From Bacteroidetes bacterium GWB2_32_14 (lineage in GTDB: Bacteria > Bacteroidota > Bacteroidia > Bacteroidales > UBA12077), in assembly GCA_001768235.1 (NCBI GenBank), contig MENK01000030.1, forward strand, positions 1-36,365: a DNA stretch of 36,365 nt, in the 5' to 3' direction. Each line of letters starts with the position of its first letter. Position 1 is the first letter of the stretch. A model generated the notes under the pieces. That model was not told the DNA's origin, did no database searches, and worked only from the letters and a program-made list of their open reading frames with translations. The position numbers and the translations under genes were made by a program. Positions 1-36,365 of this stretch are shown here, piece after piece.

Positions 1-2763
1 TTCGTATTGTTTTATAACGAATGTAATACTTAATTCGCCATCGGAAGTAACATTACTCAAGGTGATAGTTCCATCTTGATTGTCGGTAACATTTCCACTG
101 CCGCTAAATGTAGCTTCATCGAATTCATAACCTTCATTAAAAGTCAATGTAAAGATTTGGCTGCCACCATATTCTATGTTTGCATTGGTTGGCGAGATAC
201 TTCCTCCTGTGCTTGCTGATGTTGTAATATCTACATTTGGTAAAACATTAAATGTAACATTTAATTCTCCATCGGCTTTTAGAGTATCTATTGTAAATAT
301 GTAATTATTCGCATCAATCACTAATTGATCGGTAACATCTAATCCGTTAAACAAAACCACGTCCAAAATTCCGTTTGTATTGGGTTTTATGGTATAGGTC
401 AGCGAATTATTTAAGTAAATACTTGTGTCTTCGGGACTAACAGTACCTCCTCCAGTAGGAACAGTTGAAGTAAGTTGATATGCCTTACAAGAAGTCCTTT
501 CGAAAGCACCTATGTCAACTATACCAAAAGATACACGTGAATTCCCTTTTATGTCAAAATCACTTTCACTTACAATGCTATTGTTCCCTGCGTTTAAACA
601 TTTTGATGGTGGATTTACATTATCAACTCCATCATACAAATCTTTATAAAAGCTGCTCGCAAAATCATCACTGGAGATATTTACGTTGTTTTCACCTTCA
701 TACCCACCTTCAATTCCGGAGTAGCTGACACTTGTAGTACATCCTGAACTACACTTGTAAATATTATCTCCGGTTGATGCTGTATTTCCAATAAACACAG
801 AATTAACAATGGTTGAGCTTGCATTACTATATGAGTTTATTCCTCCGCCATAACCTGTTGTAGCAGTATTGTTTACAACAGTAGAACTATAAATATTGAT
901 TGAACTATTGTAAGCATATATTCCACCTCCGGATTTGCCTGCCGTGTTATCAGCAACATAAGAACCTTGAATGGTTGCTGAAGATACATCCCTAAAATAT
1001 ACCCCGGCTCCATAGTCATCAGAAGTGTTGGTTGTTATCTCGCAATTTTTTATAGTTCCTGAGAATCCTTCCATATAAACACCCGCTCCTCTACCTGAAG
1101 TTTCATTACTCGATATCTTCGAGTTTTTAACAGTCCCGTCATAGAGTAAAGCGATGCCACCGCCTTCGTGGGAAGCCGTATTGCTGATAAAATAACAACT
1201 ATCTATTAACCCTCCTTTGTAAAGAACTGCTCCGGCACCAATCTCTGCATTGTTATCGGTTATATAACAATTTTGGACAATACTTTGTGGTGATAATACA
1301 ACTCCTCCACCAAAGTTATGTGGTGGAAGGGAGATATTATCTGCATTTCCTCCTTTAATTTCGAATCCATCAAGAATAGTTTCAACAGAATATCCTGTAG
1401 TATCAAATACTACAATATGGTACGAATTACTGTTTGTAGTAAGTACAGAGTTTCCTAGTTCTTTCTCATCAATCAATAAATGATCACGTTCATCTATTGA
1501 TGTTTCAGTACCATTAAAATTTCCATATACATGAACTCCTTCTTTCATCTGAAAACTTTTCATTCTGGCATCAGTTTCGCCCGGTAAATAAGCCGAAGCA
1601 TAATATGTTCCTTTGGTTACCCAAACCTGCTCAACACCCATTGCATCTATTGCTCCCTGTAAGTCAGATACAGCATTTCCCCACGATGATCCATCGCCAG
1701 TTCCATCAGGTTTAACATATACAATATGATTAGCATCGGGCTTAATAAGTTGATTATAAAAGAAATTCAATGATTTTTTGAAAATTGTATCTCCGTAAGC
1801 ATTAAAAAAAACTCCATCATTAAACATTCCGTTAGTAACACCATAAAATTCATGGCCTTGATTATCGACAAAGTAGCAGTCTTTATTTGTAAATCCAAGA
1901 GAGACAAGTTGATTATTTATCTCATCGCTACCATAAGTTTCAGGGAACGATGGATAATTAAAAGGAGACCCTATTTCGAAAGGAACAATCGTATCACTTT
2001 TCCCATGAACAAGCATGGTAGGTACAAGATCAGATGCTTTAATTAAATCAGTATTTTGTACAGCACCCCATAAGCTTATTATGGCATCGGGAGTCCCGTT
2101 TTGATCGAGATTTTCTCCTGTATCATAATTTCCTAAATCAGGAGCAATGACAGTTTGGAGATAAGGAGGTTCAGCAGTTACCATATCATACGAATAACTT
2201 TCAGCTTCAGTAGGTTTTTCTGATTGCTCATTCATGTAAACGCTTTGTAAAGCAATAAAACCTCCTGCACTGCTACCCACCATAAAAATTTTATCAGGGT
2301 TTATCCCATAAGTTGAAGCATTAGCACGTAAAAACCTTACAGCGGCCCTGCCATCTTGGATGCCTCGGTAAACTGCACGCACAGCACTTTTAGAATCATC
2401 AATATTCATTCCAAGTCGATAGTCTATTGTTGCTGTAATATAACCTGTCATTGTGAATGCCTGGCAAAAGGATACCATGTCGTCGTGATGTCTGTTACCC
2501 GAAACAAATGCTCCCCCATGTACAAAAATAATAGCCGGCCTATTTTTTAATGTATCTCCTTTTGGAGAATAAATATCCATTAGTAAACTTGTGTCGGAAG
2601 TACTGCTCTCATCCAGATAGGGTGAATTCAGACGTAAAGATGAGGAATATACCACTGCACTATCTTTTTGTAATTCAGAGAAACATCCTTCTTTGTATCT
2701 AATTTGTGAGAACAATTGGAATACTATAACCAACCCAATAATTGAGAGTAAGATTTTTTTCAT
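1..2763 (-). CDS. Secreted alpha/beta-hydrolase (carboxylesterase-like) fused to a beta-helix and glycine-rich repeats, partial
   Basis: One frame stays open from the ATG at 2763 to the window edge: 921 codons with the C-terminus missing. The N-terminus (MKKILLSIIGLVIVFQLFSQ) is a signal peptide. Residues about 60-335 form an alpha/beta-hydrolase of the carboxylesterase/lipase type. H82-G-G-A is the oxyanion-hole motif, G163-S-S165-A-G holds the nucleophile, and D257 (HGKSD) and H304 (GHEF) complete the triad. From about residue 344 a right-handed beta-helix begins with VKPDGTGDGSSWGNA, an opening seen in surface proteins with polymorphic-membrane-protein-like repeats. It runs to a VDIGAFE closure near 750. 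Residues about 758-921 are at least two Gly/Thr-rich modules with a TGGxxSP core, resembling InlB-type bacterial repeats. A T9SS sorting domain probably lies beyond the edge, but this is inference. The likely role is a cell-surface or secreted esterase acting on a polymer; the substrate is unknown. Confidence 0.85.
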   Translation of the reverse strand, partial: MKKILLSIIGLVIVFQLFSQIRYKEGCFSELQKDSAVVYSSSLRLNSPYLDESSTSDTSLLMDIYSPKGDTLKNRPAIIFVHGGAFVSGNRHHDDMVSFCQAFTMTGYITATIDYRLGMNIDDSKSAVRAVYRGIQDGRAAVRFLRANASTYGINPDKIFMVGSSAGGFIALQSVYMNEQSEKPTEAESYSYDMVTAEPPYLQTVIAPDLGNYDTGENLDQNGTPDAIISLWGAVQNTDLIKASDLVPTMLVHGKSDTIVPFEIGSPFNYPSFPETYGSDEINNQLVSLGFTNKDCYFVDNQGHEFYGVTNGMFNDGVFFNAYGDTIFKKSLNFFYNQLIKPDANHIVYVKPDGTGDGSSWGNAVSDLQGAIDAMGVEQVWVTKGTYYASAYLPGETDARMKSFQMKEGVHVYGNFNGTETSIDERDHLLIDEKELGNSVLTTNSNSYHIVVFDTTGYSVETILDGFEIKGGNADNISLPPHNFGGGVVLSPQSIVQNCYITDNNAEIGAGAVLYKGGLIDSCYFISNTASHEGGGIALLYDGTVKNSKISSNETSGRGAGVYMEGFSGTIKNCEITTNTSDDYGAGVYFRDVSSATIQGSYVADNTAGKSGGGIYAYNSSINIYSSTVVNNTATTGYGGGINSYSNASSTIVNSVFIGNTASTGDNIYKCSSGCTTSVSYSGIEGGYEGENNVNISSDDFASSFYKDLYDGVDNVNPPSKCLNAGNNSIVSESDFDIKGNSRVSFGIVDIGAFERTSCKAYQLTSTVPTGGGTVSPEDTSIYLNNSLTYTIKPNTNGILDVVLFNGLDVTDQLVIDANNYIFTIDTLKADGELNVTFNVLPNVDITTSASTGGSISPTNANIEYGGSQIFTLTFNEGYEFDEATFSGSGNVTDNQDGTITLSNVTSDGELSITFVIKQYE

Positions 2764-2789
2764 TTGGATTCTTTTTAATTAACAATAAT

Positions 2790-2797
2790 CAAAAATA
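2790..2797 (-). promoter_or_regulatory. Candidate -7 box TATTTTTG for the hydrolase/beta-helix gene
   Basis: The minus strand reads TATTTTTG, matching the Bacteroidota -7 consensus TAnnTTTG, 27 bases ahead of the ATG at 2763. No clear TTG -33 element sits at the expected distance. Confidence 0.35.
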
Positions 2798-2896
2798 TCA
2801 ATTTAAAGATTTTAGACTGATGAACAGGGTAGGACATTTAATAAGACATTCGCGTATTAAAATGTATTATTTCATAATTGCAGTTAATACATTTAA

Positions 2897-4567
2897 TTAT
2901 ATAAATGACTTTAGGTATTCATACAAATCGGCTTCTTTCTTAAGGTTCAGCTTTTTTCTCAATCGTTGCCTGTTCTTGTTTATTGTACTGTCTGATAAAG
3001 ATAAAATTCCGGCAATTTCATGTGATGAAAGTTTTAAAATTAGCAAGGCACAGAGGTCTAACTCATTTTTAGTTAAATCGGGATGTCCAATTGTTAACTT
3101 GGGCAAGAAGTTTGGATATAAGTTTTGGAAATCCAATAAAACTTTTTGCCTGTTTTTTGTAGTATCAATATTTGAGTTTATTATTCCAACAAGTTCTTTT
3201 TGGTTTTTTCCATTGGAGATATCATTTTTTAGTATTTTTAAAATATCGTTTTTCTCAATATTATATGCCAGCGATTGTGCTAATTCTTTGTTTTTACTTT
3301 CAAATAGCATTTTGAGTCTTTCTGTTTCCAGAACTTCCAGTTCGTGACTTTGCTTTAAGTTCCTTCTTTTCATTAAAAAGAAAAGTACTGTAATTATTAA
3401 TGTTATTAGCGATATGATTAATATAATACTTAAATATCTGATGTCTTTTTTTTGTAAATCTATTTTGTGTTGATTTTTATTTATTTCGGTTTCCTTTAAT
3501 GCTAAATTATATTTAGCAGACATTTCATTTACCTTTTCGTCCATGATAGATTCGAAAATTTGTTTTTCAAGTAATCTGCCAATTGATAAAAACTCATACG
3601 CTTTATAATAATCGTTTAATAAATTGTGCGACTTAGCTAACTGCAAATATATTCGCATGAATACATCCTCATTTTCATTAATATCCAATAAATCAATTAC
3701 TTCGTACAAACATTCTGTAGCCTTTTTTAATTCATTGCGCCTGATATGAATATCGCTTAGTATGATTGATGTGTTCATTGCATTTCGGTATAAGCCTGCT
3801 TTCATAAAATTATCAAATGCCATAGAACAATAATACTCAGATAATTCCAAATCCATAGATGTCAAACGATACAATGAACCTAATTCGTTTTGTGATAACC
3901 CTAATAAATAATAAAAATGATATTTTTCAGAAATTGTTAATGACAGTTCAGAATATTTTTTAATGGAATCGACCCGTTGTTTGAAAGTAAGTTCGGGCAG
4001 TACATCATATATTGCAGCTATTCTATTATATGCATATGCTCTGTTAAAAGGAGTTAATTTTGGTTTTTGTAAGATATTTTTTAATAATTCTTTTGCTTTA
4101 CGAAATTCTAAATTTATACGTAAGCCTTCACATATTTTGATGTTTAAATAATCCAACAAGCTGTCAGGAATAGTATTGTCGTATTTATTTATATAGTTAT
4201 ATAATATGGGCAATCCTTTTGAAGCATAACCATGATCTATATATTCTATCCCTTTCTCAAAATTTGAATCAGCATAAAGACTGCTATCTATTGAGTTTGT
4301 GCCTGTTTTAATTAGTTTATTTTTTAATGCCTGAGTATAAGATTTAGATTTTAAGTAGTTTAACTTGGCTTTTTGTACATGATCCAAATTTTTCATTTGA
4401 CTCAAAGTGCTTATACAGGACTCGGAAATATTAATATCGATACGTGTATTAGATACCCCATACATGTATAAGCTATCAAACTCATTTATATGTTGACAAA
4501 AAATATTTTGTGAAGTAAAATAGATTATCCCTAGTAGGTATGATCGTAATAATAATTTATTCTTCAT
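2897..4567 (-). CDS. Membrane-anchored TPR regulator with a LuxR/GerE-like helix-turn-helix tail
   Basis: The ATG at 4567 gives 556 residues. Five further upstream codons would require a TTG start, so this ATG is preferred. The N-terminus is a signal sequence (LLLRSYLLGIIYF) ending near a Cys. The middle 330 residues are helical and look like degenerate TPRs. One membrane span (YLSIILIISLITLIITVLFF) follows, then a charged coiled-coil-like stretch. The last 60 residues form a LuxR/GerE-type DNA-binding domain (LTKNELDLCALLILKLSSHEIA, then SDSTINKNRQRLRKKL). Sensors with periplasmic TPRs and a cytoplasmic helix-turn-helix are common in Bacteroidota and act without a phosphorelay. The gene lies just upstream of, and on the same strand as, the secreted hydrolase gene, so it may control it. 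That link is inference from position. Confidence 0.8.
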   Translation of the reverse strand: MKNKLLLRSYLLGIIYFTSQNIFCQHINEFDSLYMYGVSNTRIDINISESCISTLSQMKNLDHVQKAKLNYLKSKSYTQALKNKLIKTGTNSIDSSLYADSNFEKGIEYIDHGYASKGLPILYNYINKYDNTIPDSLLDYLNIKICEGLRINLEFRKAKELLKNILQKPKLTPFNRAYAYNRIAAIYDVLPELTFKQRVDSIKKYSELSLTISEKYHFYYLLGLSQNELGSLYRLTSMDLELSEYYCSMAFDNFMKAGLYRNAMNTSIILSDIHIRRNELKKATECLYEVIDLLDINENEDVFMRIYLQLAKSHNLLNDYYKAYEFLSIGRLLEKQIFESIMDEKVNEMSAKYNLALKETEINKNQHKIDLQKKDIRYLSIILIISLITLIITVLFFLMKRRNLKQSHELEVLETERLKMLFESKNKELAQSLAYNIEKNDILKILKNDISNGKNQKELVGIINSNIDTTKNRQKVLLDFQNLYPNFLPKLTIGHPDLTKNELDLCALLILKLSSHEIAGILSLSDSTINKNRQRLRKKLNLKKEADLYEYLKSFI

Positions 4568-4624
4568 TAATCTAACCTTCAAGATGAAGATAACATTTTT
4601 TAATGTAGTAATTTAAGCTTTTTA

Positions 4625-4651
4625 CAAAAATATTCAAAAAGATAAAGCCAA
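4625..4651 (-). promoter_or_regulatory. Candidate Bacteroidota promoter for the TPR regulator
   Basis: On the minus strand a TTG (4651-4649) is followed after 16 bases by TATTTTTG (4632-4625). This fits the TTG-N17-23-TAnnTTTG pattern almost exactly. It lies 58 bases ahead of the ATG at 4567 and is one of the better two-part promoters in the window. Confidence 0.4.
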
Positions 4652-4652
4652 G

Positions 4653-4688
4653 CTAAACAACTATGGATTTTAATCCATGGTCGTTTAG
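4653..4688. repeat. 36-base imperfect palindrome between apbE and the regulator gene
   Basis: The two 17-base arms (CTAAACAACTATGGATT and AATCCATGGTCGTTTAG) match at 15 of 17 positions around a TT centre. It sits downstream of the apbE stop (4737) and just upstream of the regulator promoter. It may be an apbE transcription terminator (no strong T-run follows on either strand) or an operator. The arms are unusually long for a terminator in this window. Confidence 0.55.
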
Positions 4689-4736
4689 TCTCAAAAAACA
4701 ACTTTTCCCAACCTTAGCCGGATATGTATTCTGATT

Positions 4737-5744
4737 TTATTCAACTTCTTCAATGATTTCATCTATCCCCGGGGTAGATTTAACATTAAAACGTCCTTCC
4801 TTATCACTGTAAACAAAATAAGCTTCAAGTTCGGGATGCTGGTCAATCAGCTCAATACTATTTTCTAATCCTAACACCATAAATGCAGTTGCAAAAGCAT
4901 CGGCTGTCATACAATCATTTGCAATAACTGTTACACAAAGCAGCGAATGGTTTACAGGATACCCGGTTTGGGGATTGATGGTATGCGAATATTTTACTCC
5001 ATCCTGCTCGTAAAATTTCCTGTAGTTACCCGATGTGGCAAGCGATTTGTTTGTTAAATGAACGATTGCCTGTAGATTTTCACCTGGCGAGTTATTGTTA
5101 TCAACAGGTTTGTCGATTCCTATTTTCCAGGCTTCTTTTTTAGGATTTAATCCCAGTGTACGAACTTCACCACCAATTTCAACAAGGTAGTTTTCAATAT
5201 TTTGTTTTTCAAGAAATCCGGCAACTACATCCACGGCATAGCCTTGAGCAATGGCATTCATGTCTATTTTTATTCGTGGGTCGTCTTTTATAATAGAATC
5301 GTTTTCGAGTTTTACTTTATTGTATCCTACAAATTCGAGAATACTGTCGATTTTAGCCTGAGTAATCTGTTCTTTTTTAGTAAATCCAAATCCCCAGGCA
5401 TTTACAAGAGGGCCAACGGTTACATCGAATGCCCCATTTGTTAATTTTGAGATTTCCTGTGCACTGGTAAATACAGTTTTTAAGTAATCATCGGTACGAT
5501 TTGATATATTGCTGTTAATGGCTGTAATAACCGAAAGTTTGTTATATGTAGAAAGAGAAGTATCAAATTCTGCAAGAAGGGTCTCGATTTCAGGCTGGTA
5601 ATTCTTCTTATCTGGCGAATCGTAAGTTATGCTATAAGTTGTACCCTGGGTAAACCCCATGATATTAATATAGTCCTCATTGGTATTGTTTTTACACGAA
5701 ACGAGAATGATTCCGGCGAAAAAATAAAGAAGCAGACTTCTCAT
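4737..5744 (-). CDS. apbE: FAD:protein FMN transferase ApbE (lipoprotein)
   Basis: This enzyme transfers FMN from FAD to a threonine of target proteins outside the cytoplasmic membrane; NqrB and NqrC are its classic substrates. The 335 residues are the usual length. A lipoprotein signal ends in L-V-S-C17, so it should be anchored on the periplasmic side. Family motifs run in order: FDVTVGPLVNAWGFG (106-120), the flavin/Mg region IDMNAIAQGYAVD (160-172), SGNYRKFYEQDGVKYSHTIN (238-257, within the S-G-x-Y...H-x-I-x-P signature) and TADAFATAFMVLG (280-292). It is transcribed toward the left and separated from nqrF by one gene on the opposite strand. The nqr operon nearby carries both flavinylation motifs, so those subunits are the probable targets. 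Confidence 0.95.
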   Translation of the reverse strand: MRSLLLYFFAGIILVSCKNNTNEDYINIMGFTQGTTYSITYDSPDKKNYQPEIETLLAEFDTSLSTYNKLSVITAINSNISNRTDDYLKTVFTSAQEISKLTNGAFDVTVGPLVNAWGFGFTKKEQITQAKIDSILEFVGYNKVKLENDSIIKDDPRIKIDMNAIAQGYAVDVVAGFLEKQNIENYLVEIGGEVRTLGLNPKKEAWKIGIDKPVDNNNSPGENLQAIVHLTNKSLATSGNYRKFYEQDGVKYSHTINPQTGYPVNHSLLCVTVIANDCMTADAFATAFMVLGLENSIELIDQHPELEAYFVYSDKEGRFNVKSTPGIDEIIEEVE

Positions 5745-5775
5745 GATAAAGAATTTATTTGGTTTATTTACCCGG

Positions 5776-5783
5776 CAAATTTA
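5776..5783 (-). promoter_or_regulatory. Candidate -7 box TAAATTTG for apbE
   Basis: The minus strand reads TAAATTTG (TAnnTTTG consensus), 32 bases ahead of the apbE ATG at 5744. The identical octamer precedes nqrA at 13415-13422. No convincing -33 TTG is seen. Confidence 0.35.
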
Positions 5784-5849
5784 ATAAGTTCTTATTATTG
5801 ATTCTAAAATTATTCAGATTTTATAACTTTAGCTTTTTAAAAGAGAGAT

Positions 5850-7274
5850 ATGAGAAAAATTTTTACCCTGCAATTCCTGATAGCGTTTTTATTTATTTCA
5901 AATTTAATGGCACATCCATGGAAACCCGATCACTATGTTATTATTGATACTGACTGTGGGTTGGATGATTTCAGGCTTATAAACTTAATGTTAGAATCGC
6001 AAAATATTCGTGTGCTTGCAATAATTACTTCAAATGGTGTTGTAAATGCAAAGGATGGGTATTTAAAAGTAAAAAACTTACTAAAATCAACCCATCATGA
6101 GGGAATTTTAACAGGAGCCAACCTGAACACGGAATCACTTGCGATAGATTGCAAAGTTGCAAAAGATTTTACATGGGGAAATGAGCTTACGCGGGATGAT
6201 TCATCAATCGTATTATTTACTGATGTTTTAAACAGGGTTTTTAAAAATTGTAACGAGAAAATTATTTTTATAAACCTGGGTAGCTTAAATACAATAAGCA
6301 ATTATTTGAAAGAATCTCCTGAATACACTGGAAAGATCAGAGAAGTTTTATGGACATGCAACTTTAATATGCTAAAAGAAAGTTATAACTATAAGGCAGA
6401 TACAAATTCATACAATTCTTTTATCGGGTTAAATATTCCGCTTACCATAACAAATGCTGAAACTATTGGCAAATATAACAGTGTAATTATTGATGATATT
6501 AAATGTATGAATACTCAACTTGGCAACGAATTATATAAAAGCCTTTCTGTTCCAAATACAACTTTCTCAGGAAGTTTTCACGATGAATCCGTTCTACTTT
6601 ATTTATTAAAACCTGAACTTTTCACCTACTCAAAATCAGGAAATATAAATAACCTTAAATTGTTGCCAGTTACCGATTTTAATAGGATTCTTAAAGATTT
6701 GTTTTTTACTAACTCGGTTAGCAGAACCCAGGTTCTATCGGGTATTTCTGTTGATTCATCTGATTATTTTCAGGATGTTCAAGCCATAATGGAATCAACA
6801 ATTAAAAATTATGGTAACGATGAGTGGTCAGTATGTGTATTAACAAGCGAACTACACAGGCATCTTGGAGTATATTCAATAATTGGGGCAAAAATGGGGG
6901 TGCGGGCAAGAGAATATTTTGGTGCCGGGGTTGATGAACTCAGGATTGTTTCTCTTGCAGGATTGGAGCCACCATTTAGTTGCCTGAATGATGGTTTACA
7001 GGTTAGCACAGGGGCAACGCTTGGCCAGGGTTTGATCTCGGTTAATGAAAATCTAAAATTGCCAAAAGCCGAATTTCACTATTTAAACCAGAAAATTTCA
7101 ATAACTCTTAAAGATGAATATAGAGTTAAAATTGCTGACGAAATTAAGGAGTTAAGTTTTATATATGGCTTAGATAGTTCTGTTTATTGGGATTTAGTCA
7201 GGAAAATTGCTTTACGTTATTGGAAAGACTGGAGCAGGTATGAAATTTTCGATATTGAAGTTCAGAAAAATTAA
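5850..7274 (+). CDS. Exported nucleoside-hydrolase-like / FmdE-like fusion protein
   Basis: The product has 474 residues. MRKIFTLQFLIAFLFISNLM-A is a signal peptide, so the protein is probably periplasmic. Residues about 27-300 belong to the inosine/uridine nucleoside hydrolase superfamily. The calcium-binding signature D33-T-D35-C-G-L-D39-D40 is present, and H244-D245 matches the C-terminal His-Asp pair. Residues about 325-450 resemble FmdE (formylmethanofuran dehydrogenase subunit E family). H336-R-H338-L-G aligns with the H-G-H-x-C-P-G motif and DGLQVSTGATLGQG (381-394) with D-A-I-Q-x-x-x-G-C-T. Both family cysteines are replaced, by G340 and A389. Neighbours are apbE (divergent) and nqrF (convergent). 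The function is unknown. A hydrolase with a metal- or pterin-related ligand domain, perhaps linked to the molybdenum/tungsten genes in this window, is a guess. Confidence 0.75.
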   Translation: MRKIFTLQFLIAFLFISNLMAHPWKPDHYVIIDTDCGLDDFRLINLMLESQNIRVLAIITSNGVVNAKDGYLKVKNLLKSTHHEGILTGANLNTESLAIDCKVAKDFTWGNELTRDDSSIVLFTDVLNRVFKNCNEKIIFINLGSLNTISNYLKESPEYTGKIREVLWTCNFNMLKESYNYKADTNSYNSFIGLNIPLTITNAETIGKYNSVIIDDIKCMNTQLGNELYKSLSVPNTTFSGSFHDESVLLYLLKPELFTYSKSGNINNLKLLPVTDFNRILKDLFFTNSVSRTQVLSGISVDSSDYFQDVQAIMESTIKNYGNDEWSVCVLTSELHRHLGVYSIIGAKMGVRAREYFGAGVDELRIVSLAGLEPPFSCLNDGLQVSTGATLGQGLISVNENLKLPKAEFHYLNQKISITLKDEYRVKIADEIKELSFIYGLDSSVYWDLVRKIALRYWKDWSRYEIFDIEVQKN

Positions 7275-7318
7275 AAGACCTACCATCAACACTTTTATAG
7301 GTTTAGTGTGACAATAAA

Positions 7319-7361
7319 AAAAAGTTGTCATACTGAGTTTATAAAAGCATGACAACTTTTT
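7319..7361. terminator. Bidirectional terminator between the fusion gene and nqrF
   Basis: The arms AAAAAGTTGTCAT (7319-7331) and ATGACAACTTTTT (7349-7361) are perfectly complementary around a 17-base loop. The A/T ends provide a U-tract on both strands. It lies between two convergent stop codons (7274 and 7386), so it should end both transcripts. Confidence 0.8.
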
Positions 7362-7385
7362 AATTGTTATTTTTAGATTTATTTA

Positions 7386-8642
7386 TTATCCTCCAAAATC
7401 GTCGAAAGCTAACATTTCATCAGGAATACCAAGGTTGTATATCATTTTCTGAACAGCGTCGTTCATTACCGGGGGGCCACATAAGTAATATTCAATTTCT
7501 TCAGGTTCTTCGTGTTTACTTAAATATTCATTGTAAACAACCTGGTGGATGAATCCTGTAAGGCCTGTCCAGTTATCTTCTTCTTTAGGTTCTGATAAGG
7601 CTAAATAAAACTTAAAATTTGGAAATCTCTTTTCAATTTCCCTGAATTCTTCTTCGTAAAAAACCTCGCGCTTAGATCGCGCGCCATACCAATAAGTAAC
7701 TTTTCTTCCAGTTTTTAAAGTATGAAACAAATGGAAAATGTGAGAACGCAACGGGGCCATTCCCGCACCGCCTCCAATATAAAGCATTTCACGTTCGGTA
7801 TCCTTAATGTGGAATTCACCATAAGGCCCGGAAATCATTACTTTATCACCTGGTTTGCGAGAAAAAATAAATGATGAGCAAATACCCGGGTTAACATTCA
7901 TAAATGTCCCTCTTGAGCGATCCCATGGTGGAGTTGCTATACGTATGTTTAGTTTTACAATATTACCTTCTTTAGGATAATTAGCCATAGAGTAAGCACG
8001 ATAAGTCTCTTCAGGGTTTTTCATTTTTAAATCCCACATTTTAAATTGATCCCATTCTTCACGGAATTGTTCATCAACATCAAAATCTTTAAAATCGACT
8101 TCAATTTTTGGAACATCAATCTGAATATATCCACCCGATTTAAAATTAAGTGTTTCACCCTCGGGTAATTTTACTACAAATTCTTTAATAAATGTAGCTA
8201 CATTCCTGTTAGAGATTACTTCACATTCCCATTTCTTAATTCCCATAACTTCTTCAGGAATTTTAATTTTCATATCTCCTCTGATTTTAACCTGGCATCC
8301 TAAACGCCATAAGTTTTGTTGTTCACGGCGGGTAAAGAAACCTGTTTCCGTTGGAAGAATGCTTCCTCCGCCTTCAACAACCTGGCATTTACACATCCCG
8401 CATGTACCACCTCCGCCACATGCCGATGGTAAAAAAATACCATTATTCGAGAGAGTTGTTAATATTGAACTTCCCGGTTCCACGACAATTTCTTTTTCAT
8501 CGTTAATTGTAAGTTTCACATCTCCCTGTGGAGAAAGTTTCTGGCGTGCATACAAGAGTATTATTACCAGCGAAAGAATAATTAAAAGAAATATTGAAAT
8601 ACCAAGAAGGATAACTGTGAAATCTGATGTTAAAAGTATCAT
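7386..8642 (-). CDS. nqrF: Na+-translocating NADH:quinone reductase subunit F
   Basis: This is the NADH-oxidising entry subunit of Na+-NQR. It has 418 residues, near the usual length. There is one N-terminal membrane span (about 8-30). A ferredoxin domain follows with [2Fe-2S] ligands C75, C81, C84 and C116. The FAD site is R215-A-Y-S-M-A-N, and the NAD-binding loop is GGGAGMAPLRS (290-300). The C-terminus ends in the conserved aromatic-Gly tail FDDFGG. It is the last gene of nqrABCDEF and is separated from nqrE by 149 bases, by far the largest gap in the operon. That gap holds a 14-base tandem repeat. Electrons pass from NADH to FAD, then the 2Fe-2S centre, then the NqrD/E cluster. Confidence 0.97.
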   Translation of the reverse strand: MILLTSDFTVILLGISIFLLIILSLVIILLYARQKLSPQGDVKLTINDEKEIVVEPGSSILTTLSNNGIFLPSACGGGGTCGMCKCQVVEGGGSILPTETGFFTRREQQNLWRLGCQVKIRGDMKIKIPEEVMGIKKWECEVISNRNVATFIKEFVVKLPEGETLNFKSGGYIQIDVPKIEVDFKDFDVDEQFREEWDQFKMWDLKMKNPEETYRAYSMANYPKEGNIVKLNIRIATPPWDRSRGTFMNVNPGICSSFIFSRKPGDKVMISGPYGEFHIKDTEREMLYIGGGAGMAPLRSHIFHLFHTLKTGRKVTYWYGARSKREVFYEEEFREIEKRFPNFKFYLALSEPKEEDNWTGLTGFIHQVVYNEYLSKHEEPEEIEYYLCGPPVMNDAVQKMIYNLGIPDEMLAFDDFGG

Positions 8643-8648
8643 TTTTAT

Positions 8649-8690
8649 TTAGCTTTTAGTATTTAGCTATTGGCAATTAGCTTCTAGCAT
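8649..8690. repeat. Three 14-base tandem repeats ahead of nqrF
   Basis: TTAGCTTTTAGTAT, TTAGCTATTGGCAA and TTAGCTTCTAGCAT follow one another with exact 14-base periodicity. They lie directly upstream of the nqrF ATG (8642) in the unusually long nqrE-nqrF spacer. A relative with AGCT spaced by 14 occurs at 19842-19859. Confidence 0.6.
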
Positions 8691-8791
8691 AATATTGATT
8701 TTAAATTTTTTAACTCTTCTTTGTTATAATAAAGTAATTTAAGTACAAAATTAATTTACTGAAAATTCAGAGCTATAGACAAACAGTTTTC

Positions 8792-9409
8792 TTATAATTT
8801 TATTCCCATAAATCCCATAAAAGCAATACCCATTAAACCTGTTATAATGAATGTTATACCTAATCCTTTAAGCGGGGCAGGGACATTTGAGTAACGTATT
8901 TTTTCTCTAATAGCAGCTATGCCAACAATTGCCAGAAACCAGCCAACGCCTGATCCTAATCCAAATACAGTAGCTTCGCCAAGTGTATTATATGCTCTTT
9001 CCTGCATAAATAATGAACCTCCCAGTATTGCACAGTTAACGGCAATAAGTGGTAAAAAAATACCTAATGAATTGTATAGGGCAGGAGAAAATTTTTCAAC
9101 AATCATCTCAACTAATTGGGTCATTGATGCAATTACTGCAATAAATATGATAAAACTCAGAAAGCTTAAATCGATATCAGCAAAATCAGGGCTTAACCAT
9201 ACAAGAGCACCTTCTTTTAACAAGTAGTTTTCAATAAGATAATCAACCGGTACAGTAATACCTAATACAAATATAACTGCAATACCTAATCCTGTTGATG
9301 TTTTTACAGTTTTTGATACAGCCAGATACGAACACATACCCAGAAAGTATGCAAAAATCATGTTGTCGATAAATACTGACTTTACAAATATATTTATGAG
9401 ATTTTCCAT
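8792..9409 (-). CDS. nqrE: Na+-translocating NADH:quinone reductase subunit E
   Basis: An integral membrane subunit of 205 residues with six predicted spans, homologous to NqrD in inverted topology. C26 ([11 protein letters not shown]) and C126 ([12 protein letters not shown]) are the family cysteines. With two from NqrD they hold the iron-sulfur centre in the middle of the membrane. This role is known from structures of the Vibrio enzyme and is not derived here. The ATG at 9409 lies 21 bases after the nqrD stop, consistent with one transcript. Confidence 0.96.
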
Positions 9410-9430
9410 CTTTTAATCTTTTATTTTCAA

Positions 9431-10078
9431 TTATTTAGTTTCAATAAGTTTTTTGTTTCTTGCACGTTGCACCCAAATAATAATGCCTAGTACTATAAGT
9501 GCCATTGGAGGTAAAATCATTAAACCATTATTTTGGTAACCAAAAGAATAAAAACTTTCAGGGATTACTTTATAACCCCATATGGTTCCAGAACCAAGCA
9601 GTTCACGAAAGAAAGAAACAATTAAAAGAATAATACTATAGCCGGCTGCATTTCCTAGTCCGTCTAAAAATGAAGGCCAGGGTTTGTTCCCCATGGCGAA
9701 AGCTTCGAGGCGACCCATTAAAATACAGTTGGTAATAATTAATCCTACAAATACAGATAGTTGTTTGCTGATATCATAAACAAAAGCTTTTAATATTTGG
9801 TCAACCAGGATTACCATTGCTGCAATTACAACAAGTTGAACAATAATACGTATTCGTGGAGGAATCGAGTTTCTGATTAACGAAATAACCACATTTGAAA
9901 CAGCCAGAACCGCCATTACAGATATTGCCATTACAAAGGCAGGTTTCATTTTTACTGTAACAGCTAAAGCGGAGCAAATTCCCAGAACCTGCACGGTTAT
10001 AGGGTTACTGCTTCCCAGTGGCTCGGTAATTAGTTTAATATTTTTACTCGAAAATAAAGGTTCTTTTTCTGAGTTCAT
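9431..10078 (-). CDS. nqrD: Na+-translocating NADH:quinone reductase subunit D
   Basis: An integral membrane subunit of 215 residues. It carries the paired family cysteines C35 (VLGICSALAVTVKM) and C118 (GLIITNCILMGRLEAFAM), which face those of NqrE and bind the intramembrane iron-sulfur centre. Charged N-terminal residues and a basic C-terminal tail (QRARNKKLIE) flank six predicted spans. The start lies 6 bases after the nqrC stop, so the two genes are tightly coupled. No anomalies are seen. Confidence 0.96.
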   Translation of the reverse strand: MNSEKEPLFSSKNIKLITEPLGSSNPITVQVLGICSALAVTVKMKPAFVMAISVMAVLAVSNVVISLIRNSIPPRIRIIVQLVVIAAMVILVDQILKAFVYDISKQLSVFVGLIITNCILMGRLEAFAMGNKPWPSFLDGLGNAAGYSIILLIVSFFRELLGSGTIWGYKVIPESFYSFGYQNNGLMILPPMALIVLGIIIWVQRARNKKLIETK

Positions 10079-10084
10079 TGTATA

Positions 10085-10789
10085 TTATTTTTTTAAAATT
10101 TTAAAATAGGATTCATAGCTACTCAGGCAATCTTTGAGCATTGCATCAACGCCTTTACTTGTAATTGTACCTCCCGAGATACCATCTACTTCGTATTTTG
10201 AATAAGGATCGGCAGTACCTCCTTTTAAAACACTTACAGATACAAACAAACCTGACTCGTTAAAAATTTGTTTCCCAATAAATTGAGCCTGGAATTCTTT
10301 TTTGTCAATCTCGGCACCAAGTCCAGGAGTTTCTCCTTTATGTGCAAAGTTAGCTCCATATATGGTTGAAAGATCGCTGTTTAGAGAAACGTACCCCCAA
10401 ATCGGGCCCCATAATCCTTTTCCATAAACGGGAATTATATATTGGGTTTCATTATCAATAGAGCTGACAAAAATTGGAAGATTTCTTTCTTCAACGGGTT
10501 TTGCAAGCTCCTTTTTCATGTCAATTGTAAATGCGTCAATTCCTTCTTTTTTCAACCCCGATGGACTAATTACATAACTTTCAATGATGTACTTGCTAAA
10601 AAGTTCTTCAGCAGTTTTTGCTGTAGTTTCTATGTTTACCGATGTAAGAATATTTTGTTTATTGTTAATTTCTACATTTTTTTTCTGAAAAGGTTGAAGA
10701 ACAATGGCTGCAATTGATAATAATGCTGCAACTAATATTACTAACCCCGATGAGAATAAAAAAATATAGGTATTGCTAAATGATTTCAT
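10085..10789 (-). CDS. nqrC: Na+-translocating NADH:quinone reductase subunit C (covalent FMN)
   Basis: A 234-residue subunit with one N-terminal membrane span (about 9-32) and a periplasmic FMN-binding domain. The flavinylation motif is D202-G-I-S-G-G-T208, where T208 should carry FMN added by ApbE. The usual motif is D-x-x-(S/T)-G-A-T; here a Gly replaces the Ala, a mild variation. Upstream features of the family are visible, including YGKGLWGPIWGY (122-133) and GETPGLGAEI (152-161). The start is 14 bases after the nqrB stop. Confidence 0.95.
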   Translation of the reverse strand: MKSFSNTYIFLFSSGLVILVAALLSIAAIVLQPFQKKNVEINNKQNILTSVNIETTAKTAEELFSKYIIESYVISPSGLKKEGIDAFTIDMKKELAKPVEERNLPIFVSSIDNETQYIIPVYGKGLWGPIWGYVSLNSDLSTIYGANFAHKGETPGLGAEIDKKEFQAQFIGKQIFNESGLFVSVSVLKGGTADPYSKYEVDGISGGTITSKGVDAMLKDCLSSYESYFKILKK

Positions 10790-10803
10790 GTTCCAATTAT
10801 TTA

Positions 10804-11964
10804 TTATTCTTGTACTTTTACTCTTTTAAGTCGTTTACTGATATTTGCCTCAATAACATAATGATCAATTAATGGTGCAAAAACATTCATTAATAAAATT
10901 GCAAGCATCATTCCTTCAGGATAGGCCGGATTAAGAACTCTTATAAGGATAGCTAAAAACCCTATTAAGAACCCATAAATAATTTTCCCTTTTGCAGTTT
11001 GTGCAGCTGATACAGGGTCGGTAGCCATAAATACAGCACCAAATGCAAAACCCCCGAGCATTAAATGTTGATAAGCAGGAACTTCCATGTATGGATTCAC
11101 TGCAAAAATGTTTAGGATTAACCCCATAACTAATCCACCAACAACTGTCGAAATCATAATTCGTGCGCTTCCAACACCCGTAAAAAGCAATATTGCTGCA
11201 CCAATTAGTATGGCAAGTGTCGATGTTTCTCCAATTGAACCGGGTATAAAACCAAAAAACATATCTGAAACACTGGGAAGTTTGTCGATATTACCGGCAG
11301 CGGCTTCAGCAAGTGGTGTAGCTCCTGTAAATGAGTCAATAATTCCTTCTCCTTTTATCATACCATGTGTCCAAACTTCATTCCCCGACATGTAGGAAGG
11401 ATATGCAAAAAATAAGAATGCTCGTGCGGTTAGTGCAGGATTAAATATATTCATTCCTGTACCGCCAAAAACTTCTTTCCCGATTATAACAGCAAAGGCA
11501 GTTGCAAGGGCAACCATCCATAATGGAACATCAACTGGCAGTACCAAAGGAATTAGCATTCCGGTAACAAGGAATCCTTCGTTTACTTCGTGTCCGCGAT
11601 ATTGTGCAAAAGCAAATTCAATACCCAAACCAACAACATACGACACGACAATAATTGGTAAAACACTTATAAATCCCGTGAAAAAAGATTGCCAGAATGA
11701 AGCTTCCTGACCTGTTGCCAGAAAATGCTGATTGCCAACATTCCACATTCCAAAAAGTAATGCCGGCACTAATGCTAAAACAACAACAGTCATAGTACGT
11801 TTCATGTCATTGGCATCACGGATATGTGTTCCTTTAGTTGTTACTGTATCGGGAACAAACATAAATGATTCAAATGCTTCGAAAGTAGAATGGAATTTTT
11901 CAAATTTTCCACCCTTCTCAAATTTTGGTTTTATTTTGTCTAAATATCCTCGTAATGATTTCAT
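10804..11964 (-). CDS. nqrB: Na+-translocating NADH:quinone reductase subunit B (covalent FMN)
   Basis: A large integral membrane subunit of 386 residues with about ten spans. D210-S-F-T-G-A-T216-P-L is the flavinylation motif; T216 should be the FMN attachment site. The N-terminal cytoplasmic segment (1-55) precedes the first span. GGTGMNIFNPALTARAF (167-183) and the late FATDPVSAAQT-like stretch (FMATDPVSAAQTAKG) are typical of NqrB/RnfD. NqrB houses the Na+ and quinone sites in the known enzyme. The start is 61 bases after the nqrA stop. Confidence 0.96.
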   Translation of the reverse strand: MKSLRGYLDKIKPKFEKGGKFEKFHSTFEAFESFMFVPDTVTTKGTHIRDANDMKRTMTVVVLALVPALLFGMWNVGNQHFLATGQEASFWQSFFTGFISVLPIIVVSYVVGLGIEFAFAQYRGHEVNEGFLVTGMLIPLVLPVDVPLWMVALATAFAVIIGKEVFGGTGMNIFNPALTARAFLFFAYPSYMSGNEVWTHGMIKGEGIIDSFTGATPLAEAAAGNIDKLPSVSDMFFGFIPGSIGETSTLAILIGAAILLFTGVGSARIMISTVVGGLVMGLILNIFAVNPYMEVPAYQHLMLGGFAFGAVFMATDPVSAAQTAKGKIIYGFLIGFLAILIRVLNPAYPEGMMLAILLMNVFAPLIDHYVIEANISKRLKRVKVQE

Positions 11965-12025
11965 TAATCGATATTTTTAATTTTTTTCTATAGTTTTTTA
12001 TCAATAATTGGCAACAAGCTTATTT

Positions 12026-13378
12026 CTAGCTCATTTCTGCTCTTGCTAAATCAAGGCCTTTTCGAATAATCGACTGAACATCAATTTTTGATGTACAAAC
12101 AAATTCACATAACGCAAAATCTTCTTCATCAACTTCGTAAATGCCAAGTTTTTCCATTAACTCAATATCCTCCGCCATTATGGCTTTAATTAAATGCACG
12201 GGATAAATGTCCATTGGAAAAACCTTGTCGTAGTCATTAGTCATAACGAAAGCCCTGTGGCCGCCATGCATATTGGTGTCTAGTTTAAATTTCTTATGAG
12301 GCATCAGCCACGAGATAAATGTTCGTGAAGCACTGAATTTTTTAATCCCGGGAAGTGCCCATCCAAAAAACTCATGGTATTTACCTTCAGGTATAATAGT
12401 TACCTGGTTGTCATAAAAACCAATAAACCCCTGGTTCAAAATTTTTGTTCCTGTTAAAACATTTCCACTGATAAACCTGTTTTCACCTGCTTTAATGTTG
12501 TTTTTTAGTAAACTCTTTATACAAGCACCATTAATTATTTTTAAATATACAGGATGTAAAACTTCGGATCCTGTAAGAGCTATAATTTTTGAAACATCGT
12601 AAATTCCCTTTTCAAATAAACGCCCGATGGCAATTATTTCCTGGGGATATGTGTACCAAATGATATCTCCTTTATTTATAGGGTCGATTTTATTTATTTG
12701 AACACCAACATTGCCTGCAGGATGGGGGCCGGTAAAATAATTTATCTGAACACCCTTAGCCCGGGTATATGCTTCGGCAGGAGGGTAGTCGGCATTTAAA
12801 TTCAAATGTATTTTACCTGTTGTAAGCCTGGATAAAATATCAATTCCTTTCTGAAACAGGGTGGCTTCTTCTTTTACAATAAAATCCATATCTGGAGCAA
12901 GGGGGGTTGTATCGAATGCCGATATAAATATTGATTTTGGGTTATCTTTCGGATTCGCTATTGTAGAATAGGGTCTTTGTCTTATTACAGGCCACAAACC
13001 ACTTTTTAGCAGGATGGAAATTATCTCGTCCCGGGTAAGTGTTTTTGAATTTTCAACACTAAATTTCTCGTACTCAATTTTAGTATCGGAACGAATAACA
13101 ACTTCTTCAATTACTCTTCTATCTCCCCTGTTTATGGCAGTTATTTCACCACTTACAGGTGAAGTAAACTGAACTTCGGGGTGGTATTTGTCGAAAAAAA
13201 GTGGTGATCCGGCTTTTACTTTGTCCCCTGTTTTAACAACCAATTTGGGGCGTATTCCTTTGAAATCTGTGGGTTTTACGGCATAATATTCAGCAAAATC
13301 AGCTTTTTTTATTATTTTTTCTGCCGCCCCAAGGAGGTTTATATCTAAACCTCTTTTAATTTTTATAACTTTCGACAT
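12026..13378 (-). CDS. nqrA: Na+-translocating NADH:quinone reductase subunit A
   Basis: The peripheral cytoplasmic subunit of Na+-NQR and first gene of the operon. The ATG at 13378 gives 450 residues starting MSKVIKIKRGLDINLLG, which matches the family length. A longer reading would need a TTG start lying inside the likely promoter, so it is rejected. The RnfC-like barrel-sandwich region includes VKTGDKVKAGSPLFFDK and FTSPVSGEITAINRGDRR near residues 50-95. FTGPHPAGNVGVQIN and the FGWALPG stretch further on are also characteristic. The presence of NqrA together with six subunits separates this complex from RNF. Confidence 0.96.
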   Translation of the reverse strand: MSKVIKIKRGLDINLLGAAEKIIKKADFAEYYAVKPTDFKGIRPKLVVKTGDKVKAGSPLFFDKYHPEVQFTSPVSGEITAINRGDRRVIEEVVIRSDTKIEYEKFSVENSKTLTRDEIISILLKSGLWPVIRQRPYSTIANPKDNPKSIFISAFDTTPLAPDMDFIVKEEATLFQKGIDILSRLTTGKIHLNLNADYPPAEAYTRAKGVQINYFTGPHPAGNVGVQINKIDPINKGDIIWYTYPQEIIAIGRLFEKGIYDVSKIIALTGSEVLHPVYLKIINGACIKSLLKNNIKAGENRFISGNVLTGTKILNQGFIGFYDNQVTIIPEGKYHEFFGWALPGIKKFSASRTFISWLMPHKKFKLDTNMHGGHRAFVMTNDYDKVFPMDIYPVHLIKAIMAEDIELMEKLGIYEVDEEDFALCEFVCTSKIDVQSIIRKGLDLARAEMS

Positions 13379-13414
13379 GCTAAGTTGTTCTATTGATTCT
13401 ACTTTTATATTAAA

Positions 13415-13422
13415 CAAATTTA
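13415..13422 (-). promoter_or_regulatory. Candidate -7 box TAAATTTG for the nqr operon
   Basis: The minus strand reads TAAATTTG 37 bases ahead of the nqrA ATG at 13378, identical to the box before apbE. A second consensus box, TATATTTG, lies further upstream at 13601-13608 and would give a leader of over 200 bases. Neither has a clear -33 TTG. Confidence 0.35.
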
Positions 13423-13829
13423 AATAAAATATAAAATTTATTCCACTTTTTGTTTTCTTGCTATATAAACTAATTAAGAACTATTTTGTTTAAATAAACT
13501 GTTAAAAAATTAACACTAAAAAACAAAAAAATAAGACTTCCTCGTAGTACTTTATTTTGCATTCTTAAATTTTAAGAAAGTACTTTTTAAAAACTGCGTG
13601 CAAATATAATTTATTTTTTTATAAACATATTTAAATTATTAGATAAATGATTTTTATCATGTAATGATATTTATTAACAATGATGATTTAAATTTTTATA
13701 TATGGCTCAGGCTATAATAATTACATGGTAAGTATATTTGTTTTAAATCATCTGCTTTTTGTTACAAGTTTTGTCTTTCATTTATTCAATACATAATTGG
13801 GAATTTTTTCAACCTGAATTTTTTTAATG
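13423..13829. other. Long AT-rich intergenic region upstream of nqrA
   Basis: No gene is recognised here. It holds a second TATATTTG box on the minus strand (13601-13608), a direct repeat of AGTACTTT flanking the small palindrome TTCTTAA-att-TTAAGAA, and the symmetric element ATGATttttATCAT (13647-13660). It is far longer than the other spacers near the nqr operon, so it may carry regulation for it. Confidence 0.5.
13647..13660. promoter_or_regulatory. Palindrome ATGAT-N4-ATCAT, Crp/Fnr-like operator candidate
   Basis: A perfect 5+4+5 dyad (ATGAT TTTT ATCAT) resembles the TTGAT-N4-ATCAA geometry bound by Crp/Fnr-family regulators. It lies about 270 bases upstream of nqrA and 190 bases beyond the satP stop. 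In AT-rich DNA it could be chance. Confidence 0.25.
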
Positions 13830-13857
13830 AAAAACGGCATAAAGATACTATGCCGTT
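13830..13857 (-). terminator. Rho-independent terminator after satP
   Basis: On the minus strand AACGGCATA (13857-13849) pairs perfectly with TATGCCGTT (13841-13833) around a 7-base loop and runs into TTTTT. It lies 24 bases after the satP stop codon. Confidence 0.85.
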
Positions 13858-13880
13858 ATATACATGTTTATGTGCTAAAC

Positions 13881-14462
13881 TTATCCTAAAGGGATAATTG
13901 TTTTCTTAAATGTTTCATTAATAACAGTAGCAAGGGCAATAAATAAGGCAAGGCTGCCACAAATAATTCCATCAACGCCACCTAGTAATTTAAGAGTAGA
14001 ATTACCTGTAAAGTCAGCAGCAGCTAGTAAGAAGAACAAGATAAGTACAGTAATAAACAGAACTCTCATAATTTTTGAAAGCGCAAAACTAGCGATTACT
14101 AAACCAAGAGTAAATACTCCCCAAACGGTTAAAAACCAACCCATTGCTGTTGCGGATGGTGTTTCACCAATACCTAATTTAGGCAAAATCATTAAAACAA
14201 TAAGGCTAATCCAGAAAAATCCATACATAGAGAATGCAAGCATTCCAAACATGTTATTTTTTTTCCATTCGAATTTGCCAGCTATAATCTGGGCTATTCC
14301 ACCAACAAGCAGGCCCATAGCCATAATCATTGTATCTAAAGGGAATAAACCAATATTGTGCAGATTTAATAATATGGTAGTTAAACCAAAGCCGGTTAAT
14401 CCAAGCGGAGCAGGATTTGTTGTTGTGTCGGCTAAAAGAACAAATTGGGGTTTTTCAGTCAT
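13881..14462 (-). CDS. satP: Acetate uptake channel, GPR1/FUN34/YaaH (SatP) family
   Basis: A 193-residue membrane protein with six predicted spans. N-P-A-P-L-G-L (17-23), followed by TGFGLTT, is the signature of the acetate/succinate-acetate family that forms hexameric channels. The length is typical. It is a single gene, with its own candidate promoter (TATTTTTG at 14491-14498) and its own terminator at 13830-13857. Acetate transport suits a fermentative or formate-using anaerobe, but substrate preference within the family cannot be read from sequence. Confidence 0.9.
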   Translation of the reverse strand: MTEKPQFVLLADTTTNPAPLGLTGFGLTTILLNLHNIGLFPLDTMIMAMGLLVGGIAQIIAGKFEWKKNNMFGMLAFSMYGFFWISLIVLMILPKLGIGETPSATAMGWFLTVWGVFTLGLVIASFALSKIMRVLFITVLILFFLLAAADFTGNSTLKLLGGVDGIICGSLALFIALATVINETFKKTIIPLG

Positions 14463-14490
14463 TTTAAATAGTTTTAGTTTAAATAGGCCG

Positions 14491-14498
14491 CAAAAATA
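14491..14498 (-). promoter_or_regulatory. Candidate -7 box TATTTTTG for satP
   Basis: The minus strand reads TATTTTTG 29 bases ahead of the satP ATG (14462). The spacing matches that of several other boxes in this window. Confidence 0.4.
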
Positions 14499-14582
14499 GA
14501 AATTATTTTTACTCCGACTAAATAAGGATAAGTTATTTGTTGAATTTGAATGCTGATTGTTAGAGAAATCCTTCGGGATGCA

Positions 14583-15638
14583 CTATTCGTTAAATTTTAC
14601 CGAAGTTGCTTTAAAGCTTAGGCAGATTTCTGAACCTTCGGTAATGTTCAGTTTTTCGAGCGAAGAACGTGTAATCTCTGCAATTATATCAACACCAATA
14701 TCAATAACAACATCAATTCCTGTTCGTGAAGGGATAATTTCTTTCACTTTTCCTTTAAAATTATTTAACGCGGTAGAGTCAATTTCAGCATTTGACAGGA
14801 ATATTTCATTGGCACCAATCATAACAGCTCCTTCACAATCAGCACAACCTGTTGAAATAAAGAAGCTTACTTTATCACTTATTTGAGCTGTTTTATATTT
14901 TTCAGATTCATTTGAAAAGAGTTTCGCGTGAAAAAAATTCTTTATTCCAACAAATTCAGCAACAAAATCCGATTTGGGATGATGGAAAACATCATCGGTT
15001 TTTCCTTCCTGAACAATTGTGCCATTATGCATTACAGCAACCCTGTTCGATAATGAAATAGCTTCTTCGTAATCATGTGTAACATGAATAATTGTTTGCC
15101 CTTTGTTGTTTATTTTGCGAAGTAAAGAACGCATTTCTCTTTTTAATTGTACATCTAGCGAAGATAAAGGCTCGTCGAGCAAAAGAATTTCCGGCTCAAG
15201 GGCCAAAGTTCTGGATAAAACAGTGCGTTGAAGTTCTCCTCCAGACAATGTTCCCGGATATCTTTTCAGGAGATGTTTTATGTTTGTTGTTTCTGCCAGC
15301 TTCTCAATTTTATTTTTTAATTCTTCTTTTGAAAATCCTTTGTTTTTTAATGGATAAGCAATATTTTCAAAAACGGTCATATGTGGAAAAACAGCTAAAT
15401 CCTGAAATACAAGGCCTAGTTTTCTGTCCTGAATACGCTGATTAGTAATATTCGCATTGTTTAAATAAATATTTCCTTTATCAGGATGTATTAAGCCTGC
15501 AATGATTTCGAGTAGTATGGACTTTCCTGCTCCTGAAACTCCCAACAAAACAAAATAATCGGATGGATTAACCGTGAAGCTGATGTCTTTTATGGAGAAC
15601 TCGTTAAAATGTTTCGATATGTTTTTAATTTCCAGCAT
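14583..15638 (-). CDS. wtpC: Tungstate/molybdate ABC transporter ATP-binding protein
   Basis: The ATPase of an oxyanion importer, 351 residues. Walker A is GVSGAGKS (33-40), the ABC signature LSGGE (131-135), Walker B ILLLDEP (151-157) and the switch His is H188. The C-terminal third (about 230-351) is a TOBE-like domain, which in ModC/WtpC-type proteins binds oxyanion. It contains a C-A-D-C pair that I cannot assign to the family. The start overlaps the end of the permease gene by 14 bases, so the two are translationally coupled. The adjacent WtpA-type binding protein makes wtpC a better name than modC. No strong terminator follows; only a short ATCC-TTCG-GGAT hairpin lies just past the stop. 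Confidence 0.88.
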   Translation of the reverse strand: MLEIKNISKHFNEFSIKDISFTVNPSDYFVLLGVSGAGKSILLEIIAGLIHPDKGNIYLNNANITNQRIQDRKLGLVFQDLAVFPHMTVFENIAYPLKNKGFSKEELKNKIEKLAETTNIKHLLKRYPGTLSGGELQRTVLSRTLALEPEILLLDEPLSSLDVQLKREMRSLLRKINNKGQTIIHVTHDYEEAISLSNRVAVMHNGTIVQEGKTDDVFHHPKSDFVAEFVGIKNFFHAKLFSNESEKYKTAQISDKVSFFISTGCADCEGAVMIGANEIFLSNAEIDSTALNNFKGKVKEIIPSRTGIDVVIDIGVDIIAEITRSSLEKLNITEGSEICLSFKATSVKFNE

Positions 15639-16410
15639 TTTTTTGTTTTGATAAAAGTCTGAGAATAATAAAAAAGAGTAAGCTCACGGTAATAAAAATA
15701 ACAGAAACCGGGCGGGCGTATTTTAAACCGAAAGCTCCAAATCGTTCGTAAATAAGCACTGATGTAACCATTGGATAATATGCAACTATAACCACGGCAC
15801 CAAATTCGCTCATTCCGCGTGCAAACATCATAATAAAACCAGAAATAATGCTCCGCCATGCCAGAGGCAACGAAATGGTGAAAAAAACTCTTGCAGGTGA
15901 CGCCCCCAGGTTGAGAGCAGCTTTTTCCAATCGTTCAGGAACAGCTTCGAATCCGTCACGGGCAGCATTTATTAAAAAGGGTAAACTTACAAAAGCCATG
16001 GCGGCAGCTATTCCTGCCGGATTCCCGATAAAATTTAGTCCGACGGTTGCTGCTGCTGAACCTACAACACTATCACGCGAGAGAAATCCAAGTATGGCAA
16101 TCCCCGCGGCTGCGTGTGGAATAACCACGGGTAAATCGATAATTCCCAAAACAAGTTGTTTCATCAGGAACTTCTTGCGTGCAAGTAAATACGCTAATGG
16201 AATTGAAAAAATTGAAAATACAAATGTCCCGGCAAATGAAACCCATAGAGTTAACCAAATACTTCCTGCAACCTGATTATCGTTAATCGTTGAAAACAAA
16301 TCGTTGGGAGTAGTATGTATAAACATGCCAATAAGCGGAGCAATTATGAAAAGCAAAACAAGCCCGCCTAAAAAAATCATGATCAATTGTAAACTTCCAA
16401 ATTTTTTCAA
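15625..16410 (-). CDS. wtpB: Tungstate/molybdate ABC transporter permease
   Basis: An inner-membrane permease of 261 residues with five to six spans. The cytoplasmic EAA loop that docks the ATPase is clear: EKAALNLGASPARVFFTISL, followed by PLAW. The MSEFGAVVIVAYYP stretch near the C-terminus is typical of ModB/WtpB/CysT-type permeases. It starts 6 bases after the wtpA stop and overlaps wtpC by 14 bases, so the three genes form one operon. Substrate assignment rests on the binding protein. Confidence 0.88.
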   Translation of the reverse strand: MKKFGSLQLIMIFLGGLVLLFIIAPLIGMFIHTTPNDLFSTINDNQVAGSIWLTLWVSFAGTFVFSIFSIPLAYLLARKKFLMKQLVLGIIDLPVVIPHAAAGIAILGFLSRDSVVGSAAATVGLNFIGNPAGIAAAMAFVSLPFLINAARDGFEAVPERLEKAALNLGASPARVFFTISLPLAWRSIISGFIMMFARGMSEFGAVVIVAYYPMVTSVLIYERFGAFGLKYARPVSVIFITVSLLFFIILRLLSKQKNAGN

Positions 16411-16416
16411 AACAAA

Positions 16417-17361
16417 TTATTTTAATTCATCAGGAATATCAATACTAAATACAGGCTGGCCATTTCGTTCCATAATTTTTAAACCACCATCCTTACTTAA
16501 AAGAAACTTTAGAAACACTTTTGCTGTAGCTTTATTAGGGGCATTGGTAAGAAGAGTAACTCCATAAATCATTGCTTCACCTTTCATAGTTGTTTTCTCA
16601 CCGGGAGTTTTTCCTGCAATATCTGTTGTGGCTGTTGTATAGCTGTTTTCAAATTCCGGATTTTTTAAATTTATTTCATCAGGCAACAGGATATACTTTA
16701 AATGATGTTGCTCGGCAACAGAACGATACAGGAAAATGTAATCTACCGTGTTGGTTTCGAGCAATGCGATTAAATCGGTTTCTTTAGGGCGGATATATTT
16801 TTTATCTTTATTTATAAGAATTTCTGCCAGATTATTTATTTTATAATAATTTTCTGCCAACTTGATTGTAAAAATTGATCGATAACCACAGGGATCAGAA
16901 TCAGGATCGGATCGCCCATAAATAACATCGTTTTTCAACAAGACTTCGTGCCAGTTTTGCTGGTTAATTTCATTTGAATATTTTGATTTCTCGGTATAAA
17001 CAATAGCCATTTCATTTGCCGCAAATTTTAAATTATACGATGTAAAATCAGGAATCAGTATTTTGTCTATAACCTTGTAATCGGCAGATGCCATGATATC
17101 GCAAGGACGGTTTAAATCGGTAATTTTCCTGGCACAATCTACACTTCCTGATGCTTCAAGAATAATATTCACATCAGGGTAAATTGTTTTAAAACTGTCG
17201 GCAATTTGTTTAAACGGGACAGATAAACTCCCGGCATGAAAAATGATTAAATCGCCAGAGAGTGTATTTTCTTTCTCCAAATTCTGTTGTTGTTTATTCG
17301 TACAACTTTGAAGTTGCAGGAGCAGGTATGCAATGAATAAAAAGCGAAATATGTTTTTCAT
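16417..17361 (-). CDS. wtpA: Tungstate/molybdate-binding lipoprotein
   Basis: The substrate-binding subunit. The ATG at 17361 gives 314 residues with a lipoprotein signal ending L-Q-S-C20. The longer reading needs a TTG start inside the likely promoter. WtpA-type motifs, distinct from classical ModA, are visible: FHAGSLSVPF, EASGSVDCARKITDL and GRSDPDSDPCGYRS, plus VDYIFLYRSVAEQHHLKYI-like sequence later. Archaeal WtpA/ModA proteins of this group bind tungstate and molybdate with very high affinity and extra carboxylate ligands. Whether this one prefers W cannot be read here. The gene is divergent from the DHOD-like gene at 17494. Clients in the window are the formate dehydrogenase and the mobA/mogA cofactor genes. 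Confidence 0.9.
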   Translation of the reverse strand: MKNIFRFLFIAYLLLQLQSCTNKQQQNLEKENTLSGDLIIFHAGSLSVPFKQIADSFKTIYPDVNIILEASGSVDCARKITDLNRPCDIMASADYKVIDKILIPDFTSYNLKFAANEMAIVYTEKSKYSNEINQQNWHEVLLKNDVIYGRSDPDSDPCGYRSIFTIKLAENYYKINNLAEILINKDKKYIRPKETDLIALLETNTVDYIFLYRSVAEQHHLKYILLPDEINLKNPEFENSYTTATTDIAGKTPGEKTTMKGEAMIYGVTLLTNAPNKATAKVFLKFLLSKDGGLKIMERNGQPVFSIDIPDELK

Positions 17362-17388
17362 ATAATCGATATTTATAAAATAGTAAAA

Positions 17389-17396
17389 CAAAAATA
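17389..17396 (-). promoter_or_regulatory. Candidate -7 box TATTTTTG for wtpABC
   Basis: The minus strand reads TATTTTTG 28 bases ahead of the wtpA ATG at 17361. It overlaps the only alternative (TTG) start, which supports the shorter protein. I saw no convincing ModE-type palindrome nearby. Confidence 0.4.
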
Positions 17397-17493
17397 CGAA
17401 TCCATATGATTAATTGTGCATATCGAAAAAAATAATTTTTAAAACAATTCTTATAACTTAGTTGTTTGATAAATAAAATTAAAAACTCAAAAA

Positions 17494-18480
17494 ATGATTG
17501 ATTTAACCACGAAGTACATGGGTTTTAAATTAAAAAACCCAATTATTGCAGCCAGTTCCGGCATGACAGATACAGCCGGCAAAGTAAAAAATCTGGAGAT
17601 AAATGGAGCTTCCGCTGTTGTTTTGAAATCATTGTATGAAGAACAGATAATGATGGAGATAGATTCAATTACAAACAAGAATCCTTATAATAATAGTTAT
17701 ACTGAGGCCGAAAACTATGTTTCGTTTTATACCCGCAAACACAATTTAGATAATTATTTACGATTAATTGAAGATTCAAAAAGGCAGGTAGAAATTCCGG
17801 TAATAGCCAGTTTAAATTGTTTTTCGGTAGGCCAGTGGGTGAATTTTGCCGAGAAAATTGAATCGGCGGGAGCCGATGCGTTGGAATTAAACCTGTTTAT
17901 TTTACCTGGCGACCAGAAATTCAGCGGGCAGGAAATTGAAGAAATCTATTTTGATATTATCCGCGGAGTTCGAAAAAATACAAAATTACCTGTTGCTATT
18001 AAGGTGAGTACTTATTTTTCGGGTATGGCCGATAGCCTGATAAAACTTTCGAAAGAAGATATTTCGGCTCTTGTACTTTTTAATCATTTTTATAGCCCTA
18101 CTGTTGACCTGGAAAAAGAACAAATAGTATCATCCCGCTTATTTAGTGTTCCCGAAGAAAATGCCATGTGTATTCGTTGGATTGGCCTGGTATCTGATAA
18201 GGTACAATGCGATTTAGCAGCATCTGGCGGAATATACGATGGCAATGATGTTATGAAAAACCTGTTGGTTGGTGCAAAAGCGGTGCAGGTAGCTTCAACT
18301 CTTTATAAAAACTCGGCACATCAAATTAGCTTTATGTTACAACAAATGGAAAACTGGATGGAAGCGAAAGGATACAAATCGCTCGATGAAATTATCGGGA
18401 AATTAAGTTATAAAAAGGTAATCAATCCAACAATATACGAACGGGCCCAGTTTATGAAGTATTATTCGGATAATAAGTAG
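17494..18480 (+). CDS. Dihydroorotate dehydrogenase-like FMN protein lacking the class 1 catalytic loop
   Basis: A 328-residue TIM-barrel flavoprotein of the DHOD superfamily. FMN-contact regions are kept: NPIIAASSGMTDTAGK near the N-terminus, VVLK45S, PVAIKVS, and the phosphate-binding ASGGIYDGNDVMKNLLVGAK followed by AVQVAS. In class 1 DHODs a loop N-L-S-C-P-N supplies the catalytic Cys. Here the aligned residues are N133-L-F-I-L-P138, so the base is absent. It is therefore probably not the pyrimidine-pathway enzyme. Bacteroidota commonly carry such a paralogue of unknown substrate. It is a single gene with a strong terminator at 18500-18531. Confidence 0.85.
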   Translation: MIDLTTKYMGFKLKNPIIAASSGMTDTAGKVKNLEINGASAVVLKSLYEEQIMMEIDSITNKNPYNNSYTEAENYVSFYTRKHNLDNYLRLIEDSKRQVEIPVIASLNCFSVGQWVNFAEKIESAGADALELNLFILPGDQKFSGQEIEEIYFDIIRGVRKNTKLPVAIKVSTYFSGMADSLIKLSKEDISALVLFNHFYSPTVDLEKEQIVSSRLFSVPEENAMCIRWIGLVSDKVQCDLAASGGIYDGNDVMKNLLVGAKAVQVASTLYKNSAHQISFMLQQMENWMEAKGYKSLDEIIGKLSYKKVINPTIYERAQFMKYYSDNK

Positions 18481-18499
18481 ATTAAAAAAGAATCAAAGG

Positions 18500-18531
18500 A
18501 AGCTGGCAAATAATTTGCCGGCTTATTTTTT
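18500..18531 (+). terminator. Rho-independent terminator after the DHOD-like gene
   Basis: AAGCTGGCAAA (18500-18510) pairs with TTTGCCGGCTT (18514-18524) at 10 of 11 positions, the exception being a G-T wobble, around a TAA loop. It runs into a T-rich tract. The stop codon lies 20 bases upstream. Confidence 0.85.
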
Positions 18532-18539
18532 TATATTTG
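18532..18539 (+). promoter_or_regulatory. Candidate -7 box TATATTTG for the T9SS plug-domain gene
   Basis: TATATTTG matches TAnnTTTG exactly, 22 bases ahead of the ATG at 18561. It abuts the terminator of the preceding gene, leaving little room for a -33 element. Confidence 0.35.
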
Positions 18540-18560
18540 CTTTTTACTCAAAACGGCTAC

Positions 18561-19817
18561 ATGAAAAAAATAGTAATGCTTCTCAGTTTTACGTTTCTTG
18601 TTAATCTGGTATTTGCACAGGGAATAATTCAGGATAAAATCTATAAAAAAAACATAAAAACAGCTATCCTTCATAAAGCAGGAGATGAAATATCTTTTCC
18701 TGTTATCGGGTTAAAAAGCAGCAATAAGTTAATCTTATCGTTCGACGATTTGGATGCCGACGTTAAATCATATTCCTATACAATTAGTTATTGCAATTCC
18801 GACTGGACAGTTTCAGACTTACATCAATCAGAGTATATCGACGGGTATTTTGAAAACCAGATGGATGAGTATCAATCATCATTTAACACAACGGTTAATT
18901 ATACACATTATACATTATCTTTTCCTAACGAAAATATAAAACCTAAACTCTCGGGTAATTATATTTTAAAGGTTTTTGAAAATAATGACACTTCGCAAAA
19001 GGTTATTACAAAACGCTTTATGGTTGTTGAGCAAATGGTGCTAATTGAATCAAGTGTCAGAAATACGGGGCAGTCGGGGTATTTTTATAATGACCAGGAA
19101 CTGGAAATAAAACTCGATTTTTCAGGTACCGAGCTTTATAATCCCGGCTCGAATACTAAGTTGGTTATTCTCAAGAACTATAACTGGGAAGAAAACATTG
19201 TTGTTTTAAAACCAGACATGATCCGTGAAAATGAAATTATTTACGATAACTACAATATTTTAAAATTTAACGGGGGTAACGAATTTCATTATTTTAATAC
19301 AAAAAGTATTGAATATAATGTTGAAAATATTCAGAGTATAGATTTTATCGATAACATGTATCATTTTCTGTTAGCTCCGAATACTGATCGTACATTTAAA
19401 GATTACATTTACGAACCAGAAATTAACGGGCGTTTTAAAATTGATATTTCGGGAAGAACAGACCCGACAACAGAAGCCGATTATGCTTATGTGTACTTTA
19501 CTCTGAAAATGGATGTTCCATTACAAACAGGCGATATTTTTGTTTGGGGTGCTTTAACCAATTACGAGTTTTCGAATGAAAGCAAGATGGTTTATAGTTT
19601 CGAAGAAAAAGCTTATGAATGCAGATTGTTCCTGAAACAAGGATATTACAATTACCAGTATGTTTTAGTTGATAAAGGAAAGCCCGATTATACTTACATT
19701 GAAGGAAACCATGCTCAAACCGAAAATGATTATATTATTCTGGTTTATTACCACGATTTTAGAGGAAATTGTGATAGATTAATGGGTGTAAATGAAATTA
19801 ATTCGGTAATTAAATAA
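18561..19817 (+). CDS. Type IX secretion system plug-domain protein (DUF5103 family)
   Basis: The ATG at 18561 gives 418 residues with a clean signal peptide (MKKIVMLLSFTFLVNLVFAQ). An upstream TTG is less likely. The N-terminal half matches the DUF5103/plug family: FPVIGLKSSNKLILSFDDLD, then YSYTISYCNSDWTVSDLHQSE. The C-terminal part is Ig/CBM-like, with GDIFVWGALTNYEFSNESKM and an RLFLKQGYYNYQYVLVD-like strand pattern. In Flavobacterium a protein of this family closes the periplasmic side of the SprA translocon, the T9SS outer-membrane pore. That makes this an indirect sign that the organism uses T9SS, which fits the large secreted protein at 1-2763. Confidence 0.85.
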   Translation: MKKIVMLLSFTFLVNLVFAQGIIQDKIYKKNIKTAILHKAGDEISFPVIGLKSSNKLILSFDDLDADVKSYSYTISYCNSDWTVSDLHQSEYIDGYFENQMDEYQSSFNTTVNYTHYTLSFPNENIKPKLSGNYILKVFENNDTSQKVITKRFMVVEQMVLIESSVRNTGQSGYFYNDQELEIKLDFSGTELYNPGSNTKLVILKNYNWEENIVVLKPDMIRENEIIYDNYNILKFNGGNEFHYFNTKSIEYNVENIQSIDFIDNMYHFLLAPNTDRTFKDYIYEPEINGRFKIDISGRTDPTTEADYAYVYFTLKMDVPLQTGDIFVWGALTNYEFSNESKMVYSFEEKAYECRLFLKQGYYNYQYVLVDKGKPDYTYIEGNHAQTENDYIILVYYHDFRGNCDRLMGVNEINSVIK

Positions 19818-19845
19818 AAAAGCTGCTAACAAAATGCTAGCAGCT
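19815..19845 (-). terminator. Terminator after the S9 peptidase gene
   Basis: On the minus strand AGCTGCTA (19845-19838) pairs perfectly with TAGCAGCT (19828-19821) around a 9-base loop and runs into TTTTTTA. It sits between convergent stops at 19817 and 19867. On the plus strand the hairpin lacks a T-run. Confidence 0.65.
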
Positions 19846-19859
19846 AACATCTAACAGCT
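19821..19859. repeat. AGCT-rich repeat element, related in phase to 8649-8690
   Basis: AGCT occurs at 19821, 19842 and 19856, the last two 14 bases apart, within CTAACA-type units. The 14-base AGCT spacing also occurs upstream of nqrF. The element forms the hairpin of the terminator described above. Confidence 0.35.
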
Positions 19860-19866
19860 TATAATC

Positions 19867-22422
19867 TTACAAATTCTTCTCAGGATATAACTCGTTCCAT
19901 TGTTGTGGCTGATTTTTCAGTTTCATGTCGAACCACGACATAATGGTATTGTGCCATTGAATGCGTTTCTTGTAATCCAGAATCCAGTGATTTTGGCCAT
20001 CAACCAATACCATTTCAACATCTTTTCCCAGCAATTTCAGGGCAAGATAATATTGAAGACTTTCCCCGACAGGTACATTGGTATCTTCATTCCCGTGCAA
20101 TAACAATATTGAGTTTTTGAATTTATCTGCATTATAAACCGGGCTGTTTTCTACATAAATATCTTTTCTGTTCCAGGGATAGCTGAATTTTGCAGCACCT
20201 GTGTTGTATGTGTAACCCCAGTATCCTTCGCCCCAATAACTTGTAAGAGAACTTATGCCGGCATGCGAGATTGCCGTTTTAAAAATGTCTGTTCGGGTTT
20301 GTAAAAGCATGGTTGTATAACCGCCATACGATGCGCCAATACATCCAACATTTACAGCATCGGCAGAAGAATGTGATGCAAGGAATTTTTTTGTCCCGTC
20401 AATAATATCATCAATAGCATCGAACCCCCAACCATTAACATGCAAAGCTGAAAAATCCTGGCCAAAGCCTGTTGCCCCGCTGGGTTGTAAAACATAAACA
20501 ATATACCCGTTTGCAGCCCAAGTATTTATCGGATAACGTCCGCCAAACGAACGCTCGATAGGAGAGGTGCCTCCGTAATAATTAACTATAACCGGGTATT
20601 TTTTTGTTGCATCGTAGTTTACAGGATAATAAACTCTGCCATAAATTGTTGTTCCGTTTTTATTTACAAAATTCCAGTCTTCTGTTTTGCCAAACCGGAT
20701 AGTTGCAAATCGTTCTTTTTCAGGATACGAGATTAATGTGCTGACTCCTGTTTTTAAATCAAGAGCAAAAAGTTTATTTGGAGTTGAAATGCTTGTACCT
20801 GTATAAACTGCAACGGGTTGATTTTTAGCAAAGTTAATATTGTTTATTACATCAACAGATACGGGTATTTTGTTAAATTTTTTTGATTTGATGTCGTATT
20901 TAAAAAGATTTTCGTAATCTCTTTCAGTGGCCGATATATAAATTTCATTTGCATTTGTCCAGTATGCTGAGCTTACAGATGGATTAAAGTTCAGGGTAAT
21001 GGGCTCTGTATTTTTAGTTGCAATATCAAAAATGTACAATTGGCCATCGTAACTGTTTGGTATTCTTCCTTCGGAAACGTTTACTCCTGCTTTGTCGAAA
21101 CATTCAGGGCCACCCTGAACTAAAAGTTTTGTACCATCGGGCGAATATTGCCCGAATCCTGAATACAGCTTGTTTTCCCAAATTGTTTTTAACTCTAAGG
21201 TGTTTATGTCCATTTCATAAAGGTTTTGCTTACTGAAAGGTACTTCGTTGTAATCAATTCGGGATGTTGAGAAAAGAATTTTTAAGCCATCGGGCCTAAT
21301 ATCCTGTAAATCGGATGAAAGATTTCCTGCTGTAAGCTGAACAATACTTCCCGACAGTACATCAATTTTATACAAAAAAGAACGATTTCGGAAATACGGT
21401 AATCGATCATCTGCTTCATAAATCCGTTTTAAATCACCCGGGTTTTCAGCAGTTTTATATACTGAGAATATGATGTAATTTTCTGTTGGCGACCAGGTAT
21501 ATCCCGATAAATCTTTTATGTCTTGAGCAATGGATTTTTCAGTACCACTTATAAAATCATATAAATAGAGTTCTGATTTACCTTCAAATTCTGAGATGTA
21601 TGAGATTTTGTCGGATTTTGGAAGCCATTGAATATCCAAAATATCCTTATTTCTCAAAACAGAAACATTCTTTTTATTTACTAAATCATAAATTACAGAA
21701 TACTTTTTACTTTTCCCGCTTCCTTTGATTACTTCTGAAAAATCGATGATAACATATTTCCCTGAAGGAGAAATTTGAGCAGTATTGACTTTTTCGCCAT
21801 CCAGTACATCGTTAATATTCTTTGTTTGCAAAGGGTTTAAAGTTGAACCGGCGTTACAATCTTTAAATTCATCAGCATACTCAAAACAACTGCTTATTTT
21901 AAGATTTTTTCCCGTGGTTAAGAGTTTAACGGTGATTTTATGCTTACCTGTTTCGAGTTTAACATCAATCCGGGTATTTTTTAAATCATTTGTAAGTTTT
22001 GATTTGATTAACTCATCATCAATATAAAATTCATAAAACCCATTGGCTGAGAAATTTATTATCCCTTTAGTCCAGCGATCAACAGTAAGATAACCGGTTA
22101 ATAAAACAATATTGTTTTTTTCAATATCGGGAATTAAAATACTATCGTTGCCAATTTCAACCTGTTTCCAACTGAAAACTTTTGAACCTATGGCATACGA
22201 ATCGTTTGCTTTTGGGAAAATATCTTTAATATTAACATGAAATCGGGTTAAAAGATCCGATTCGGAAAATGTATTTCCTTCAATATCTTTAACATCAGAA
22301 AATACGGGCATTGTTATTTTTTCAGGCCCTGCCATAAGCCACTGATTTATTTTTACTGTGTTTTCAGCTTGTATTAAATATGAAACACACAATAGAAGAG
22401 TAATAATTCCAACTTTTTTCAT
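19867..22422 (-). CDS. S9 family serine peptidase (dipeptidyl-peptidase IV / acylaminoacyl type), exported
   Basis: An 851-residue protein with signal peptide MKKVGIITLLLCVSYLIQA. An N-terminal beta-sandwich (about 25-200) is followed by a WD40/TolB-like beta-propeller (about 210-590), with recurring strands such as NIVLLTGYL, YVIIDFSEV and LLVQGGPECF. The C-terminal alpha/beta-hydrolase domain begins near 600. The triad is visible: S698 in GASYGG, D780 in HGNEDTNVP and H812 in GQNHW. NYYGGTSPIERSFGGRYPIN marks the region before it. It probably trims oligopeptides in the periplasm or at the surface. It is a single gene, convergent with the plug-domain gene. Confidence 0.92.
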   Translation of the reverse strand: MKKVGIITLLLCVSYLIQAENTVKINQWLMAGPEKITMPVFSDVKDIEGNTFSESDLLTRFHVNIKDIFPKANDSYAIGSKVFSWKQVEIGNDSILIPDIEKNNIVLLTGYLTVDRWTKGIINFSANGFYEFYIDDELIKSKLTNDLKNTRIDVKLETGKHKITVKLLTTGKNLKISSCFEYADEFKDCNAGSTLNPLQTKNINDVLDGEKVNTAQISPSGKYVIIDFSEVIKGSGKSKKYSVIYDLVNKKNVSVLRNKDILDIQWLPKSDKISYISEFEGKSELYLYDFISGTEKSIAQDIKDLSGYTWSPTENYIIFSVYKTAENPGDLKRIYEADDRLPYFRNRSFLYKIDVLSGSIVQLTAGNLSSDLQDIRPDGLKILFSTSRIDYNEVPFSKQNLYEMDINTLELKTIWENKLYSGFGQYSPDGTKLLVQGGPECFDKAGVNVSEGRIPNSYDGQLYIFDIATKNTEPITLNFNPSVSSAYWTNANEIYISATERDYENLFKYDIKSKKFNKIPVSVDVINNINFAKNQPVAVYTGTSISTPNKLFALDLKTGVSTLISYPEKERFATIRFGKTEDWNFVNKNGTTIYGRVYYPVNYDATKKYPVIVNYYGGTSPIERSFGGRYPINTWAANGYIVYVLQPSGATGFGQDFSALHVNGWGFDAIDDIIDGTKKFLASHSSADAVNVGCIGASYGGYTTMLLQTRTDIFKTAISHAGISSLTSYWGEGYWGYTYNTGAAKFSYPWNRKDIYVENSPVYNADKFKNSILLLHGNEDTNVPVGESLQYYLALKLLGKDVEMVLVDGQNHWILDYKKRIQWHNTIMSWFDMKLKNQPQQWNELYPEKNL

Positions 22423-22475
22423 GATAGTAATTATAAGGGTTTATTTATAGACTATTAAAAGTGTAAGATGTTTAA

Positions 22476-22483
22476 CAAAACTA
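22476..22483 (-). promoter_or_regulatory. Candidate -7 box TAGTTTTG for the S9 peptidase
   Basis: The minus strand reads TAGTTTTG (TAnnTTTG) 54 bases ahead of the ATG at 22422. A weak TTG lies 12 bases further upstream, which is too close for a standard -33. Confidence 0.25.
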
Positions 22484-22576
22484 AAAATAATTCAATTGAA
22501 TGTGGTATTTTTAATTTTTAAATATATTAACTTCATTTAAGTTTCAAATTCAATATCCTGTTTTAAGGTTTAAAAG

Positions 22577-23329
22577 ATGAACGAAAAGCTGATTGTTGCT
22601 CACAGGGGTGAATCATTTATTGCACCTGAAAATACCTTGTCGTCAATAAATCTTGCATGGCAAAATGGTGCAGATGCTGTTGAAATTGATATCCGTTTAA
22701 CTAAAGATAATCAGGTTGTTGTAATTCACGATGCGCATACTTTCAGGCTTGCCCGAAAACTAAAATGGATAAGGAATTCATTCTTAAAAGATATTAAAAA
22801 GCTGGATGTTGGTAAGTATAAAAATAAAAAGTATAAAGGTGAGCAAATTCCAACCCTTTTGGAGATTCTTAAAACTGTACCCGAAAATAAAAAAATACTG
22901 ATAGAAATTAAAAGCGGAAGCAGAGTTATTCCATATCTTGAAAATGCAATTCATGATTCCAGGTTAAAGCCAAATCAAATAGAAATCATCAGCTTTAATA
23001 TAAACGTTTTAGTAGAAGTCAGGAAAAAACTTCCCGAATTTTCAGTATTTTTAATTTCAGAGCTTGATTATTACTGGATTCGAAAGGTATTTCGCCCATC
23101 AATTGACAGGTTAATTTTAAAAGTAGTTAAATATAACCTGAATGGGTTAGATTTGTGGGCAGGACAAATGTTGGATATTGAAACAATAAAAAAAATAAAA
23201 TCAGCAGGTTTAAGGCTCTATATATGGACAGTCAATAACCCGGGTAAAGCCAAAATGTTATTTGAATGGGGTGTTGACGGAATAACTACAGACAGGGCAA
23301 AATGGCTGAAAGATCAGTTGAATTCTTAA
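22577..23329 (+). CDS. Glycerophosphodiester phosphodiesterase
   Basis: A 250-residue cytoplasmic GDPD that splits deacylated phospholipid diesters into glycerol-3-phosphate and an alcohol. H9-R-G followed by A-P-E-N-T20 is the family signature. E36-I-D38 supplies the metal ligands and H51-D52 the second catalytic His. Near the C-terminus, LYIWTVNNPGKAKMLFEWGV and DGITTD are the classic closing motifs. No signal peptide is seen, so it resembles UgpQ rather than GlpQ. It is followed after 15 bases by an alpha/beta-hydrolase gene and is probably cotranscribed with it. Confidence 0.93.
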   Translation: MNEKLIVAHRGESFIAPENTLSSINLAWQNGADAVEIDIRLTKDNQVVVIHDAHTFRLARKLKWIRNSFLKDIKKLDVGKYKNKKYKGEQIPTLLEILKTVPENKKILIEIKSGSRVIPYLENAIHDSRLKPNQIEIISFNINVLVEVRKKLPEFSVFLISELDYYWIRKVFRPSIDRLILKVVKYNLNGLDLWAGQMLDIETIKKIKSAGLRLYIWTVNNPGKAKMLFEWGVDGITTDRAKWLKDQLNS

Positions 23330-23344
23330 ATTGTATTGTGATTT

Positions 23345-24316
23345 ATGGCAAAAATTATTATTGGTATTCATGGATTAGGAAATAAACCACCAAAAGAAAC
23401 ACTTCAGAACTGGTGGAAAGAAGCTATGCTGGAAGGACTGAGAAAAACCGGGAAGGATTTTGAATTTCCTGAATTTGAACTTATTTATTGGGCCGATATT
23501 TTACATGAAAAACCTTTAGACGAAACCATAACTGATAAAAAACACCTACTATTTTTTAATGATAAATATGTACCCGGGAAGGAAACTAAAGCGGGAATAA
23601 ATCATCCGATCCGAAAAAAGATTTTAGACTGGTTTGATGAAGCAGCCGATAAGATTTTTTTAAATGATGATATGACCGTGAATTATTCATTTATCTCAAG
23701 TACTATAATTCACAATTATTTTAAAGACCTGGAGGCATATTATGAAAATGAGAAAATTAATCTTAACGGATCGAGTTATTTTGCACGGGATAAGATTAGA
23801 AATAGAATTATTGAAGCATTGAAAAAACACAAAAAAGATGATATTTTCCTTATTGCTCATAGCATGGGATCAATTGTTGCGTTTGATATTCTTACCTTTA
23901 ATCTACCTGATTTTAAGATAAACACATTTGCTACAATAGGTTCTCCGCTGGGAATTCCTTTTGTAAGAGCAAAGATAGCGCAAGAGAAGATATTTGTTTT
24001 GAATGATTCAAAATTAAAAACACCACCGGGAGTTCAAAAGAATTGGTACAATTTTTCCGATCTCGAAGATGATGTTGCAATAAACTACAGCCTGAAAAAC
24101 GATTTTGATGAAAATGAACATGGAATAAAGGCCATTGATTTTATTGTGAATAATAATTATGAAGTAGATAATGAAAAAAATCCACACAAGTCGTATGGAT
24201 ATTTAAGAGCACCCGAATTTTCTTCAGTATTACTTGATTTTATACAACAAAAAGAAAAAAGATTTTTACAAAAAGTAAGAGATATCTTAGGGCTGCTCAA
24301 ACACTCTAAAGAATAA
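23345..24316 (+). CDS. Alpha/beta-hydrolase-fold protein of unknown substrate
   Basis: A 323-residue protein without a signal peptide. It opens with the strand IIIGIHGLGN (H9-G10, oxyanion-hole region). A-H-S173-M-G is the nucleophile elbow, preceded by IFLI, as in lipase/PGAP1-like hydrolases. FATIGSPLGIP follows, as in that group. The acid and His cannot be placed with certainty; H302 or one of the C-terminal histidines is possible. Position 15 bases after a glycerophosphodiesterase gene suggests lipid or head-group metabolism, by inference only. Its stop codon is 2 bases from that of the convergent fdhA, and no terminator fits between them. Confidence 0.75.
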   Translation: MAKIIIGIHGLGNKPPKETLQNWWKEAMLEGLRKTGKDFEFPEFELIYWADILHEKPLDETITDKKHLLFFNDKYVPGKETKAGINHPIRKKILDWFDEAADKIFLNDDMTVNYSFISSTIIHNYFKDLEAYYENEKINLNGSSYFARDKIRNRIIEALKKHKKDDIFLIAHSMGSIVAFDILTFNLPDFKINTFATIGSPLGIPFVRAKIAQEKIFVLNDSKLKTPPGVQKNWYNFSDLEDDVAINYSLKNDFDENEHGIKAIDFIVNNNYEVDNEKNPHKSYGYLRAPEFSSVLLDFIQQKEKRFLQKVRDILGLLKHSKE

Positions 24317-24318
24317 AC

Positions 24319-27042
24319 TTATATTTTTTCCACTTTGCAGGCAGTTAGTTTAAAAGCGGCAATGCGTGAAAACGGGTCCAGGTCGCTTCGTGTAAGCCTG
24401 TTTACAGGTGATTCTGAATAATGCCAGGGCATAAATAATTCTCCATCGGCAACCTGATCGCTCACATTAAGCGTTGTTTCCAGTTTACCTTGTTTTGATG
24501 ATACTCTTACTTTCTCGCCATCAATAAAGCCAAACTTAACAGCATCTCCGGGATTCATTAAAACATAAGATTCGTTTGCAAAATCGGTAAGTGATTTGTT
24601 TTTTCGCGACATGGTAGCTGTATGATAGTGATATAAAATTCGCCCGCTATTTAAAACAAATGGAAATTCATTCGATGCTTGCTCCGATTGTGGAATATAT
24701 TGAACTGGATTTAATTTGGCTTTCCCGTTGGGAGTATTAAACTTCTCCAAAAATAAAGTGCTTGTTCCGGGATGATCTTTTGTTGGACAGGGCCATTGAA
24801 TTCCCTGTTTTTCAATCCTGTTGTACGAAATTCCTGCCATCATGGGGGCTGCTTGTGCAATCTCATCAAAAATTTCAGCAGCATTTGTATATTTTCCAAT
24901 GTTATACCCCATTTTTTCAGCAATAGCTACAACTATTTTCCAGTCTTCGCGGGCTTCTCCGGGTAATTCAACTGCTTTTCGAACGCGTAAAACACGCCGG
25001 TCGGAATTAACAAATGTCCCGTCTTTTTCGGCAAACGATGATGCTGGTAAAATAACATCGGCATATGGTGTGGTTTCGGTATGAAATATATCCTGTACAA
25101 CCAGAAAACCAAGTTTCTTAATGGCATGTTCTGTATGATTCAAATCAGGATCGGTGAGCATGGGATTTTCACCCATGATATACAATGCTTTAATTTTCCC
25201 TTCATGTGCGGCATGCATAATTTCAACGGTGGTTAATCCAGGTTTTGCTGACAGGTTTTCATACGGGATATTCCAGATTTTGGCAACACGCTTTCGGTTT
25301 TCATCATTAATAACAGGAATATAACCCGGATAAAAAACAGGCGAACAACCAACGTCAGTAGCTCCCTGAACATTATTTTGTCCACGAGGGGGATCGATTC
25401 CGGCACGTTCTTTTCCTATTTGACCAGTGATAAGCATCATGTTTATTAAAGCAAAAACATTGTTTGTTCCAGTAACTTGCTGGCTCATTCCCATGCCGGT
25501 TGCAATCATTGATGTTTCGGCAGTTGCATACATTCTGGCTGCAGCAATTAATTTATCCTTAGGTACAGAAGTAATTTCTTCAGTTTTTTCAGGAGTACAA
25601 TCTTTTACCAGGTTTTTTAATTCATAAAATGCTTCCATGCTACCATCAACACGGTTTTTTATAAAGTCTTGTTTTATTAAATCTTCTTTAATAATAATAT
25701 GAATCATACCATTAAGTAAAGCTACATCGGTTCCTAGCCTGGGTTGCAGCCATATATCAGCATAACGAACCAATGGAGTCCATTTGGGGTCGCAAACAAT
25801 TAGCTTTTGTCCTTTGTATTTCCCATTTTTTACATAAGTTGCTGTTACCGGATGGGTTTCAATCATATTATTTCCTGTAACAAACAGGCAATCGGTTGTT
25901 GCAAAATCTTCAATGGAGTTGCTGCCTGCTCCGTCACCAATAGATTTTAACATAGCAGTTACTGTTGATGCATGGCATAAACGGGTGCAATAATCAATAT
26001 TGTTTGTGCCAAATACCTGGCGGGTAAACTTCTGAAAAATATAATTGTCTTCGTTGGTACATTTTGCCGAAGCATACCCGGCTAAAGCATCATTGCCATA
26101 TTTTTGTTTAATTTCTAAAAATTTACTTGCAATAAGATGAAGAGCTTCATCCCATTCAGCTTCAACAAATTCCCCGTTTTTTTTAATCAGAGGTTTTGTT
26201 AATCGTTTAGGACTGCTGACAAAATCGTATCCAAAACGGCCTTTGACACAAAGGCGGCCGTTGTTTGGCAAAATACCTTCAACTCCGTTTGATCTGACAA
26301 TTTTTCCATCCTGAATATACAATTCGAGCTGACAACCTACACCACAGTATGGACAGGTAGTGCGGACTTTTTTTTCGATTTTCTCTAATTGGATTTCTTG
26401 CCGGTGTGGTTTTTCAACCAATGCTCCTGTCGGGCAAAGCTGAACACATTCGCCACAACCGTCGCATTCCGATTCGTTCCATTTATCGAGTCCTGCAATA
26501 ATGTATGAGGTAATACCCCGCTCTGAAAATGACAATACGTTTTTACCCTGTATTTCGTCGCAACCTTTTATACATCGGAAGCATTTTATGCATTTTGTAG
26601 CATCATAAGTTAGAATAGGAGAGCTGTCGTCGGTTTTATAATTTAGTTCTTTGTTAATATTCAAATATTTCCGGTTTTTAGGATCATCTAATCCATACAG
26701 TTTAACCCACTCACGAAACTCATCAATATAAGCCCCATCGTAAATCCCGTTATGCTCAGCCAGTAAATAATCAAGTGTATGTTTTCGGGTTTCTTCCAGT
26801 TCATTATCAAATGCAATAACTTCCATTCCTTCTTTTACGGATACTGTGCACGACATAACCAGCCCGTTTGTACCGTTTATTTTTGTAACACATAACCTGC
26901 ATGCCCCGGTCGGAGTAAGTTTTTTATGATAGCATAAGCTGGGAATATGTATTTCATTATCATGAGCTACTTGCAAGAGGTTTGAACCTTCAGTAGTTTG
27001 TATTATTTTTCCATCAATTTTTATTGTAATTATTTTGCTCAT
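24319..27042 (-). CDS. fdhA: NAD-dependent formate dehydrogenase catalytic subunit (Mo/W-bis-MGD)
   Basis: A 907-residue enzyme oxidising formate to CO2. An N-terminal ferredoxin domain binds [2Fe-2S] (C37, C48, C51, C65). Two ferredoxin-type 4Fe-4S sites follow (C151-C161 and C193-C203 clusters). C230, C233, C237 and C265 bind the 4Fe-4S next to the active site, with K268 in CVKGRFG. The metal ligand is C356 in R-L-C-H-A-S. The codon is TGC, so it is not a selenoprotein. The C-terminal MopB domain is complete, including GQIGKERAGIDPPRGQNNVQ. Oddity: where relatives carry a His-Cys3 cluster motif after the ferredoxin domain, this protein reads LLAEH97NGIYDGAYIDEF with no Cys. It is third in an operon with NuoF- and NuoE-like subunits, 10 bases after the former. 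Confidence 0.92.
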   Translation of the reverse strand: MSKIITIKIDGKIIQTTEGSNLLQVAHDNEIHIPSLCYHKKLTPTGACRLCVTKINGTNGLVMSCTVSVKEGMEVIAFDNELEETRKHTLDYLLAEHNGIYDGAYIDEFREWVKLYGLDDPKNRKYLNINKELNYKTDDSSPILTYDATKCIKCFRCIKGCDEIQGKNVLSFSERGITSYIIAGLDKWNESECDGCGECVQLCPTGALVEKPHRQEIQLEKIEKKVRTTCPYCGVGCQLELYIQDGKIVRSNGVEGILPNNGRLCVKGRFGYDFVSSPKRLTKPLIKKNGEFVEAEWDEALHLIASKFLEIKQKYGNDALAGYASAKCTNEDNYIFQKFTRQVFGTNNIDYCTRLCHASTVTAMLKSIGDGAGSNSIEDFATTDCLFVTGNNMIETHPVTATYVKNGKYKGQKLIVCDPKWTPLVRYADIWLQPRLGTDVALLNGMIHIIIKEDLIKQDFIKNRVDGSMEAFYELKNLVKDCTPEKTEEITSVPKDKLIAAARMYATAETSMIATGMGMSQQVTGTNNVFALINMMLITGQIGKERAGIDPPRGQNNVQGATDVGCSPVFYPGYIPVINDENRKRVAKIWNIPYENLSAKPGLTTVEIMHAAHEGKIKALYIMGENPMLTDPDLNHTEHAIKKLGFLVVQDIFHTETTPYADVILPASSFAEKDGTFVNSDRRVLRVRKAVELPGEAREDWKIVVAIAEKMGYNIGKYTNAAEIFDEIAQAAPMMAGISYNRIEKQGIQWPCPTKDHPGTSTLFLEKFNTPNGKAKLNPVQYIPQSEQASNEFPFVLNSGRILYHYHTATMSRKNKSLTDFANESYVLMNPGDAVKFGFIDGEKVRVSSKQGKLETTLNVSDQVADGELFMPWHYSESPVNRLTRSDLDPFSRIAAFKLTACKVEKI

Positions 27043-27052
27043 TGCTTTTCTT

Positions 27053-28297
27053 TTAAAATTGATCGTTAAAAAACTGGTTAATACTTCGAATTGGTATAAT
27101 GGGTGATTGGCCTAAAGGGCAAAGAGAAGATTTTGCCATGTATTCAGCTTCATAAAGCAATTTTTCGAGTATTGTTTTTCTTTCAGACACTGTTTTTTTT
27201 GAATCACTCATGATTAGTAAAAGTTGTGATGTTCCAATTCTGCATGGTACACATTTACCACATGATTCGTGTTTAAAAAACTCAAGGATTGAATGTAACA
27301 TATCGAAAAGAGAACGTTCTTCGCTCATTACCATTATTGCTCCAGAGCCTAATACAGCCCCTTTTTCTTTTAATGTATCAAATCCAATTGGAGTTTCCAT
27401 CACTGATTCGTCAACAAAAGTACCTGCAGCCCCTCCAATAAGGACAGCTTTAATTTTTTTATTGTTTTTTACTCCACCAGCAAGATCCCTTATAAGTTGG
27501 CGAAGAGTAACACCAAGAGCTGTTTCGTAATATCCCGGTTTATTTACGTCGCCACTAATTGTAAATATTTTTGTTCCCGGAGTGTTTGCTGTGCCTATTG
27601 ATTTGTAATGCTCAGCACCATATTCAATAATGTATGGAATATGAGCAAATGTTTCCACATTATTTATCAGTGTAGGCATTCCAAACAATCCTTTTTCAGC
27701 AGGGAAAGGTGGTTTTATTCTGGGGTAACCACGTTTCCCTTCGAGCGATTCAAGTAGTGTAAGCTCCTCTCCACATAAGTAAGAACCTGCACCTAATTTT
27801 ATCTCCAAATCAAGGTCAAACCCGCTTTCAAAAATATTTTTCCCTAATAATCCATTCTGATATGCTTGTTCTAAAGCATTTCGAACAATTTTAATTGAAT
27901 CTGTATATTCTCCCCTGATATAAATAAAACCTTTGGTAGCACCAATAGCATATGCGGCAATCAGCATTCCTTCAATTAATACATGAGGGTCTTGTTCCAT
28001 AATTACCCGGTCTTTAAATGTTCCGGGCTCACCTTCATCGGCATTGCAAACAATATATTTTTGAATACACCGGTTGCATACCGATTCATTTGTAAATTTT
28101 TCCTTCAATCCGGTTGGAAATCCTGCTCCGCCACGGCCACGTAATTTGGAATCGATTAATAAATCAATTATTTCTGAAGGATTAAGTTTATATGCTTTTT
28201 TAACATTCTTGTATCCTCCGGTTGATAAGTAATTATTAATATTTTCGGGATTATATTTCCCCGCGTTTTTTAAGGCAATTCGTTTTTCTGATATCAC
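27053..28297 (-). CDS. Formate dehydrogenase NADH-binding subunit (NuoF/HydB-like)
   Basis: A 414-residue diaphorase subunit carrying FMN, the NAD(H) site and one 4Fe-4S cluster. LRGRGGAGFPTGLK (52-65) is the NADH/FMN glycine-rich loop. CNADEGEPGTFKDR (84-97) and GAGSYLCGEELTLLESLEG further on are family signatures. C346, C349, C352 and C393 ligate the cluster (SCGKCVPCR...LCPLGQS). It lacks the extra N-terminal thioredoxin-like and C-terminal ferredoxin domains of HydB, so it resembles FdsB. It lies 2 bases after the NuoE-like gene. Whether the complex also bifurcates to ferredoxin cannot be decided here. Confidence 0.92.
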   Translation of the reverse strand: MISEKRIALKNAGKYNPENINNYLSTGGYKNVKKAYKLNPSEIIDLLIDSKLRGRGGAGFPTGLKEKFTNESVCNRCIQKYIVCNADEGEPGTFKDRVIMEQDPHVLIEGMLIAAYAIGATKGFIYIRGEYTDSIKIVRNALEQAYQNGLLGKNIFESGFDLDLEIKLGAGSYLCGEELTLLESLEGKRGYPRIKPPFPAEKGLFGMPTLINNVETFAHIPYIIEYGAEHYKSIGTANTPGTKIFTISGDVNKPGYYETALGVTLRQLIRDLAGGVKNNKKIKAVLIGGAAGTFVDESVMETPIGFDTLKEKGAVLGSGAIMVMSEERSLFDMLHSILEFFKHESCGKCVPCRIGTSQLLLIMSDSKKTVSERKTILEKLLYEAEYMAKSSLCPLGQSPIIPIRSINQFFNDQF

Positions 28298-28299
28298 GG

Positions 28300-28770
28300 T
28301 TATTTTATATTTTGTTCGTCGAAACGAATGGTTTGAAGAATATTCTTAATTTTCTCTTTATCAAGAGCAGTAAAGGTTTTATCATTAATCATTAAAACAG
28401 GAGATTTTGCACAACGTCCAAGACATTCGGTTTCTTCAACTGAGAATAGTTTATCAGGCGATGTTTCTCCCGGCTTTATTTCAAGTGAATTTTCAATTTC
28501 CTGTAAAATTTCTTTGTTCCCAATCATGTGGCACATGGGTGATTTGCATACACGAATAACATATTTGCCCCGAGGTTTCAAACTAAACATGGTGTAATAT
28601 TTTGCAACGCCATAAACCGAACTGTAAGTAATATTTAAGTAGTTGGCAACCAATTTTATATCGTCGGATGTTAAAAAATTTTGTGGATTGTTATTCTGCA
28701 AAACATGCAATATATTGAGCATGTTTTCTTTTCTGGGTTCGAATGTTTTTATAAGTAGCTTGTTATCCAT
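28300..28770 (-). CDS. Formate dehydrogenase 2Fe-2S subunit (NuoE/FdsG-like)
   Basis: A thioredoxin-like [2Fe-2S] subunit that passes electrons between the diaphorase and the catalytic subunit. The ATG at 28770 (MDNKLLIKTFEP) gives 156 residues, the usual length. An in-frame ATG at 28803 would add 11 residues but sits almost on a near-consensus TATATTTC box (28808-28815). Counting from 28803, the ligands are C86, C91, C127 and C131 in the C-x4-C...C-x3-C pattern. The helical N-terminus (LVANYLNITYSSVYGVAKYY) is standard. It is the first gene of the three-gene formate dehydrogenase operon. Confidence 0.9.
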   Translation of the reverse strand: MDNKLLIKTFEPRKENMLNILHVLQNNNPQNFLTSDDIKLVANYLNITYSSVYGVAKYYTMFSLKPRGKYVIRVCKSPMCHMIGNKEILQEIENSLEIKPGETSPDKLFSVEETECLGRCAKSPVLMINDKTFTALDKEKIKNILQTIRFDEQNIK

Positions 28771-28847
28771 TTTTCTTTTTTTGGTTCTATAAATATAAAG
28801 CATGTATCGAAATATATCAATATATAGAGATAATATAGATTGATTTT

Positions 28848-28869
28848 AAGTAAATCTTTTTATTTACTT
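28848..28869. repeat. Inverted repeat AAGTAAAT-N6-ATTTACTT between divergent genes
   Basis: Perfect 8-base arms around CTTTTT, in the 140-base space between the divergent formate dehydrogenase operon and the CPBP protease gene. It is placed where an operator for either could act. AT-rich composition makes chance possible. Confidence 0.35.
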
Positions 28870-28910
28870 TTATGTGGTTTTTAATTGTATAAAACTTAAT
28901 AAACGAAATC

Positions 28911-29843
28911 ATGTTTTTTGAAAAATCTGCCAGAGGGAATAACAGGTTATGGACTTACCTGGTAACCATAATACTTGTCATTTTATTTAGTCAGTTATTG
29001 GGAGCATTGCCATTAGGTATCGTGGTAGCTGCAAGCAAAATTGCAGGCAATGTAGCTGAAAGTTCCAATTTACTTGATCCTGTTGCATTAGGAATTGATC
29101 AGAATTTATTTTTGTTTTTAATGATTATCCCGTTTGTATTGGGTTTGCTTGGCTTGTGGATAGGCATTACGTCTATTCATAAAAAGAAACCAATACATGT
29201 ACTAACCGGGCGTAATAAATTCGATTGGAACAGGATTTTCTTTGCAGCATTAATCTGGGGAATCATTTTTTTAGTTGCTGCATTTGCAAGTTATTTAAAC
29301 GATCCTGCATCTTATGAATTTCAGTTTCACCCGGTAAAATTTATTATCTTACTTTTAATTGCAGCATTGTTTATTCCATTTCAGACTTCGCTAGAAGAAG
29401 TATTTTTTCGCGGGTATTTAATGCAAGGTATTTTTCTGATATTTAAAAATAAATGGGTGCCATTAATTATAACATCTGTAATATTTGGTTTTATGCACTT
29501 TTCAAATCCTGAAGTTAAAGAATTTGGAGCTGCAATAATGATTCCTCAATACATTTTGCTTGGTTTAATGTTTGGGATTTTGGTAATAATGGATGATGGA
29601 CTGGAACTGGCTTTGGGTGTTCATGCAATAAATAATATTTTTGGAGCTCTTTTTATTACGAATAAAAGCTCTGCATTACAAACACCTGCTTTATTTAAAA
29701 CAAATGCGGTTGATCCAAAATTTGAACTCATTGTATTGTGTTTTGCTATTGTTTTGTTCATTCTGGTTATTTCCAGAAAGTATAAGTGGGGAAGTTGGAA
29801 AACAGTTTTTAGCAAAATTAACTATAGTCCGGTTACTGAATAA
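28911..29843 (+). CDS. CPBP family intramembrane glutamic endopeptidase
   Basis: A 310-residue membrane protein with about eight spans. The CAAX/CPBP (Abi) signature is complete: E162-E163-V-F-F-R167 in motif 1, F-x-x-x-H196 (FGFMHFS) in motif 2 and H238-A-I-N-N in motif 3. Such proteins are Rce1-like intramembrane proteases; in bacteria few substrates are known. It is monocistronic, divergent from the formate dehydrogenase operon and convergent with the LytTR regulator. No terminator of convincing strength is seen in the 165 bases after its stop. Confidence 0.9.
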   Translation: MFFEKSARGNNRLWTYLVTIILVILFSQLLGALPLGIVVAASKIAGNVAESSNLLDPVALGIDQNLFLFLMIIPFVLGLLGLWIGITSIHKKKPIHVLTGRNKFDWNRIFFAALIWGIIFLVAAFASYLNDPASYEFQFHPVKFIILLLIAALFIPFQTSLEEVFFRGYLMQGIFLIFKNKWVPLIITSVIFGFMHFSNPEVKEFGAAIMIPQYILLGLMFGILVIMDDGLELALGVHAINNIFGALFITNKSSALQTPALFKTNAVDPKFELIVLCFAIVLFILVISRKYKWGSWKTVFSKINYSPVTE

Positions 29844-30008
29844 AAAAGCCTTTGTATTATTAAGATTAAATATATACCCTGAAAAGAAATTAAATTTGGA
29901 ATTTAACACGCAATTCGAAAAAAGATACTTCCAAGAGAGTAAAAGATTTTTTTTAGAAACTAATAGCAGCTTATGATTAGAAATAATTTTAAAATTTGAT
30001 TTTTACAA

Positions 30009-30737
30009 TTAATTTTTTTCTAATCTTTTTAATACTTCATTTTTAAAACTTCGACTAATTGAAATTTCTTTGCCTTTAATTTCTACATATTCATTTGTAA
30101 ATGAATTTATACTGGCTAAAGAAACTATAAACGAGCGATGAATTCTTATAAACTCATTTTGTGGTAGCTTAGCTTCAATATTTGATATTGTTTCTCTTGT
30201 AATAACCGTTTTATCTGTTAAATGTATTTTTATATAATCACTTAAGCTTTCAATATAGTTAATCTCAGTAAAATTAATTTTTACCATTTTTCTATCGGAG
30301 CGCACAAAAATATAATCATCTTTTTCAGGAATAAATTCTTCAACTTTTTCTGTTTTTGAAAAATGATTTTCATCAAAATACTTATTAATTGCTTGAAGTA
30401 GGCGTCCATAAGAAATGGGTTTAAGAAGATAATCCACTGCTTGTAAATCGAATCCATCAACTGCGTATTCTCTGTATGCAGTAGTGAAAATTATTTTTAT
30501 GTTTTTATTTATCGATTTAGCGAATGATAAGCCAGAAATCTCTGGCATATTGATATCCAGAAATATTAAATCTACTTTCTCTGAGTTAATGCTGTTAAAG
30601 GCTTCGAGAGCACTTTTGCAACTGTGTACAATACGAACAGTTTGTATTTTTGCCAGCAGGTTTTCTAAAATCTCCCGGGCTACAGGTTCGTCATCAACAA
30701 TTAAACAATGAATAATTTCAGGCATTTTTAATTGCAT
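30009..30737 (-). CDS. LytTR-family response regulator
   Basis: A 242-residue response regulator. The receiver domain (about 8-125) has the acidic pair D15-D16, phosphoacceptor D61 in FLDINMPE, T in FTTAYREYA and K in LLKPIS. The LytTR DNA-binding domain (about 145-240) shows DYIFVRSDRKMVKI, INYIESLSDYIKIHL and FIRIHRSFIVSLASI. These regulators usually bind paired direct repeats upstream of a few target genes. The ATG at 30737 overlaps the kinase gene by 20 bases; the ATG at 30725 (MPEIIHCLIVDDEP) is an equally good start. It is cotranscribed with the kinase. Plausible targets are the genes at 32002 and 32568, but this is inference. Confidence 0.92.
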   Translation of the reverse strand: MQLKMPEIIHCLIVDDEPVAREILENLLAKIQTVRIVHSCKSALEAFNSINSEKVDLIFLDINMPEISGLSFAKSINKNIKIIFTTAYREYAVDGFDLQAVDYLLKPISYGRLLQAINKYFDENHFSKTEKVEEFIPEKDDYIFVRSDRKMVKINFTEINYIESLSDYIKIHLTDKTVITRETISNIEAKLPQNEFIRIHRSFIVSLASINSFTNEYVEIKGKEISISRSFKNEVLKRLEKN

Positions 30738-31788
30738 TTATATTAAATATTGAAAGATTTACAGAATACCAATTGTCTTTTGTCTCAATATCTAATGTGT
30801 AGTTGTTTTTATAATTTAATTCAAGTCTTTTTCTTATGTTTTCTAAGCCAATTCCACCATTCCCATTGTTTGTTTCATGATTTAAAAATGAATTTCTTAT
30901 GGAAAAGGTTAGTTTATTTTCTAATAAAATTATTTTTATTTCAATATTTAAAAATCCATCTTTTATATTGCCATGTTTAAATGCATTTTCAACAAATGGA
31001 ATAAGCAACATGGGAGCAATCTGTGATTTTTCGTTTATTTCGTTGCTTGTGAAAAATACTTTCAGAGTATCCTGAAATCGAATTTTTTCTAATTCAATAT
31101 ATTCCTTTATATGAAGAACTTCCTCTTTAAGACTAACTTGGGGTTTATTTACCTGGTACAAAATGTAATCTAACAGATTCGATAACATTAGAATAATTTC
31201 TGGCGTTTGTTTCGATTGTTTTAGAGCAAATCCATAAATTGTATTAAGTGTGTTAAATAAAAAGTGTGGGTGTATCTGCATTTTCAAATACTGCAACTCT
31301 TGTTCTTTAAGTTTTAGTTGTGTTTCTAAAATTTTATTCAGAAGTTCTTTGTTTTTCGAAATTGTTTTAAAATTATGATTTAGTAAACTCACAAAACTTA
31401 CTATTCCAACAACCAAATACACCATAATTAATATAAATACAAAGTTCTTACTCATTGGGGGCATTATGGAAATGTTAAAACTTAACAAATAAATTAAACA
31501 ACCATAAATTATAAGTACAATAATATATGATGAAAAGATAAGGGCATAAAAACTATAAAGTGAAAAAAGAAAATATTTTTTTGTGAGTAAATACTTTGGT
31601 ATTAAATAATAAACTATAAAATATGTAACAATCATAGTTAACGGAATTAAAATACTCGAAAACCATGTAACATAAGTTGTGTCATCTGAATTGTAACTAA
31701 AAAAATATACAAAGAACCCCCATACTATTATCCAAAATAGAATATGAAGTAGAATTATTTTGAATTTACTATTTTTCCAAAAAATCAT
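30718..31788 (-). CDS. LytS-like sensor histidine kinase (His_kinase family)
   Basis: A 356-residue kinase. Four predicted N-terminal spans (about 10-150) carry no obvious sensor domain. A short coiled coil (KNKELLNKILETQLKLKEQE) leads to the His box QIHPHFLFNTLNTIYGF with the phosphorylated His. The N box is LIPFVENAFKHG and the G box GNGGIGLENIRKRL. This is the usual partner of LytTR regulators in Bacteroidota, and the two genes overlap. The signal is unknown. No TAnnTTTG box was found in the 200 bases upstream. Confidence 0.92.
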   Translation of the reverse strand: MIFWKNSKFKIILLHILFWIIVWGFFVYFFSYNSDDTTYVTWFSSILIPLTMIVTYFIVYYLIPKYLLTKKYFLFSLYSFYALIFSSYIIVLIIYGCLIYLLSFNISIMPPMSKNFVFILIMVYLVVGIVSFVSLLNHNFKTISKNKELLNKILETQLKLKEQELQYLKMQIHPHFLFNTLNTIYGFALKQSKQTPEIILMLSNLLDYILYQVNKPQVSLKEEVLHIKEYIELEKIRFQDTLKVFFTSNEINEKSQIAPMLLIPFVENAFKHGNIKDGFLNIEIKIILLENKLTFSIRNSFLNHETNNGNGGIGLENIRKRLELNYKNNYTLDIETKDNWYSVNLSIFNINAIKNA

Positions 31789-31946
31789 TTAAACAATATT
31801 ACATAAATTCTTTTAATAGATATTTTTTAATAGACCAATTACCAGTTTAATATCCTTTTTTGCATAAAAAGGTATGTAATTTCCAATTCATACTATTAAA
31901 TTTGTTAAAAGGAATGCTAAATCATCCATCCATCGCAATAAAAAAA

Positions 31947-31973
31947 TTGCAATTGAAATGCACATTACATTTG
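31947..31973 (+). promoter_or_regulatory. Candidate promoter for the ExbB-like gene
   Basis: TTG (31947-31949) followed after 16 bases by TACATTTG (31966-31973) approximates TTG-N17-23-TAnnTTTG. The -7 box ends 29 bases ahead of the ATG at 32002. The TTG lies in a GCAAT-A6-ATTGC inverted repeat that could bind a regulator. Confidence 0.45.
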
Positions 31974-32001
31974 ATTTAGTATTAATTAAAAACACATTCT
32001 T

Positions 32002-32376
32002 ATGGAACAAGCAATTGCAAAATTTAACGAAGGTGGTCCGGTAATAACCTACACCATCGTACTATTACTAATAGTTATTGTTGCTTTATTTATTAAAGTC
32101 ATAATAACTAAAAATGAATATAGTAAAACTATATCATTAATTTCTTCTATAGCATGGTTTGCTGTAGCATGGGGTTTTCTAGGTCGAACCTTTGGGTTGA
32201 TTATTGCTTTTGATAATGTATCTGCTCATGGAGAATTAACAGTAGCCCTTCTAGCTGAAGGCTTAAAAATGGCATTGCTAGGCCCACTCTTAGGTATATT
32301 TGTTTTTATCATTGGCCGTGTTGAAATGATAATTTTAATTATTATACAAAGAAAAGAAGCTGGAATTGGAGAATAA
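32002..32376 (+). CDS. Small MotA/TolQ/ExbB-like membrane protein
   Basis: A 124-residue protein with three likely spans (about 14-32, 43-62 and 83-112). The segment AWGFLGRTFGLIIAFDNVS, then LAEGLKMALLGPLLGIFVFI, follows the ExbB/TolQ pattern of a G-T/R-x-x-G-x-I-x-A-F helix and an L-A-x-G-L-x-x-A-L helix. Canonical ExbB/TolQ proteins are about 230 residues, so this is roughly half size. No ExbD/TolR/MotB partner is adjacent, which argues against a standard proton-driven motor. It is divergent from the LytS/LytTR pair and may be their target. The family call is moderate; function is unknown. Confidence 0.65.
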   Translation: MEQAIAKFNEGGPVITYTIVLLLIVIVALFIKVIITKNEYSKTISLISSIAWFAVAWGFLGRTFGLIIAFDNVSAHGELTVALLAEGLKMALLGPLLGIFVFIIGRVEMIILIIIQRKEAGIGE

Positions 32377-32420
32377 TTTAAGTTGTATTGCTTTAATTTT
32401 TTTTGCTCTTTTCTAATTAA

Positions 32421-32518
32421 TGGTTGATTTTATGAATATAAATAATATCAATGTATACAGATGATAAATTCTTAATATCTACCTTCTTTTTGGTTGATAT
32501 GATGTTATACAGTAGATA
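32421..32518 (+). repeat. Paired direct repeats upstream of the serine hydrolase gene
   Basis: TGGTTGAT occurs at 32421-32428 and 32491-32498. TATACAG followed by a GATA-ended hexamer occurs at 32454-32460 and 32506-32512, 52 bases apart. Each pair keeps the same order, so the block looks duplicated with an altered inner spacer. It may be a LytTR-type binding region, though no consensus is matched. Confidence 0.4.
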
Positions 32519-32567
32519 GCAACAACCCAATTTGAAAAACCAGAATATATATCTAAACAAATTTATT

Positions 32568-34322
32568 ATGAGAAAATTACTATTATTATCAATTGCTTTT
32601 TTGTTTTGTTATAAGTTTTATGGTCAAACAAATAAAGTAAATTATTCAAATGTTTTAGAAAATTATATTAAAGAAATTGAAAACACTTTAGAAAAAGGTT
32701 CTGCTAAGGCAATCTCATTTGCATTAATTGACGGAAACAAAATTGTCTATTTGGGAAATTATGGTTATTCAGACTTTGAAAACAAAGTAAAAGCCGATTC
32801 AAATACTGTATATGGAATAGGTTCAATAAGCAAACTTATTACAGCCTCCTCGGTTTTACAACTTCACGAGAAAGGAGTATTAAATATTGATTCTTCATTT
32901 ACAAAATACTGTTCAGATTTTAGTATTAAGCAAAAAATTCAAACAAACATTCAAATTACACCAAGAATGCTTATTTGTCACTATTCAGGACTTCCGTCTG
33001 ATATAACAGATGGTACATTTTCGAAAAAACCAAAGCATTTTAGCTCTGTTATAGAGTCGTTAGATAAAGAATATGCTCCTTTTCCACCAAATTATGTTTA
33101 TTCATATTCCAATATCGGATATTCTTTACTCGGTGTACTTATAGAAAAATCAACAGGTAAGAAGTACGAAGAATATGTTAAGCAGAATATTTTTGAACCT
33201 CTTGGGATGTATTCCGCAATTGTTGATGGTGATAATTCTACTGTTTTACTCAAAGGTTACGATGAAAAAGGCAATCAAAGGGATGAATATGGAATTTGGC
33301 CTGTACCTGCAGGCGGAATAAAGTCAAACATAATTGATTTAGCAAAATTTGCTATGACTTTTCTTCCTGAGTATAAAGGAATAAAAATTCTTGAAACAAT
33401 GACTATTAAAGAAATGCTTACCGTACAAAACCAAAACATACCTTTAGACCTGGGAGAAAAACATGGAATGCCATGGTTTTATGGAAATATAAATTCAGCA
33501 GGGCAAATCTATTATCACTCAGGAGGAACGATGAATCATAGAGGCGTGGTAATAATTGCACCAGAATCAAACCTTGCTATTGCACTCCTCTCAAATTCAG
33601 TTAATGTTGGGCGTTTTCATAGGTTGTCTATAAACCTGCTTGATAGCTGTGCAAAATTAAAAGGTAGAACAATTGACTTGAAAACTACGAAAGAATTCGC
33701 TGAAATAGATACCGTTACCCTGATAAAGGATGTACTTGAAAAATATAATGGTTTGTATGCTCACCCTTCATTTGTTTTTGAAATCTTAACAAAAGGCAAT
33801 CAATTATATACAAAAATTCAAGATACTGACTATTTCCTAAAACCTCTAAAGGACGGTTCGTTTGTTCCACAAATTATTAATTCAGAAGGTTCTTTAGAAA
33901 TCTTGACAAATCTAAGGTTTGAATTTTCAAACATCGATGGAAACGAAATATTAATTTATAACAACATAGATATTCAGAGTAAGCAAATACTTGGAACTAA
34001 GTTCCATCAAAAAGGAATTGACAGTTTATGGCATAGTAGATTAGGAAAATATGAGATACTAGATAAAAATGAAAACGGCCATTTGTTTCTATCATATTTT
34101 GAACTAACTATTGAAAATGGAGTGTTGGTATTTAACCAAATGGAAGACTATGAAGGGAAAGAAAAATGGCAAACTGCGATAGAAATCATTAATAAAAATA
34201 CTGCATTCACAATTGGAATAGGTCGTCACAGAGGGACAACATTATTATTTGAAACTGAAAATGGTAATGAAATTTTATGGTTTTCAGGATACAAACTTAA
34301 ACTAGTTCAAGAAACTGATTGA
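32568..34322 (+). CDS. Serine hydrolase, beta-lactamase/class C-like family, exported
   Basis: The ATG at 32568 gives 584 residues beginning with a signal peptide (MRKLLLLSIAFLFCYKFYG). An upstream TTG is less likely. The penicillin-binding-type domain (about 20-365) has S86-I-S-K89 (S-x-x-K nucleophile), the Y-S-N motif in YVYSYSNIGYSLLG and H-S-G-G-T as the third motif. The remaining 200 residues form a beta-rich C-terminal domain typical of Bacteroidota members of this family (YNGLYAHPSFVFEI and later strands). Such proteins are esterases or D-amino-peptidases more often than true beta-lactamases; the substrate cannot be told. No terminator with a plus-strand T-run was seen, but the hairpin at 34441-34470 may serve. 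Confidence 0.88.
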   Translation: MRKLLLLSIAFLFCYKFYGQTNKVNYSNVLENYIKEIENTLEKGSAKAISFALIDGNKIVYLGNYGYSDFENKVKADSNTVYGIGSISKLITASSVLQLHEKGVLNIDSSFTKYCSDFSIKQKIQTNIQITPRMLICHYSGLPSDITDGTFSKKPKHFSSVIESLDKEYAPFPPNYVYSYSNIGYSLLGVLIEKSTGKKYEEYVKQNIFEPLGMYSAIVDGDNSTVLLKGYDEKGNQRDEYGIWPVPAGGIKSNIIDLAKFAMTFLPEYKGIKILETMTIKEMLTVQNQNIPLDLGEKHGMPWFYGNINSAGQIYYHSGGTMNHRGVVIIAPESNLAIALLSNSVNVGRFHRLSINLLDSCAKLKGRTIDLKTTKEFAEIDTVTLIKDVLEKYNGLYAHPSFVFEILTKGNQLYTKIQDTDYFLKPLKDGSFVPQIINSEGSLEILTNLRFEFSNIDGNEILIYNNIDIQSKQILGTKFHQKGIDSLWHSRLGKYEILDKNENGHLFLSYFELTIENGVLVFNQMEDYEGKEKWQTAIEIINKNTAFTIGIGRHRGTTLLFETENGNEILWFSGYKLKLVQETD

Positions 34323-34436
34323 GAATTATACTCTGAAAATAATAGGCAGTAGCTAAAACTATTTCAGGTAATATAAAAAATAGGAATATTAATGTAATTT
34401 AGACTATTTGAAAAGATTAATAAAAATGAAATTACC

Positions 34437-34470
34437 AAAAAAAACCACTATTTCTTTAAATAGTGGTTTT
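34437..34470 (-). terminator. Terminator after mobA
   Basis: AAAACCACTATTT (34441-34453) and AAATAGTGGTTTT (34458-34470) pair perfectly around a 4-base loop. On the minus strand the hairpin runs into eight T residues. It lies 23 bases after the mobA stop and may also end the convergent serine hydrolase transcript. Confidence 0.85.
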
Positions 34471-34492
34471 AAATATTATTTATGAAAATGAA

Positions 34493-35116
34493 TTATTTAT
34501 ATCCGCTCTCAGCAAATAGTTCAATACTCGATAAATCTTCGGGAGTATTTATGTTTATGAATGCTTTTCGGTTTTGTTCAGTATCGGCAAGTTTGTGGTA
34601 TTTCGTGTTAATCTGTTCAAGAAAACTTTGAATGGAGTATTTATCGGCTGTACCCAAAAAATCAAATAGCTGATCTTCTATTCGCTTGTTATAAATGGCA
34701 TGTAATGGTTCAATTGATTTTTTAATTGCAGGGATTGCTGCATCGCATTTATGTTTTAAATAAAATTCAATTTGCTGACGGATAAGCTCCCCCGATAAAC
34801 AAGGCATATCGCTTGCAAAAACGAATACAGCTTCATTTTTTGCCGCACTTAAAGCTGCATGAATTCCTCCTAATGGGCCAACATTTTTAATTTTGTCGGG
34901 AACAATAGTGAATTGCTGGCAGGTTTTAAACTCTTCAGGAGTGTTGGTAACAATAATAATATCGTTAAAGATTTCGTGAAGAGTTTTAATGGCTCGTGTA
35001 ATAATACGTACACCACTAATCTGGATGTTTGCTTTTGTTTTACCATTAAACCGCTTATTCGCACCACCTGCGAGTATCGCTGCCGAAATTTTAATTTCTT
35101 CTTTTGATGGTATCAT
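34493..35116 (-). CDS. mobA: Molybdenum cofactor guanylyltransferase MobA
   Basis: A 207-residue nucleotidyltransferase that joins GMP to molybdopterin to give MGD, the cofactor form used by formate dehydrogenases. The GTP-binding loop LAGGANKRFNGKTKA begins near residue 15. GPLGGIHAALSAA and FVFASDMPCLSGELI contain the second substrate and Mg-binding motifs. FININTPEDL near the C-terminus is the closing signature (N-x-N-T-P-E-D). The length is normal. It follows an HD-domain gene and a mogA/moaB gene on the same strand, after a gap of 338 bases. It likely serves the FdhA encoded at 24319-27042. Confidence 0.93.
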   Translation of the reverse strand: MIPSKEEIKISAAILAGGANKRFNGKTKANIQISGVRIITRAIKTLHEIFNDIIIVTNTPEEFKTCQQFTIVPDKIKNVGPLGGIHAALSAAKNEAVFVFASDMPCLSGELIRQQIEFYLKHKCDAAIPAIKKSIEPLHAIYNKRIEDQLFDFLGTADKYSIQSFLEQINTKYHKLADTEQNRKAFININTPEDLSSIELFAESGYK

Positions 35117-35454
35117 AACATTAGAGTTTAATTAATAAATTAACCTATTGTAAAACAAGAATGAAATAGAACATTTTTCTCCAAGTTAGAGATGGTCAAA
35201 TTTATGAAAAAAATGAAATAAGCAAGCGATTCTTAAAATATGGTTATAAACACTCCTGTAAGATATTGACAGACTTTCTGTTGATGATGTTTTTACATGC
35301 AATTTAGAATGAGACCAAGTATAAATAGATGTTGTAAAACATAATATTTATACATAATGATTAGATAGTCAGGTAAATAATTGAAAAAACTGCAATGTTT
35401 AAATGTATGTGTTTGATATAATGAACAATAGCAGCCTGATGGTTGCTAAAAAAT
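35117..35454. other. Intergenic region between the HD-domain gene and mobA
   Basis: 338 bases in which I recognise no gene, RNA or repeat. A short frame (about 35171-35307) reads without a stop but has no start codon or family resemblance. I found no exact TAnnTTTG box on the minus strand close to mobA. Confidence 0.4.
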
Positions 35455-36009
35455 TTACAATCCGATTTTTTCAGCAATTTCTTTCATTGCATTCAAAGAT
35501 ATTTCTGCAAACTCATTTAATGGAATACCTATTTTTTCACATTCCAGTATAGTTGACCGATTTACCGATGCAGCAAATGCAGCCTGATTCATTCGTTTGG
35601 TAACCGATTTGGCTTGAACATCTTTAATTTTTCTGTAGGGATAAACCAATGCTGTTGCATAAATTAATCCGGTAATTGTTTCGCCGGCTGCTAAAGCAAA
35701 CTGAAATTCAGTGCTTCGCTCCATTCCTGTTGCCTGTTCGTTATGCATCTTAACAGCATCGATTATTTCTTCATCAATTCCATGCTTCCGAAGTATTTCA
35801 ACTGCTTCCAATGCGTGTCGTTTAGAATCCCCATTGGTAATTTCACTATCAATATCATGGAGTAAACCGGCTAAAGCCCATTTTTCTTCATCACGGCCCA
35901 AATGTTTTGCCAATGCCCGCAATACTGCTTCAGAAGAATAGCAGTGATAAAGCATTTTTTCATTCTTGATATATGATTTTAAGAGTTCTTCTGCTTCGAT
36001 TCTGTTCAT
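35455..36009 (-). CDS. HD-domain protein (HDIG-type metal-dependent phosphohydrolase-like)
   Basis: A 184-residue cytoplasmic protein. The HD motif ligands are H22, H51-D52 (LAGLLHDID) and probably H89 (VKMHNEQ) in the order expected of small HD hydrolases; H65 (KRHALEAV) lies between them. It starts 12 bases after the mogA/moaB stop, so it is in a molybdenum-cofactor operon. HD proteins of this size are common and their substrates are mostly unknown. A role in cofactor metabolism is suggested only by position. Confidence 0.82.
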   Translation of the reverse strand: MNRIEAEELLKSYIKNEKMLYHCYSSEAVLRALAKHLGRDEEKWALAGLLHDIDSEITNGDSKRHALEAVEILRKHGIDEEIIDAVKMHNEQATGMERSTEFQFALAAGETITGLIYATALVYPYRKIKDVQAKSVTKRMNQAAFAASVNRSTILECEKIGIPLNEFAEISLNAMKEIAEKIGL

Positions 36010-36021
36010 ATTTAATATTAT

Positions 36022-36365
36022 TTAATGAACATCAATTCCATGTAACATGTAAATCAGATGTTGTAATGTTTTTAGAATTTCTGTCATGTATTCATCAACA
36101 GCTTTAACGCTACCAGGTAGTGTATAAACCAAGCTTTGCCCCATAACTCCGGCAACTCCCCGACTTAGTAATGCATTTGGTTTTTCCTGCCCGTATTTCA
36201 CGCGAATCATTTCCATAATACCGGGAATCTCTTTGTCGAGTAATGGTTGAACCGTTTCAATGGTTATATCTCTTGGCCCGATTCCTGTTCCTCCCGTAGT
36301 GATAATTATATCAAACATATCATTTTTTGCTTTTAAAAGGATTTCTTTAAGCTTGTCAGAATCAT
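36022..36365 (-). CDS. Molybdenum cofactor biosynthesis protein MogA/MoaB, 5' end outside the window
   Basis: The frame is open from 36365 down to the stop at 36022 (about 113 residues). The start lies beyond the edge; an internal ATG at 36318 is not the true start. ITTGGTGIGPRDITIETVQP is the molybdopterin-binding signature of the MoaB/MogA fold, which adenylylates molybdopterin before metal insertion. LSRGVAGVMGQSLVYTLPGS is the second conserved block, with the conserved S-R/G-x-x-G and L-P-G-S elements. MoaB and MogA cannot be told apart on this fragment. It heads or continues an operon with the HD gene and, further on, mobA. Confidence 0.9.
   Translation of the reverse strand, partial: DSDKLKEILLKAKNDMFDIIITTGGTGIGPRDITIETVQPLLDKEIPGIMEMIRVKYGQEKPNALLSRGVAGVMGQSLVYTLPGSVKAVDEYMTEILKTLQHLIYMLHGIDVH

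Follow-up and report, generated by a model that had tools for sequence, protein, structure and literature searches.

Introduction

Proteins of the FmdE family (PF02663) are named after a molybdenum operon and, to our knowledge, have been assigned no function since their structures appeared in 2010. The metal ligands of the solved proteins are His15, His17, Cys19 and Cys55, followed by Asp58, Gln61 and Thr67 (Axelrod et al., 2010; PMC2954224). The same report describes one FmdE protein that bound zinc and nickel at 2.6:1 and a Syntrophus protein (3d00) without two of the ligands, and its authors state that most FmdE genes adjoin genes for metal-ion transporters. Judged by titles and the opening lines of abstracts, it is the only one of the open-access FmdE/PF02663 papers surveyed that bears on the domain. 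Nor did any open-access paper in our literature search bring "nucleoside hydrolase" and FmdE together.

The IU nucleoside hydrolases (PF01156; RihA 3g5i, RihC 8qnd, Leishmania IUnH 5tsq) have a common fold with a DTDxxxDD calcium motif, the Asn of an xxN motif and a late Asp. Beyond the calcium, we take the ribose contacts to be N39, N160 and E166 of the Crithidia enzyme. NikR-controlled nickel uptake, as in the NikMNQO and NikABCDE systems and with the TonB-dependent nickel receptors known in Helicobacter, relies on the NikR regulator and its operator, an outer-membrane receptor and an inner-membrane permease. For delta-proteobacteria, Rodionov et al. (2004; PMC545781) describe the NikR site GTGTTAC-N13/14-GTAACAC and, in one species, a version with reversed half-sites.

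Here we compare with these systems a gene of Bacteroidetes bacterium GWB2_32_14 (Bacteroidales) that encodes a nucleoside-hydrolase-like domain fused to an FmdE domain. The gene lies in a window of 36,365 nucleotides (contig MENK01000030.1), the whole stretch of DNA that was analysed. Its relatives make it fairly probable that proteins of this family handle nickel in the cell envelope.

Results and Discussion

An exported fusion of two domains

The fusion gene stands alone between apbE and the nqr operon. Its features, in window positions, are as follows.

4737 to 5744, minus strand: apbE (flavin transferase family; PF02424, E = 3e-88), the divergent neighbour, given as context only
5745 to 5849, no strand: intergenic stretch between the fusion gene and divergent apbE, without a NikR-type site
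5850 to 7274, plus strand: nucleoside-hydrolase-like/FmdE fusion, 474 aa; a single gene with apbE and nqrF on either side
5850 to 5912, plus strand: signal peptide, residues 1-21, read from the sequence; helix over residues 2-17 in the model
5913 to 5915, plus strand: H22, predicted N-terminal histidine of the mature protein and candidate metal ligand; His in 75/85 aligned
5937 to 6635, plus strand: nucleoside-hydrolase-like domain, residues 30-262 (PF01156, PDB profile search, Foldseek match 3g5i)
5946 to 5969, plus strand: D33-T-D35-C-G-L-D39-D40, calcium/diol motif; aspartates kept in 84, 84, 84 and 85 of 85
6387 to 6389, plus strand: N180, which we take to be N168 of Crithidia IUNH; 85/85 (PDB profile alignment)
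6579 to 6584, plus strand: H244-D245; D245 in 81/85, H244 in 1/85
6852 to 7265, plus strand: FmdE domain, residues 335-472 (Pfam match 335-403; PF02663, model against 2gvi/2glz/3d00)
6855 to 6863, plus strand: H336-x-H338, FmdE metal ligands 1 and 2 (identity from PMC2954224); 84/85 and 82/85
6867 to 6869, plus strand: G340, replacing the third ligand (Cys19 of Desulfitobacterium FmdE); Gly in 82/85
6981 to 6983, plus strand: C378, the FmdE ligand Cys55, kept in 82/85 and followed by D381, Q384 and T390 (spacing from PMC2954224)
7386 to 8642, minus strand: nqrF, the convergent neighbour, a context common to L019-L022

The fusion is real by both sequence and fold. Both Pfam domains exceed their curated cut-offs (PF01156 on residues 30-262, E = 2.1e-11, 44.5 bits against 34.2; PF02663 on residues 335-403, E = 2.5e-10, 40.9 bits against 22.9), and Foldseek finds both hydrolases and FmdE structures. 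A full-length model from 54 aligned homologues (alignment A2, with rows chosen by hand and L002, L039, L088 and L090 omitted) reached a mean pLDDT of 90.3; its top Foldseek matches were RihA-type nucleoside hydrolases (3g5i, E = 1.5e-13). A separate model of residues 300-474 (pLDDT 92.5) matched the three solved FmdE proteins, 2gvi (E = 1.7e-8), 2glz (two chains) and 3d00, and nothing beyond them at E <= 0.001. The preliminary description, made from the sequence alone, had read the frame at 5850 to 7274 as an exported nucleoside-hydrolase/FmdE fusion and had suggested domain searches and structure prediction; both bear out the fusion, with the FmdE fold modelled confidently.

By inspection, the N-terminus also reads as the signal peptide named in that description. 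Cleavage after A21 would leave His22 as the first mature residue, and the N-termini of most homologues likewise run ...A/HPWKP or ...A/HSGK directly after the hydrophobic stretch. We counted such a histidine by eye in 78 of 95 N-termini; L095, L098, L160 and L161 have several histidines in its place, and L022, with NikR beside the fusion, has Gln. A free N-terminal histidine on the mature protein would be a good metal chelator.

The fusion is the sole PF02663 match in its genome. The family occurs in 5 of the 19 other genomes of the genus, four of which keep the gene at 53-59% identity, and its absence from most of these relatives (14/19) makes the fusion dispensable in the genus. Across the phylum, an even draw of 395 genomes held the FmdE subfamily of the fusion in only two, the window's own and G458.

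The putative ligand sites

Residues were counted in the 85 proteins of at least 430 aa among 92 non-duplicate homologues, the 7 shorter ones having been dropped. Like the IU nucleoside hydrolases, the hydrolase half has the fold, the calcium aspartates, the Asn of the xxN motif and the late Asp; unlike them, it is exported and fused, it is changed at the positions of the AEFN glutamate, N39 and M152, and the His before the late Asp is not conserved in its family. H244, at the catalytic-His position of IU nucleoside hydrolases, is a histidine in the window copy only (1/85). The position of the AEFN glutamate, which we take to be E166 in Crithidia numbering, is S178 in the window copy and Glu in 0/85 homologues by profile alignment to solved hydrolases. 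Position 64, presumably N39 of IUNH, is Asn in 0/85, and position 169 (that of M152) is Met in 0/85, just after the invariant W168; the N160 equivalent falls in a shortened loop, where its assignment is uncertain. The protein exceeds the PF01156 cut-off and has the hydrolase fold and the calcium aspartates; the ribose contacts E166 and N39 are changed in 85/85. The D33-T-D35-x3-D39-D40 and H244-D245 motifs had been described as the full calcium/ribose ligand set. Both motifs are there and the calcium half of the claim stands, but the ribose set is incomplete.

The published spacings of the FmdE ligands (PMC2954224) map onto H336, H338, G340, C378, D381, Q384 and T390 of the fusion. With the FmdE family (2glz, 2gvi, 3d00) the fusion has in common the fold, the HxH motif, the Cys55 equivalent and the second motif of Asp, Gln and Thr. 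It is unlike the solved proteins in having Gly for Cys19, in lacking a zinc-finger tail, in being secreted and in sitting behind a hydrolase domain. Because Gly fills position 340 in 82/85 homologues, G340 is a family trait and not decay. Given the constancy of H336 (84/85), H338 (82/85) and C378 (82/85), the alignment shows a site with three conserved ligands and a fourth position left open. It has three of the full set of four FmdE ligands (His, His, Cys, Cys), and the missing fourth is no bar to membership, since 3d00 lacks two. This description suits the site better than the earlier one of a degenerate site with both family cysteines replaced, at G340 and A389. H336, H338, G340 and A389 are as then given, but A389 is not at a ligand position, Cys55 persists as C378 and Cys19 alone has been replaced.

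The FmdE half is better conserved than the hydrolase half (mean pairwise identity 51% against 32%). L013, L014 and L016, all of the window's family, have no C378 and carry N at position 245; two of the three are also missing one His of the HxH motif or the pair. This joint loss of C378 and D245 hints that the two sites may work together; the three proteins form a single clade and count as one observation.

Gene neighbourhoods

The preliminary description had linked the fusion to molybdenum and tungsten genes, of which wtpC, fdhA and mobA lie 7, 17 and 27 kb from it in the window. Across 112 homologous loci (about 1.5 Mb; blastp, 1e-10), WtpA was found in 1 and a WtpC-like protein in 4 (25-30% identity), and WtpB, FdhA, MobA and MoCF in 0/112. 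The search reached at most 10 kb from the gene and in many loci less, a distance that takes in only wtpCBA in the window. In the same search the nearest relatives had only ApbE and NqrF in common with the window. With co-location nearly nil over this distance, the Mo/W link was dropped; what survives of the earlier proposal is a metal-linked role, the metal suggested by the neighbours being nickel.

The recurrent partners of the family are nikR, one subfamily of TonB-dependent receptors and a small PF13386 permease with the motif GPDHYLPF. The NikR encoded beside the fusion matches NikR_C (PF08753) at E = 8e-32 in L079 and 6.1e-22 in L060, and the NCBIfam NikR model at 164 bits against a cut-off of 105. 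The permease belongs to PF13386 by Pfam and has no NCBIfam match; we regard it as a putative nickel permease from its context and from the GPDHYLPF-type motif, which we take as a mark of nickel permeases. The genes occur in the orders nikR-receptor-fusion-permease (L079/L162, L159), nikR-permease-receptor-fusion (L060), receptor-permease-fusion (L031, L032, L041) and nikR-fusion-permease (L039, with one ORF between, and L160), and the fusion is presumably co-transcribed with its partner genes. These loci resemble NikR-controlled nickel uptake in regulator, operator, receptor and permease. They differ from the known systems in that the soluble component is the fusion or FmdE alone, the permease is of the PF13386 type and the annotated loci hold no ABC transporter. 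In Odoribacter laneus the receptor and fusion genes are followed, in the same orientation, by a gene of the choloylglycine-hydrolase family (L087:11583-12659, plus strand).

Among 105 non-redundant loci, NikR was encoded within 5 kb in 13, the receptor in 20, the permease in 11 and at least one of them in 26. A gene that joins a NapC/NirT cytochrome domain to an FGE-sulfatase domain (NapC-FGE) was present in 39/105, and no locus had both NapC-FGE and nickel-type partners. Of these loci, L019-L098 are the best 80 of 269 and lean to the window's nearer kin, and L158-L177 represent 20 of 33 even-draw genomes. Because the latter include all 7 genomes with NikR nearby, 13/105 is not an unbiased rate; that rate is 7/33. 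Dropped before counting were L001-L005 and L007 (which repeat the places of other loci), L018, six duplicates and L088 (no ORF called).

The even draw comprised 198 genomes of the order, the window's included, with the family or part of it in 33 and NikR in 44 (three barely over the cut-off). Both were present in 16 genomes (Fisher p = 2.1e-4), and in 7 of these, or 7 of 33 loci, the family gene and nikR lie no more than 2.3 kb apart. NikR, receptor or permease was encoded within 5 kb at 12 of the 33 loci (NikR at 7; receptor or permease without NikR at 5); of the rest, 1 is beside hyp genes, 1 beside NapC-FGE and 19, some on short contigs, are without tracked partners. At nikR loci without the fusion nearby, a permease of the same subfamily was found within 5 kb in 11/33 and the receptor in 8/33.

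The two halves also occur singly in such surroundings. In L158 the ORF behind nikR and the receptor gene encodes FmdE alone (200 aa, no evident signal peptide), and in L164 its place is taken by the hydrolase alone (297 aa); the hydrolase half of L163 is without the calcium motif and below Pfam detection. The hydrolase half, degenerate or missing in some members, is not always needed. L218, from G458 (another class of the phylum), has nikR, an exported-looking FmdE-only protein and the receptor. In L225 (G167), an FmdE-only protein without a signal peptide is encoded 27 bases before hypF, followed by hypB, with hypC, hypD, hypE and a [NiFe] hydrogenase opposite. In L158, L159 and L160 (the last by blastp), [NiFe]-hydrogenase genes are found no more than 4 kb from the operon; the best NCBIfam match of the L158 hydrogenase is VhuA, below cut-off, and a maturation protease is also present. 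In our reading FmdE is the putative core that binds nickel, to which the hydrolase half was added as a module that may handle the ligand. A count of hydrogenase co-occurrence over the 198 genomes was discarded, as weak PF00374 matches may be complex I subunits. In L177 the ORF of a 408-aa radical SAM protein (3234-4457, plus strand) overlaps the start of an FmdE-only ORF. In L018 (1501-1908, plus strand; genome G046) a broken-frame FmdE fragment beside a permease gene marks a chimeric contig or a decaying second copy.

NikR-type operators

Upstream regions were scanned for the published delta-proteobacterial NikR consensus or its reverse, with at most 2 mismatches in 14 (PMC545781). Of the 26 nickel-type loci, scanned at 79 regions, 14 have a NikR-type site ahead of the fusion gene or of a gene for NikR, the receptor or the permease. 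Markov shuffling of those regions gave 0.15 regions with a site. With about one region scanned per locus, sites were found in 0/39 NapC-FGE loci and 0/40 other loci; the shuffle is the fair control, since the nickel-type loci contributed 79 regions and the two other groups 40 and 41. Two perfect pairs in L091 led us to the published consensus, so that this locus, one of the 14, is not independent of the choice of motif.

The site preceding the receptor gene of L060 (position 7865) is perfect. The fusion gene itself is preceded by a site in only 1 of the 26 nickel-type loci (L091) and in 0/39 and 0/40 of the other groups. Because the sites precede the partner genes, NikR would control the fusion only through co-transcription with them, and in L090 the receptor gene that bears the site runs opposite in strand to the fusion. 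Sites also precede receptor or permease genes without nikR nearby (L024, L029, L041, L089, L090, L165), which argues that receptor and permease themselves belong to the NikR regulon. The window has no NikR-type site in 5600-5910 even at 3 mismatches. Other motifs were set aside: neither E. coli-type half-sites nor an unconstrained inverted-repeat search gave anything in common among the loci, and GTGTTA-N14-18-TAACAC at up to 2 mismatches was in no excess (184 matches against 333-351 in shuffles).

Descent of the window gene

In a quick-method tree of 103 rows (long branches: L172, L163, L175, L173 and L034), nickel contexts appear on both sides of the midpoint, including that of an Ignavibacteria MAG (L039). 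The NapC-FGE context is restricted to one clade of 45 rows, which includes the nikR-permease-receptor member L060. The window gene groups with L019-L021 (SH-aLRT 99) and then with L022 (98), in which nikR, receptor and fusion adjoin nqrF. This grouping makes the window gene look like a member that lost its nickel operon, and none of the nickel-type neighbours accompany it today. In the window's genome (98.95% complete) we found no NikR, [NiFe] hydrogenase or LarA, and no CODH, the prismane protein there being a hydroxylamine reductase. Receptor and permease had no match in that genome either, a weak result obtained with one relative's query each and no positive control.

The NapC-FGE gene is divergent from the fusion in L038 (7345-8865, minus strand) and 38 further loci; at 24 of these a GFO/IDH/MocA gene lies no more than 5 kb from the fusion, and many have genes for AP_endonuc_2 and lactonase. 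In L070 (11307-13640, plus strand) and 9 further loci, the next gene downstream of the fusion, in the same orientation, encodes a GH20 hexosaminidase.

A candidate nickel route and its alternatives

If the family handles nickel, the TonB-dependent receptor would carry a nickel chelate over the outer membrane. The fusion, secreted to the periplasm, would hold nickel at the FmdE site (H336, H338, C378 and the open position), perhaps assisted by its free N-terminal histidine. The hydrolase-like domain would grip the diol-bearing organic part of the chelate via the calcium site and may cleave it. The metal would then be handed to the small inner-membrane permease of the same operon, which NikR would close once nickel suffices. 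We infer both the binding of nickel by the fusion and the action of its hydrolase half on the chelator; from its relatives, the window copy would keep the nickel role. Weakening the nickel reading are the 19 of 33 even-draw loci without tracked partners, the 39 of 105 loci that have NapC-FGE instead, the near lack of NikR-type sites before the fusion gene itself, the excess of zinc over nickel in the solved FmdE protein, the rarity of the gene in the window's genus and the negative searches for NikR and nickel enzymes in the window's genome.

Of the other readings, the one with most in its favour concerns the window copy, which may be a relic or, once NikR and the receptor had gone from its lineage, have been turned to another metal such as zinc or cobalt. 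We hold this possible but doubtful. It would account for a genome without detected NikR, [NiFe] hydrogenase, LarA, CODH or related receptor and permease, and for the 14 of 19 genomes of the genus without the gene; the solved FmdE protein, as reported, binds mainly zinc (PMC2954224). Yet the ORF is intact, it keeps H22, the Asp set, N180, D245, H336, H338 and C378, and four genomes of the genus retain the gene. It is unlikely, on the other hand, that the family is an exported nucleoside hydrolase scavenging ordinary nucleosides, with FmdE as a structural or dimer partner and the nickel neighbours incidental. The near-invariant calcium aspartates, N180 and D245 and the match to RihA-type folds would suit such an enzyme, but not the loss of the N39, M152 and E166 equivalents in 85/85, a catalytic-His position that varies freely, the better conservation of the FmdE half, NikR-type sites before the partner genes or the occurrence of FmdE without a hydrolase in the same context.

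The remaining two readings turn on other neighbours. A redox or sugar pathway with NapC-FGE, GFO/IDH oxidoreductase and AP_endonuc_2 proteins, from which nickel operons borrowed the fusion, could explain why NapC-FGE recurs in 39 of 105 loci, in 38 of these 39 directly upstream on the opposite strand. That orientation also means that the two genes are divergent and not co-transcribed; moreover, the context is confined to the 45-row clade that also holds L060, nickel contexts stand on both sides of the tree, and genome G135 has the NapC-FGE context plus a separate nikR-receptor pair, all of which leaves the pathway a rather improbable home for the family. Least probable is the earlier proposal of a fusion that acts on nucleotide cofactors of the molybdopterin type and goes with the window's wtpABC, formate dehydrogenase, mobA-like and MoCF genes. 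The name of FmdE and this company speak for it, against the absence or near absence of Mo/W genes within reach of 112 homologous loci.

Within the nickel reading, one version makes the hydrolase half cut a ribosylated nickel ligand, such as a nucleoside or nucleotide nickelophore or the LarA-family nickel-pincer nucleotide, the metal passing to the FmdE half. We think such a chelator-breaking step has only a small chance of being right. The hydrolase half has lost residues that hold the ribose 5'-hydroxyl in nucleoside hydrolases, and their loss would fit a ligand modified at the 5' position. The nickel-pincer link through LarA is weak: LarA occurred in 9 of 33 even-draw genomes with the family and in 23 of 165 without (p = 0.056), and the window genome has none. 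If the step is real, the metal would be freed from its carrier in an unusual manner, by a hydrolase fold coupled to a metal-binding domain. More broadly, FmdE domains with or without the hydrolase half turn up in receptor operons of the NikR type and next to hyp genes, so that a role of the family in nickel handling can be put to the test; gut and sediment Bacteroidales gain a candidate nickel route that may feed hydrogenases.

Molybdenum and tungsten genes of the window

The window is rich in Mo/W genes, as the preliminary description had noted. WtpA and the formate dehydrogenase alpha subunit exceed their NCBIfam cut-offs; WtpC and MobA are best matches below theirs. WtpA belongs to a tungstate-type transporter encoded at 14583-17391. 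The formate dehydrogenase, whose alpha subunit is encoded with NuoE/NuoF-type subunits at 24319-28803, is likely W- or Mo-dependent and NAD-linked.
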